Made by a program: the position numbers and the translations under genes. The notes under the pieces are model-generated. The model made no database searches. It saw only the letters and a list, made by a program, of their open reading frames with translations, and was not told the DNA's origin. Below are positions 1 through 48,492 of a stretch of DNA of 48,492 bases, piece by piece. Position 1 is the stretch's first letter. The number at the start of each line of letters is the position of its first letter. The stretch is from Treponema sp. (GTDB taxonomy: Bacteria; Spirochaetota; Spirochaetia; Treponematales; Treponemataceae): positions 1 through 48,492 of the forward strand of contig JAILEY010000036.1 of the NCBI GenBank assembly GCA_024687165.1, given 5' to 3'.

Positions 1-1581
1 GGAATCTTCTGTCTGCATTAAAACCTGAATATTTTTATTGCTTGCAGTAATTGAATCTTTAAAATAAATTCCAAAAGTAAAAAGCATCCGTTCAAAAAGT
101 TTTGTGCTGTCTGTTTCATTAATTTTCCATCCATTTTTTAAATCAACATTAAAAGGTTTACAGGCGGCAAAAGTTTTTGTTCCGTTAAGTATTGCCTTTT
201 CCAGAAAGTTGATATCTGATTTTGTAAAGGTACTGCTTCCAAAAAGAATGAGCGGTGTTCCCCAGAAAATTCTCGAAGGAGACTCAGTTTCAATAACAGA
301 AAATCCGTTTGTCTTTAAGTAAGCCTTTGCAAATCCGTATGATGCATTGTCTTTTTCAGTATTAAGAATCTGAACTGTTCGTGGAGTTTCATACACAAAA
401 TCATAAATGATATTTGCAATTTTATATTCAAGGTCCCACGGTGAAATAATAAATGTTTCAGCTTTTGTTTCTCCAAGATATTCTAGTGTGATAGCAGAAT
501 AGACTTCCATAAAATTATTATTTTCTTCACTTTCCCGAATCGTCATGGGATAAATCTGCATCGATTCAAGTTTTTCTTTTACTTTATTTAAATTTTTATT
601 ATTTAAAATTATCTGTGAAAAGTTTATTTTTTCATTTGAGTCTGCGAATGATTCAAGAATATCTGAAATATCTTTTGTCTGTGGAAGCGTGTTTCTTAAT
701 TTCGGGCTCACGTAATAAGTTATATTTAATGGTTCCTTTAATTCTTCTGTTATTTCTTTTGTAAAAGTTGAAAGCGTAAATTGCCTTGAAGATGTTAAAT
801 CGATTTTTGAATTAAATCTTGAAAAAATAAGCTGTATCAGTATGAATGAAATAAATGCAGAGTGTGTAATTTTTTTTAAGAAGTCAGATTCAATGCCTCT
901 CTCTTTTTCTTTTGAACGGCATGAAAGAATCATGAATAAAAAAGTCGTTCCTGCAAAAAATATAAGTTCACCAAAATCAATAATTCCTTTTGAAAAAGAT
1001 TCATAGTGACAAGAGAAAGATACATATTTTAAAATAAAAGAAATTATATCACCCGGGTCTGTATAAAATAAAATTCTGTGTGCAAGATTTGTTGAGGCAA
1101 GTATTACTGCAGTTGCAATAAAAGCAGTTCCGCTGTTTTTGATTTTTGAATGAACATATACTGTTAAAGAAACTGATGCTGCAGTGTAAAAGATTATTCC
1201 TGTAAGTGAAGTTGATACATGAAAAAAATCTACTTTGATAAATCTTGAGACATAAACCGGGACAATAAGAGAAATTAATACCGATGTAAGTACACATGAA
1301 GATAGCACTATGTTTTTTGCTAAAATAAGTGTCATCTCGCTGAATGGAAGATTTTCTTCCTGTTTAATTTTCATGAAGGATGATAAAAACGGAAGTATAA
1401 AAATATACAGCAGAGGAATTAATGAAAAATATCTGTGAAGCCCGACAGTTCCATTTCCTTCAAAGAATTTTTCAGCAATAAAAAAATATAATATCGGGAG
1501 CGATGACAGAAGGCTTAAAAATAAATATGAGTCTCTGTTTGATTTTATGCAAAAAAAATATCTCTTGATTAAACTCTTCAT
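1..1581 (-). CDS. GldF/GldG-like ABC-2 membrane protein (partial)
   Basis: The reading frame is open from an ATG at 1581 to the window edge (527 codons, no stop seen), so the C-terminus is missing. The first ~290 residues contain several hydrophobic segments, typical of an ABC-2 type permease. The following soluble part (from about KEITEELKEPLNITYYVS) resembles the GldG/ABC_transp_aux domain. The start overlaps the stop of the upstream ABC ATPase gene as ATGA (1578-1581), so the two are probably translationally coupled and form one exporter of unknown substrate. GldF and GldG are separate proteins in gliding Bacteroidetes; here they appear fused. The ABC-2/GldG assignment is by resemblance; the substrate is unknown. 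Confidence 0.7.
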   Translation of the reverse strand, partial: MKSLIKRYFFCIKSNRDSYLFLSLLSSLPILYFFIAEKFFEGNGTVGLHRYFSLIPLLYIFILPFLSSFMKIKQEENLPFSEMTLILAKNIVLSSCVLTSVLISLIVPVYVSRFIKVDFFHVSTSLTGIIFYTAASVSLTVYVHSKIKNSGTAFIATAVILASTNLAHRILFYTDPGDIISFILKYVSFSCHYESFSKGIIDFGELIFFAGTTFLFMILSCRSKEKERGIESDFLKKITHSAFISFILIQLIFSRFNSKIDLTSSRQFTLSTFTKEITEELKEPLNITYYVSPKLRNTLPQTKDISDILESFADSNEKINFSQIILNNKNLNKVKEKLESMQIYPMTIRESEENNNFMEVYSAITLEYLGETKAETFIISPWDLEYKIANIIYDFVYETPRTVQILNTEKDNASYGFAKAYLKTNGFSVIETESPSRIFWGTPLILFGSSTFTKSDINFLEKAILNGTKTFAACKPFNVDLKNGWKINETDSTKLFERMLFTFGIYFKDSITASNKNIQVLMQTEDS

Positions 1582-2309
1582 TTTTTATTTCCTGACGTTA
1601 GGTTAACAAATGCTTCTTCAAGGGATTTTGTTTTTGTAAGTGATATCAGTTCTTGTGAAGTTCCATAAGCCCTTACTTCTCCGTTTGCCATAACAAGGAT
1701 TTTATCACAAAGAGATGCTGCATCTTCAATTGTGTGTGTTGAAAAAATAATTGTTTTAGCCTGTGAGAGCTTTTTTAGTTCAGTACGGATGTGAATAATC
1801 TGAATCGGATCAAGGCCTGAAAAAACTTCATCCAGAATAAGTACTTTCGGATTCTGACAAATTGCTTTTGCAAGACTCACTCTTTGTCTGTATCCCTTTG
1901 AAAGTGTTCCGCATTTTGCAAAGAGAACATCTTTAAGTTCACACATTTTTACTGCAGATTCAAAAAGTTCCTTTCGAATATTTTCCGATACAGAAAAAAG
2001 ATCCTGCTGAAACAACAAAGTTTCCTTGACTGTGAGGTTTTCATCCAGATTTGAATTCTCTTTAACATAGCCTGTAATTTTTCTAATTTCAGATGGTTCT
2101 TTTATTCCGCAGATTTCTATAGATCCTTCTGTCGGCATATGGATTGCACAAAGAGCTTTTAAGAGAGTCGTCTTTCCTGCCCCGTTTGCTCCAAGAATTC
2201 CAGTTATTGAATTTTCTTCTGTTTCAAAAGAAATTTTTAAGCATGCAGTTTTGTCTGCATATTTTTTTGTGAAATCAGAAACTTTGATGCATGTATTTTT
2301 AGTCGACAT
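1578..2309 (-). CDS. ABC transporter ATP-binding protein (GldA/CcmA-like)
   Basis: This 243-residue ATPase has all the usual motifs in order: Walker A GANGAGKTT near residue 40, signature LSKGYRQR, Walker B VLILDEVFSGLDP, and a switch histidine in STHTIEDA. The subfamily is that of ABC-2 exporters (CcmA/GldA-like). It would power the membrane protein encoded immediately downstream, with which it shares an ATGA stop/start overlap. Its start overlaps the end of rnz by 11 bp, so rnz, this gene and the GldFG-like gene probably form one transcript. The transported substrate cannot be told from sequence. Confidence 0.9.
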   Translation of the reverse strand: MSTKNTCIKVSDFTKKYADKTACLKISFETEENSITGILGANGAGKTTLLKALCAIHMPTEGSIEICGIKEPSEIRKITGYVKENSNLDENLTVKETLLFQQDLFSVSENIRKELFESAVKMCELKDVLFAKCGTLSKGYRQRVSLAKAICQNPKVLILDEVFSGLDPIQIIHIRTELKKLSQAKTIIFSTHTIEDAASLCDKILVMANGEVRAYGTSQELISLTKTKSLEEAFVNLTSGNKK

Positions 2310-3225
2310 ATGGAATTTCTATGTGCATTCTGTCTCTTGAAAGCATTGTTTCAGGATATACAGTCTGTGCCTGTTTTTGAAGAACATCAAGATCCTTATC
2401 ATTGTAACGCGGGCTGTAGTGAATCAGTGCCATTCTTTTTGAATTTGAATCTCTGGCTATTGTGGCGGCCTGACGTGAAGTCATGTGCTTTTTTTCTTTT
2501 GCCTGATCTGCTTCTTCATCAGCAAACATTCCTTCGCAAATCAGAAGGTCACTGTTTTTTACTTCAGCTGCAATTGAATCAAGATAAAGTGTATCTGTAA
2601 CAAAGCTGAATTTTCTTCCGCTTCTTTTTTCCCCCATTACCTGATCTGGTGTAATTTCACTTCCGTCTTGTGCAGCAACAGTTTCTCCCTTTTGAAGTTT
2701 ACCCCACAAAGGTCCGCACGGAATGTTTAAATTTTTTGCTGCTTCCGGATTGAATTCTCCGGGTCTGTCATCTTCTTCAAGAGTATAACCGACACATGTT
2801 TTTGTGTGATCAAGAGGAAATGCCCTTACTCTAAATCCGTCTCCTTCATAGCATACAGCTGGTGCTTTAATTTCCTGAACGACAATCGGATAATTAATGT
2901 ACATATCAAGAACTTTTCTGCTTGAATCAATATATTCTGCGATCTTTGGAGGCCCGTAAATATACAGAGGTTCTGTTCTGTCAACCTGCGAAGAAAGCAT
3001 CAGAATTCCAGGAAGTCCTGTAACATGATCTGCATGTGTGTGAGAAACAAAAATTGCATTTATTTTTTTCCATTTCAGGTTAAGTCGTCTTAATGAAACC
3101 TGGGTTCCTTCTCCTCCGTCAAAAAGAAAAAGGTCTCCGTCACGGCGTAAAAGAACTGATGTAAGGTGACGGTAAGGAAGCGGCATCATTCCTCCGCATC
3201 CTAAAATAAAAGCTTCCATATTCAT
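2299..3225 (-). CDS. rnz: Ribonuclease Z
   Basis: Metallo-beta-lactamase fold endonuclease that matures tRNA 3' ends. The zinc motif SHTHADHVTG is near residue 60, a later histidine lies in FPLDHT, an aspartate in FVTDT, and a C-terminal histidine in ALIHYSPRY, matching the RNase Z order. The N-terminus MNMEAFILGCGGMMP is typical. A longer frame back to a TTG at 3264 exists, but that TTG is part of a -35-like TTGAAA and the frame runs through a TATAAT box (3238-3243). I therefore place the start at the ATG at 3225; the in-frame ATG at 3219 is also possible. No clear Shine-Dalgarno is seen and the predicted leader is only 5-12 nt. Confidence 0.93.
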   Translation of the reverse strand: MNMEAFILGCGGMMPLPYRHLTSVLLRRDGDLFLFDGGEGTQVSLRRLNLKWKKINAIFVSHTHADHVTGLPGILMLSSQVDRTEPLYIYGPPKIAEYIDSSRKVLDMYINYPIVVQEIKAPAVCYEGDGFRVRAFPLDHTKTCVGYTLEEDDRPGEFNPEAAKNLNIPCGPLWGKLQKGETVAAQDGSEITPDQVMGEKRSGRKFSFVTDTLYLDSIAAEVKNSDLLICEGMFADEEADQAKEKKHMTSRQAATIARDSNSKRMALIHYSPRYNDKDLDVLQKQAQTVYPETMLSRDRMHIEIPYVD

Positions 3226-3237
3226 AACATTAAGAAG

Positions 3238-3264
3238 ATTATAGGAAACATCATAAAATTTCAA
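3238..3264 (-). promoter_or_regulatory. Candidate rnz promoter
   Basis: On the minus strand TTGAAA (3259-3264) is followed after 15 bp by a perfect TATAAT (3238-3243). The expected transcription start is about 3231, only 5-12 nt before the ATG candidates. The spacer is shorter than ideal, so the -35 is uncertain; the -10 is strong. Confidence 0.55.
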
Positions 3265-3285
3265 CTCTGTTAAAAATTCCTTAAC

Positions 3286-3314
3286 TTGTACAGGGCATGT
3301 TTTTTTTATATAAT
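3286..3314 (+). promoter_or_regulatory. rfbD promoter
   Basis: TTGTAC (3286-3291), a 17-bp spacer and TATAAT (3309-3314) form a strong sigma-70 type promoter reading into rfbD. It sits back to back with the rnz promoter. The TTG of the -35 box could be misread as an upstream start codon for rfbD. Confidence 0.75.
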
Positions 3315-3345
3315 TTGTTCAATTAAATTTAAAACGGGTGGGAAA

Positions 3346-4305
3346 ATGGTCTGGTTAATTGGCTGCAAGGGTATGCTTGGCTGTGAAATTTCAAAACAGC
3401 TTACGGAAAAGAAAATTCCCTGGATTGGTAGTGATATTGACGTTGATATAACAAGCAGTGAAGAGCTTTCGAAATTTGCTTCAAGCCACAGTTCAAGGGC
3501 TAATACTACTGGTCTTACTGTCAGCAGAGGAACTGTCCCGGGAAAAATTGACTGGGTTATAAATTGTGCAGCCTACACTGCAGTAGATAAAGCTGAAGCT
3601 GATGCAGAACTTGCTGAGCGTCTTAATGCGGATGGTACCTTGAATATCGCCAGAGTTACAAGACAGCTTGGTGCAAAACTGATTCACATTTCAACGGATT
3701 ATGTTTTTGATGGAAAGACAGCGGTTCCGTATACAGAAGATTCTCTCAAATGTCCTGTAAGCGTTTACGGCAAGACAAAATCACTTGGTGAAGATTATAT
3801 CAGCAAAGAAATGACACAGTATTACATTCTGCGTACTGCATGGCTCTATGGTTTTGACGGTCGCAATTTTGTGTATACGATGACAAAAGCAATGAATGCA
3901 AATGAAAGAGTTACAGTTGTTTCAGATCAGAAAGGAACTCCAACTTGTGCGGTGGATCTTGCAGCTGCAATTCTAAAAATTATTGAAACTTCAGCAAAAG
4001 CAAAAAGTCTTTTTGGAAAAAACAGCGCACTTCCCTATGGAGTTTATAATTTTACTAATCTTGGTGAAACAAGCTGGTTTGAATTTGCGCAGAAGATTTA
4101 TGAACTTGGAAAAAAATTCGCTAAGATAAAATCTGATTGTGAGGTTGTTTCTTGTTTAACGGAAGATTATCCGACAGCAGCCGTAAGACCTGTTTATTCT
4201 GTTCTTGATAAAAGCAGGATTCAATCATTGTTGAAAATTAAAATTCCATCATGGCAGGAAAGCCTTGAAAAATTTATAAAATCAGACCGATTTGTTGCAA
4301 GATGA
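3346..4305 (+). CDS. rfbD: dTDP-4-dehydrorhamnose reductase
   Basis: NAD(P)H-dependent SDR enzyme making the last step of dTDP-L-rhamnose. Visible features are the N-terminal nucleotide-binding GCKGMLG, INCAAYTAVDKAE, STDYVFDG and the catalytic YGKTK (YxxxK), with RTAWLYG following. The start is the ATG at 3346, preceded by GGTGGG as ribosome binding site; an upstream in-frame TTG lies in the promoter. The protein is 319 residues, slightly longer than usual. There is an odd Ser/Thr/Gly-rich stretch (about residues 46-66) between the DIT helix and DWVINCAA that looks like an insertion. No other rhamnose genes are adjacent, so substrate assignment rests on motifs alone. Confidence 0.88.
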   Translation: MVWLIGCKGMLGCEISKQLTEKKIPWIGSDIDVDITSSEELSKFASSHSSRANTTGLTVSRGTVPGKIDWVINCAAYTAVDKAEADAELAERLNADGTLNIARVTRQLGAKLIHISTDYVFDGKTAVPYTEDSLKCPVSVYGKTKSLGEDYISKEMTQYYILRTAWLYGFDGRNFVYTMTKAMNANERVTVVSDQKGTPTCAVDLAAAILKIIETSAKAKSLFGKNSALPYGVYNFTNLGETSWFEFAQKIYELGKKFAKIKSDCEVVSCLTEDYPTAAVRPVYSVLDKSRIQSLLKIKIPSWQESLEKFIKSDRFVAR

Positions 4306-4338
4306 TTTTTTATACGCGTCTTGTCTGAAATAAAACAT

Positions 4339-4389
4339 GCTGTCCGATTCTTGCTTTTGACGGCAGGATTTTGGACAGCCTATTTTTTT
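4339..4389. terminator. Bidirectional terminator rfbD / glmS
   Basis: Seven-base arms GCTGTCC (4339-4345) and GGACAGC (4373-4379) are followed by a T-run at 4383-4389 on the plus strand; the other side is also T-rich read on the minus strand. It lies between the convergent rfbD and glmS genes. The loop is long (27 nt), which lowers certainty. Confidence 0.6.
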
Positions 4390-4402
4390 GTCTTTAATTT
4401 TT

Positions 4403-6253
4403 TTATTCAACCGTAACGCTTTTTGCAAGATTTCTTGGTTTGTCCGGATCATTTCCTTTCAGAATTGCACAGTAATATGCAAAGAGCTGGGATGGAACTA
4501 TTGCAAGAAGTGATGCAAGTACGCTTGAACATTCAGGAATACAGAATACTTCATCAGCCTTTTCTGTAAAGAAGTCTTTTCCGTTTTCCTGTGTAATTGC
4601 AAGAACTGATGCACCACGGCTTTTAACCTCAACAATATTTGATCCGATTTTCTCATAGAGATCAGGATTTGTAGCAATAGCAACAACGAGTGTAGTTTTA
4701 TCTATAAGCGCAATTGGGCCATGTTTTAACTCTCCGGCTGCAAATGCTTCTGAGTGCATGTAACTTACTTCCTTTAGTTTTAGTGCACTTTCAAGACTTG
4801 AGGCACTATCGAACTGGCGGCCAATGTAGAAAACTTTACTTTTGTTGAACTGTCTGGATGCAAAACGCTGAATCGTTTCCTGTGAATTAAGAAGAGTTTC
4901 CATTTTATCAGGAAATGCTTCAAGTTCTTCAATAAGCTCAGTTGCTTTTTCTGTTGAAAGTACACCTCTTTCCATTCCTGCTTTAATTGCAAGAAGATAA
5001 AGACAGAGCATTTGTGTTGTATAAGCTTTTGTTGATGCAACGGAAATTTCAGGACCAGCCCAGGTATAAATTACTTCATCCGCTTCTCTGCTTATCGTTG
5101 AGCCGACGCAGTTTGTGATTGCAATTACCTTAAGGCCTTTTTCTTTTGCAAGACGCATTGCGCTTAATGTGTCTGCTGTTTCTCCAGACTGACTGATTAC
5201 GATAAAAATTTCATCCTTTGAAAGAATCGGATCTCGGTAACGGAATTCACTTGCAACATCAACTTCAACATTTAACCGCGCAAGCTTTTCAAATGCGTAT
5301 TTTGCAACAACACCTGCATGATAGGCAGTTCCACATGCTGTAATTACAATGCGTCCTGCTTTCTTCCATGCATCCCCTGAATTCATTTCTTTAAAGTTGA
5401 TTCCACAAATTTTTCCGTCTTTGTCTTTTAAAATTCTTGGGCGCATTGTGTCACGAAGTGCTTTTGGCTGCTCATGAATTTCTTTGAGCATGAAGTGCTG
5501 GAAGCCGCCCTTTTCTGCACTCTCCATGTCCCATTCAACATGGCTTGGTTCACGGATAATTTTGTTTCCATCAAAATCAAAAATATCAACGTGATCACAG
5601 TACAGTACAGCCATTTCTTTTTCATTGAGATAATGAACATCCCGTGTGTGCTCAAGGAGTGCCGGTACATCGCTTGCAACAAAATTTTCATTTTTTCCAA
5701 GTCCGATTACAAGCGGGCTTTCTTTTCTTGCAATGATAATTCTGTCCGGAAAATCTTTGCAGATTACTTCAAGTGCATAACTTCCATCAAGCTTTTTTAA
5801 TGTTGCTTTAACGGCTTCAAAAATATTTTTTGATTTTTCATAATTTGAATTTATCAGATGTGCAATTACTTCTGTATCCGTCTGGCTTCTGAAAACTATT
5901 CCTTCTGATTGAAGCTTGTCTTTTAATTCAGCATAGTTTTCAATGATTCCGTTGTGAACAACAGCAATTGTTCCGCTAACGTTTGTGTGAGGATGTGCAT
6001 TGATGTCGCTCGGCTCCCCATGAGTTGCCCAGCGTGTATGCCCTATTCCAACAGAGCCATTTATGATTTCATCTGCAACTTTTTCTTCAAGATATTTCAA
6101 AGCCCCTTTTGCTTTTCTGACGATTACACTCTCGTCATTTCCAAGAATTGCAATTCCTGAAGAATCATAACCTCTGTATTCAAGTTTTTTTAATGCATTT
6201 ATTAAAACTGGAGCGGCTTCTTTATATCCGCAGTAACCTACTATTCCACACAT
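4403..6253 (-). CDS. glmS: Glutamine-fructose-6-phosphate aminotransferase (isomerizing)
   Basis: Makes glucosamine-6-phosphate from fructose-6-phosphate and glutamine, the entry to peptidoglycan amino sugars. The N-terminal nucleophile hydrolase domain begins MCGIVGYCGY with catalytic Cys2, and the glutamine site is HTRWATHGEPS. Two SIS domains follow (ACGTAYHAG, SQSGETADT; later YIGRQFDSASSLESALKLKE), and the end PRNLAKSVTVE is the canonical C-terminus. The length of 616 residues is normal. GGAG precedes the ATG. The upstream spacer is only 69 bp and holds a promoter, with no room for a glmS ribozyme, so control by that route is unlikely here. Confidence 0.97.
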   Translation of the reverse strand: MCGIVGYCGYKEAAPVLINALKKLEYRGYDSSGIAILGNDESVIVRKAKGALKYLEEKVADEIINGSVGIGHTRWATHGEPSDINAHPHTNVSGTIAVVHNGIIENYAELKDKLQSEGIVFRSQTDTEVIAHLINSNYEKSKNIFEAVKATLKKLDGSYALEVICKDFPDRIIIARKESPLVIGLGKNENFVASDVPALLEHTRDVHYLNEKEMAVLYCDHVDIFDFDGNKIIREPSHVEWDMESAEKGGFQHFMLKEIHEQPKALRDTMRPRILKDKDGKICGINFKEMNSGDAWKKAGRIVITACGTAYHAGVVAKYAFEKLARLNVEVDVASEFRYRDPILSKDEIFIVISQSGETADTLSAMRLAKEKGLKVIAITNCVGSTISREADEVIYTWAGPEISVASTKAYTTQMLCLYLLAIKAGMERGVLSTEKATELIEELEAFPDKMETLLNSQETIQRFASRQFNKSKVFYIGRQFDSASSLESALKLKEVSYMHSEAFAAGELKHGPIALIDKTTLVVAIATNPDLYEKIGSNIVEVKSRGASVLAITQENGKDFFTEKADEVFCIPECSSVLASLLAIVPSQLFAYYCAILKGNDPDKPRNLAKSVTVE

Positions 6254-6286
6254 TTTTTTACTCCGATTTTCAGTAAAGTTTTCTGT

Positions 6287-6315
6287 ATTTTACTTTAATT
6301 TCGGAATGATAACAA
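6287..6315 (-). promoter_or_regulatory. glmS promoter
   Basis: On the minus strand TTGTTA (6310-6315), 17 bp, TAAAAT (6287-6292), then GGAG and the glmS ATG at 6253. The -35 lies inside a perfect 7-bp inverted repeat (GATAACA 6308-6314 / TGTTATC 6321-6327) that also contains the stop codon of the upstream gene. Confidence 0.65.
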
Positions 6316-6322
6316 CCGCCTG

Positions 6323-7759
6323 TTATCTTTTGAACGGCTTGTATCTTCCGTAAACATTAAATGTGTTGAGGACAGAAAAATAATCTGTAAAGTTTTTGTA
6401 ATTTGTCTGTTTTAAAAATATTTCATCAGATGCACCAATTGCAAGTCTTCTTGAAAGATTATATTCTGCACTCAGGTCGATGAAGGTGAAAAAATCCCAT
6501 CCTGAATCATCACATTTCTGCTTTTGAAATTCCGGTTTATAAACCATGTATCCGTGCACTGTTCCGTTCAGCGTAAGGCCGTTGTTAAATTTCCACACAG
6601 CTTTTTCAACTGCTTCAAATCCCCAGCAAAAGCCGTAGTCTCTGTATAATCTGTCAGGCTTTACAATTCCGCGAGTCAGATGATAAAAATCCGAAGTTCC
6701 TAAAATCATAACATCAAGATGACTCTGCCATTCAAAATTATAAGTCTCTCTTTTTATTCTCTGTTTGATTGCAATCCCCGGCGCTAAATCTGAAAATTCC
6801 ATGAAGGAATGCCACATAAAATCATATTCAAGAATGATACCGATTGTTGTGTCCTTGTCTTCTCCAAAATCAACTGCCTTTGAGTACATTATACCGTTGC
6901 TGAAAATGTGGATGTCAAAGTGAAGCGAACCGTTAAAATCATCAACATCGTAGCCTGAACCGATACCGCTTGCAAGTCCGAATTCAAGCTCGAACTGACT
7001 GTATGGAGAATCTGATTCGTGTCCATATGGATCTGAGTAAACTGCATCAAGTTCAAACTGCATCATTGCAGGGAAAATTTCCGGTCGTCTTTTTGAGCCA
7101 AGCCATGTTACAGCAGAGGCAGTTCCAAATCCGTTTTTTGTAGAAACGCTGTATATTCTTCCGGTATATCCTTGAGGACGTCTTTTAAGTGCAAAATCAG
7201 TGTAGAGGCGCTGCGGATTAGCAAAAATACTAAGCCAGGTCAAGCCGTAACTTTGTGCTTCAAGACTAAGTCTGTAGAACATTTCTCCAAGAGCAACAGC
7301 TCCCACCGGTGTATAGATAAAGTCATTGATTGAAGGCCAGTCTGTCTCCCCTGCATATTCCCACAATATTGAGCCTATGTTTGCAAGAAGCATACCTTCC
7401 CACCAGCTTAAGTTGCAGTTTCTTGCGGCCAGGTATGAGAGAGATCCCTGGTAAGGATGAAGAACGAAATTAGTCCAGTACCAGTCATGATCAAATTCTT
7501 CTCCGCGAACCGTAATGTGTTCTTTTATGTCACTCCAGGTTACATTTGCATAACTTGCTTTATCAACATATTTATTGAATGAGAAAATAAGTGAGTTTGA
7601 AAGAAGCATTCCTCCAAAAGCAACAAGATATTTCTTTTCAGAATCATGCTCCAGAACGAGTTCAGGTCTAAATATAATATCATCTTCTGTCTTTTGAGAG
7701 AAAGCTTTTACTCCCAGAAGCAAAATGCAGAGTACAGTAAAAATTTTTTTCTTAATCAT
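6323..7759 (-). CDS. Exported DUF3943-like protein
   Basis: A 478-residue protein with a clear signal peptide (KKK, then FTVLCILLLGVKAFSQ, cleavage near residue 22). The middle segment HPYQGSLSYLAARNCNLSWWEG followed by a hydrophobic stretch and WPSINDFIYTPVGAVALGE resembles the DUF3943 family. The remainder is rich in alternating aromatic residues and ends in an aromatic/basic tail, suggesting a beta-rich outer-membrane or periplasmic protein. No function is known to me. It follows the RND efflux operon in the same direction with a 66-bp gap and precedes glmS, but no functional link to either is evident. Confidence 0.65.
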   Translation of the reverse strand: MIKKKIFTVLCILLLGVKAFSQKTEDDIIFRPELVLEHDSEKKYLVAFGGMLLSNSLIFSFNKYVDKASYANVTWSDIKEHITVRGEEFDHDWYWTNFVLHPYQGSLSYLAARNCNLSWWEGMLLANIGSILWEYAGETDWPSINDFIYTPVGAVALGEMFYRLSLEAQSYGLTWLSIFANPQRLYTDFALKRRPQGYTGRIYSVSTKNGFGTASAVTWLGSKRRPEIFPAMMQFELDAVYSDPYGHESDSPYSQFELEFGLASGIGSGYDVDDFNGSLHFDIHIFSNGIMYSKAVDFGEDKDTTIGIILEYDFMWHSFMEFSDLAPGIAIKQRIKRETYNFEWQSHLDVMILGTSDFYHLTRGIVKPDRLYRDYGFCWGFEAVEKAVWKFNNGLTLNGTVHGYMVYKPEFQKQKCDDSGWDFFTFIDLSAEYNLSRRLAIGASDEIFLKQTNYKNFTDYFSVLNTFNVYGRYKPFKR

Positions 7760-7825
7760 AATTTTAATTAAACTTGCAGAGTAAGCTTCAAAAGCCGGAA
7801 TGACTTAAGAAGCCTGCTCTTTTTT

Positions 7826-8131
7826 TTATATTTCAGTTCCTTGAGACTCAAAACAGGCAATGCCTTCTGTTTCATAAAGTTTTCTCAGCTTAAAGATAAT
7901 CTGTTTTATTTTTTCAGCTTCTTCTTCGTTGCAGTAGATTATCAGCATTGTGTTAAGCTGAGGCCAGATGTTATCTCCAAGGTGAGGATTGTTATACCCG
8001 CTTCCCATGATATTAGGGATTTTTGTGTAGAACTTTCCGATTCCTGCTTTTTCAAATTCTTCGGTAAAGTCTTCCTCCAGCGAAGATGAGAATATGATTT
8101 CAAGTTTTATTTTAAGATTTGTGTTTTCCAT
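7826..8131 (-). CDS. Small PII-like protein linked to RND efflux
   Basis: A 101-residue protein of ferredoxin-like (beta-alpha-beta) pattern. The central KIPNIMGSGYNNPHLGDNIWP and the following MLIIYCNEEEAEKI resemble PII-like trimeric sensor proteins that occur beside RND pumps. It lacks a recognisable PII T-loop uridylylation tyrosine context. AGGAG precedes the ATG, and the start lies 3 bp after the RND gene stop, so it is the last gene of the efflux operon. A role in sensing a ligand for, or regulating, the pump is inferred from position only. Confidence 0.6.
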   Translation of the reverse strand: MENTNLKIKLEIIFSSSLEEDFTEEFEKAGIGKFYTKIPNIMGSGYNNPHLGDNIWPQLNTMLIIYCNEEEAEKIKQIIFKLRKLYETEGIACFESQGTEI

Positions 8132-8134
8132 TAT

Positions 8135-11100
8135 TTAAAACTCCTGATGTTTTCTTTCTTTTCTTGCAAGAATTAACTGCTGTTTTTCCTCTTTTCTCTT
8201 TGCTTTCTTTGCGGCTTTCTTGAGGCGTCTGTTGTTTACGATGTAATAGATTGAAGGCATAAGGAATAACGTCATTACTGAACCGAATGTCATTCCACCG
8301 AAAACAGTTAAACTGATTGGCTGCATTGAAGCACTTCCTTCTCCAGGGAAGAATGCCATTGGAACAAGTGAAATAACTGTTGTAAGAGTAGACATGAGGA
8401 TTGGTCTCAGTCGGTTTCTTGCGGCTTCTATACATGCTTCCTTGAGTTCCATTCCGCGTTTTCTTAAGAGGTTTGTGTAATCTACAAGAACGATACCGTT
8501 GTTAACGATTGTACCAACAAGAACGAGAACACCCATTACTGTTACAACGTTAAGTTGATGTCCCATAATCAGGTAGATGATAATTACACCGATGAATGAG
8601 AATGGAATCGTAATAAGAACGATGAACGGGTCTACAAGAGATTCGAACTGACTTGCCATTACAACGAAAACAAGAATTGCTGCCATGATGATGACTGCTG
8701 CGAATCCTGTAACGGCTTCAATCATGTCTTCCATATCTCCGGAATAGTTGATTGTAACTTCATCATCTTTTGGAATATTGTCATTTATAAGTTTTCCAAC
8801 TTTCTGGTATGCAACATCAAGAGAAAGACTTGGATCTGGTTTTCCTGTAACGTGGATGATTCTGGCCTGATTTTCACGATAGATTGTTACAGGTGCAAGA
8901 TTTTCTTCATAGTGTGCAAAGCTTGAAAGAGGAATTCTTTTTCCCTGTGAGTTTACAACAGAAATCATGTCCAGGTCTCCGAGTCGAACACGGTCTTTTG
9001 CTGACATTCGCACAACAACATCAATATCATCACCTCTTCTTGTGAATCGGCTTGCTGTTTTACCGTTAATTGCTGCGTTAATTTCTGCACCTACGTTGTA
9101 AATGTTGAGTCCAAGCTCGTACATTCTTGCACGGTCAACAATGATTTCAGCCTGCGGAAGACCATCTTCCTGGTCACTTGTAATTTCAGAAACAATATCC
9201 TGTCCTTTTTCCCGGAGAACTTTTTCAACCTGAGCTGCAGTTTTTCTTACGAGCTCAAGATCATCACTTCTTACGTCTACAGAAAGGCTTCCTCCTCCCA
9301 TGCTGTTCATTCCTGTTCCGAATTTAATTTTTGCACCCGGGAACTTATTGAAGTATTTCTGGAGCTTTGCTTTTGCTGTTTTTTCATTGTCATATCCAGG
9401 CTTTCTTTCGTGTTCAGGATAAAGTGTGAATCTTAATGAGCCTGTATTTGTTTCAGAACCTGCAGACATCATATTTGTTCCACCGACAGTGATTGAAGTA
9501 TATTTAACACCCTTGAGTTCCTGTTCAGAAATTTCGTACATCTGAAGGAGCATGTCTTCTGTAACTTCAAGCTTAGATCCCTGTGGAAGCGTAAATTCAA
9601 CTGTAACAGTATTTGATGCTGTTGAAGGCATGAACTGGAATCCTACGATTTTGATTGCAGCCATTGAAGCGGCAAAAACAATGATAAGAATAAAGATGAA
9701 CATCTTTCTGTGATTCAAAACAAACTTTACGCCGTTTGCATATGAAGAATCGAGCTTGAGGAAGAAATTGTTTAGAATCTTATTGAGTCCGTATGAAATT
9801 CCAGTTTTGTCCTCGTCAACAATTTTATCGATTCTTAAATAAGATGAACACAATACCGGAACAAGACAAATTGCAACAACAAGTGAACACATCAGTGAGA
9901 AAATGATTGTGAATGCAAGGCTGTCGAACATCTGTCCCATGATTCCAAGCTTACTCTTGAACATAAGCATTGGAAGAAAGATACATACAGATGTAAGTGT
10001 TGATGAAGTGATTGAAGAAATCATTTCCTGGCTACCGAGAATTGCGGCAACCTGAGGCTTTGCATCTCTCTGACGGTAAGCGTAAATATTTTCAAGGATA
10101 ACGATTGAGTTATCAACAAGCATACCGATACCAAGCAGAAGACCGGCCATTGAAATCATGTTGATGCTGATTCCCTTGAAGTACATCAGCATAAGTGTAA
10201 TGAATACTGAAATAGGAATTGAAAGTCCAACAATGAAAGTTGTCTTGAAAGATCTGAGAAAGATAAAGAGAACAAGAATTGCAAGAAGTGCACCCTGAAT
10301 AACTGATTTAACAACTTCCCAGATTGTGTTTTCGATTTCATCTGTTGTGTTGTATGTTTCAATAATTTTTACGTCAGATGGAAGTTCTCTTTCAAGCTGT
10401 TTCATTACCTTTCTTACTCTGTGTGCTGCCTGAACTGAGTTTTTACCACTCTGTCTCTGGATTGTAAGCATTACACAAGGTGAGCCGTCAAGATATGCGA
10501 GTGTAGACTGATCTTTATATCCTTCATAAACATCTGCAATGTCACGGAGTCTTACTGTCAAAAGCTGACCTGCAGCTTTCATATCCAGTGAATCGGCTGT
10601 ATATGAGATAACTGTATCTTTGATGTCTTCAATCGTTTTATATTTTCCGTTTGTCTTGATTGTATAGTTGAGGTCTCCGTTAGTGATTGTACCGCCTGAA
10701 CTCTGTATGTTCTGAGCTCCGATCATCTGTGCGACTGTAGAAATTGAAAGACCGTATGCTTCAAGTCTGTCGCGCGGAATATCTATGTTGATTGTAAGTT
10801 CACGACCGCCGATAACGTTTGCTGATGCAACACCGTCAAGTTGTTCAAGACGAGGCTGAAGTACGTCTTCTGCAAGTGTACGAAGTTCCTCTGGAGTTCG
10901 TTTTCCTTCAAGAGTAAGCATCATGATTGGCATCATTGAAGGATCCATTTTGATTGTTGTTGGAGAGTCTGCTCCATCAGGCAGATAAGAACGTACCAAA
11001 TCGATTTTGTCTCGTATGTAGCCTGAAGTTGCGTCAAGGTTTACACCGTAATTCATTTCAAGAATTATGAGGCTCATTCCAGACTTTGAGCGGGACTGGA

Positions 11101-11338
11101 GTTTTTTTAGTCCGCTTACACCACTTAATGAACTTTCAAGAACGCTGGTGACGCTCTGCTCTACTTCTTCCGGTCCTGCATTTTCATACTTAGTGATGAC
11201 AATCATGTACGGAAGATCCATATCCGGATACATATTAACCGGCAAATTAAATACACAATAAATTCCAAGTCCGATCATTACAAGAAAAACAAGCAATGTT
11301 GTGACTGGCTTTTTTACACATCTTTCTGCAAGTGTCAT
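8135..11338 (-). CDS. RND efflux transporter permease (AcrB/MexB-type)
   Basis: Inner-membrane proton-driven pump of 1067 residues, the normal length. It has the RND start AERCVKKPVTTLLVFLVMIGLG, two large periplasmic loops, and twelve predicted helices in two halves. The fourth-helix motif GMLVDNSIVILENIY carries the proton-relay aspartate, with Asn where many HAE1 pumps have a second Asp. The second-half repeat motif is VLVGTIVNNGIVLVDY. It lies in an operon with a TolC-type channel and a lipoprotein adaptor, forming a complete tripartite system. The C-terminus is lysine-rich. The substrate is not predictable; an HAE-type drug/lipid exporter is more likely than a metal exporter. Confidence 0.93.
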   Translation of the reverse strand: MTLAERCVKKPVTTLLVFLVMIGLGIYCVFNLPVNMYPDMDLPYMIVITKYENAGPEEVEQSVTSVLESSLSGVSGLKKLQSRSKSGMSLIILEMNYGVNLDATSGYIRDKIDLVRSYLPDGADSPTTIKMDPSMMPIMMLTLEGKRTPEELRTLAEDVLQPRLEQLDGVASANVIGGRELTINIDIPRDRLEAYGLSISTVAQMIGAQNIQSSGGTITNGDLNYTIKTNGKYKTIEDIKDTVISYTADSLDMKAAGQLLTVRLRDIADVYEGYKDQSTLAYLDGSPCVMLTIQRQSGKNSVQAAHRVRKVMKQLERELPSDVKIIETYNTTDEIENTIWEVVKSVIQGALLAILVLFIFLRSFKTTFIVGLSIPISVFITLMLMYFKGISINMISMAGLLLGIGMLVDNSIVILENIYAYRQRDAKPQVAAILGSQEMISSITSSTLTSVCIFLPMLMFKSKLGIMGQMFDSLAFTIIFSLMCSLVVAICLVPVLCSSYLRIDKIVDEDKTGISYGLNKILNNFFLKLDSSYANGVKFVLNHRKMFIFILIIVFAASMAAIKIVGFQFMPSTASNTVTVEFTLPQGSKLEVTEDMLLQMYEISEQELKGVKYTSITVGGTNMMSAGSETNTGSLRFTLYPEHERKPGYDNEKTAKAKLQKYFNKFPGAKIKFGTGMNSMGGGSLSVDVRSDDLELVRKTAAQVEKVLREKGQDIVSEITSDQEDGLPQAEIIVDRARMYELGLNIYNVGAEINAAINGKTASRFTRRGDDIDVVVRMSAKDRVRLGDLDMISVVNSQGKRIPLSSFAHYEENLAPVTIYRENQARIIHVTGKPDPSLSLDVAYQKVGKLINDNIPKDDEVTINYSGDMEDMIEAVTGFAAVIIMAAILVFVVMASQFESLVDPFIVLITIPFSFIGVIIIYLIMGHQLNVVTVMGVLVLVGTIVNNGIVLVDYTNLLRKRGMELKEACIEAARNRLRPILMSTLTTVISLVPMAFFPGEGSASMQPISLTVFGGMTFGSVMTLFLMPSIYYIVNNRRLKKAAKKAKRKEEKQQLILARKERKHQEF

Positions 11339-11362
11339 AAATCTTTTTCCTGAAAATTGATT

Positions 11363-12301
11363 TTATTCTTTGTTTGTACTCGAGGTAGTAACAATGCTGA
11401 CTTTAGCTCCGTCGTTAAGAAGTGACTGTCCTTTTATAACAATCTCATCACCGACAAAAAGTCCCTGCTGAATTTCTGTTTTTGCATCAACTGTAATACC
11501 AAGTGTTACCGGTGCCATTTTTACTGTAGCCGGTTCTTTTTCTGTTGCCTGAGTTGCAACAACGAATATGTAAGGCTTTTCTTCGCGTGTAACAATTGCA
11601 TTTGAAGGAACAACGATTACATTATTCATTACGTCTGTAATCAGTTTAACTCTTGCAAACATTCCGACTCTGATTCTTTTGTCCGGATTTGCAAACTTCA
11701 GCTTGATTGCCATTGTTCTTGAAACACTATCGAGGACCGGGCTTACTTCAAAAACATTTGCCTTGAACTCAACACCAGGGTATGCATCAAAAGTTACAAC
11801 CGCAGACTGCTTTTCCTTGATGCGGCTTATGAATCTTTCTGAAACATTTACTTTAATCTGAAGTTCGTCTGTATCTGCAATTTTTGCAACAGCCATTGAC
11901 TGACTTACTGATGTTCCGACTGTGTATGGAAATGAAGTTACTCTTCCTGAAATGCTTGCTTTAACAGGGCTTGCTGAATAAGTCATACCTGCACGGCTTG
12001 CGTCAACATATGCAAGAATCTGGTCCTTTTTTACAAGGTCGCCTACACTGACAAGAACGCGTGAAATCTTTCCTGACATATCCGGCATTACATCTACGGA
12101 AGAAACTGCAGAAACATCACCGCTGAATTCAAGGTAATTGTCAAGGTTGCCTTCAGTTGTCTTGAATGTGTTTACTGCAAAAAGAGCATCTGCATCTCCT
12201 CCATTGCTGTTTTTACCTTTTCCTTTGTTGCATGAAACTGCGCAGATGCAGAATGAAACTGCTGTAAATACTGCTGCAGCCTTTAATAATGTTTTTTTCA
12301 T
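11363..12301 (-). CDS. RND periplasmic adaptor (membrane fusion) lipoprotein
   Basis: A 312-residue HlyD/AcrA-type adaptor. The N-terminus is a lipoprotein signal ending AVSC with Cys24, so it is probably anchored in a membrane. Split lipoyl/barrel-sandwich halves are visible (SAVSSVDVMPDMSGKISRVLVSVGDLVKKDQILA, then ISGRVTSFPYTVGTSVSQSMAVAKI); the coiled-coil hairpin between them is almost absent, which makes this a short adaptor. A beta-barrel domain and a C-terminal membrane-proximal domain follow. GGGAG precedes the ATG. It bridges the RND pump and TolC-type channel encoded on either side. Confidence 0.9.
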   Translation of the reverse strand: MKKTLLKAAAVFTAVSFCICAVSCNKGKGKNSNGGDADALFAVNTFKTTEGNLDNYLEFSGDVSAVSSVDVMPDMSGKISRVLVSVGDLVKKDQILAYVDASRAGMTYSASPVKASISGRVTSFPYTVGTSVSQSMAVAKIADTDELQIKVNVSERFISRIKEKQSAVVTFDAYPGVEFKANVFEVSPVLDSVSRTMAIKLKFANPDKRIRVGMFARVKLITDVMNNVIVVPSNAIVTREEKPYIFVVATQATEKEPATVKMAPVTLGITVDAKTEIQQGLFVGDEIVIKGQSLLNDGAKVSIVTTSSTNKE

Positions 12302-12312
12302 GTTGTTTCTCC

Positions 12313-13692
12313 CTATTTATTTTCTGTAGTTTTTCCGGTAAGTGAAATATCAAGTGTATTTTCAAGATCAAGCAGTGCTGAAATGTAATTGAATTTCTGT
12401 GCTGCAAGACCAAGCTTTGCCTGATTCAGCTGATTTTCAGCATCACGAAGGTCAAGAAGTTCTCTTGTTCCGTTTCTGTATGCTTTAAGCGTTGAATAGT
12501 AAGAACGCTCAGCAAGCTCAATGTTTCGTCCCATGTTTGTAATTTGTTCACGTGCTTCCTGAAGTGTGTTGCATGCTTTTCTTACTTCAATTCTTTTGTT
12601 TTCAAGAAGCATTTCTTTTGAAATCTGAAGCTTTTCAAGGTTTGCATTCAGAGTCTTAATTTGCTGCTGTGTAGAAGACCATGGAAGTATATTTGTGAGG
12701 TTCCAGGCTACAGTAAGACTAAGTGAACCCTTGTCATTGAATTCATCGAAGTCGTTGAATCCGGAGCCTGTAGGCTGATATCCCCAGCTGAGTGCAAGTG
12801 CCGGTGTATATGCGCTTAATTTAAGGGCTTTGCAGTTTAATTCAACAATTTCAATGTTCTTTTCAAGTGACTTGATGTCGAGGCTTGAGGAACCGTACTG
12901 TTCAATCAGTTTTTCATAGTTTGCATCGATATATTCTGTTGTAATTGATCCTGCAAGCTTGATTTCAGTTCCAACCGGAAGCCCGAGAAGAAATGCAAAT
13001 GTATCAATCTGCTGCTTGAGCTCACGTTCAGCTTTTTTTACGTCCGGTCTCATGTTTTCATAAGTAACCTGTGCCTGAAGAAGTGAAAGCTCTGGAACAA
13101 GACCATTTTTGTAGTTAGTTTCTGCCTGTTCTGCTCTCTGTCTTGCATTTGCCAGTGAGTTCTTCTGGATTGCTAAACTTTCCTGCTGGAGAAGAAGTCC
13201 GTAAAAGAGCTTCTGTACATTTGTCTTTGTTTCCTTGAGGCTCTGCTCGTGGGTAATTTTTCCGGCTTCATATTCTGCTTTTGAGGCTTTAATCTGCTGA
13301 ATATAAGCCATGCTGAAATTCCAGCTTACTCCGATATTTCCTGCAAGAGCCCAGTGCATTTTTTCAGTTTCTGTCATAAGGGGCTGATGAGCCAGAGCAA
13401 GAGTTGAATTTGTCTGCTCAAGTGTACTTGAAATGTCATTTGTTCTTATAACTGTACCGCTGAGTTGTACATTCGGTAGAAAAACGTTCCATGCGTTGTC
13501 TCCAGCGCGTTTTTTGATTTCAAGATCAATGTCCGCTGTTTTAAGTGTGTGGCTGTTCTTGAGTGCATATTCAACGGCCTGATCTACAGTTAAAGTAACC
13601 GACTGTTCGTTTTCTTTTGCTTCCTGAGCTGAAACTGCAATTGATGTAATAATTAATCCTGCTACAAGAATCTGTTTTTTTAGTTTCATCAT
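12313..13692 (-). CDS. TolC-family outer membrane efflux protein
   Basis: A 459-residue outer-membrane channel component. It begins with a signal peptide (about residues 1-22, ending AVSAQ) followed by VTLTVDQAVEYALKNSHTL, the typical first TolC repeat. Long alpha-helical heptad-rich segments follow (KTNVQKLFYGLLLQQESLAIQKNSLANARQRAEQAE), and the second repeat ends RNGTRELLDLRDAENQLNQAKLGL. The start is 3 bp after the regulator's stop, with GGAGG in the end of the regulator gene, so the two are co-translated. It completes the tripartite efflux pump with the two downstream genes. Confidence 0.92.
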   Translation of the reverse strand: MMKLKKQILVAGLIITSIAVSAQEAKENEQSVTLTVDQAVEYALKNSHTLKTADIDLEIKKRAGDNAWNVFLPNVQLSGTVIRTNDISSTLEQTNSTLALAHQPLMTETEKMHWALAGNIGVSWNFSMAYIQQIKASKAEYEAGKITHEQSLKETKTNVQKLFYGLLLQQESLAIQKNSLANARQRAEQAETNYKNGLVPELSLLQAQVTYENMRPDVKKAERELKQQIDTFAFLLGLPVGTEIKLAGSITTEYIDANYEKLIEQYGSSSLDIKSLEKNIEIVELNCKALKLSAYTPALALSWGYQPTGSGFNDFDEFNDKGSLSLTVAWNLTNILPWSSTQQQIKTLNANLEKLQISKEMLLENKRIEVRKACNTLQEAREQITNMGRNIELAERSYYSTLKAYRNGTRELLDLRDAENQLNQAKLGLAAQKFNYISALLDLENTLDISLTGKTTENK

Positions 13693-13695
13693 TTA

Positions 13696-14916
13696 CTATT
13701 CTTCCTCCCTCTGCCCTTCGGCAATCATGTAGAAAATATCTTTTAATGCGGCATGAATCATCTCACTTGAAAAATTGTGGATGTCAGCGTGTATACAAAG
13801 AAATACGGTAACCGCAAAGTACCATGCAAGTACCGTTGTTGCGTCTATTGCGGCAATTCCAAGGTCCGGAATGTTTTTTACAATATCGCAGTTTAAAAAG
13901 TAAGAATAATCTCTCCTGTATTTTTTTTGTTCATCCTCAATGGTCATAACTGATTTATTAATTTGATTTTGAAACTGAAACCATTTGCAGACAGTAAGAA
14001 CTTCCCTATAGCGCATGAAAAATTCAGCTTCTGTTTCCATAAATATATAGATTCCTTCAAGCGGATTTTCTGCATTTTCCATATTCTTTCTTGAAAGCTC
14101 AAGCATTGTTGAAACCATTTTGTGCTGAATTTCGCTGATCATCTGGCTCTTGTCTGAAAATTTTGAATAAAGGCTGCTTTTTGCTAGTCCAAGCTCTTTT
14201 GCAATACTGTCAACCGTAATTCCCTGAAACCCTGATTTTGAAACAATTTTTGCTATTGCCTTAAGTGTTCTGTCACTTTCTGGAATTTTTTCAATGTTCT
14301 TTCTGCAGATGTTATCAAGTTCTGCAAGGCGGAATACACCGATATCCTTGTGGTTACCGTTTGTTCCTTTATTTACAAAAGCAGTCAGTTTTTCTGCAAA
14401 TTCATCTATTTCCTTCTCTGTCAGTGTGATGTTCTTTTTGATGCATGTCATATTTAATGCACAAAGATAGAACAAAAGGCAACCACCGATAAAAATAACG
14501 TTCTTGTAAAGGTTCCAGTTAAGGACTTTTCCGTCTTTTGAGAAAAGATCTTCAAGTACATATGTGCCCTTTTTCTGCAGGTTCAGTACAAAGTCATCAA
14601 AATTAAAGTTAAAAGTATTTGATACAAGATAAAAAATGTACTGTTTTTTATTTATCATCATCTTGATTATTTCTTTTATGATTGCAGAATGATCTCCGTA
14701 GTGACTTTCATCCTTGATTATTTCGTAGAAGTCGCTGTAAATTCTGTCTCTCATTGTGAAATCAAGCTCATCTTTGCTTTTGAAATGCTTGTATATTGCA
14801 GCCTTTGTGATGCCTACACGTTCTGCAATCATGGAAAGAGAAATTTTTTCCAGGTTTATCCAGTTATAGAATGAGAAAGCTGAACTGATGATTTTTTCTT
14901 TTGTATCACAAGACAT
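13696..14916 (-). CDS. Tandem-domain TetR-family regulator
   Basis: A 406-residue protein about twice the usual TetR length. Two TetR-type DNA-binding domains are visible: residues ~5-55 with HTH around SMIAERVGITKAAIYKHFKSKDE, and residues ~215-262 with HTH around VDSIAKELGLAKSSLYSKFSDKSQ. Each is followed by a helical region of ligand-domain length, so this looks like an internal fusion or duplication of two regulators. It is the first gene of the efflux operon and its promoter contains a palindrome, which suggests autorepression together with the pump. The start ATG at 14916 has no good Shine-Dalgarno. Confidence 0.88.
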   Translation of the reverse strand: MSCDTKEKIISSAFSFYNWINLEKISLSMIAERVGITKAAIYKHFKSKDELDFTMRDRIYSDFYEIIKDESHYGDHSAIIKEIIKMMINKKQYIFYLVSNTFNFNFDDFVLNLQKKGTYVLEDLFSKDGKVLNWNLYKNVIFIGGCLLFYLCALNMTCIKKNITLTEKEIDEFAEKLTAFVNKGTNGNHKDIGVFRLAELDNICRKNIEKIPESDRTLKAIAKIVSKSGFQGITVDSIAKELGLAKSSLYSKFSDKSQMISEIQHKMVSTMLELSRKNMENAENPLEGIYIFMETEAEFFMRYREVLTVCKWFQFQNQINKSVMTIEDEQKKYRRDYSYFLNCDIVKNIPDLGIAAIDATTVLAWYFAVTVFLCIHADIHNFSSEMIHAALKDIFYMIAEGQREEE

Positions 14917-14939
14917 AAAATTCGTTTATAAATTATTTA

Positions 14940-14959
14940 GTTACCGATTGTTCGGTTAC
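14940..14959. promoter_or_regulatory. TetR-type operator of the efflux operon
   Basis: Imperfect palindrome with a perfect core ACCGA-N4-TCGGT (14943-14956) inside a 20-bp element starting GTTACCGA. It begins 7 bp downstream of the -10 box, over the expected transcription start, so a bound regulator would block transcription. Its binding by the adjacent tandem TetR protein is inferred. Confidence 0.65.
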
Positions 14960-14966
14960 TTAGATA

Positions 14967-14995
14967 AATATAATAAAATCATACTAAATAGTCAA
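14967..14995 (-). promoter_or_regulatory. Efflux operon promoter
   Basis: On the minus strand TTGACT (14990-14995), exactly 17 bp, TATATT (14967-14972). It reads directly over the palindromic operator into the TetR gene and the tolC-adaptor-RND-PII genes. Confidence 0.75.
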
Positions 14996-15060
14996 CAAAA
15001 TGTGCAGAAAGTTTAGAAAAAATGCATGTAATTTGGCAAAATTGTCATAAGAAATATTGA

Positions 15061-15089
15061 TTGAACAAGATAATGTTTTCTTATATATT
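15061..15089 (+). promoter_or_regulatory. metG promoter
   Basis: TTGAAC (15061-15066), 17 bp, TATATT (15084-15089). The leader would be about 85 nt and contains a 15-bp palindrome, AAAAGAC-T-GTCTTTT (15104-15118), of unknown role. A GGGGGA ribosome binding site precedes the start. Confidence 0.6.
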
Positions 15090-15179
15090 ATTTAGAAAGT
15101 TTTAAAAGACTGTCTTTTGAACCTTTAAATAAGATTTTTTTATTTCAGAATTCATAACTTAATCCGGGGGATTTAAAAA

Positions 15180-17525
15180 ATGAACAGAAGACTTGTAACT
15201 TCAGCACTTCCTTACGTAAATAATATTCCACATCTTGGAAACCTTATACAGATGCTTTCTGCAGATGTTTTCTCACGCTTTTGCAGAAGCCGCGGATATG
15301 AAACAATGTTCATCTTTGGAACTGATGAATATGGTACTGCAACAGAAACTCGTGCTCTTGCAGAAAACAAAACACCTCGTGAGCTTTGTGATTATTACTA
15401 CAATGAACACAAAAAGATTTACGACTGGTTTAAGATTGATGCAGATTGTTTCGGCCGTACATCAAATGAAGAATGTACAGAAATTACACAGAGCCTTTAT
15501 AAGGATCTTGAAAAAAACGGATTGATTAAGGAACATTCAAATCAGCAGCTTTTCTGTCCGAAATGCAACCGTTATCTTGCAGACCGTTATGTTCATGGTA
15601 CATGTCCAAAATGTGGCTTTGAAGATGCCCGCGGTGACCAGTGCGACGGCTGTGGTTCTCTCCTTGATCCTGTTGAACTTAAAAATCCACGCTGTTCTGT
15701 ATGTGGTGCAACTCCTGAAGTTCGTGACACAAAGCACCTTTTCATAGATCTTCCTGCAATCAGCAAAAAACTTGGTGAATATGTTGAAAAAACAAGTGTT
15801 GATGGTAAATGGAGCGACAATGCAATCAACATGACAAAGGCATGGATTCGTGATGGCCTTAATGAACGTGCAATTACGCGTGACCTAAAGTGGGGAATTC
15901 CTGTTCCTCGTGAGGGTTATGAAAATAAGGTTTTCTACGTTTGGTTTAATGCTCCGATCGGATATATTTCAATTACAAAACAGCTTGCGGATGAACTTAT
16001 TAAAATGTCAAAGCCTTCTTTTGACTGGAAAGCATGGTGGCTTCCTGAAGAATCTTCTGATGCAAATGCTAAAGTTCCTGTTGATTTGTTTCAGTTTATT
16101 GGAAAAGATAATATTCCGTTCCACACTGTTATTTTCCCTTGTACACTTCTTGGTTCTGGCAGAAACTGGACAAAGCTTTATCATATGAGTTCTACAGAAT
16201 ATCTTAATTATGAAGACGGAAAATTTTCAAAGAGCCGTGGTGTCGGTGTATTTGGAACTGATGCAATTGAAACTGGAATTAAGGCTGATGCCTGGCGTTT
16301 CTATATTTTCTATAATCGCCCTGAAAAACAGGATTATCAGTTTACATGGAAGGAATTCCGTGAAAAGTACAATGGAGAACTTATCGGTAACCTTGGAAAT
16401 CTTGTAAACCGCACTCTCCTATTTGTTCAAAAATATTATGATTCAAAGATTCCTGATGCTCCAATCGACGAAGAAATCTGGAATAAAGTTAAGAATCTTG
16501 AAAAGGAAATTACAGAAAATCTTGAATGGGCAAATCTTAAGGATGCATTCCATAAGATGTTTGAAATTTCTGATATCGGAAATAAGGCTTTCCAGGACAC
16601 TGAGCCATGGAAAACACGTACTACTGATCCTGAACGAGCAGCAAAGCTTATTCATACTTTGTGTTATATGCTTAAGGATCTTATGATTATGGTTCATCCA
16701 TATATGCCTCAGTTCTCAGAAAAGATTCTCTCTTATTTTGGAAAAACTGTTAAAGAAGCACATTTTAACGATGAAAGCTTTGGAAAGGAAAAGTCTAAAG
16801 ATCAGCTTGACTGGAGCGATCTTGGAAAAACTGAAGGACTTTCAGCTGTTGGTGCAACAGAAGTATTCTTTACTCCGCTTGATCAGAAAACTGCAGATGC
16901 ATTTAAGGTAAAATTTGCGGGAAATCAGGCTGAACGCAGTGCTGAAGGGGATGCAAAAAAAGACAAGAAAAAAGAAAATAAGGCTAAATCAAAAGCCGAA
17001 CCAGTAGTGCTTCCTTTTGAAAAACAGAGTGCGCATTTTAATGAAAAGATTGAACTTAAAGTTGCAAAGATTATAAAGATTGAAAACAATCCTGAAAGTG
17101 ACAAGCTTTACGTTGAGACTCTTGATGATGGCAGTGGAAAAGAAAGAATCATTCAGTCAGGATTGCGCGATTATCTTAAGAGTGAAGAACTTCTTGGAAA
17201 GCACATAATTCTTGCTTCAAATCTTGCACCAAGAAAAATGCGCGGAATTGAAAGTTTCGGTATGCTTCTTGCGGCTGATTATAAGGATGCAGACGGAAAG
17301 GATTGTGTTGAGCCTCTTGAAGCTCCGTGGGCTGCTCCTGGAACAAAGGTAATTCTTGAAGGTGCTGATGTGAATGCTGAAAAGCCATCTCAGATTACCG
17401 CAGATGATTTTTTTGCCGTTGAAATTAAGACAAAAGATAATAATGTTCAGATTGGCGGTGTAAATCTTGTAGTTGACGGAAAGCAGCTTAAAACAGAAAA
17501 AACTGTTAATGGAGATATTCATTAA
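15180..17525 (+). CDS. metG: Methionyl-tRNA synthetase
   Basis: Charges tRNA-Met with methionine. The class I signature HIGH appears as HLGN near residue 19 and KMSKS as KFSKS near residue 350. A zinc-knuckle region contains CPKCNRYL, CPKCGFED, CDGCG and CSVCG, i.e. the two-knob form. The C-terminal part (from ~residue 620) is an EMAP/Trbp111-like tRNA-binding domain (KIELKVAKI...NPESDKLYVE...LAPRKMRGIESFGMLLAA), joined by a lysine-rich linker. Total length 781 residues. Strong GGGGGA Shine-Dalgarno. Its stop overlaps the start of the FemAB-type gene by 1 nt (TAATG). Confidence 0.97.
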   Translation: MNRRLVTSALPYVNNIPHLGNLIQMLSADVFSRFCRSRGYETMFIFGTDEYGTATETRALAENKTPRELCDYYYNEHKKIYDWFKIDADCFGRTSNEECTEITQSLYKDLEKNGLIKEHSNQQLFCPKCNRYLADRYVHGTCPKCGFEDARGDQCDGCGSLLDPVELKNPRCSVCGATPEVRDTKHLFIDLPAISKKLGEYVEKTSVDGKWSDNAINMTKAWIRDGLNERAITRDLKWGIPVPREGYENKVFYVWFNAPIGYISITKQLADELIKMSKPSFDWKAWWLPEESSDANAKVPVDLFQFIGKDNIPFHTVIFPCTLLGSGRNWTKLYHMSSTEYLNYEDGKFSKSRGVGVFGTDAIETGIKADAWRFYIFYNRPEKQDYQFTWKEFREKYNGELIGNLGNLVNRTLLFVQKYYDSKIPDAPIDEEIWNKVKNLEKEITENLEWANLKDAFHKMFEISDIGNKAFQDTEPWKTRTTDPERAAKLIHTLCYMLKDLMIMVHPYMPQFSEKILSYFGKTVKEAHFNDESFGKEKSKDQLDWSDLGKTEGLSAVGATEVFFTPLDQKTADAFKVKFAGNQAERSAEGDAKKDKKKENKAKSKAEPVVLPFEKQSAHFNEKIELKVAKIIKIENNPESDKLYVETLDDGSGKERIIQSGLRDYLKSEELLGKHIILASNLAPRKMRGIESFGMLLAADYKDADGKDCVEPLEAPWAAPGTKVILEGADVNAEKPSQITADDFFAVEIKTKDNNVQIGGVNLVVDGKQLKTEKTVNGDIH

Positions 17526-18574
17526 TGCGTTTCCTGCAGACAAATTTCTGGCATGAGTTTAAATCAAAACACGGATGGAAAAATTATGCTGTTGATTCAG
17601 ACGGATTTTCAGTTCGTGTTATGGTCCGCTCGTTCAATGCCGGAATAAAAAAGATCAGCATAGCTTATGTTCCAATGGCGCCTGAATTTAATACTGAGAT
17701 TGGAACAGAAGCATTTGCAGAAAAACTCAGTGAACTTGCATTAAAAATTAAGGAAGTTGTTCCCGAAAATACAATCTGTATTCGTTTTGATCCTGCGATT
17801 GATTTTGAAACGTGCGAAAACCGTGATGAATTTGTCAAAAAAAATAGACATCTTAAGAAAGATTTTAAGAAAAATATTTTAAAAATACACAGATCTTCTG
17901 TAAATGTTCAGCCCCCTGATACGGTTCTTTTGCCTTTGTCTGGAACTGAAGAAGAAATTCTTGCGCAGATGAAAAGCAAGTGGAGATATAATATCAGGCT
18001 TGCTGCAAAAAAAGGCGTTGAAGTTTTTAAATACAACAAGAACAGCGAAAACTTTGAAGCAGAGTTTGAAGAGTTTTACAAGCTCTTTATGATTACAAGT
18101 GAACGTGACGGTGTAAGTTTTCATGCAAAAGATTATTATCTTGATCTTTTAAATAAAGATTCTTCGCAAGAAAACATTGAAGTAAATCTTTATGTTGCAA
18201 AACATGAAGGAGATTATCTTGCAGGAATCATTACCCTTTTCTGTAACGGTGAAGGCGTATATTTATATGGTGCCAGCGGAAATGTTAAAAGAAATCTTAT
18301 GGCTGCCTATCTTCTTCAGTGGACTGCAATTCAGGATGCAAAAAAGTTCGGATGTCCTTATTATGATTTTTACGGCTGCCCTCCACGTGAAGATCCTGCT
18401 CATCCAATGCACGGTCTCTTTTTGTTTAAGACAGGTTTTGGCGGAAAACTGATTCACAGACCTGGAAGCTTTGATGTAATCTGCCGTGGATTTGATTATT
18501 CAATGTACAGACTTCTTGAGAAAATGCGTGCCTGGTTCTTCAGGGTTCTTGTTAAAAAACTTAAAGGGCGCTAA
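17525..18574 (+). CDS. FemAB-type peptidoglycan bridge aminoacyltransferase
   Basis: A 349-residue protein of the FemA/FemB/FemX family (GNAT fold), which adds amino acids from aminoacyl-tRNA to the peptidoglycan stem or to related acceptors. Visible features are the start FLQTNFWHEFKSKHGW, MKSKWRYNIRLAAKKGVEV in the middle, and YYDFYGCPP...LFLFKTGFGGKLIHRPGSFD near the end. It is coupled to metG through TAATG overlap, a meaningful pairing because FemAB enzymes use aminoacyl-tRNA. The acceptor and amino acid are unknown; the family also includes enzymes acting on proteins. Confidence 0.85.
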   Translation: MRFLQTNFWHEFKSKHGWKNYAVDSDGFSVRVMVRSFNAGIKKISIAYVPMAPEFNTEIGTEAFAEKLSELALKIKEVVPENTICIRFDPAIDFETCENRDEFVKKNRHLKKDFKKNILKIHRSSVNVQPPDTVLLPLSGTEEEILAQMKSKWRYNIRLAAKKGVEVFKYNKNSENFEAEFEEFYKLFMITSERDGVSFHAKDYYLDLLNKDSSQENIEVNLYVAKHEGDYLAGIITLFCNGEGVYLYGASGNVKRNLMAAYLLQWTAIQDAKKFGCPYYDFYGCPPREDPAHPMHGLFLFKTGFGGKLIHRPGSFDVICRGFDYSMYRLLEKMRAWFFRVLVKKLKGR

Positions 18575-18582
18575 CATTAGCG
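18569..18582. repeat. Palindrome joining two convergent stop codons
   Basis: CGCTAA-CA-TTAGCG. The TAA stops of the FemAB-type gene (plus) and the GH57-like gene (minus) lie in opposite arms, 2 bp apart. There is no T-run on either side, so it is not a normal intrinsic terminator. Confidence 0.5.
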
Positions 18583-20574
18583 TTTAACCTTCAAATTTAC
18601 AATGCTAAGGTTTATGGTTTTTTCTTTTTCCATTCCTGCAGCAAGGTCAATTTTCCAGTAGAGGCTTGCAGTTAAGGAGCTTGCGCTTTCCTGAGTTTCA
18701 TTGACTGTAACCGGACGCTTAAAATGAAGCATTGAGCATGTGATTCCGCTTTCTTCATTCGGCTCGATTATGAACATTTTTTTATCTGCACTGTCTTTAA
18801 TCTGAAGGAATGAAACTTTGTCCGATGCATTGAAGTTTTTTGTGCAGTCAATTTCGCTCTTTGTTCCGTCAAGAATAATTTCTGCAGAATACTGTGAGCC
18901 TTTTTTGAAATCTTTATCAAATCTTGTCTGCGCAAAATTCAGTTCAACGGCAAAAAATCCCTTGAGTTCAATCGGGCTTTCGTTTTTAAGAATATACTGC
19001 ACTGAAATTCCGCTTGAAGTAAATGTGTAGTTTTTTCTGATTGAAACCGGAATTTCAAGCGAAGAAAATTTTCCGCATCCTTCAAGGTGAAGCTCTTTTC
19101 TTTTTCCGATAAATTTCTGTTCTGCAAATTGAATATGAGAGAAAATCGGTGTGGCAATTTTTTTATTGGAAATGTAATCCTTAAGCTCCCACTCTTCTCC
19201 AAGATGATCTACGAAAAATCCTCTTGTATATCCATCTTTAATGGAATCAAACTGTTCATATCTTGAAAGACTTGATGCGTAATTTGAACCGCCGTCAATT
19301 ACATTGAGTTCTGAAATCTGGCCTCCGTTAAGAGAAAGTACGCAGCCGTATTTTTCCATTTTTGCAACGTATTCACACAGACCGTCACCATTGTAATCGT
19401 ATGAAGTTAAAGATTCCTTGAAAGATTTTGAACCTTCCCTTATAAACTTTTCAGCTTCATTCAGCAGCTTGTAGGCATTCTGTCTTTTTTCAGAAACTGC
19501 AGGAACTCCAAAAGGAAGCGATACGTAATTGAAGCCACATTGTGCCTGCCAGAGACTTTCACTTGCAGATATTTTTCTCATTTTGTCTACGCCCTTGCAC
19601 TGTGAAATAAGCATGCTGACATGCATCATACGTTCATAGAGTCTTCGGTTTTGCGTATATTCATTGAGAAAATCATGAATTGTAAGCGGGAAATGGCTGT
19701 CGTTTTCTGTCTGAACAAATGCCTGAGATGCCCATCTTGCAATTTCCCATTCCATACCGGCTGGTATATATGTCTTAATGAATTTTTTTGCATTTTTAAG
19801 ATAGGCAGAAGGAAGAATGAATTCAAATCCACGGCTGTTTGTAGACTCTTCTTCAAAGCTGTGTGAAATAAAACCAAAACATTCGCTTTTCATGAATGCT
19901 GAAAACTGTTCAAGAGAAAATGGAATTGTTACAAAAGGTGTATATTCTGTATCTTCTTTTTCTGCTGATGTAAGTTTTTTGTTTATAAATTTTTTAATTC
20001 TTGCAGTCCAGTCTTCGCCCTTTTCTTCCGGATTTGGAATGAGGTCTTTGAATGCTGTAAGAACTTTTATGCTTCTTCCCTGTTCACTTGCGATTAAAGG
20101 AATAAATTTTGTATTCTTTTTTGAAATGAGAGTGCTGTCAAGAAATACATAATTCATCCCGCAGAATTGAAATGCAGTTACAAGTGAAGGATCCCAGATG
20201 CTTCCAAAAAGTGAAAGTCCGCTTGGTCTTTTTCCGAATGCAGAACGCAATGCTGTATTCATTTTTTCAATCTGGCCGGATCTGTCCATAGGGAGTAAAA
20301 GAGGAAATACAGGTGCGTAGTAGCCTCCTCCAATCAATTCGATCTGTTTTCGGGAAATCAGCTCTCGTAAAAGCTCAATTGATTCAGGATGCTTTTTTGA
20401 ATAATGGTTCAGCTGTATGCCGGTAAATTCAACTGCAAGAAGAAAATTCGGGTGAGAATATAAAAATGAAAGGAGAGGTTTAAAAACTGTCTGATAGTTT
20501 TTCTCAAGAAGAACATGATCCTGAGCACTTTCCACATCAGCGGAAAGCTTTAAACATACATTCATTAAATTCAT
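18577..20574 (-). CDS. GH57/DUF1925-DUF1926-like protein, catalytic residues apparently lost
   Basis: A 665-residue protein with the architecture of GH57 4-alpha-glucanotransferases/amylases. Region 2 EFTG is at 49-52, GGGYYAP at 82-88, and a region-3-like FGSIWDPSLV at 123-132. A middle domain contains LWQAQCGFNYVSLPFGVPAVSEKRQNAYKLLNEAE, and the C-terminal beta domain YDYNGDGLCEYV...LNGGQISELNVIDGG resembles DUF1926. In active relatives region 3 carries the nucleophile Glu (ERVWQP); here the aligned residue is Gly124. The region-1 HQP and the acid/base Asp of region 4 were also not found. AAGGTGA precedes the ATG. It lies 19 bp after rnfB in the same direction. Catalytic loss is inferred from manual alignment. 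Confidence 0.6.
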   Translation of the reverse strand: MNLMNVCLKLSADVESAQDHVLLEKNYQTVFKPLLSFLYSHPNFLLAVEFTGIQLNHYSKKHPESIELLRELISRKQIELIGGGYYAPVFPLLLPMDRSGQIEKMNTALRSAFGKRPSGLSLFGSIWDPSLVTAFQFCGMNYVFLDSTLISKKNTKFIPLIASEQGRSIKVLTAFKDLIPNPEEKGEDWTARIKKFINKKLTSAEKEDTEYTPFVTIPFSLEQFSAFMKSECFGFISHSFEEESTNSRGFEFILPSAYLKNAKKFIKTYIPAGMEWEIARWASQAFVQTENDSHFPLTIHDFLNEYTQNRRLYERMMHVSMLISQCKGVDKMRKISASESLWQAQCGFNYVSLPFGVPAVSEKRQNAYKLLNEAEKFIREGSKSFKESLTSYDYNGDGLCEYVAKMEKYGCVLSLNGGQISELNVIDGGSNYASSLSRYEQFDSIKDGYTRGFFVDHLGEEWELKDYISNKKIATPIFSHIQFAEQKFIGKRKELHLEGCGKFSSLEIPVSIRKNYTFTSSGISVQYILKNESPIELKGFFAVELNFAQTRFDKDFKKGSQYSAEIILDGTKSEIDCTKNFNASDKVSFLQIKDSADKKMFIIEPNEESGITCSMLHFKRPVTVNETQESASSLTASLYWKIDLAAGMEKEKTINLSIVNLKVKR

Positions 20575-20593
20575 TTATAAAATCACCTTTATG

Positions 20594-21199
20594 TTATCTG
20601 CGTACAACCATTGTATACAGTTTTTTCCAAAAATGGAAGATAATTTTATTGTCTTCGTAAAGAGAATTTTCTTTTCCAAGCTGAGTACAACTGTTTCTTT
20701 CTCTTACCGGTGCATTGCATAAAACACAATTTTCAGTTGATGAGGGAACAAGTTTTATCAGTTCATTTGGACATGACTCAAGACATTTCCCGCAACCGTT
20801 ACAAAGCTCATTGATTACTGCAGTATTATTGATTATTGTAATTGCGTTTCTTGAACAGATATTTGCACAGTCGCCGAAACCGATGCAGCCATATTTACAG
20901 TCGTATTCAGTGTCGCACAGTGATTTAAACATTGCACAGCTTTTTGGACCATCATAGATAAATCTTCTCTGTTTCATTTCCCTCTTGTACGAGCATTTTA
21001 CAATCGCCTTTTTCCCGTTGGAATATGAGTATGATTCTACAGGGGACGGTTTTATTCTGATTTCACTTTCAGAGAAAAATGGTTTTTCAAAAGGAATATC
21101 CTGATTTATAAGTGAAGGCTGAAGAATTATGAGAAGAAAAATAAGAATTGCGCTTATAATCAATATAAAGAGAATTGAAAAAACAACTGCTAAAATCAT
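20594..21199 (-). CDS. rnfB: RnfB-like Fe-S protein (reduced form)
   Basis: 201 residues. One N-terminal membrane helix (residues ~2-27) is followed by two 4Fe-4S motifs: C101-x3-C-x5-C-x3-C115 (CKYGCIGFGDCANIC) and C133-x2-C-x2-C-x3-C143 (CNGCGKCLESCP). Canonical RnfB also has a CGxCGxxxC-type cluster right after the helix and often extra clusters at the end; neither is present, though Cys158, 161 and 171 remain. The start at 21199 is chosen because it overlaps the rnfA stop as ATGA and has AGGAG 7 nt upstream; an in-frame ATG at 21223 is the alternative. It is the last rnf gene. Confidence 0.8.
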   Translation of the reverse strand: MILAVVFSILFILIISAILIFLLIILQPSLINQDIPFEKPFFSESEIRIKPSPVESYSYSNGKKAIVKCSYKREMKQRRFIYDGPKSCAMFKSLCDTEYDCKYGCIGFGDCANICSRNAITIINNTAVINELCNGCGKCLESCPNELIKLVPSSTENCVLCNAPVRERNSCTQLGKENSLYEDNKIIFHFWKKLYTMVVRR

Positions 21200-21753
21200 T
21201 TTGCTGCTCCTGTGTTGATCCATGAAACATTCCAGAAAAGGAAAATCACCATTACAACTGCAAGGCTTACAAGAATATAGCCGAGTTTTTCATATTCCTG
21301 TTTCTTTTCATTTAATTCCATTCGTCTGTTTACTGCATACAGAAAAAAGATTCCGAGGAAGAAAGTAATTATGCTTGAGGCTGAAATCAGTATGCACTCA
21401 CTTATTGTAGTTGCCTCTGTAATTCCAAGAAATGTAAATACTACTGAAATTCCGAATTCGCAGGCACTGATTTTTGCCGTAATTCTGATTATTGCTTCAG
21501 TGAAAATTGAGATTGCGAAAAAAAGCAGAAGTACAAAAAGCGGATACAGTTCATAAAGACCTGTTTCACTTAAAATTCCGTTTATAAACCAGAAGGAAAT
21601 TACTGCTGTAGAAATCACGCTGATCATCATTTTTATGAATATAAGAAACAGATTGTTTTTCTTACGGCACAAAACGGCAGTTCTTTCAATTCCGATTCCA
21701 TAAATCAAAACTGTAGAACTGTAGATTATGTAATAAAGCATTGTACTGATCAT
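21196..21753 (-). CDS. rnfA: RnfA-like membrane subunit
   Basis: 185 residues, about six predicted helices, in the rnfA position of an rnfCDGEAB order. RnfA and RnfE normally supply four cysteines for a 2Fe-2S cluster inside the membrane. Here the first site (canonical LGxCP) reads GIGIERTAVLC, so its Cys is replaced or shifted to Cys29; the second site ISEC (Cys120) fits the canonical TNC. The start ATG overlaps the rnfE stop (ATGA). The assignment rests on position, size and the conserved second half; sequence is strongly diverged. Confidence 0.72.
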   Translation of the reverse strand: MISTMLYYIIYSSTVLIYGIGIERTAVLCRKKNNLFLIFIKMMISVISTAVISFWFINGILSETGLYELYPLFVLLLFFAISIFTEAIIRITAKISACEFGISVVFTFLGITEATTISECILISASSIITFFLGIFFLYAVNRRMELNEKKQEYEKLGYILVSLAVVMVIFLFWNVSWINTGAAK

Positions 21754-22376
21754 CTGTCGGCTCCTTCTTTAGTTGTCTCAAGGATTTCAAGCTTCCTCAT
21801 GATGAATGCAATAATTGAATAAATTATTGCTGTAAGAACAAGGCCTCCTGGAATAGATCCCCAGAATGCGTTTATAAAGCTCAAGCCGTTTCTGCTGAAA
21901 ACTGAAATTTCTTTAATTCCGTCTGGTACCGGGAATGTAATTGTTCCGTACGCAACGATGTCCCTCAAAGAATAGAACAGAATTGAAAAAAACGTGAAAA
22001 TAAGAGCTTTTTTTGTAATTACAGAGATGTCTTGTGGAATTGTTCTTTCAGTTTTAGTTAAAATATTTCCGAGAATAAAAGAAGTTAAAAGCGGAATGTA
22101 AAAAATAATTCCAAGGACAAAAGCAACAGGTGCTGAATAAAGTATTACAAACTGTCTGAAGACAACTGTTACGAAAAACAAAAAGAATAAAACGAATGCA
22201 GTCTGCATTGATTCTTCACTGAAAAATTTTTCAACTGCCCTTTTGAAAAGAATTCCTGAGAAAAGCAGAAGGTTAAAAAGAAGTACAAGAATCAGGCCGT
22301 ATGCAAGTCTTGCCGGAGAAGGAATCAGGATTGCAAGATCCAGAACAATGTAAATGTAAAGCTCATTTTTTTTCAT
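21750..22376 (-). CDS. rnfE: RnfE-like membrane subunit without cysteines
   Basis: 208 residues with about six predicted helices, in the rnfE position. The protein contains no cysteine at all. Canonical RnfE has one in LGLCPTLA near the start (here LAILIPSPARLA) and one in NCxxLGRAE (here TSFILGN), both ligands of the intramembrane 2Fe-2S cluster shared with RnfA. TAATG overlap with rnfG upstream and ATGA overlap with rnfA downstream. Identity is inferred from context, length and residual pattern. Confidence 0.68.
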   Translation of the reverse strand: MKKNELYIYIVLDLAILIPSPARLAYGLILVLLFNLLLFSGILFKRAVEKFFSEESMQTAFVLFFLFFVTVVFRQFVILYSAPVAFVLGIIFYIPLLTSFILGNILTKTERTIPQDISVITKKALIFTFFSILFYSLRDIVAYGTITFPVPDGIKEISVFSRNGLSFINAFWGSIPGGLVLTAIIYSIIAFIMRKLEILETTKEGADR

Positions 22377-22909
22377 TATTTCTTCTCCACAATTTTAAGA
22401 GATATGATTTTTGGAATTTTTTTTGACCAGTATTCTATTTGAGAATTCATTGCGGCATTTGCAACTTTTTCTTTCATCTCACCGCTGACGTTCGCAAAAT
22501 CTATGAAGCTTGCAGAATCAGATGCTTGAGGATCATAATGATATACTGCTGCGACAGGTCCGTATAAAGTCGGGATTCTTGCAATGACAGCATATACTTC
22601 ATCATCTTCTTTTATGTCATCTGCATAAAGAGAGTAAACAGCGACATTTGTCATTAGAGGTGTTTTAACTTTTATGTAAGCACCAACTTTATATTTATTT
22701 TCTGAATATGTTGAATAAACTTTTTCAACATTTTTTCTAAGTGATTTTTCCCACGAACTTCTTCCAAGGTATGTGAACAAAAGTGAGATTAAAAATGCAG
22801 CAGTAAGAAATCCTGCAAATATGCCCCACTTTTTCAGGAGGGAAATATAGAAATCATTTGAACTTTCATTATCTTTATTTTTTGAATTTAAAATTGTATC
22901 TTCAAACAT
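22376..22909 (-). CDS. rnfG: RnfG-like subunit lacking the flavinylation motif
   Basis: 177 residues: cytoplasmic N-terminus, one membrane helix (~residues 30-50), then a periplasmic domain, the RnfG layout. Canonical RnfG binds FMN covalently through a threonine in S/T-G-A-T near the C-terminus. No such motif exists in this protein; the nearest text is ANVSGEMKEKVANAA. The start overlaps the rnfD stop by 1 nt (TAATG). Assignment is mainly by operon position and topology. Confidence 0.68.
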   Translation of the reverse strand: MFEDTILNSKNKDNESSNDFYISLLKKWGIFAGFLTAAFLISLLFTYLGRSSWEKSLRKNVEKVYSTYSENKYKVGAYIKVKTPLMTNVAVYSLYADDIKEDDEVYAVIARIPTLYGPVAAVYHYDPQASDSASFIDFANVSGEMKEKVANAAMNSQIEYWSKKIPKIISLKIVEKK

Positions 22910-23997
22910 TACTGAACCTCTTTAATTTCTCTGAGTTTTGCAAAGAAATGTTTTGCTGTTCTTTTATACATAATCTGATCTTCAGCTACCTGAATTAAAG
23001 GTGAAATCATGTTCATAAGCAGCGTAAGAAATGCAAATCCGATTGCAGAAGTTCCGCCGCCTACAACATAAAGAGCAAGAACTGATGCAATGAAACCGTA
23101 TGAAATTTTGCCCGTAAAAGTAACCGGGGTTGTTCCGTACCACTGCAAAAGATATAGTGTTGCAAAAAGTGTGCCGCTTGTTAAAAAAGCTAAAAGAATA
23201 TCACCCTGCATTGGAGTTCCGTTTATTGTAAGCGGAATGATAAATCTGATGAACACTGCATAGAAAAAAAGAAAAACTGCAGGAATAATATAATCAACCA
23301 TGTTCAGCGAAAGAAGTACAAGAGATGAAAAAAGAGTTAGAAGATTGAATCTGAAGGCTGGTATTGCAGAGCCGTTATCCCAGAAGAATGAAACGTATCC
23401 TTCAGGAATTGATACTCCAAGGATTTTGAAAAATCGTGTATTTAAGAATTCTGTGATGGCTGCATCCTGACTGAGAATTGGAATGGAGCCGTTTTTAATA
23501 AGTTGAAGAGACGGATTTCTTGACTGAAGCTGGCTGACTGTTACACTGTAATCTGAAAAGCATGCATTGTTTACCATGTACATTACTACAACTGCAAAAG
23601 CAACCATGTTTGTCCATGAATCAGAAAATTCTCCAAAGAAATATTTGCCGGCTAAAAGTGTAAAAAAAGAAATGCAGAAAACTGCAGGAATCGGATATCC
23701 TGATGGAATGAAAAGTCCTAAAATTAATCCCTGAATAATTGAAATTCTCCAGGTGTGAATTACAGTTCCATTTTTCTTTCCTACAAAATAATAAACTGAT
23801 TCAGATGCTGTTGATGCAACTGTAGATGCAAGCAGAATTGCAAGTGAATTGTAGCTTTTTGTAATAATAAGCATCAGGGCCTGCAGACAAAGAAGTGAAA
23901 TCATTGCGGCAGATTTTGAACTGATTGAAGGTGTAATATAACTGAATGGTTTGAGCGAGATATATTCGCAGCTTTTCTTTAAATTTAAATCTATCAT
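22909..23997 (-). CDS. rnfD: RnfD-like membrane subunit
   Basis: 362 residues with about ten predicted helices. Segments aligning with RnfD are LAGKYFFGEFSDSWTNMVAF (canonical GKxxFGGLGxNxFNPA) and the late TTPVTFTGKISYGF...NMISPLI (canonical DPVTSPxTxxGRxxFG...MNxxxPLID). The covalent FMN motif S/T-G-A-T expected between them is not seen; the region reads LQLIKNGSIPILSQDAAITEF. The start at 23997 is chosen because it overlaps the rnfC stop as ATGA and has AAAGGAA 8 nt upstream; a longer frame to 24054 is not needed. Confidence 0.78.
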   Translation of the reverse strand: MIDLNLKKSCEYISLKPFSYITPSISSKSAAMISLLCLQALMLIITKSYNSLAILLASTVASTASESVYYFVGKKNGTVIHTWRISIIQGLILGLFIPSGYPIPAVFCISFFTLLAGKYFFGEFSDSWTNMVAFAVVVMYMVNNACFSDYSVTVSQLQSRNPSLQLIKNGSIPILSQDAAITEFLNTRFFKILGVSIPEGYVSFFWDNGSAIPAFRFNLLTLFSSLVLLSLNMVDYIIPAVFLFFYAVFIRFIIPLTINGTPMQGDILLAFLTSGTLFATLYLLQWYGTTPVTFTGKISYGFIASVLALYVVGGGTSAIGFAFLTLLMNMISPLIQVAEDQIMYKRTAKHFFAKLREIKEVQ

Positions 23998-25292
23998 TTT
24001 TGTGATTCCTTTAAAATTGCAATTGCCTGACTTAAAGAGAGTCTTGACGGGCACACACTGTTACACAAAGAACACTGTGCACACAAAAGTGCTGTTGCTT
24101 TCATCATTTTTGTCAGATGGAAGCCTGCATTTATATGCTTGTACAAAAGATCCGGAGAAAGCTGTTCTGGACAAACCATTCTGCAGTTTCCGCATCTTAC
24201 ACAAGGATTTGATTTCTGGTTGTAAAGTTCCATTGAAGAAAGAAATGTAACAGATTTGATTTCTTTTGTTACAGGAATTTCAAGATTAGAAATTGCATTG
24301 CCTGCAATAAGTCCGTTGATTACAATTTTTGCAGGAGTAATTCTAAAGCCTCCGCACTGCTCTACCAGATCAGCAATTGTCTGTCCGATTCTTGCCCGGA
24401 ACATTACAGAACTTTTTACACAGCGGCCGTTGATATGAACGAATCTGTCAACAACCGGCTTGTTCAATACAATTGCTTCGTATGTTGAAAATGCAGTTTC
24501 AGTATCAACAAAAAGACTTCTGTGATTGATTTTTGAGAATATTGAAAGCTCATCAGTTTCTGTTGATTTTTTAATTTCCTTCAGAAGATTCTGTTTATAA
24601 CCGCATGGATATTTTGATGTGTCAATTTCTATGATGCAGTATGGAAATCCTTCCATCGGTTTTATATTCGTGTTTGAATCCTTTGGAATTGCAAAAATGA
24701 TCCCATCGGCATCAAATGCACGTGCAATGATTCTGGCACCTTCCGCAACTTCCTGAGTATAATGCTCTGCGATAAAAGTATCTGTGTATCGGCTTTTGTC
24801 TTCATCAAACATTCTGACAACAACAAATCTGTTTGATTCAAGTTTGCAGCTGTTAATCTGGTTTGAAAGTGAAACAGCGTTTGTTTCAAAAGTATTTACA
24901 ACTCCTTTTGTTTTAAATGACTCAAGAAGCGATTCAATTGAAAGCATGTTGTTTTCAAAGGTTGTGAGTTCTTTTCCAAGATATGAAAAAGCTCCCCTTG
25001 TTCTGATTTTTGCAGCAAGCCCAAGATTTCCGTTTGGAAGCGTGCAGTTTACAATTTCTTCAACAAGCCCCGGCACTGATGAATGTATGTTTGCTCCGTC
25101 TGAAGAGAGAATGTCTTTTGGACCTGCAAGAATCTGACCTTCCCGGACGATGTCGCCTTCTCTCAGCGGACTTGTATATTCTGTTCCATCTGTCTGCTTA
25201 AACGGTATTATTGCATATCGAGGCAAAAATGAGCGTACAGATTCCTTGAACATTTCATGTTCCGGTGAAACAAAGTTTTTTACTGTTTTCAT
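23994..25292 (-). CDS. rnfC: RnfC-like Fe-S subunit lacking the NADH/FMN glycine motif
   Basis: 432 residues. The N-terminal RnfC domain (PLREGDIVREGQILA, ANIHSSVPGLVEEI), the KYPCGYKQNLL site, the SLBB-like region and two C-terminal 4Fe-4S motifs (C364-x2-C-x2-C-x3-C374 and C404-x2-C-x2-C-x3-C414) match RnfC. In canonical RnfC, EAGIVGLGGAGFP binds NADH/FMN; the aligned segment here is TKGVVNTFETNAV (residues ~128-140), with the glycines gone. So the Fe-S arm is kept but the NADH oxidation site appears lost. The start overlaps the upstream gene as ATGA. Confidence 0.85.
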   Translation of the reverse strand: MKTVKNFVSPEHEMFKESVRSFLPRYAIIPFKQTDGTEYTSPLREGDIVREGQILAGPKDILSSDGANIHSSVPGLVEEIVNCTLPNGNLGLAAKIRTRGAFSYLGKELTTFENNMLSIESLLESFKTKGVVNTFETNAVSLSNQINSCKLESNRFVVVRMFDEDKSRYTDTFIAEHYTQEVAEGARIIARAFDADGIIFAIPKDSNTNIKPMEGFPYCIIEIDTSKYPCGYKQNLLKEIKKSTETDELSIFSKINHRSLFVDTETAFSTYEAIVLNKPVVDRFVHINGRCVKSSVMFRARIGQTIADLVEQCGGFRITPAKIVINGLIAGNAISNLEIPVTKEIKSVTFLSSMELYNQKSNPCVRCGNCRMVCPEQLSPDLLYKHINAGFHLTKMMKATALLCAQCSLCNSVCPSRLSLSQAIAILKESQK

Positions 25293-26689
25293 TTGTTTTT
25301 CCTGAAGTTTCTGAATGTATACAAAGCGTAAAGAAACGGTGGTACAAGAAGTGCCAGAAGTATAAGGATTAGACTCATGGCATCTGTCTGTGAAGTTCCT
25401 TTTCCTTTGTTTCCAAAAATTACTTTTATATTTTTATCCTGTTTTTTGAGCATTAATTCAATCTGCGGATTCTTCATTGAAGAAAGTTCTTTTTCCGCGT
25501 TCTTTCTGAAGTTTTTATTAAATTTAAAAAGTTCTGTTCTTGCCGTTGAAATTCCCTGTTCAGTATTTTCAAATCTGTCGGCATAAACGGCATCATTTTC
25601 TTTTACTTCACCACTGTATTTTTCGTTGAGGTTTCTGTAAGGAAATGTTTTTGCCTTCCAGGCCCATTTGTAAAAATCAGAGAAAACAGGAAGTGTATCT
25701 TTTTCTTTAGCCATCTTACTGTTTGCGTTTACTGGAACCGGAAGTGTAATTTTTTCATTTACGGTTGGTGTAAATCTGGCTGAAAGTAAAAATGCAATAA
25801 GAAGTACTGTCAGCGGAACAAGAGTTAAAAGTGTATGCATCGCTGTTGATGGATACATGAGCGGAAGCTGAGGTGCTGCAAAAATCTTTTTATATTTAAA
25901 TGAATTTTTTGATTCAGCATATTTTTCAAATTCAGCAAGAAGAATGCAGGATGCAATTCCAGATGCGATTGTAAATACCATGAGAAAGGCTGCGGAAATT
26001 CCAGAGAGGAGCATTACAAGAAATGAAACAACAGTTGGAATCAGTACGTAAAGATTTTTCTTTAAAACCTGAATTGCTTTTTTCCTGGCCCAGATTCTTT
26101 GAGCAAGATAAATTGCAAGCATGTAAATTATTGAAGCTGCTGCTGTCGGATAAAACGGATTTGAAAATGTAAGCAAAAGCGCAAAGACTGCAGGAAACGC
26201 AAAAGCAAATTTATTTTTTGACAGATAAAGGAATGCGGCAAATGCAACTAAAGCTGCAACAGGAACAAGAAACGGAAACTGCTGCTTACCGTCAATTCCT
26301 GCTTTTACACCAATTTCGTTTACAAGAATTTCAAGTGCACGTGAAGCTGATCTGTCATATTTTGAGGGTACGTAGTAAAGCGTATAATTGTCAGATTCAT
26401 CTGAGAAATACTTAAGCCTTTTTGAAAGATAATCACCGTAATCTGACGGGAGAACCGGAACGAACGCAGAATTTACTGGAGCACGCTGATTGCTTAAAGA
26501 AATAATATCATCACAGCCTGATTTTTTCAGATAAGAAATGACGGTTTCTTCAGAAAGTTTTTTTTCAACGTAAAGGACTGTATAATTTTTCCAGATTTTT
26601 GTAACCGGTACACTTTTTAAAATAATGAGGAGAAGTAACGTAATCAGAATAACTGCAGCCGAAACAATTACAGGTGCTTTTATTTTCAT
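25289..26689 (-). CDS. Unknown polytopic membrane protein of the rnf operon
   Basis: I do not recognise this 466-residue family. It has about eight predicted helices (roughly 7-25, 139-156, 161-175, 181-198, 212-230, 234-253, 284-303 and 440-458). A ~110-residue extracytoplasmic or cytoplasmic domain lies after the first helix, and a ~130-residue charged domain (about 310-438) before the last. No cofactor or enzyme motif is visible. The start directly abuts the DUF212 gene stop (TAA-ATG) and its end overlaps rnfC (ATGA), so it is part of the same translationally coupled operon. A structural or coupling role in the Rnf-like complex is inference from position. Confidence 0.75.
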   Translation of the reverse strand: MKIKAPVIVSAAVILITLLLLIILKSVPVTKIWKNYTVLYVEKKLSEETVISYLKKSGCDDIISLSNQRAPVNSAFVPVLPSDYGDYLSKRLKYFSDESDNYTLYYVPSKYDRSASRALEILVNEIGVKAGIDGKQQFPFLVPVAALVAFAAFLYLSKNKFAFAFPAVFALLLTFSNPFYPTAAASIIYMLAIYLAQRIWARKKAIQVLKKNLYVLIPTVVSFLVMLLSGISAAFLMVFTIASGIASCILLAEFEKYAESKNSFKYKKIFAAPQLPLMYPSTAMHTLLTLVPLTVLLIAFLLSARFTPTVNEKITLPVPVNANSKMAKEKDTLPVFSDFYKWAWKAKTFPYRNLNEKYSGEVKENDAVYADRFENTEQGISTARTELFKFNKNFRKNAEKELSSMKNPQIELMLKKQDKNIKVIFGNKGKGTSQTDAMSLILILLALLVPPFLYALYTFRNFRKNK

Positions 26690-27166
26690 TTACTTGAGTA
26701 CGCTGAATGCAAGGCCTACGAAAAATCCCAGAAAACATCCAACGATAACTTCCGATGGTGTATGTCCCTGCACTTCCTTTATTGGTTTATAGTCGACAAT
26801 TTCTTTTTCACTGAGAGTCTTGCCTATTTTATTGAGTTCTGTTGCCTGAATCCCGTTTGCCCTTCTTACTCCAAGTGCATCTCTGATTGTTACAAAAAAG
26901 AATGCGAGTGAAAGCATAAACACATCGCTGTGAAATCCGGAATTAAAGCCGATTGTTGTACTCAATGCTGAAACAAGTGCTGAATGGCTTGATGGCATGC
27001 TTCCTGTGCGCCATATCAAAAGCTCAAACAACTCTTTTAAACTATGAATTTTACCTGAAAACAGCTTTATGCATGTCTTTACAAATTGTGCACTCAGCCA
27101 GCTGAAAACACAGCCCTGTAATACCGGATGAGAAAAGAAAAGATAAAGTTGAGTTTTAAAATCCAT
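26690..27166 (-). CDS. Divergent PAP2-family (DUF212) membrane protein
   Basis: 158 residues matching the DUF212/divergent PAP2 family. The phosphatase-like motif is RTGSMPSSHSALVSAL, followed by FVTIRDALGVRRANGIQA and, at the end, VQGHTPSEVIVGCFLGFFVG. Such proteins resemble lipid phosphatases but their activity is mostly unknown. It is the first gene of the rnf-type operon. No Shine-Dalgarno is visible, and an extended -10 box lies only 7 nt before the ATG, so the mRNA may be leaderless. Confidence 0.88.
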   Translation of the reverse strand: MDFKTQLYLFFSHPVLQGCVFSWLSAQFVKTCIKLFSGKIHSLKELFELLIWRTGSMPSSHSALVSALSTTIGFNSGFHSDVFMLSLAFFFVTIRDALGVRRANGIQATELNKIGKTLSEKEIVDYKPIKEVQGHTPSEVIVGCFLGFFVGLAFSVLK

Positions 27167-27173
27167 AGGCGAA

Positions 27174-27182
27174 ATTATAGCA
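27174..27182 (-). promoter_or_regulatory. Extended -10 promoter of the rnf-type operon
   Basis: On the minus strand TGCTATAAT (27174-27182) is an extended -10. The ATG at 27166 starts 7 nt later, so transcription would start on or beside the start codon. No good -35 is seen. Confidence 0.6.
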
Positions 27183-27200
27183 TATCAGCAATATTTATTC

Positions 27201-27206
27201 TATAAT
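27201..27206 (+). promoter_or_regulatory. -10 box of the RluA-type gene (leaderless start)
   Basis: TATAAT, then 6 nt, then the ATG at 27213, so the A of ATG is the expected +1. No -35 consensus and no Shine-Dalgarno is seen. Confidence 0.5.
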
Positions 27207-27212
27207 CTGCAT

Positions 27213-28127
27213 ATGGATTTTACTTTTTTTGATGTTTCTGAAGATGATGCGGATCGAAGACTTGATAAAGTCTTAAAATGTATTCTTGAGTCACATAATG
27301 CAAGGGATACGAATGTTTTTAGTCTTGTAAGAAAAAATCTTGTTAAACTGAATGGAAAAAAGACAAAAGCAGAAGTTCACGTAAAATCCGGAGATCGCCT
27401 TGAAGTTGCATCTTTCCTGCTTGGTGAAAAAAAAGAAATTGAAAAATCAAAGAAAAATGCTGATGTTCCAGAACTTAACATTGTATTTGAAAATGAACAT
27501 CTTTTAATCATCAATAAACTGGCGGGGCTTAACGTTCAGCCTTCAAAAGAAAACAGCGAATGTCTTTCGTCATATGTTGAATCCTATTATGCATCAAAGA
27601 ATGAAAAAAAATCCCTCTCTTTTACTCCCGGACCTCTTCACAGAATAGACAGATTTACGCGAGGCCTGGTCTGTTTTTCAATGAGTCTTAAGGGTGCCAG
27701 ATGGTTTTCTGAAAATCTTGCAGAACACAAAATTAAAAAAACTTACCGCGGTGTTATGGAAGGTCATTTTGGCGAAATCGGGAAAAAGGAACATTTTGAA
27801 GATCTTATAGACGATTCAAATGAATATCATCAGACTGACGGATTTCATACTGTAAAAGCAGGAACTGAAAAAGGAAAAAATGCTTCAACTTTTGTTACGC
27901 CTGTTGAATATAAAATCATAAAAGAAACTGAAGTTACTGTGGCGGAATTTGAAATTGAAACTGGCCGTAAGCATCAGATCAGGGCTCAGTGTGCACTTCA
28001 CGGACATCCTCTTTATGCGGATAAAGCCTATGGAAGTTCATATAGCGGTAATTTTGATTTGTGTGCATTCCGTCTGGAATTTCCTGAAAATGATCTTGGA
28101 ATACCTACTGTTGTTTTATTGGACTAG
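27213..28127 (+). CDS. RluA/RluD-family pseudouridine synthase
   Basis: 304 residues. An N-terminal S4-like RNA-binding domain (DDADRRLDKVLKCIL...VKLNGKKTKAEVHVKSGDRLEV) is followed by the synthase domain with LLIINKLAGLNVQPS and the catalytic motif HRIDRFTRGL (Asp146), variant of HRLDxxTSG. The nucleotide-binding segment is TGRKHQIRAQCALHGHPLYADKAYG. It isomerises uridines in rRNA or tRNA; the exact target (RluC, RluD or TruC type) cannot be decided. The Thr-Arg-Gly in place of Thr-Ser-Gly is slightly unusual. Confidence 0.9.
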   Translation: MDFTFFDVSEDDADRRLDKVLKCILESHNARDTNVFSLVRKNLVKLNGKKTKAEVHVKSGDRLEVASFLLGEKKEIEKSKKNADVPELNIVFENEHLLIINKLAGLNVQPSKENSECLSSYVESYYASKNEKKSLSFTPGPLHRIDRFTRGLVCFSMSLKGARWFSENLAEHKIKKTYRGVMEGHFGEIGKKEHFEDLIDDSNEYHQTDGFHTVKAGTEKGKNASTFVTPVEYKIIKETEVTVAEFEIETGRKHQIRAQCALHGHPLYADKAYGSSYSGNFDLCAFRLEFPENDLGIPTVVLLD

Positions 28128-28139
28128 TTGGGGTATAAT
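28111..28139 (+). promoter_or_regulatory. Promoter of the P-loop/Asp23 gene (leaderless)
   Basis: TTGTTT (28111-28116), exactly 17 bp, TATAAT (28134-28139), 6 nt, ATG at 28146. The box lies at the end of the preceding gene and just beyond. Confidence 0.65.
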
Positions 28140-28145
28140 TCACGC

Positions 28146-29009
28146 ATGAGTTTTTTTGACAGGTTTTTTAAAAGCGGAATGACAGTATTTGCTCTTGTCG
28201 GTGAAAGTGGAACTGGAAAAAGCTTTCGTGCAAATCTTCTATCTAAAAAATATGGAATTGATGCAATAATCGATGACGGGCTTCTCATTAAAGATGAAAA
28301 AATTCTTGCGGGAAAAACTGCAAAACATGAAAAAACTTATCTTGGAGCAGTTCGAGTTGCTCTTTTTGATGACAAGCAGCATAGAGATGATGTTGCCCGC
28401 GCCTTTGAGAAAAATAAAATCAGAAAGCTTCTTATTATTGGAACCAGTGAAAAGATGGTAAACAAAATTTCTGCACGCCTTCAGATTCCGGCTCCTGATA
28501 AGATTATAAAAATTGAAGATATTGCCAACAGAGACGAAATTGAAAAGGCAATCAGAAGCAGACAGATTGAAGGAAAGCATGTAATTCCAGTGCCTTCAAT
28601 CGAAGTAAAAAGAAATTATTCAAGAATTTTTAATCGTTCCATTCGTGAGCTTATTACAAAAGGCAAATTCAAGCTTTTTAAAAAAGAAGCAACGATGTCT
28701 GAAAAATCTGTTGTAACTCCTGAGTTCAGTAAAAAAGGAAGAATTGAAATTTCAGAAGCGGCACTCAGTCAGATGGCAATGCATTGTGTAAGTGAATTCT
28801 CGGCTGAAATCAGAATCAGAAAGCTGAGTATTAAGGCGACACACCGCGGTTACAGACTGATTCTTACAATCGATGTACCATTTGGAAAACAGCTTACCGG
28901 CGAAATTCACAGGCTTCAGACTTATATTATTGAAAGCATTGAGCGTTATACGGGAATCCTGATTGAAGAAGTAAGCATAATAATTGACAAGATTACACTG
29001 AATAAATAA
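28146..29009 (+). CDS. P-loop NTPase fused to an Asp23/Gls24-like domain
   Basis: 287 residues. The N-terminal half has a Walker A GESGTGKS at 19-26, followed by an acidic/basic alpha-beta region without a clear Walker B that I can name (candidates are IIDDG or KLLIIG). The C-terminal ~85 residues (GRIEISEAALSQMA ... LTIDVPFGKQLTGEIHRLQTYIIESIERYTGILIEEVSIIID) match the Asp23/DUF322 pattern of alkaline-shock proteins. The ATG at 28146 is used; an in-frame TTG at 28128 overlaps the promoter. Function is unknown; the fusion suggests a nucleotide-dependent envelope or stress role. It is followed closely by pcnB. Confidence 0.7.
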   Translation: MSFFDRFFKSGMTVFALVGESGTGKSFRANLLSKKYGIDAIIDDGLLIKDEKILAGKTAKHEKTYLGAVRVALFDDKQHRDDVARAFEKNKIRKLLIIGTSEKMVNKISARLQIPAPDKIIKIEDIANRDEIEKAIRSRQIEGKHVIPVPSIEVKRNYSRIFNRSIRELITKGKFKLFKKEATMSEKSVVTPEFSKKGRIEISEAALSQMAMHCVSEFSAEIRIRKLSIKATHRGYRLILTIDVPFGKQLTGEIHRLQTYIIESIERYTGILIEEVSIIIDKITLNK

Positions 29010-29012
29010 AAT
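28984..29012 (+). promoter_or_regulatory. pcnB promoter
   Basis: TTGACA (28984-28989), 17 bp, TAAAAT (29007-29012), overlapping the stop codon of the P-loop/Asp23 gene. The GTG start at 29022 is 9 nt beyond the -10, so the leader is 0-3 nt. Confidence 0.6.
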
Positions 29013-29021
29013 CATTGCATT

Positions 29022-30122
29022 GTGTTAATCAGATACTCTACGGATGAAAAAGGCCGCCCTGTTGAAAAAGCGGTAATATATACAAAAAAAGAACATAACA
29101 TTTCTTTGAGTTGCATTGATTCAGATGCGATTTTTATTATTGACTGCCTTAAAAAAAATGGTTTTGAAGCATATATTGTAGGCGGTGCTGTCCGTGATCT
29201 GATTGTTGGTCGAACTCCAAAAGATTTTGACATTGTTACAGACGCAACTCCAAGCAGAATAAAAAAGATTTTCAGAAATTCCAGAATAATCGGGAAAAGG
29301 TTTCGCCTTGTTCATGTTTTTTTCGGACAGAAAATTTTTGAAGTAAGTACGTTCCGCTCAACATGTGATGGTTCAGTCGGAAATGCATTCGGAACTATTG
29401 ATGAAGATGTAATGAGACGCGATTTTACCCTCAATGCACTTTATTACGATCCGTTAAAAGAACAGGTTATCGATTATGTCGGCGGAGTTAATGATATTAA
29501 AAAAGGAGTTATAACTCCTGTAATTCCTCTTGAACGCATTTTTATTGAAGATCCTGTGCGCATGCTTCGTGCTGTTAAATACAGTGTAACAACAGGCTGC
29601 AAGCTTCCTCGCAAACTTAAGAAAAAGATCTGCAATTCGGCTCCATTGCTTTCACCTGTCAGCCCTTCCCGATTGACTGAAGAACTATTAAAGATTATAA
29701 ACAGCAGCCGATCTAATGAAATTGTTTCCAGGGCACTTGATACAGACCTTTATGTTTACCTCCAGCCGGCCGCAACAAATCTTATGCTTGAAAATAAAAA
29801 ATTTGCAGCTGATTATCTTTCAAGCCTTAAGGAACTTGATGAATTTGTAAAGAATAATCATGACGCTCGTCTTGGTGAAAAACTGTTTTTTATTCTGAAG
29901 GATTTTGTAAAGACACTCACCGACTGGAAACTTGAAGCAGAATCTCAGTCTCCTGCTGCAGAATTATATAAGCGCACCTGGACAATCTGCCGTAACTTTA
30001 TTCTTCCGATTAATCCGCAGAGAACAGAGCTTGATTATGCCGTTAGAAAAATTCTTCTTTCACTTGGGATTAAAGTTAAGCCAAAAAAAACAAGAAAGCT
30101 TTATCCTGCTGAAAAAGAATGA
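29022..30122 (+). CDS. pcnB: Poly(A) polymerase / tRNA nucleotidyltransferase family protein
   Basis: 366 residues of the class II nucleotidyltransferase (PcnB/CCA) family. Key motifs: GGAVRDLIVGRTPKDFDIVTDATP with catalytic aspartates near residues 66-68, KRFRLVHVFF, RRDFTLNALYYDP, and EDPVRMLRAVKYS. The style (GKRFRLVHV, AVKYS) resembles bacterial PcnB rather than a CCA enzyme. It lacks the long basic C-terminal tail of E. coli PAP I, ending at a short KKTRK tail. The start is a GTG with no Shine-Dalgarno; N-terminal LIRYSTDEKGRPVEKAVIY looks native. PcnB versus CCA function is not certain. Confidence 0.82.
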   Translation: MLIRYSTDEKGRPVEKAVIYTKKEHNISLSCIDSDAIFIIDCLKKNGFEAYIVGGAVRDLIVGRTPKDFDIVTDATPSRIKKIFRNSRIIGKRFRLVHVFFGQKIFEVSTFRSTCDGSVGNAFGTIDEDVMRRDFTLNALYYDPLKEQVIDYVGGVNDIKKGVITPVIPLERIFIEDPVRMLRAVKYSVTTGCKLPRKLKKKICNSAPLLSPVSPSRLTEELLKIINSSRSNEIVSRALDTDLYVYLQPAATNLMLENKKFAADYLSSLKELDEFVKNNHDARLGEKLFFILKDFVKTLTDWKLEAESQSPAAELYKRTWTICRNFILPINPQRTELDYAVRKILLSLGIKVKPKKTRKLYPAEKE

Positions 30123-30145
30123 TGTAAAAATCGGAAGTATCTTAA

Positions 30146-30171
30146 AAATCTGAATCAGATTTGTTTTGATT
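30146..30171 (+). terminator. Weak candidate terminator after pcnB
   Basis: Palindrome AAATCTGA-A-TCAGATTT (30146-30162) followed by a T-rich stretch. The stem is AT-rich and the loop tight, and the T-rich part overlaps the next promoter's -35. Confidence 0.35.
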
Positions 30172-30194
30172 TTTTTATAATTATCTTTTATAAT
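30166..30194 (+). promoter_or_regulatory. Promoter of the Na+ symporter gene
   Basis: TTGATT (30166-30171), 17 bp, TATAAT (30189-30194), then 8 nt and the ATG at 30203. No Shine-Dalgarno lies between, so this is another near-leaderless arrangement. Confidence 0.65.
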
Positions 30195-30202
30195 TTTCGC
30201 TT

Positions 30203-31588
30203 ATGGAAAATTCAACAAATTCAAAGAGAGGAATTTTTTCGGGATCTGTAGGGTTCGTTCTTGCTGCAGCCGGAAGTGCTGTTGGTCTTGGAAACATCTG
30301 GCGATTTCCGTATCTTGCTGCAAAAAACGGTGGCGGTCTTTTCCTTCTCTGCTACATTATTCTTGTTTTTACTTTTGGTTTTGCACTTTTGACTTCAGAA
30401 GTTGCAATTGGTCGTAAGACTCGTCAGGGGCCTCTTACAGCATATTCTAAGATGCATCCTAAATTTGGTTTCCTTGGTGTTCTTGCATGTGTCGTACCGA
30501 TAATCATCATTCCGTATTATTGTGCAATCGGCGGATGGGTTTTGAAATATCTTTGTGTATTTATTACCGGTCATGGATCAGCTGCTGCTCAGGACAAATA
30601 TTTTACAGGTTTCATAACAAGTCAGTGGTCACCGATTATTTACATGCTTGTGTTCCTTGCGTTGTGTGCTGTAGTAGTTTATCTTGGCGTTGATAAGGGA
30701 ATTGAAAAATCTTCAAAAATCCTTATGCCTATTCTTTTCCTCATTGTTCTTGGAATTTCAATTTTTGCACTCACTGTAAAAAAAGGTGATACTACTGGAA
30801 TTGACGGACTTAAGGTTTATGTTACTCCTGATTTTTCAAAGGTAACTCCAAAGGGTCTTTTCTCTACAATCATGGATGCTGTTGGTCAGCTTTTCTATTC
30901 AATCAGTGTTGCCATGGGAATTATGATTGCATACGGCTCTTATGTTCCAAAAGAATCTGATATTTCAAAATCAATTTTTCAGATCGAACTTTTTGACACA
31001 CTTGTTGCAATGCTCGCAGGTATGATGATTATTCCTGCAGTTTATGTATTCAGTGGTGTTGAAGGAATGAATGCAGGTCCTGGACTTATTTTCGTTTCCC
31101 TTCCAAAGATTTTCCTTGAAATGGGAAAGGTTGGTCCTGTAATTGCAATTTTTTTCTTTGTGCTTGTTTCATTTGCCGCAATCACTTCTGCAGTTTCGAT
31201 TATGGAAGCAATAGTTTCAAGTATTTGTGATAAGTTCCATGTTTCAAGAAGGCGCGGCACAACAATTACAACTGTTTATGCTGCTGTAGTCGGAATTTTG
31301 ATTTGTCTTGGATACAATGTTCTTTACTTTGACTTTAAGCTTCCAAACGGAACTGTAGGTCAGCTTCTTGATATTTTTGATTATGCAAGTAACAACGTCC
31401 TCATGCCTATTGTTGCAATCTGTACATGTATCTTGATCGGCTGGGTTCTTAAGTGTAACAGCATTATTGATGAAATTAAAATCGGAGCTGAAAAAGTTCA
31501 CAGACAGACTCTTTATGTCATCATGACAAAATTTGTTGTACCTGTAATTCTTACGCTTCTTTTGATTGAGGCATTTATAAGATTCTAA
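30203..31588 (+). CDS. Neurotransmitter:sodium symporter (NSS) family transporter
   Basis: 461 residues with about eleven to twelve helices. The first-helix signature GFVLAAAGSAVGLGNIWRFPYL, which holds Na+ and substrate sites, is intact, followed by KNGGGLFLLCYI and EVAIGRKTRQGPLTAYSKM. Bacterial members such as LeuT, MhsT and TnaT import amino acids with Na+. Given the adjacent trp locus, a tryptophan or aromatic amino acid substrate is attractive but unproven. A strong terminator follows, separating it from trpE. Confidence 0.93.
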   Translation: MENSTNSKRGIFSGSVGFVLAAAGSAVGLGNIWRFPYLAAKNGGGLFLLCYIILVFTFGFALLTSEVAIGRKTRQGPLTAYSKMHPKFGFLGVLACVVPIIIIPYYCAIGGWVLKYLCVFITGHGSAAAQDKYFTGFITSQWSPIIYMLVFLALCAVVVYLGVDKGIEKSSKILMPILFLIVLGISIFALTVKKGDTTGIDGLKVYVTPDFSKVTPKGLFSTIMDAVGQLFYSISVAMGIMIAYGSYVPKESDISKSIFQIELFDTLVAMLAGMMIIPAVYVFSGVEGMNAGPGLIFVSLPKIFLEMGKVGPVIAIFFFVLVSFAAITSAVSIMEAIVSSICDKFHVSRRRGTTITTVYAAVVGILICLGYNVLYFDFKLPNGTVGQLLDIFDYASNNVLMPIVAICTCILIGWVLKCNSIIDEIKIGAEKVHRQTLYVIMTKFVVPVILTLLLIEAFIRF

Positions 31589-31611
31589 AAATTTTTATGT
31601 GAAATCAAGAC

Positions 31612-31672
31612 GGTGAAAAGTTTTGTCTTAAATTTGAGATGATTCTTTTCACCATTTTTTTTATTTTTTTTG
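31612..31672 (+). terminator. Terminator after the NSS symporter
   Basis: Nine-base arms GGTGAAAAG (31612-31620) and CTTTTCACC (31645-31653) followed by two long T-runs. It closes the 27.2-31.6 kb block just before the trpE promoter. Confidence 0.75.
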
Positions 31673-31673
31673 T

Positions 31674-31729
31674 TGATTCTATTGACAGAAACTGTTTCTA
31701 TGTATAGAATGTTACTATAAAGAGAAACA
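31674..31729 (+). promoter_or_regulatory. trpE promoter/operator (copy 1)
   Basis: TTGACA (31682-31687), 17 bp, TAGAAT (31705-31710). The spacer begins with a perfect palindrome AGAAAC-T-GTTTCT (31687-31699), and an AGAAACA half-site follows at 31723-31729. The 47 bp at 31674-31720 are identical to 35182-35228 upstream of trpGD, indicating common regulation of both transcripts. Confidence 0.8.
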
Positions 31730-31747
31730 TATTTTCGGAGTAACAAA

Positions 31748-33211
31748 ATGAATAAAAGAACTGACAGCATTTACATTTCACTTCCCTGCGACAGATATAC
31801 ACCATTTTCTCTTGCGAAAAAAATCGGAGCAAAAGCAATTCTTGAAAGCGCAAGATTTAATATGGGCAAAGAAAGATATTCGGTGCTTATGGCAGAAGAA
31901 GCATTTCATATACTTCAGGATGATGAAGGCATTGTATTTTTGATTGACGGGCGACGCGTACCTTTTACTGCACAGACTGCCGGTTTAAGTGATGATGAGA
32001 TGATTGCTCCAGGCTCAAGTGTTAAGCATGAAGTTGATATACTTGATGCCCTTCTTTATGTTGCTCAGGAAAATGACGTTCCCGTAAAAGATATTCCGGT
32101 TCCTGCAAGTGGTGTAGGATATCTCAGTTATGAATTCTGTGCTCGTTGTGACACAATTCATATGGCTCCTCAAAAGGATGAACTTAAAATTCCTGAAAGT
32201 GAATTTGTAGCAGGTCATCTTTATATTGTGTTTGATCATTTTACAGAAACTCTTCATGTATTTGCATTTAACTACAATGAGCATCAGATTGATTTGAAGA
32301 AGTGTGTTGAAAATCTTAAGAATAGATTGAATGATCTTGATTTTTCGTATCTTTCAGCTCCAGAAGAAGCAAAGCCATGCCGTGTAATTACAGATCTTGA
32401 AGTAAGCGAAAAAGAATACAAAGAAAAAGTTGTTGCCCTTAAAAAAGAAATTGTTGCGGGAAATATTTTTCAGGCTGTTCCAAGCAGACGTCTTCAGATT
32501 GAAAATGAAAACAGCGCAATGGAAATTTACAGGAGACTTCGCTCTGTAAACCCAAGTCCTTATCTTGTATACATTGATTTTGGTGACAAACAGCTTGTTG
32601 GTTCAAGTCCGGAAAGTCTTGTTCGTGTCAGAGACGGTGTTGCATCAATAAGACCGATTGCAGGAACCAGAAGACGCGGAAAGGATGCTGCAGAAGATGA
32701 AGCTTTAAAGGCAAACCTTCTTGCAGATCCAAAGGAAAAAAGTGAGCACTTAATGCTTGTAGATCTTGCCCGAAATGATCTTGGACGTGTTTGTAAACCG
32801 GGATCCGTTAATGTTACCCGCTACATGGATTGTGAATATTTCAGCCATGTAATGCATCTTGTAAGTGATGTTGAAGGAAAAATAAAAGACGGCTTAAAGC
32901 AGATTCAGGTGCTTCGTTCTGCATTCCCTGCAGGAACTGTCAGCGGATCTCCAAAAATCAGTGCAATAGAAATTTTAAGTCGTCTTGAAAAGATCAAAAG
33001 AAGATTCTATGCAGGATCAATCGGTTATCTTCAGGCAAACGGCGATCTTAATTTCTGCATTGGAATCCGCTGTGCTTTAAAACAGGAATCAACCTGGACT
33101 CTGCAAGCAGGCGGCGGAATTGTATACGATTCAAATCCTGACCGTGAATGGGAGGAAACAAATGAAAAACTTGGAGCTCTTCGTGCAGTTCTTGACGGAA
33201 CAAAAAAGTGA
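31748..33211 (+). CDS. trpE: Anthranilate synthase component I
   Basis: 487 residues. Converts chorismate and ammonia to anthranilate with the TrpG domain of TrpGD. The C-terminal chorismate-binding domain shows RPIAGTRRRG, DPKEKSEHLMLVDLARNDLGRV, SHVMHLVSDVEG, FPAGTVSGSPK, FYAGSIGYL and GGGIVYDSNPDREWEET. An N-terminal LESARF around residue 33 corresponds to the LLES feedback region, so tryptophan inhibition is likely. GGAG precedes the ATG. It is separated from trpGD by an EAL gene. Confidence 0.97.
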   Translation: MNKRTDSIYISLPCDRYTPFSLAKKIGAKAILESARFNMGKERYSVLMAEEAFHILQDDEGIVFLIDGRRVPFTAQTAGLSDDEMIAPGSSVKHEVDILDALLYVAQENDVPVKDIPVPASGVGYLSYEFCARCDTIHMAPQKDELKIPESEFVAGHLYIVFDHFTETLHVFAFNYNEHQIDLKKCVENLKNRLNDLDFSYLSAPEEAKPCRVITDLEVSEKEYKEKVVALKKEIVAGNIFQAVPSRRLQIENENSAMEIYRRLRSVNPSPYLVYIDFGDKQLVGSSPESLVRVRDGVASIRPIAGTRRRGKDAAEDEALKANLLADPKEKSEHLMLVDLARNDLGRVCKPGSVNVTRYMDCEYFSHVMHLVSDVEGKIKDGLKQIQVLRSAFPAGTVSGSPKISAIEILSRLEKIKRRFYAGSIGYLQANGDLNFCIGIRCALKQESTWTLQAGGGIVYDSNPDREWEETNEKLGALRAVLDGTKK

Positions 33212-33246
33212 ACAAAAAAATGATGTTTCCCCAATTAATCAATTTA

Positions 33247-33255
33247 TGGTAGAAT
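33247..33255 (+). promoter_or_regulatory. Extended -10 of the EAL gene (leaderless)
   Basis: TGGTAGAAT (33247-33255), then 6 nt, then ATG at 33262. The expected +1 is the A of the start codon. No Shine-Dalgarno is present. Confidence 0.55.
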
Positions 33256-33261
33256 AGCATC

Positions 33262-35163
33262 ATGTACAACATACTTGGTGAATTCTGCTGTTTATTGATA
33301 GCGATTGTTTTTCTTGTATTTATTATAAACTCATTCTATCTGAGGGAAAGAAGAAATTTTCTGTTCCTTTTGTGTAATATAAGTTTAATCTTTGCCTGTG
33401 TTTCTGACATTCTTTCCTGTTATGGAATTGAGTATTATGAAAAATGTTCTTACTTTTTCTGTGTTTCAACTTCGACTGTATATTTTTTAAGTCTGTGTCT
33501 TCTTCCGTTTTTGTACTGTCTTTATTTTTATGCATCGATTTCTGCCGTTCATAAATTTTCAAAATTCTTTCATGGAACGTTATTTTTATTTTTCGGAATT
33601 TATCTTTTTATCGTAATTGCAAATATCTGGACGGGCTGGCTTTTTTCATTTGTTCCTGGAATAGGATATGTACGCGGTAAACTCAAATATTCAACTTATG
33701 AAATTACTTTCCTGATGATCATTGCGATTGAAATTGCCGTTATCCGCCACAGACGTTCTATGAGTTCAAGAATGTTTACGGTTTTTGTTCTCTACCCGAT
33801 TATCAGCGCTTTTGTTTCTTTGATTCAGATTTTTAAACCATCATGGCTTTTATCCGGCTGCAGTGGAACAATTACAATGGTACTTATGTATCTTGCAATT
33901 CAGTCTGATCAGATTGAAATTGATTATAAGAGTGGTCTTAAAACTGAACAGCATCTTTCACGTACTTTAAGAAAAAAATTAAGACCCTGTACTCTCTCTT
34001 CAATCTCTATAGAAAATCTTGGAGTCCTTCAGGAAACTCTTGGCTCTACCGAAGTTGATAAACTGATTTATAATCTCGTTAGATCTTTCAGAGTGAATAT
34101 TAGCGGGACTTTATTCAGATATGGAAATCAGTTCCTTGTTCTTTCTGCAGAAGGTTCGATTTCAAAAGTTTCAGAACAGATTTTAAGCAGCTTCAAAAAA
34201 TATTCATACATTCCTTCTTCAATCTCCGGAAGGGAATTTAGTTTTCATTTTATTGGAGCATCTCTTGAAATTCCAAATGATGCAGAAGATTATGATGATG
34301 CGCTTGAACTCCTTAAGGGGCTGATGTCAAAAGCACGTAAAGAAAAAACATGTTGTGTTGTAAGATGTAATGAAGCTTTTATAAATGATTTTAGAAGAAC
34401 AAAGACAATTATTAAAATTCTTGAACGCGAACTTAATCCTCAGTCAACGCAGTATCAGGTTTATTTTCAGCCAATTATCTCAATTGAAAAAAATAAATTT
34501 GTTTATGCAGAAGCTTTATCCCGCTTAAATGGTACTGAGCTTGGTGATATCAGTCCTTCAGAATTTATTCCGATTGCAGAAAATAATGGATTGATTGAAA
34601 AACTCGGCCGTATAAATTTTGAAAAGGTCTGTGAATTTATCAGTAGAAATTCAGATGTTGTAAAAGCCGTCTCAGTTAATTTTTCTGTTTACCAGATGAT
34701 CAATCCGGAAATAAAGGATTTTGTTTTCAGTATGATTGAAAAATATAAAATCAAGCCTGAAAACATAATTATGGAAATTACAGAAAGTATTTTTATTGAT
34801 GATTTTGAAATTGTCCGCAGCCGTATGGAAGAGTTTGTAAAAGCTGGAATTATTTTCTATCTTGATGATTTTGGAACTGGATTTTCAAATTTTGCAAACG
34901 TCATAAGACTTCCTTTCTACACAATCAAGATTGACAGATCGTTTGTCCTGATGATGGAAAGAGATGAAGAGATTTTAAAGCTTGTTAAAAATTTGATTTC
35001 AACCTTTAAGGATTCAAATTTAAAGATTCTTGTTGAAGGTGTTGAAACCGAACGACAGGATAAGCTTGTACGTGAAGCATCCGTTGATTATATTCAGGGC
35101 TTCCTCTACTCTAAGCCGCTTTCCATGGATTCTTATCTTAAGCTTCTTCGTGAACAGAAATAA
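33262..35163 (+). CDS. Membrane GGDEF(degenerate)-EAL cyclic-di-GMP phosphodiesterase
   Basis: 633 residues. The N-terminal ~215 residues carry about seven hydrophobic segments. A degenerate GGDEF domain follows (about 225-370), where the signature is replaced by RYGNQF, so no cyclase activity is expected. The C-terminal EAL domain keeps its catalytic and metal residues: AEALSRL, SVNFSVYQM, IMEITES, LDDFGTGFSNF, IKIDRSFV and VEGVETERQ. It should hydrolyse c-di-GMP in response to a membrane signal. It sits between trpE and trpGD with its own leaderless promoter and no terminator before the trpGD promoter. Confidence 0.92.
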   Translation: MYNILGEFCCLLIAIVFLVFIINSFYLRERRNFLFLLCNISLIFACVSDILSCYGIEYYEKCSYFFCVSTSTVYFLSLCLLPFLYCLYFYASISAVHKFSKFFHGTLFLFFGIYLFIVIANIWTGWLFSFVPGIGYVRGKLKYSTYEITFLMIIAIEIAVIRHRRSMSSRMFTVFVLYPIISAFVSLIQIFKPSWLLSGCSGTITMVLMYLAIQSDQIEIDYKSGLKTEQHLSRTLRKKLRPCTLSSISIENLGVLQETLGSTEVDKLIYNLVRSFRVNISGTLFRYGNQFLVLSAEGSISKVSEQILSSFKKYSYIPSSISGREFSFHFIGASLEIPNDAEDYDDALELLKGLMSKARKEKTCCVVRCNEAFINDFRRTKTIIKILERELNPQSTQYQVYFQPIISIEKNKFVYAEALSRLNGTELGDISPSEFIPIAENNGLIEKLGRINFEKVCEFISRNSDVVKAVSVNFSVYQMINPEIKDFVFSMIEKYKIKPENIIMEITESIFIDDFEIVRSRMEEFVKAGIIFYLDDFGTGFSNFANVIRLPFYTIKIDRSFVLMMERDEEILKLVKNLISTFKDSNLKILVEGVETERQDKLVREASVDYIQGFLYSKPLSMDSYLKLLREQK

Positions 35164-35181
35164 AATTTGAATTTTTTTTCA

Positions 35182-35237
35182 TGATTCTATTGACAGAAAC
35201 TGTTTCTATGTATAGAATGTTACTATAAGTAGAAACA
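35182..35237 (+). promoter_or_regulatory. trpGD promoter/operator (copy 2)
   Basis: TTGACA (35190-35195), 17 bp, TAGAAT (35213-35218), with AGAAACTGTTTCT at 35195-35207 and AGAAACA at 35231-35237. Forty-seven bases (35182-35228) are identical to the trpE copy. The trpGD Shine-Dalgarno GGAG follows. Confidence 0.8.
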
Positions 35238-35255
35238 GAAGGAGAATATAGAATT

Positions 35256-36854
35256 ATGATTCTTGTTATTGATAATTATGACAGCTTCACATATAACGTT
35301 GTTCAGTCTTTGCAGCGTCTTGGAAATGAAGAAGTTAAGGTTGTTCGTTCAAAGGAAGTATCTGTTGAAGATCTTGCTGCATTAAATCCTGACAGACTTG
35401 TTGTTTCTCCAGGTCCGGGAACTCCTTCAGAGGCTGGAGTTTCTATTGAAGCAATTAAATATTTCGCAGGAAAAATTCCAATTCTTGGCGTGTGTCTTGG
35501 TCATCAGTCTATTGGTGAAGCATTTGGTGGAAAAATAATTCAGGCAAAAAGAATATGTCATGGTGTTGTTGAAAAAATGGAGTTTGACGGACGAGGACTT
35601 TTCCGCACTATTCCAAAGACAACAGAATTTACTCGTTATCATTCACTCGTAATAGAAGAAGCCTCTCTCCCTGATTGTCTTGAAATTACTGCACGCTCAG
35701 AAGACGGAGACATAATGGGCGTTCGTCATAAGGAATTCTGCATTGAAGGTGTACAGTTTCATCCTGAATCAATTGCAAGCGGAATGGGAGATGAAATTTT
35801 CAAATGTTTCCTTCATTATCGAAGGGAAGCTTTAGATACTGTTTCAATGTTAAATAAAATTGCATCAAAGCAGGACCTTTCGGAAGATGAAGCAAGCCTT
35901 TTCATTGAAAATCTTGCGGACGGAATTGTTGATGAAAGAGTTATGGCTGCAGTATTTGCCGCACTTGCCGTAAAAGGTGCTGCAGTTTCGGAAATCGTAG
36001 GCTTTGCACGCGGACTTTTGAAAGTTGCAAAACCTCTTCCTGTAAAATTTAAGGGGCATGCAGAAATTGTTGGTACAGGCGGAGATTGCAAAGGTTCATT
36101 TAATATTTCTTCACTTGCTGCAATCGTTTCTGCAAGCTGCGGTCTGCTTGTAACAAAGCATGGGAACCGCGCTGTTAGTTCTAAATCAGGCTCTGCAGAT
36201 TTCTATGAAAAGCTTGGAATCAACATCATGGCAGATCCAGAAAAAACATGTCGTTTAATTGAAAAAACGAATTTTGGTTTCCTGATGGCAACTGTATATC
36301 ACAGCGCAATGAGATTTGCCGCTCCTGTTCGTAAAGTCCTGGGAATTAAAACTATCATGAACATAATGGGACCTCTCCTTAATCCGGCTGGAGCTGAATA
36401 TGAAGTACTTGGAGTTTATTCTAAAGATCTACTTGAAACATATGCTCATGCGGCAAAGAAACTTGGTGTAAAAAGAGTTCTTGTTGTTACTTCTGAAGAC
36501 GGCTTTGATGAAATAAGTCCATGTGCACCTACATATTGTTATCAGATAAATGAAGATGGTAAAGAATATAAATACGTAATTGATCCTGCAAAATATGGAA
36601 TTACTGATGATGATCCTGTTGAACTTACCGGAGGGAATGGTGAAGAAAATGCAGCTCTTGCAATTGATCTTTTAAATGGAAATGGGAAAAAGACAATTCT
36701 TTATGCAGTGTGTCTTAATGCAGGTGCAGTTCTTTATATCAGCGGAAAATCTAAGACAATTAAAGCTGGATACGAAATGGCAATGGAAGCAATCAGGAGT
36801 GGAAAAACTCTTGCAAAGCTTAATGAAATTATTGAGACATCTAAAAGTTTATAA
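35256..36854 (+). CDS. trpGD: Anthranilate synthase component II - anthranilate phosphoribosyltransferase fusion
   Basis: 532 residues in two domains. Residues 1-~190 are the class I glutamine amidotransferase TrpG, with LGVCLGHQ (Cys80) and VQFHPES supplying ammonia to TrpE. Residues ~200-532 are TrpD, with IVGTGGDCKGSFNISS, TKHGNRAVSSKSGSAD and MNIMGPLLNPA, transferring phosphoribose to anthranilate. TrpGD fusion is known in enterobacteria and others. It heads the trpGD-CF-B-A transcript; a trpG-type glutaminase alone could also serve folate synthesis, but the fusion makes Trp specific use likely. Confidence 0.97.
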   Translation: MILVIDNYDSFTYNVVQSLQRLGNEEVKVVRSKEVSVEDLAALNPDRLVVSPGPGTPSEAGVSIEAIKYFAGKIPILGVCLGHQSIGEAFGGKIIQAKRICHGVVEKMEFDGRGLFRTIPKTTEFTRYHSLVIEEASLPDCLEITARSEDGDIMGVRHKEFCIEGVQFHPESIASGMGDEIFKCFLHYRREALDTVSMLNKIASKQDLSEDEASLFIENLADGIVDERVMAAVFAALAVKGAAVSEIVGFARGLLKVAKPLPVKFKGHAEIVGTGGDCKGSFNISSLAAIVSASCGLLVTKHGNRAVSSKSGSADFYEKLGINIMADPEKTCRLIEKTNFGFLMATVYHSAMRFAAPVRKVLGIKTIMNIMGPLLNPAGAEYEVLGVYSKDLLETYAHAAKKLGVKRVLVVTSEDGFDEISPCAPTYCYQINEDGKEYKYVIDPAKYGITDDDPVELTGGNGEENAALAIDLLNGNGKKTILYAVCLNAGAVLYISGKSKTIKAGYEMAMEAIRSGKTLAKLNEIIETSKSL

Positions 36855-36861
36855 TTGAAAA

Positions 36862-38379
36862 ATGAAAAATATTCTTAAGGAAATCTGCGACAGAAGATTG
36901 CAGGATATTGAAAAAAAAGGCTTTTCATATGGACATGAAATTCCTTCAAAGCGCACAAGGCCGGTTGTACCTTTTTTGGTTCAGTCTGGAACGATTCTTG
37001 AAGTAAAAAGAGCTTCACCAAGTAAAGGTGATATTGCGCCACAGCTTGATTCTGTTGCAACTGCAAAAAGTTACATTGAAGCTGGAACAAGTGCAATTTC
37101 AGTTCTTACAGAAGAAAATTATTTTAAGGGGTCTCTGGAAGATTTAAAAAAAGTTGCAACTTTAGCAGACAGCATGGGAAATAAAGTTGCAGTTTTAAGA
37201 AAAGATTTTCTGCTTGATGCTGAAGAAATTGAAATTGCTTACAGATGCGGTGCTGATGCCGTGCTTTTGATTGCAAGAATTCTTGAAACTCCCAAGCTTC
37301 TTGTAATGGCAGAAAAAGCTTTTTCTCTGGGGATTTCGGTTCTGCTTGAACTTAGAGATGAAGAAGCAGTTGAAAAAGCAGTTGAAGTTTTAAAACTTGC
37401 TGAAAAAATGAATGCGCAGAAACAGATCGTACTTGGGGTAAATGCAAGAGATTTAAAAACTTTTGCCATAGACATGCTCATCCCTTTAAAGATTAAAAAA
37501 ATGATTGAAAGTAAAGGAATTGAGAATGTCAGAATAATTTCTGAAAGCGGAATACTGAGTGCAGAAGCTGCTGCTTTTACCGGACGTCTTGGGTTCGACG
37601 GAATATTGATTGGTGAGGCAGTTGCAAAAGAGGCTGCTGAAGCAAAAAAATATGTAAGTGCCTTTTTAGAAAATGCAGTAAAAAAAGAAAAAACTTTCTG
37701 GGAAAAAATTGCATCAAAAATTAATGATGCAGAATCTGAAAAAGATTTCAAGTCACTCGTAAAAATCTGCGGGATTACAAATTCACAGGATGCAGTTTGT
37801 GCCGCGGAAAACGGGGCAGATTTACTCGGATTTATTTTTGAAAAAAGATTTGCACGTCATATAGATCTTGATAAAGTTCCAGCAATCTGCAGTGATGTAA
37901 AAAAATCCTGTGATGAAAAAAATATTTCATACCCTCTTTTTGTTGCCGTCATCACAGATACAAAATGTGATGAGTATAAAGTCGCATTAAAATATTATGA
38001 TGAAGGAATTATTGATGCAATACAGTTCCATGGTTGCAGCGGAAAGCAGACGATGGGATATGAAGTACTTAAGATTGGCTGTGAAGAAGATCTTGCAGTT
38101 CTTGAAAAAAAGTATAAAGCCGGTAATGCACGTGTTCTTCTTGATGCCTGTGTTAAAGGAAAAGAAGGCGGCACAGGAACATGTATACCGCAGTCGCTTG
38201 TTGAAAAAGCATCTGCACTTGGAAAGCTCTGGCTTGCCGGTGGAATCAATGATGAAAATATCAGTGGCATGATTTTAAAATTTCATCCGGAACTGATCGA
38301 TGTTTCAAGTGGAGTTGAGGAATCAGTTGGAAAAAAAGATCACGAAAAATTAAAAAGGCTTTTAAAGGCCGTAAAATAA
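36862..38379 (+). CDS. trpCF: Indole-3-glycerol phosphate synthase - phosphoribosylanthranilate isomerase fusion
   Basis: 505 residues. The TrpC barrel occupies ~1-285 (ILEVKRASPSKGDI, SVLTEENYFKGS, LRKDFLLDAEEI, ISESGI). The TrpF barrel is ~290-505 (LVKICGITNSQDAVCAAENGADLLGFIF, DAIQFHG, VLLDACVKGKEGGTG, LAGGINDENI), with the catalytic Cys in KICGI and Asp in LLDA. They catalyse two successive steps of the pathway. It starts 7 bp after trpGD without a good Shine-Dalgarno; a TATAAT lies 6 nt before the ATG but has no -35. Confidence 0.96.
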   Translation: MKNILKEICDRRLQDIEKKGFSYGHEIPSKRTRPVVPFLVQSGTILEVKRASPSKGDIAPQLDSVATAKSYIEAGTSAISVLTEENYFKGSLEDLKKVATLADSMGNKVAVLRKDFLLDAEEIEIAYRCGADAVLLIARILETPKLLVMAEKAFSLGISVLLELRDEEAVEKAVEVLKLAEKMNAQKQIVLGVNARDLKTFAIDMLIPLKIKKMIESKGIENVRIISESGILSAEAAAFTGRLGFDGILIGEAVAKEAAEAKKYVSAFLENAVKKEKTFWEKIASKINDAESEKDFKSLVKICGITNSQDAVCAAENGADLLGFIFEKRFARHIDLDKVPAICSDVKKSCDEKNISYPLFVAVITDTKCDEYKVALKYYDEGIIDAIQFHGCSGKQTMGYEVLKIGCEEDLAVLEKKYKAGNARVLLDACVKGKEGGTGTCIPQSLVEKASALGKLWLAGGINDENISGMILKFHPELIDVSSGVEESVGKKDHEKLKRLLKAVK

Positions 38380-38391
38380 ATGGAGAAAAAA

Positions 38392-39657
38392 ATGGCATAT
38401 TCAACAGAAGGATTTTTTGACAATTATGGCGGAAAATATGTTGCAGAAGTTCTGCGCCGTCCGCTTGATGAACTTGAAGAAGCATTCAAAAAATATATGA
38501 ATGATAAAGAGTTTCTTGATGAACTAGATGAAATCAGAAGAGATTATATTGGGCGTGAGACTCCCCTTTATTTTGCACCAACTGCTACAAAACTTTTAGG
38601 AGGTGCAAAGATTTATATTAAGCTTGAAGGACTTGCAAATACAGGAGCACATAAAATCAATAATGCAATCGGTCAGTGTCTTCTTGCAAAAAAAATGGGT
38701 AAAAAAAGAATCATTGCGGAAACAGGTGCCGGTCAGCATGGTCTTGCAACAGCCGCTGCATGCGCTAAACTTGGTCTTGATTGCACTATTTATATGGGTG
38801 AAATTGATGTAAAAAGACAACAGCCGAATGTTGCAACAATGGAGCTTTACGGTGCAAAAGTTCATGCAGTAAAAAGTGGAAGTCGTACATTAAAAGATGC
38901 CGTTAATGAAGCAATGCGAGACTGGGCAGCAAATCCTGATTCAACTCATTATGTTCTTGGAAGTGCACTTGGCCCTGCTCCTTTCCCTGATATCGTCCGT
39001 GAGTTCCAGAGCGTAATCGGATATGAAGTAAAAAGACAGTGTGAAGAGCGTAACATTGATGTTGCTGCAATGGTTGCATGTGTCGGAGGCGGATCTAATT
39101 CAATAGGATTTTTTGCGCCGTTTATTGATTTGAAAGAACCTCGTCTTATTGGAGCAGAAGCAGGTGGAATTGGACCTGGTGTCGGTGAAAACGCAAGCCG
39201 TATGACAGGAAACGCAGGTCGTGAAGGAATTGTACAGGGCTATAAAAGCCGCTTTCTTCTTGATGAAGATGGTCAGGCTTTACCTACCCGATCAATTTCT
39301 GCCGGACTTGATTACATGGGAATCGGTCCGCAACTTGCAGCTCTTGGTGCAAAAGGCCGTGTTGAATTTACTTCAATTCTTGATAAGGAAGCACTTGAAG
39401 CCGTAAGTTTTTTTGCAAAGAATGAAGGAATTCTTTTTGCAATGGAAAGTGCACATGCAGGTGCAGCAGCTATGAAAATAGCAAAAGAACTTCCAAGAGA
39501 TAAAGCAGTCATCATTAACATGAGTGGACGCGGAGATAAAGATCTTTTCATTACAAGTCCTGAATTCCGCAGAGCAGAATGGATTGAATTTCTTAAGGCA
39601 GAAGTTGAACGACTTGAAGAATCAAAAGATATTCATGATTCAAAAATCATGGGCTGA
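38392..39657 (+). CDS. trpB: Tryptophan synthase beta chain
   Basis: 421 residues. PLP enzyme joining indole and serine. Motifs: LEGLANTGAHKINNA with the PLP lysine, ETGAGQHGLATAAACA, GSALGPAPFPDIVREFQ, VACVGGGSNSIG, and GRGDKD near the end. The ATG at 38392 is chosen because GGAG lies 7 nt upstream; an ATG at 38380, immediately after the trpCF stop, would add four residues but lacks a ribosome binding site. The canonical TrpB1 type indicates it works with TrpA encoded next. Confidence 0.97.
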   Translation: MAYSTEGFFDNYGGKYVAEVLRRPLDELEEAFKKYMNDKEFLDELDEIRRDYIGRETPLYFAPTATKLLGGAKIYIKLEGLANTGAHKINNAIGQCLLAKKMGKKRIIAETGAGQHGLATAAACAKLGLDCTIYMGEIDVKRQQPNVATMELYGAKVHAVKSGSRTLKDAVNEAMRDWAANPDSTHYVLGSALGPAPFPDIVREFQSVIGYEVKRQCEERNIDVAAMVACVGGGSNSIGFFAPFIDLKEPRLIGAEAGGIGPGVGENASRMTGNAGREGIVQGYKSRFLLDEDGQALPTRSISAGLDYMGIGPQLAALGAKGRVEFTSILDKEALEAVSFFAKNEGILFAMESAHAGAAAMKIAKELPRDKAVIINMSGRGDKDLFITSPEFRRAEWIEFLKAEVERLEESKDIHDSKIMG

Positions 39658-39680
39658 TTAATTTATTACGGGAGAAAAAA

Positions 39681-40433
39681 ATGAATAAAATAAAATTGAT
39701 GTCACATCTTGTTGCAGGCTACCCGACAAATGAACTTGCATATCAAGCCGCACGTGCTCTTGTAAAAGGTGGAGCTGATATTCTTGAAATTCAACTTCCA
39801 TTCAGCGACCCGAGTGCAGATGGTCCTGCAATTCAGACTGCATGTACTCAGGTTCTTTCACGCGGATATAAAACTGCAGACGGATTAAAATTTATTGAAG
39901 GACTTCACAAAGAATTTCCGAATGTAAAAATTTATATTATGAGTTACGGCAGTTTGATTTATACTCCCGGTATTGATGCGTTCTGTAAAAAAGCATCAGA
40001 ATGTGGCGTAACAGGAATGATTATTCCAGATCTTCCGTTTGATCATGATGAAGGTCTTACTGCAAGCTGTAAAAAATATGGCATGGAAAATATTCCGGTT
40101 GCAGCTCCAAGCATGAGTGATGAAAGACTTAGTAAACTTGCACACTCTGGTTTTAAATATATTTATGCGGCGCTTCGTGCAGGTATCACAGGAACAAATA
40201 CAAAAATTGATGAGGCTACACTTTCATTCCTTAAAAAAGTTAGTGCAGGAGGAAGTCTTGTTTACGGTGGATTTGGGATTTCTAACGGTGAACAGTCAGC
40301 AGCTCTTGCAGAAAGTGTTGAAGCTGTTGTTGCAGGAAGTGTATTTGTAAGAATTATTTCAGAAAATCAGGGAGACGCAAAAAAACTTTCTCAAGCAGTA
40401 GAAGCAAAAGCAAAAGAGATCTGCAATATTTAA
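39681..40433 (+). CDS. trpA: Tryptophan synthase alpha chain
   Basis: 250 residues, TIM barrel. Cleaves indole-3-glycerol phosphate to indole for TrpB. Catalytic residues are in ADILEIQLPFSDPSADGPAIQ (Glu and Asp), with IIPDLPFDHD and the loop LRAGITGTNT, where Leu-Arg-Ala replaces the usual Ser-Arg. A GGGAG precedes the ATG. It is the last gene of the trp operon; the terminator behind it has been split by an insertion sequence. Confidence 0.97.
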   Translation: MNKIKLMSHLVAGYPTNELAYQAARALVKGGADILEIQLPFSDPSADGPAIQTACTQVLSRGYKTADGLKFIEGLHKEFPNVKIYIMSYGSLIYTPGIDAFCKKASECGVTGMIIPDLPFDHDEGLTASCKKYGMENIPVAAPSMSDERLSKLAHSGFKYIYAALRAGITGTNTKIDEATLSFLKKVSAGGSLVYGGFGISNGEQSAALAESVEAVVAGSVFVRIISENQGDAKKLSQAVEAKAKEICNI

Positions 40434-40446
40434 AATTAATGTAAAC

Positions 40447-40470
40447 AAAAAAAAAGGATTGCCAGTTTTC
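40447..40470. terminator. Left half of the trp / DAHP synthase terminator, split by the IS
   Basis: Nine As (40447-40455), then GGATTGCCAG (40456-40465) and TTTTC. Together with the right half (41903-41922) it would form a 10-bp stem with one mismatch, a TTTT loop, and T-runs in both directions. The IS inserted inside the loop. Confidence 0.75.
40468..40470. repeat. Target site duplication, left (TTC)
   Basis: TTC directly precedes the left inverted repeat and is repeated at 41903-41905 after the right one. Three bases is a normal duplication size for the IS3 family. Confidence 0.65.
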
Positions 40471-40496
40471 TGAAGTGTACCCCAAAAGTTGGAGAC
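40471..40496 (+). repeat. IS left inverted repeat
   Basis: Matches the reverse complement of 41877-41902 in 22 of 26 positions, including an unbroken first 15 bases. Confidence 0.85.
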
Positions 40497-40520
40497 AATT
40501 TTTGGAGGTACACTTTTTTT

Positions 40521-41051
40521 ATGTCTAAATTGAATTTAGAAAAGAAAGCTGAAATTGTTGCGCACTACCTGAATACTTCAGATGGATACAAAAATACAGC
40601 AAATGTTTTTGGAATTTCTGAATCTGTAGTAAGAATGCTGGTGGCACAATTCAAAGCAAATGGAATTGAGGGATTAACTCATAAGAATGGAACTTACAGC
40701 GGAGATTTTAAGTTACATGTGCTAGAATATCAGAAACAACATAACCTTTCCGATAAAGAAACAGCCGTACTGTTTAAGATTCCAAATTGGGGAACACTGT
40801 GCTCTTGGAGGAAAAAATATAAACTTGGCGGTTATGAGCTTCTGTGTCAGGACAGGCGGGGAAATCCAAAAGCTATGGCAAATAAAAAGACAAAAACAAA
40901 GAAAGCAGAACCTAAATCAGAACTGGAAAAACTTCGTGAAGAAAACCAGTGGCTCAGAATGGAAAATGCAATCCTAAAAAAATTGAATGCCTTAATTCAG
41001 GAAGAAGAGGAATCCGAACAAGGGACAAAGCCGGAGTCATCGGAGAATTAA
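40521..41051 (+). CDS. IS3-family transposase OrfA
   Basis: 176 residues. Two helix-turn-helix-like segments (KNTANVFGISESVVRMLVAQ and SDKETAVLFKIPNWGTLCSWRKKY) bind the IS ends, and a leucine-zipper-like ELEKLREENQWLRMENAIL mediates multimerisation. The frame overlaps orfB; a -1 shift at the A7 run produces the OrfAB transposase. GGAGG lies 12 nt before the ATG. Confidence 0.9.
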   Translation: MSKLNLEKKAEIVAHYLNTSDGYKNTANVFGISESVVRMLVAQFKANGIEGLTHKNGTYSGDFKLHVLEYQKQHNLSDKETAVLFKIPNWGTLCSWRKKYKLGGYELLCQDRRGNPKAMANKKTKTKKAEPKSELEKLREENQWLRMENAILKKLNALIQEEEESEQGTKPESSEN

Positions 41052-41875
41052 GGCAGACATTTCCTCTGAAATCCCTGCTGTCATATTTTAATATGCCCTC
41101 GAGTACATTCTATGCTGCAATAAAGCCGCATGATGATAAGTATTCGAAACTTGAAGTCAGGATAACCCAGATTTTTCATGAACATAAAGGTCGTTATGGA
41201 GTCCGTAGAATTACGGCTCAGCTTAGAAACGAAGGAATCCTTATTAATCACAAAACAGTTTACCGCCTTATGATTAAGCTCCGGTTGAAAAGCGTTCAGC
41301 GGCAGGTGAAGTATCGCTCCTACAAAGGAACTGTCGGTAAAGTTGCACCGAATATTCTGCAGCGGAACTTCCATGCTGACAAAGAAAATCAAAAATGGAC
41401 TACAGATGTCACTCAAATCAACATCGGAGATAAGAAGCTTTACTTGTCTCCAATCCTGGATATGTATAACGGTGAAATCATAAGTTACAATATCTCAGAA
41501 CACCCTGATTTTGCGCAGGTCATGGATATGCTGGATAAGGCATTTGAGAAAATTCCTGACGGTACAAATCTTATTTTACATTCTGATCAGGGCTGGCAGT
41601 ATCAGCAGAAAAAATATCAGGAACGGCTAAAATCGAAAGGCATCGTTCAGAGCATGTCCCGGAAGGGGAACTGCCTTGATAATTCAGTAATGGAAAACTG
41701 GTTTGGAATTATGAAGTCAGAGCTGCTCTATCCAAACAAATATAAGGATGTCGAACTTTTCAAAAAGGATTTAATTGATTACATTGAATATTATAATAAC
41801 AGACGGATCAAGTTAAAACTAAAAGGACTTAGCCCTGTTGAATACAGAACCAAGTCCTTTCGCTCCGTCAGTTAA
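40949..41875 (+). CDS. IS3-family transposase OrfB (DDE integrase core)
   Basis: The frame runs from a GTG at 40949 and is expected to be read mainly as OrfAB after -1 frameshifting near 40982. Integrase core motifs are in order: KWTTDVTQI (first Asp), LHSDQGWQY (second Asp) and MENWFGIMKSEL (Glu). An HTH_21-like segment KGRYGVRRITAQLRNEGILINHKTVYRLM precedes. The 308-codon frame ends at a TAA just before the right inverted repeat. No inactivating change is seen. Confidence 0.9.
   Translation: MAQNGKCNPKKIECLNSGRRGIRTRDKAGVIGELRQTFPLKSLLSYFNMPSSTFYAAIKPHDDKYSKLEVRITQIFHEHKGRYGVRRITAQLRNEGILINHKTVYRLMIKLRLKSVQRQVKYRSYKGTVGKVAPNILQRNFHADKENQKWTTDVTQINIGDKKLYLSPILDMYNGEIISYNISEHPDFAQVMDMLDKAFEKIPDGTNLILHSDQGWQYQQKKYQERLKSKGIVQSMSRKGNCLDNSVMENWFGIMKSELLYPNKYKDVELFKKDLIDYIEYYNNRRIKLKLKGLSPVEYRTKSFRSVS
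40976..40982 (+). other. -1 programmed frameshift site
   Basis: AAAAAAA read as CTA-AAA-AAA-TTG in orfA, a classic A_AAA_AAA slippery heptamer. The -1 frame continues ATT-GAA-TGC into orfB. Confidence 0.75.
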
Positions 41876-41876
41876 A

Positions 41877-41902
41877 GTGTCCAATAATTGGGGTACACTT
41901 CA
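41877..41902 (-). repeat. IS right inverted repeat
   Basis: Reverse complement begins TGAAGTGTACCCCAA and pairs with 40471-40496. Confidence 0.85.
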
Positions 41903-41922
41903 TTCTGACAATCCTTTTTTTT
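41903..41922. terminator. Right half of the split trp / DAHP synthase terminator
   Basis: TTC duplication, then CTGACAATCC (41905-41914) and eight Ts (41915-41922). Read on the minus strand it is the start of the terminator of the DAHP synthase gene, whose other arm is now 1.4 kb away. Confidence 0.7.
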
Positions 41923-41930
41923 GAAAAAAA

Positions 41931-42962
41931 TTATCTTAGGTCTGCAAGTTCCAGTAAAAGTCGTTCTGTTTTTTCCCATCCAAGACATGGATCTGTAATT
42001 GATTTTCCGTACACTCCCCCGTCTGGTTTCTGGTTGCCGTCCTCGAGGTATGATTCAATCATCAGTCCCTTTACAAGATTTTTAACATCATCACTATGTC
42101 TTGTTGAATGAAGAATTTCTTTTGAAATGCGAATCTGCTGTTCAAATTTTTTGTCTGAGTTTGAATGATTGCAGTCAACGATTACACCAGGATTTTTAAG
42201 ATTTGGTGCAGACTGGTATAATTCACACAGATTGATTAAATCTTCGTAGTGATAGTTTGGCCTTGAGTGTCCGTGAAGGCTGGCAGATCCGCGGAGAATT
42301 GCATGTGTCAGCTCGTTGCCTTTTGTTTCAATTTCCCAGCCTGAGCAGACAAAAGTATGAGGATGCTGTGCTGCAGTAATTGAATTCATCATTACGGAAA
42401 GTTCACCTGACGTTGGGTTTTTCATTCCTACAGGAACATTAAGCCCTGAAGAAACAAGACGGTGAAGCTGATTTTCTACAGAACGGGCACCTACAGCAAC
42501 ATAAGACAAAAGATCAGAAAGATACTGATAGTTTTCCGGGTAAAGCATTTCATCTGCGCTTGAAAATCCGGTCTGTTCAAGAGCATCCATGTGAAGTTTT
42601 CGGATTGCAAGAAGCCCCTTAAGCATATCACTCGGAGCATTTGGATCGGGCTGATGGAACATTCCCTTGTATCCGTCGCCGGTCGTTCTTGGTTTGTTTG
42701 TGTATATGCGTGGACAGATAAGAATTTTGTCTGCAATTTTTTCCTGAACTTTTCTAAGACGTCCGATATATTCAAGTACGGCATCTTCTCTGTCAGCAGA
42801 ACAAGGTCCTATAATCAAAAGAAGACGGTCATCTTCACCTGTAAAAATTTTTTTGATTTCTTCATCGTTTTTTTCTTTCTGTGTCATCATTTTAACTGAA
42901 AGCGGATGAAGCTGTTTTATTTCTGCTGCATCAGGCAGCTTACGTTTAAATGTCATGTTCAT
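41931..42962 (-). CDS. aroF: 3-deoxy-7-phosphoheptulonate (DAHP) synthase, class I
   Basis: 343 residues. First step of the shikimate pathway, joining phosphoenolpyruvate and erythrose-4-phosphate. Motifs: LLLIIGPCSADREDAVLEY, ICPRIYTNKPRTTGDGYKG, VGARSVENQLHRLVSSGLNVPVGMKNPTSG, ILRGSASLHGHSRPNYHYEDL, GVIVDCNHSNS and GVYGKSITDPCLGWE. The start at 42962 has GGAT-type ribosome binding sequence; the longer frame into pheA is rejected. Which aromatic amino acid inhibits it (AroF, G or H type) cannot be read. It is 22 bp downstream of pheA. Confidence 0.94.
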   Translation of the reverse strand: MNMTFKRKLPDAAEIKQLHPLSVKMMTQKEKNDEEIKKIFTGEDDRLLLIIGPCSADREDAVLEYIGRLRKVQEKIADKILICPRIYTNKPRTTGDGYKGMFHQPDPNAPSDMLKGLLAIRKLHMDALEQTGFSSADEMLYPENYQYLSDLLSYVAVGARSVENQLHRLVSSGLNVPVGMKNPTSGELSVMMNSITAAQHPHTFVCSGWEIETKGNELTHAILRGSASLHGHSRPNYHYEDLINLCELYQSAPNLKNPGVIVDCNHSNSDKKFEQQIRISKEILHSTRHSDDVKNLVKGLMIESYLEDGNQKPDGGVYGKSITDPCLGWEKTERLLLELADLR

Positions 42963-42984
42963 TTTTTTATCCTTATTAATTTTT

Positions 42985-44079
42985 TTATTTTGATGTGAAA
43001 AAGCTTCCGAGAATTTTAAGTTTCTGGCAGACAGTTTCAAGTTCAGCAAGCATTTTTTTACCGCTTTCAGATGCAGGACTTCCTTCAACTTCAACGTAAA
43101 AATAATAATTCCAGTTTAAATCTTTCATAGGTCTGCTTCTTAAGCTTACAAGATTGAAACCGTTTTCACCGATTATATTCAGAGGCCTTGTAAGAGATCC
43201 GGCTTCATTTTTTACAGTGAACATAAGTATGAATCTTACATCCTCTGGATTTTTTGATGCGGACGGAATATTTTTTACCGGAGTAAATGCACCGAATCTT
43301 GTTGTATTTGATGTACTTGTATTGATTCTGCTTTCAAGAAGATTTAGATCAAAAATTTTTGCAGTTTCGTCAGAGGCAATTGCAGCTACAGAGGGATCAT
43401 TTAATTCTTTAATGTATTTTGCAGCTGCCGCAGTGTTTGAAAAAGGTTCTGCTTCAAATCCATGCTTTTGAATAAAATCTGCACATTGTTCAAGTGCCTG
43501 AGGATGACTTACAACTTTTTTTATTTTTGAAATATCAGTTCCTTTTATTCCAAGAAGATTCTGAACAACGGCAACATTCAGCACCTGATTTATAAAAAGA
43601 TTTCCATTGAATGAAAGATCCATTACAGGTCCAACTTCACCGGCAAAGCTGTTTTCAAAAGGAAGAACTGCACAGTCACATTCTCCGCTTTCTGCAGATT
43701 TGTATGCGCTTTTAAAATCAGGATAGGAAATTAATTTTGCAGAAGGAAACATTTGTTTTGCAGCGATATGTGCAAATGCCCCCTCTACTCCGCTGTATGC
43801 AACTTTCAATCCGCTCATGCAGAAAGTCTGATAGTCGCAGGAAAGGTTAATTACTTTTCTGATGAAATGCGAATAGTATGATTCAAAGCTTTTATTCTGA
43901 ATGTATGTCTTATTTTTTTCAATTAATTCTTCTTCTCTTTTTGTATCTTTTACAGACAGACCGTTTGCCTTTTTGTATTCCGCAATTACTGTAGCAGCTT
44001 TCATTCTTTCTTCAAAAAGTCTGGCCATTTCCTGGTCTATTTTATTTATGCTGATTCTAGCCTGCTCTAAATCTGTCAT
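42985..44079 (-). CDS. pheA: Bifunctional chorismate mutase / prephenate dehydratase
   Basis: 364 residues in three domains. The AroQ chorismate mutase is ~1-90 (ARISINKIDQEMARLFEERM...VKDTKREEEL). The prephenate dehydratase is ~95-285 (VAYSGVEGAFAHIAAKQMF, PFENSFAGEVGPVMDL, and catalytic NTTRFGAF). The C-terminal ACT domain has AGSLTRPLNIIGENGFNLVSLRSRP, the phenylalanine-sensing region, so feedback inhibition by Phe is likely. GAGG precedes the ATG. With the DAHP synthase downstream it forms a phenylalanine-branch pair. Confidence 0.95.
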   Translation of the reverse strand: MTDLEQARISINKIDQEMARLFEERMKAATVIAEYKKANGLSVKDTKREEELIEKNKTYIQNKSFESYYSHFIRKVINLSCDYQTFCMSGLKVAYSGVEGAFAHIAAKQMFPSAKLISYPDFKSAYKSAESGECDCAVLPFENSFAGEVGPVMDLSFNGNLFINQVLNVAVVQNLLGIKGTDISKIKKVVSHPQALEQCADFIQKHGFEAEPFSNTAAAAKYIKELNDPSVAAIASDETAKIFDLNLLESRINTSTSNTTRFGAFTPVKNIPSASKNPEDVRFILMFTVKNEAGSLTRPLNIIGENGFNLVSLRSRPMKDLNWNYYFYVEVEGSPASESGKKMLAELETVCQKLKILGSFFTSK

Positions 44080-44127
44080 TGTGATCCTCTGATTTTGACA
44101 TAAAAATTTTCGGTTAGTGTATCACAA

Positions 44128-44805
44128 TTATTTCTTTGTGTCATTCAGAGAATTATATGTTCTGTTTAAAATGGAAAGTCTTTTAGTTTCTGCAGCGCGC
44201 AAAAGGCATGAAATTAAGGCTGTAAGTTCTGTCATTAAAATTGAGACAGACTGATGAAGTTTTCTTTTTTTGGGGCATCTGGATTTTACAGCAAGATGAA
44301 CCTGATTCCATTTTTCAAAAACCTGAGGAATAAATGTTATTGCAAGAGAAATTATCAAAGACAGTCTGATTTTTTTTAATGGTGGAATAATTAATGAAAA
44401 TGCGTTTTCAATCTGCTCAAGACAAATTCTTATTTCTAATGATGAGGTTGTTTCAAAAATTATTTCTGCAAAAAAAGAAATTAATGCAAATCTTGAGCAA
44501 TATAATACACCTTCGATCATTCCACATTTGTTAAATGAAAATCCTGATGAGGAAAATTCAATTGATTTAACAACAATGATGAAAACAGAAATATATAGAA
44601 GAAACCTTAAGTTTTTGATTGTATTAAATCTGCATTTTGCAAGAATAAAAGATATTGCGCAAAGTAAAATGCAGACTTTCAGAATGAATTTTTTTTCTGT
44701 AAAAACAAAGCTGCAGAACGTAAACATTAAAATCAGTTTTATAAATGCAGGAAGTTTATGAAAAAAAGAATTTCCGTTTCTATATAAAAAAAGATTTACA
44801 GCCAC
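44128..44805 (-). CDS. bioN: ECF transporter transmembrane subunit (BioN/EcfT)
   Basis: 225 residues with about five helices. The start AVNLFLYRNGNSFFHKLPAFIKLILMF is typical of EcfT, which couples the ATPase to the substrate subunit. The late motif AVKSRCPKKRKL corresponds to the Ala-Arg-Gly coupling helix. I choose a GTG at 44805 because GGAGG lies 7 nt upstream inside the ATPase gene; an upstream GTG at 44847 would add 14 residues without a good site. The 10-bp overlap implies coupling with bioM. Confidence 0.85.
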   Translation of the reverse strand: MAVNLFLYRNGNSFFHKLPAFIKLILMFTFCSFVFTEKKFILKVCILLCAISFILAKCRFNTIKNLRFLLYISVFIIVVKSIEFSSSGFSFNKCGMIEGVLYCSRFALISFFAEIIFETTSSLEIRICLEQIENAFSLIIPPLKKIRLSLIISLAITFIPQVFEKWNQVHLAVKSRCPKKRKLHQSVSILMTELTALISCLLRAAETKRLSILNRTYNSLNDTKK

Positions 44806-45509
44806 AAAAGTTCCTCCAGCTTTCTGCGGGGATTTCTTATGCTCCACTGCTCAAGATTTTCTTTTAATGCATTCTCTGCAGTATCATCAAATCTGATTTG
44901 ACCTTTATCAAGAACAATGAATCGGTCTGCAAGTGCAAGGCATTTTTCAATTTCATGAGTCAGAAGAATTACTGTCTTTTTTTCTTTTTTTAATTTTAAA
45001 AGAATTTCACACACACTTTTTATGCCAGGATAATCAAGGTTTGCAAAAGGTTCGTCAAAAATTATCAGTGAGCGGTTCATTGCAAGAATCCCTGCGAGAG
45101 AAAGCCGTCTTTTTTCTCCGCCACTCATTACACGTGTCATTGAATTTTTTTTGTGAAGAAGTCCAGTTTCACTCAGCGCATTTTCAACACAATCCTTCAG
45201 CTGCTGTTTTTTCATTCCAGAATTTCTTGCTCCAAAAGAAACATCCTCAAAAACAGTTTCACCAAGAATCTGACTGTCTGCATCCTGAAAGACAAGACCT
45301 GCAGCTGCATTTTTCAAAATGATTTTTCCATCACTTGGTTTATCCAGCTGTGCAATTAGTGTCATCAGAACGCTTTTCCCGGAGCCGTTGCTTCCTGCAA
45401 TAATCAGAAATTCTCCTTCATTGACTTTGAAAGAAACATCTTTAAGTGCCAGAGTTCCATCTGGAAATTTTTTTGAAACTTTTTCAACTGTTAAGATTGT
45501 GCTGTTCAT
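44796..45509 (-). CDS. bioM: Biotin ECF transporter ATP-binding subunit (BioM)
   Basis: 237 residues. Walker A GSNGSGKS near residue 40, Q-loop GLVFQDADSQIL, signature MSGGEKRR, Walker B SLIIFDEPFANLD, and H-loop LLTHEIEKC. The ECF-type Q-loop (FQDxDxQ) distinguishes it from ordinary ABC ATPases. It lies between bioY and bioN and powers biotin uptake. Confidence 0.94.
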   Translation of the reverse strand: MNSTILTVEKVSKKFPDGTLALKDVSFKVNEGEFLIIAGSNGSGKSVLMTLIAQLDKPSDGKIILKNAAAGLVFQDADSQILGETVFEDVSFGARNSGMKKQQLKDCVENALSETGLLHKKNSMTRVMSGGEKRRLSLAGILAMNRSLIIFDEPFANLDYPGIKSVCEILLKLKKEKKTVILLTHEIEKCLALADRFIVLDKGQIRFDDTAENALKENLEQWSIRNPRRKLEELLWL

Positions 45510-45516
45510 TATATTC

Positions 45517-46089
45517 TCATGCTTCGTAAAGATAATTTTTAATTACCGGGCGAAGATTTTTTGTGAGTATAACATTTATTGCTGTTTTAATCAGGTGGCA
45601 GGGAATAAAAGGAATAACACAGGCGGCCATTGCTTTTCCAATTCCACAGTTTGCAATTCGCATGAATTCAATTGTTCCGCAGGTAAAAAGAACTGTTGAT
45701 CCAAGAAGGCTTGCAGAAATAATTATAAGCCACTGTTTAAGAGCTTTATGGTTCTTTGATGGATTTAAAAAAAGATAAAGTACAAGTCCTGCCGTTACTG
45801 CACCAAGAAGATAGCCGATAAGAAATCCTCCTGTATATCCTTTTGTAATTACATGAAGCCCTGAGCTCCCTGAAAAAACAGGAAGTCCCATTATTCCTAA
45901 AAGAAGAAAAACAGCAACTGCAGCCCCTCCGTATACCGGCCCCAGAAGTAATCCGCTTAATAAAGCAAGGGCATCCTGCAATACAATCGGAACAAGTCCA
46001 GGCAGAGGAATTCTAAAAAAATATGCAACGCTGATCAGTGCTGCAAACAATGCTGTAAAAACAGCTCCGGCATTTTTTTTTGTTTTCAT
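45517..46089 (-). CDS. bioY: Biotin transporter substrate-binding subunit (BioY)
   Basis: 190 residues with six predicted helices. Motifs typical of BioY are RIPLPGLVPIVLQDALALLSGLLLGPVYGG and LPVFSGSSGLHVITKGYTGGFLIGYLLGA. It binds biotin with high affinity in the membrane. It lies 15 bp after birA and 7 bp before bioM in one direction. Confidence 0.95.
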   Translation of the reverse strand: MKTKKNAGAVFTALFAALISVAYFFRIPLPGLVPIVLQDALALLSGLLLGPVYGGAAVAVFLLLGIMGLPVFSGSSGLHVITKGYTGGFLIGYLLGAVTAGLVLYLFLNPSKNHKALKQWLIIISASLLGSTVLFTCGTIEFMRIANCGIGKAMAACVIPFIPCHLIKTAINVILTKNLRPVIKNYLYEA

Positions 46090-46104
46090 AAAAGATCTCC
46101 ATTT

Positions 46105-47040
46105 TTATTTTTTTATTCTGTCAATTCCGGGAATAAGAGTTATAAAATCTCCGTCATGATTTTTTAAAACTGCAAATCCCAGAGAATTGATTGAATCAAA
46201 TTCATAATTTATGCTGCTTCCTTTAGGAACAACATTTCTGTATTTATCAAAATTCAAGCTGTTCCATTTTGCGCATAATTCTTCATCTTTTTTTTCAGCG
46301 CTCTTACATTCACTTTCAAATCTGTCTGTAAAAACTGAAAGAATTTTTTTTCTCGTAATTTCTTTTCCTGCAATATCGGTTTTTGAGATGTCAGGTTTCT
46401 CGCAGAGATTTACACCGATTCCTATGTTGATCCAGTTTGTAATGCTTCCTGTAGAACTTACATCATCCAGTATGCCTGCAACTTTTCCTTTTTCAGTCCA
46501 GATATCGTTTGGCCATCTTACAAAAAAATCTTTATCAGAAATTGATGACAAAGATTCTGCAAGTGCAATCTGTGCGGCCATTACAATCCTGTGGCAGTAA
46601 GAAACAGAAATCTTTGGTCGAGTAATAAAAGTACATGCAAGACTTCCTTTTGTAGTATCCCATTTGTGGCCTGTGTGACCTTTCCCTTCTGTCTGAAAAT
46701 CCGCAGTAATTATTTTGATTTTAGAATCTGAATCAGAAGTTTCTGCAATTTTTTTTGCTTCGTTCATAGTGGAATCAACTGTTTCAAAATGAAAAAAAGA
46801 ATTTTCCTGTTTCCCGAATTCCCAGGGGAAAATACTGTCTGAAAGATCTTTTATTAGTTTGTAGCCTGAATGAGTGCTTTCAATTTCATAGCCGGAATTT
46901 TCAAGTGACTGAATTGATTTCCAGATGTTGACTCGGCTTGTTCCTGTAGCAAGTGCAATTTCCTGGCCGCTTACCGGTTCATTAGAATTTCTGAGGATTT
47001 CAAGAATCTTATTTTTAGTTGAAAGTGTTTTGTTAACCAT
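46105..47040 (-). CDS. birA: Bifunctional biotin operon repressor / biotin-protein ligase
   Basis: 311 residues. An N-terminal winged HTH (PVSGQEIALATGTSRVNIWKSIQSLENSGYEIE) is followed by the ligase domain: DSTMNEAKKIAE, biotin/ATP loop QTEGKGHTGHKWDTTKGSLACTF, RWPNDIWTEKGKVAGILDD, and IGIGVNL. The loop GKGHTGH differs from the usual GRGRRGR. It attaches biotin to carboxylases and represses biotin uptake genes. A BirA-type operator covers its own start codon. The start has no Shine-Dalgarno and a leader of about 0-4 nt. Confidence 0.94.
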   Translation of the reverse strand: MVNKTLSTKNKILEILRNSNEPVSGQEIALATGTSRVNIWKSIQSLENSGYEIESTHSGYKLIKDLSDSIFPWEFGKQENSFFHFETVDSTMNEAKKIAETSDSDSKIKIITADFQTEGKGHTGHKWDTTKGSLACTFITRPKISVSYCHRIVMAAQIALAESLSSISDKDFFVRWPNDIWTEKGKVAGILDDVSSTGSITNWINIGIGVNLCEKPDISKTDIAGKEITRKKILSVFTDRFESECKSAEKKDEELCAKWNSLNFDKYRNVVPKGSSINYEFDSINSLGFAVLKNHDGDFITLIPGIDRIKK

Positions 47041-47061
47041 TACGAATATTAAGTTAACGAA
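47029..47061. promoter_or_regulatory. BirA operator
   Basis: TTTGTTAAC (47029-47037), 15 bp, GTTAACGAA (47053-47061): arms match in 8 of 9 positions and fit the known TTGTTAAC-N14/15-GTTAACAA pattern. It spans the birA start codon and the -10 region, implying autorepression of birA-bioYMN. Confidence 0.8.
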
Positions 47062-47079
47062 TTTATTTTAATCGGTCAA
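47051..47079 (-). promoter_or_regulatory. birA-bioYMN promoter
   Basis: On the minus strand TTGACC (47074-47079), 17 bp, TAACTT (47051-47056). The -10 overlaps the BirA operator. Confidence 0.55.
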
Positions 47080-47118
47080 TACTTTCTGGAAATCACTTAT
47101 AAACTTTTGCTAACTTAT

Positions 47119-47147
47119 TTGATTTCAACTTAATTTTATGATAGATT
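47119..47147 (+). promoter_or_regulatory. Promoter of the aldolase-like gene
   Basis: TTGATT (47119-47124), 17 bp, TAGATT (47142-47147); the leader of about 31 nt contains AGAGGTAA before the ATG at 47185. Confidence 0.55.
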
Positions 47148-47184
47148 AGGATATCAAATTAATACAAATCTCAGAGGTAATGTT

Positions 47185-48156
47185 ATGAAAGAAGTAAAAG
47201 GTCTTATGGATTTTAGACCAGGAATTAAAGTTGTTGATGCTACATTAAGAGACGGTGGTCTTGTAAATGATTTTTATTTTACTGATGAATTTGTAAAAGC
47301 TCTTTATCAGACAAATGTTAAAGCCGGTGTTGATTATATGGAATTCGGTTACAAGGCAGATAAAGAACAGTTTGATAAAAATAAATTTGGAAAATGGAAG
47401 TTCTGCAATGATGATGATATTTTCAATGTTGTCGGAGAAAATGAAAATGGTCCAAAGGTAGCAGTAATGGCTGATGTTGGACGCTGTAATTACAAAGAAG
47501 ATATTCACGAAAAATCAGAAAGTCCGGTTGATCTCATACGGGTTGCAACATACCTCAATACAATTCCTTCTGCAATCGATATGATTGAAGATTCAAAAAA
47601 GAAAGGTTATGAAGTAAGCTGCAACATCATGGCAATTTCAACAAGTCAGGAAAGCGATGTAAAAGTTGCTCTCGACCTTCTTGGAGAATCTCCTGTTGAT
47701 GTTATTTATATTGTAGACAGTTACGGTTCGATTTATCCTGAACAGATGGCACGTATTGCAGATGTATATTGTGAAGCTGGTGCAAAATACGGAAAGAAAA
47801 TTGGAATCCACGCACACAATAATCTTCAGCTTGCGTTTGCAAATACAATTGAATGTTGTGGTGATGGAGTTGATTATCTTGATGCAACTTATGGTGAAAT
47901 GGGACGAGGGGCCGGAAACTGTGCAATGGAACTTTTACTTGGTTTCCTTAAAAATCCTAAGTACTCACTCCACCCTGTTATTCAGTTCCTTGACGAACAT
48001 GTTAAAGGACTTAAAAAGGAAAGCACCTGGGGATATGATCTTCAGTACATGCTTACAGGACAGTTGAATCAGCATCCTCGCAGTGCAATTGCATTTACAA
48101 AAGATAAGAGAAGCGACTACTACGAATTTTACAAACAGATTCGTGCAGATGAATAG
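47185..48156 (+). CDS. DRE-TIM metallolyase (HMGL-like aldolase) family protein
   Basis: 323 residues with a TIM-barrel of the HMG-CoA lyase/isopropylmalate synthase superfamily. Metal site motifs: VDATLRDGG near residue 18 (DxTLRDG) and GIHAHNN (HxH) near residue 209; GEMGRGAGN is the usual glycine motif. It resembles the 4-hydroxy-2-oxovalerate aldolase-like group. The substrate is unknown; proteins of this type are found in polysaccharide and anaerobe gene clusters. It stands alone here between the divergent biotin operon and carB. Confidence 0.82.
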   Translation: MKEVKGLMDFRPGIKVVDATLRDGGLVNDFYFTDEFVKALYQTNVKAGVDYMEFGYKADKEQFDKNKFGKWKFCNDDDIFNVVGENENGPKVAVMADVGRCNYKEDIHEKSESPVDLIRVATYLNTIPSAIDMIEDSKKKGYEVSCNIMAISTSQESDVKVALDLLGESPVDVIYIVDSYGSIYPEQMARIADVYCEAGAKYGKKIGIHAHNNLQLAFANTIECCGDGVDYLDATYGEMGRGAGNCAMELLLGFLKNPKYSLHPVIQFLDEHVKGLKKESTWGYDLQYMLTGQLNQHPRSAIAFTKDKRSDYYEFYKQIRADE

Positions 48157-48185
48157 AATTTTTTCATACTTTGTAAAGAATCTGC

Positions 48186-48214
48186 TTGAACAAAAAAATG
48201 TATCTGTGTATAAT
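48186..48214 (+). promoter_or_regulatory. Promoter of a short transcription unit
   Basis: TTGAAC (48186-48191), exactly 17 bp, TATAAT (48209-48214), giving a start near 48221-48223. Confidence 0.7.
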
Positions 48215-48225
48215 GCTCTTTCAGT

Positions 48226-48294
48226 ATGAATCACAGAAACTTGGAAAAACAGCTTCTAATTATTACTGAAAAATTCGCATTTTGTATATTTTAA
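48226..48294 (+). CDS. Possible 22-residue leader peptide or small protein
   Basis: An ATG 11 nt after a strong TATAAT opens a 22-codon frame ending TAA at 48292-48294, exactly where the stem of the following terminator begins. The peptide is MNHRNLEKQLLIITEKFAFCIF. It has no run of a regulatory amino acid and no Shine-Dalgarno. It could be a leader peptide of an attenuator for carB, a small membrane peptide, or chance within a small RNA. Confidence 0.35.
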   Translation: MNHRNLEKQLLIITEKFAFCIF

Positions 48295-48331
48295 ACTGAA
48301 TTCGTTATTTTGACGGATTCAGTTTTTTTTT
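48293..48331 (+). terminator. Terminator of the short unit upstream of carB
   Basis: AAACTGAAT (48293-48301) and ATTCAGTTT (48317-48325) with nine Ts (48323-48331). Together with the promoter at 48186-48214 it defines a transcript of about 110 nt. Confidence 0.75.
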
Positions 48332-48355
48332 GTTTCATCGAAACATGTATATAAT
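48331..48355 (+). promoter_or_regulatory. Inverted repeat and -10 upstream of carB
   Basis: Perfect palindrome TGTTTC-ATC-GAAACA (48331-48345) followed by TATAAT (48350-48355). There is no good -35; the palindrome occupies that region and could be an operator. Confidence 0.45.
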
Positions 48356-48374
48356 TTTTTTTAGGGGTATAAAT

Positions 48375-48492
48375 ATGGCAAAGAGAAAAGACATTGATAA
48401 GGTTCTTATTATTGGTTCGGGCCCGATTGTTATTGGTCAGGCTTGTGAGTTCGACTATTCGGGAACTCAGGCTTGTAAGGCTTTGCGCGAAC
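48375..48492 (+). CDS. carB: Carbamoyl-phosphate synthase large subunit (partial)
   Basis: The 39 codons in the window read [21 protein letters not shown] then [17 protein letters not shown], the canonical CarB N-terminus with the ATP-grasp preceding motif. The gene continues beyond the edge. AGGGG lies ahead of the ATG. CarB makes carbamoyl phosphate for arginine and pyrimidines. Confidence 0.95.

Follow-up and report, generated by a model that had tools for sequence, protein, structure and literature searches.

Ahead of carB in this Treponema genome stand a promoter, a short leader open reading frame (ORF) and an intrinsic terminator, a unit that comparison with relatives confirms to be real and conserved. 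Judging from its sequence, it probably attenuates the transcription of carbamoyl-phosphate synthase genes in cis, through ribosome coupling. The unit lies at the far end of the window (the whole 48,492-nt stretch of DNA that was analysed), where a contig of the 2.38-Mb assembly ends and interrupts carB, and it comprises the following features.

48186-48214, + strand: promoter (-35 TTGAAC at 48186-48191, -10 TATAAT at 48209-48214)
48221-48223, + strand: putative transcription start, placed from the position of the -10, 3-5 nt 5' of the leader AUG
48221-48269, + strand: predicted start-codon helix, 48221-48226 (UCAGUA) with 48264-48269 (UACUGA), from the minimum free energy (MFE) fold and a duplex test
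48226-48294, + strand: leader ORF of 22 codons, from the ATG at 48226 to a TAA; sequence MNHRNLEKQLLIITEKFAFCIF
48293-48331, + strand: intrinsic terminator, a stem-loop (48293-48325) followed by a T run
48363-48367, + strand: likely Shine-Dalgarno sequence of carB (AGGGG), read from the sequence
48375-48492, + strand: carB, cut at the contig end, from a protein-level match

The promoter (TTGAAC-17-TATAAT) has a consensus match of 10/12, and the hexamers of relatives that align with it are TAGAAT/TAGCAT and TGATATAGT-like. Promoter and terminator frame about 110 nt, as the initial annotation had described, and the leader stop codon (48292-48294) contacts the terminator stem, which bears out its remark that the two touch. 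When sites are simply scanned for in 45000-48492, their numbers are near chance, with 12 promoter-like sites against an expected 10.2 +/- 3.4 and 4 terminator-like sites against 2.5 +/- 1.8. The fold of the predicted transcript (48221-48334) beats 200 of 200 shuffles (z -4.3), and the 39 residues from 48375 onward belong to a carbamoyl-phosphate synthase large chain (PF25596, E 2.2e-14). The same annotation gave carB a -10 of its own; a TATAAT is indeed present on the + strand at 48350-48355, but the scan lists no + strand promoter with it, and we regard it as a weak second -10 that may be used.

Distribution of the element and the genes behind it

A search at the DNA level gave matches in 24 of 39 genomes, the own genome among them, and most of these fell on the start of carB. 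Upstream of it, same-genus loci keep one order: an extended -10 comes first, then a start codon within CAGTATGAAA; the short ORF has ATTCTCAA midway and often finishes with GTTCATACTATTTTTATTTGA; a terminator comes last. For a first covariance model 18 elements were aligned; it matched, at E <= 0.001, 124 of the 200 same-genus genomes searched, again with the own genome included. A second, built from 69 elements, matched 148 of the 200 at E <= 0.1, although many of these matches are weak and may be chance. Across the order, 86 of 390 genomes match at E <= 0.01, and they come from 4 of 91 genera, all within one family. The own genome holds one convincing copy, the next best match having an E value of 0.4. 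Promoter, ORF and hairpin, on whose conservation in relatives the initial annotation had staked its reading, are thus all conserved, and the reading survives.

Behind 139 elements we find carB, a carB-dapF fusion or carA in 128 cases and glmS in one, with ten unassigned (four at contig ends, six before other DNA). The assigned genes divide into 111 carB1 (the type in the window), 12 carB2, whose product joins CarB and diaminopimelate epimerase in one protein (about 1410 residues in L150, where it has 1408, and in L175, on which the Pfam domains were read), 5 carA and the one glmS, which counts against an attenuator of car genes. These counts describe a table selected by hand from three model searches. 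Omitted from it were L016 (before carB1), L157 (before carB2), L159, L160 (before glmS, leader ORF cut short), L163, L167, both copies in L161 (leader identical to that of L162), L170 (contig end), L173, the weak places in L151, G138 as a whole, and the weaker matches other than G147, G280 and G329, which were retained.

Several neighbouring observations concern the surroundings of the element. At L178:1170-1327 and L160:1472-1559, glmS directly follows the element, whole or shortened; by eye, no such leader is visible at the window's own glmS. One contig carries two copies (L161:1578-1729 and 5697-5848) whose leaders encode an identical peptide, and L158, L168 and L176 likewise have two copies per contig. 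Such double copies are 2-8 kb apart, with KilA-N-like and lipoprotein-like ORFs in the intervening DNA, and the carB leader may be a recurrent site of insertion or duplication. A weaker element-like unit (46.7 bits) lies on the - strand at L163:133-284, and the ORF behind it is not car-like. Upstream of the unit in the window, the neighbouring gene (47185-48156) is HMGL-like; the best 80 of 290 records for it are headed by Treponema/Spirochaetales, followed mostly by Lachnospiraceae and other Clostridia, the latter at 70-75% identity among the matches listed, and it may have been transferred between Treponema and Clostridia. On these labels we take the organism for a Treponema-like spirochaete of the gut. 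We also considered whether the promoter marks a wider regulon and rejected the idea: the pattern CTAGMAYAAAN{9,13}YTGATA occurs once each in 7 of 59 genomes, 7 of 7 times at car elements, and its reversed control gives 2 matches.

Genomes without the element offer a comparison. Fifteen were picked by hand from among those with no match to the first model, four of which (G048, G049, G074 and G166) give weak matches to the second (E 0.006-0.05). All 15 lack carB1, so the element and carB1 go together. Each has a single carB of the carB2 type (68-84% to carB2, 43-48% to carB1), with carA immediately upstream in 10 of the 15. Because carA has a near-leaderless start and no leader ORF in 7 of the 15, the attenuator appears dispensable in the genus. 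In L281, L282, L284 and L289, carA opens with TTTTAGTATGA, 11 nt past the -10 as leader ORFs do, an arrangement that points to near-leaderless starts as an ancient feature of car genes. Two of the 15 have attenuator-like arrangements: in L288 a short ORF flanked by promoter and terminator lies ahead of carA, and in L294 a terminator follows a -10 almost immediately ahead of carB2. L160 (before glmS) shows the same close succession of -10 and terminator, and in both L294 and L160 there is little or no leader ORF.

The distance from the end of the model or terminator to the start codon is 20 nt or less in 19 of 129 cases and 35 nt or less in 47, leaving hardly any room for a promoter behind the terminator, and the terminator often sits directly before the Shine-Dalgarno sequence of the gene. 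In the other 82 of 129 the gap exceeds 35 nt and reaches up to 1199 nt, which counts against an attenuator, as a further promoter is possible there. The gaps were extrapolated from protein alignments and carry an error of about a codon (for the window, 46 nt tabulated and 43 by eye).

Leader frame and RNA structure

The leader ATG is identical in all 69 elements of the larger alignment; in 67 of them the ORF has 13-32 codons and its end lies between -8 and +11 nt of the stem, and in the other two it extends past the terminator. Of the 139 elements, 135 were scorable and 4 were left unscored. All 135 have the ATG frame open up to the terminator stem, which holds for 3 and 14 elements in the two alternative frames. 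The stop is no more than 12 nt away from the stem in 126 (0 and 5 in the alternative frames); the conserved frame is thus placed for a ribosome effect on the terminator, as in attenuators. In 57 divergent representatives the frame is open in all 57 (mean 11.5 and maximum 24 over 2000 shuffles) and the stop window holds in 51 (shuffle mean 5.6, maximum 16). Because a string-similarity cut at 0.75, and no tree, was used to choose these representatives, they fall short of full independence. The leader frame is, on this comparative evidence, under selection. Between clades the peptide sequence is poorly conserved, but where the ORF starts and stops and how long it is are maintained; its position and its translation thus seem to count for more than the peptide made. 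The ATG lies 11 nt past the -10 in 88 of 135 elements, so the predicted 5' untranslated region would be only a few nucleotides long.

The composition of the leaders is uneven. Over the 57 representatives, T makes up 54% of the last 30 nt before the stem versus 29% elsewhere in the ORF. Relative to the genes of the window, the leaders are depleted in arginine (0.53-fold) and enriched in cysteine (2.8-fold) and histidine (2.3-fold), and no run of a single control amino acid or codon was seen in them. A further motif, UUCUC, is carried by 90 of 135 elements and by 28 of the 57 representatives, and in 87 of the 90 it lies 31 nt past the A of the leader ATG. As a rule it places CTC in frame at codon 12, where 30 of 31 leucines are encoded by CTC, against 9.7% of leucine codons in the ORFs of the window; the window itself carries CTTCTAAT at this place. 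Pairing between UUCUC and the Shine-Dalgarno sequence of the gene has a mean rank of 0.09 over 11 cases, although any CUC complements GGAG anyway.

Two structures are predicted by RNAalifold on the 18 sequences: one is the terminator, the other a helix, AGUAUGAA:UUCAUACU, in which the start codon would be buried; the window's start-codon helix is a shifted register of it. The terminator helix is conserved with compensatory changes in the 18-sequence alignment, and the model builder retained it alone from the 69 sequences. In those 69, 87.4% of cells pair in the start-codon helix versus 85.8% in shuffles, while slid versions reach 29-64%. Ten cells are changed on both sides, which 0 of 500 shuffles reach, and four pairs show a both-side change, which 31 of 500 shuffles reach. 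A scan of all column pairs gives an excess of 1.77 and 0.97 for the terminator and 0.23 for the start helix; the next rows (0.20 and 0.16) are weak and contact the terminator arms, and no antiterminator or alternative helix competing with the terminator stood out. In a duplex test the start helix reaches p < 0.05 in 20 of 57 representatives versus 1 of 57 for a control segment, and 7 of the 34 representatives lacking UUCAU do so, including the window (p 0.03, in the shifted register). The start-codon helix is therefore common but not universal, and has moderate support. A hairpin at the 5' end whose loop would hold the AUG was rejected as a candidate: it can be drawn in 40 of 57 representatives, but shuffles average 33.5 and reach 40. 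Rfam 15 gives no match at the gathering score in the window or in 8 relatives, and a permissive search of 48100-48492 returns five matches, all far under the gathering score.

Attenuator reading and its alternatives

Comparison of the sequences shows conservation of the promoter, the ORF frame, the stop-to-stem spacing, the U-rich tract, the terminator and the association with car genes. As in attenuators generally, a short ORF lies between a promoter and an intrinsic terminator ahead of a gene. From this arrangement we infer that transcription would start a few nucleotides 5' of the leader AUG, that the leader would be translated and that read-through would occur. A ribosome close behind RNA polymerase would come to the stop codon beside the terminator and cover its 5' arm, and the polymerase would read through into carB; with a ribosome lagging or never loaded, the terminator would fold, and transcription would end in an RNA of about 110 nt. 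Many members could pair the start codon with the end of the ORF, in which case late ribosomes could not load. The sensor would be the speed of the polymerase on the U-rich tract before the terminator, a feature shared with attenuators of the pyrBI type, which would make low UTP the most likely inducing signal. The pyrBI attenuator of Escherichia coli senses UTP. A tract of 54% T would suit a UTP-dependent pause, and from it we rate UTP as the signal at about even chances.

An E. coli reporter described in PMC4824070 is instructive here: termination falls from about 90% to under 10% when the stop codon, at first 28 bp ahead of the terminator, is shifted to only 5 bp ahead of it. The same paper holds that a ribosome has little chance of catching up with the polymerase over the first 100 bp unless the two are coupled by pausing, so a pause would be needed in this leader. 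The attenuator could perhaps go further and work as a kinetic one-shot switch, an idea that we offer tentatively and with some doubt, in which the AUG at the extreme 5' end would load a ribosome only before UUCAUACU has been made and the U-rich tract left. A slow polymerase (low UTP) would keep the start open, and a ribosome would load and couple, with expression of carB; behind a fast polymerase the start would close for good, followed by termination. If this is true, a start-closing timer would operate within the attenuators of several car genes, and in one case of glmS, in this spirochaete family.

The initial annotation left attenuator, independent small RNA and small-peptide gene unranked. 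The attenuator draws support from the car association, the ORF frame, the stop spacing and the nearness of the terminator to the Shine-Dalgarno sequence; the other two are unneeded, and a separate small RNA or peptide gene is less likely. In the nearest competitor the leader-peptide attenuator stays but responds to an amino acid, be it arginine or a different one, for which ribosomes would pause at codons of the leader. Arginine synthesis draws on carbamoyl phosphate too, and the own genome has both pyrB and argF, which leaves room for an arginine signal; the enrichment of cysteine and histidine and the less-used CTC at codon 12 could likewise be read this way. We nevertheless consider such a signal unlikely: leaders of the trp/his type would carry a run of control codons, which these lack, and arginine is depleted, no antiterminator pairing stood out, and pairing with the AUG accounts for the histidine codon CAU.

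That promoter and terminator frame about 110 nt would equally suit a trans-acting small RNA gene standing beside carB by descent, and P32, a small RNA of such kind, precedes carAB in Pseudomonas according to the part of PMC4997734 that deals with it. A car gene nevertheless follows 128 of 139 elements at different genome loci, the element often abuts that gene, and a small RNA has no need of the frame kept in every scored element; we therefore think this reading improbable, although the terminated product might also act in trans. A riboswitch or regulatory-protein site for which translation is not needed could explain two RNA-level features, the start helix and the fixed position of UUCUC, and a structured carA motif is described for Polynucleobacter in the relevant part of PMC8632094. 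The chances of such a site seem slim, given the open frame throughout, the lack of an Rfam match at gathering score and of a conserved aptamer-like helix set. Least credible of all is a free-standing gene for a small peptide with a function of its own; its ORF is open from a conserved ATG, but what is kept between clades is start, stop place and length rather than sequence.

Relation to known leaders and significance

The coupled attenuator that we favour is a variation on already known leader-peptide attenuation. The carAB operon of Pseudomonas aeruginosa, in the account given in the relevant part of PMC4997734, is served by a single promoter upstream and has a leader peptide; its response to pyrimidines depends on a stem-loop, and a small RNA arises from the leader; a 1994 title on the carAB leader cited there has it that no untranslated region exists. 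The Treponema element resembles this leader in its carbamoyl-phosphate synthase genes, putative leader peptide and stem-loop, but belongs to a different phylum, has no sequence relation to it that we saw and precedes mostly carB rather than carA; its start-codon helix and UUCUC are absent from that account of carAB. With E. coli pyrBI, where passages in PMC4824070 and PMC5021804 describe a coupled ribosome that suppresses termination, it shares a short leader peptide (pyrL in E. coli, predicted in Treponema), a U-rich tract and a terminator, and tight coupling across pyrL is needed there (PMC5021804, same passage). However, pyrBI serves aspartate carbamoyltransferase and the Treponema element carbamoyl-phosphate synthase genes. 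The pyrBI terminator is described as lying within the 135-bp leader gene (PMC4824070), whereas the stop codon of the Treponema element is at the stem, and the start a few nucleotides from the predicted RNA end and the start-codon helix set the element apart as well. PyrR-dependent attenuators of Gram-positive bacteria also precede pyrimidine genes, including Lactococcus carB (part of PMC10986495), but they bind PyrR, use an antiterminator and need no leader peptide, and no antiterminator stood out here. The Polynucleobacter carA motif (SRC-12-1), likewise an RNA element, immediately precedes a carbamoyl-phosphate synthase gene and has a promoter on its upstream side only; it differs, by its description in part of PMC8632094, in being an extended imperfect hairpin and a proposed riboswitch. 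In open-licence full texts we found no spirochaete attenuator of such kind described.

With more than 100 natural variants, an AUG a few nucleotides from the predicted RNA start and a fixed spacing between stop and terminator, the element would make coupling testable in this group. Most likely the switch would set the amount of carbamoyl-phosphate synthase by how closely ribosomes follow RNA polymerase, and we propose it as a regulator of carbamoyl-phosphate supply in gut Treponema.
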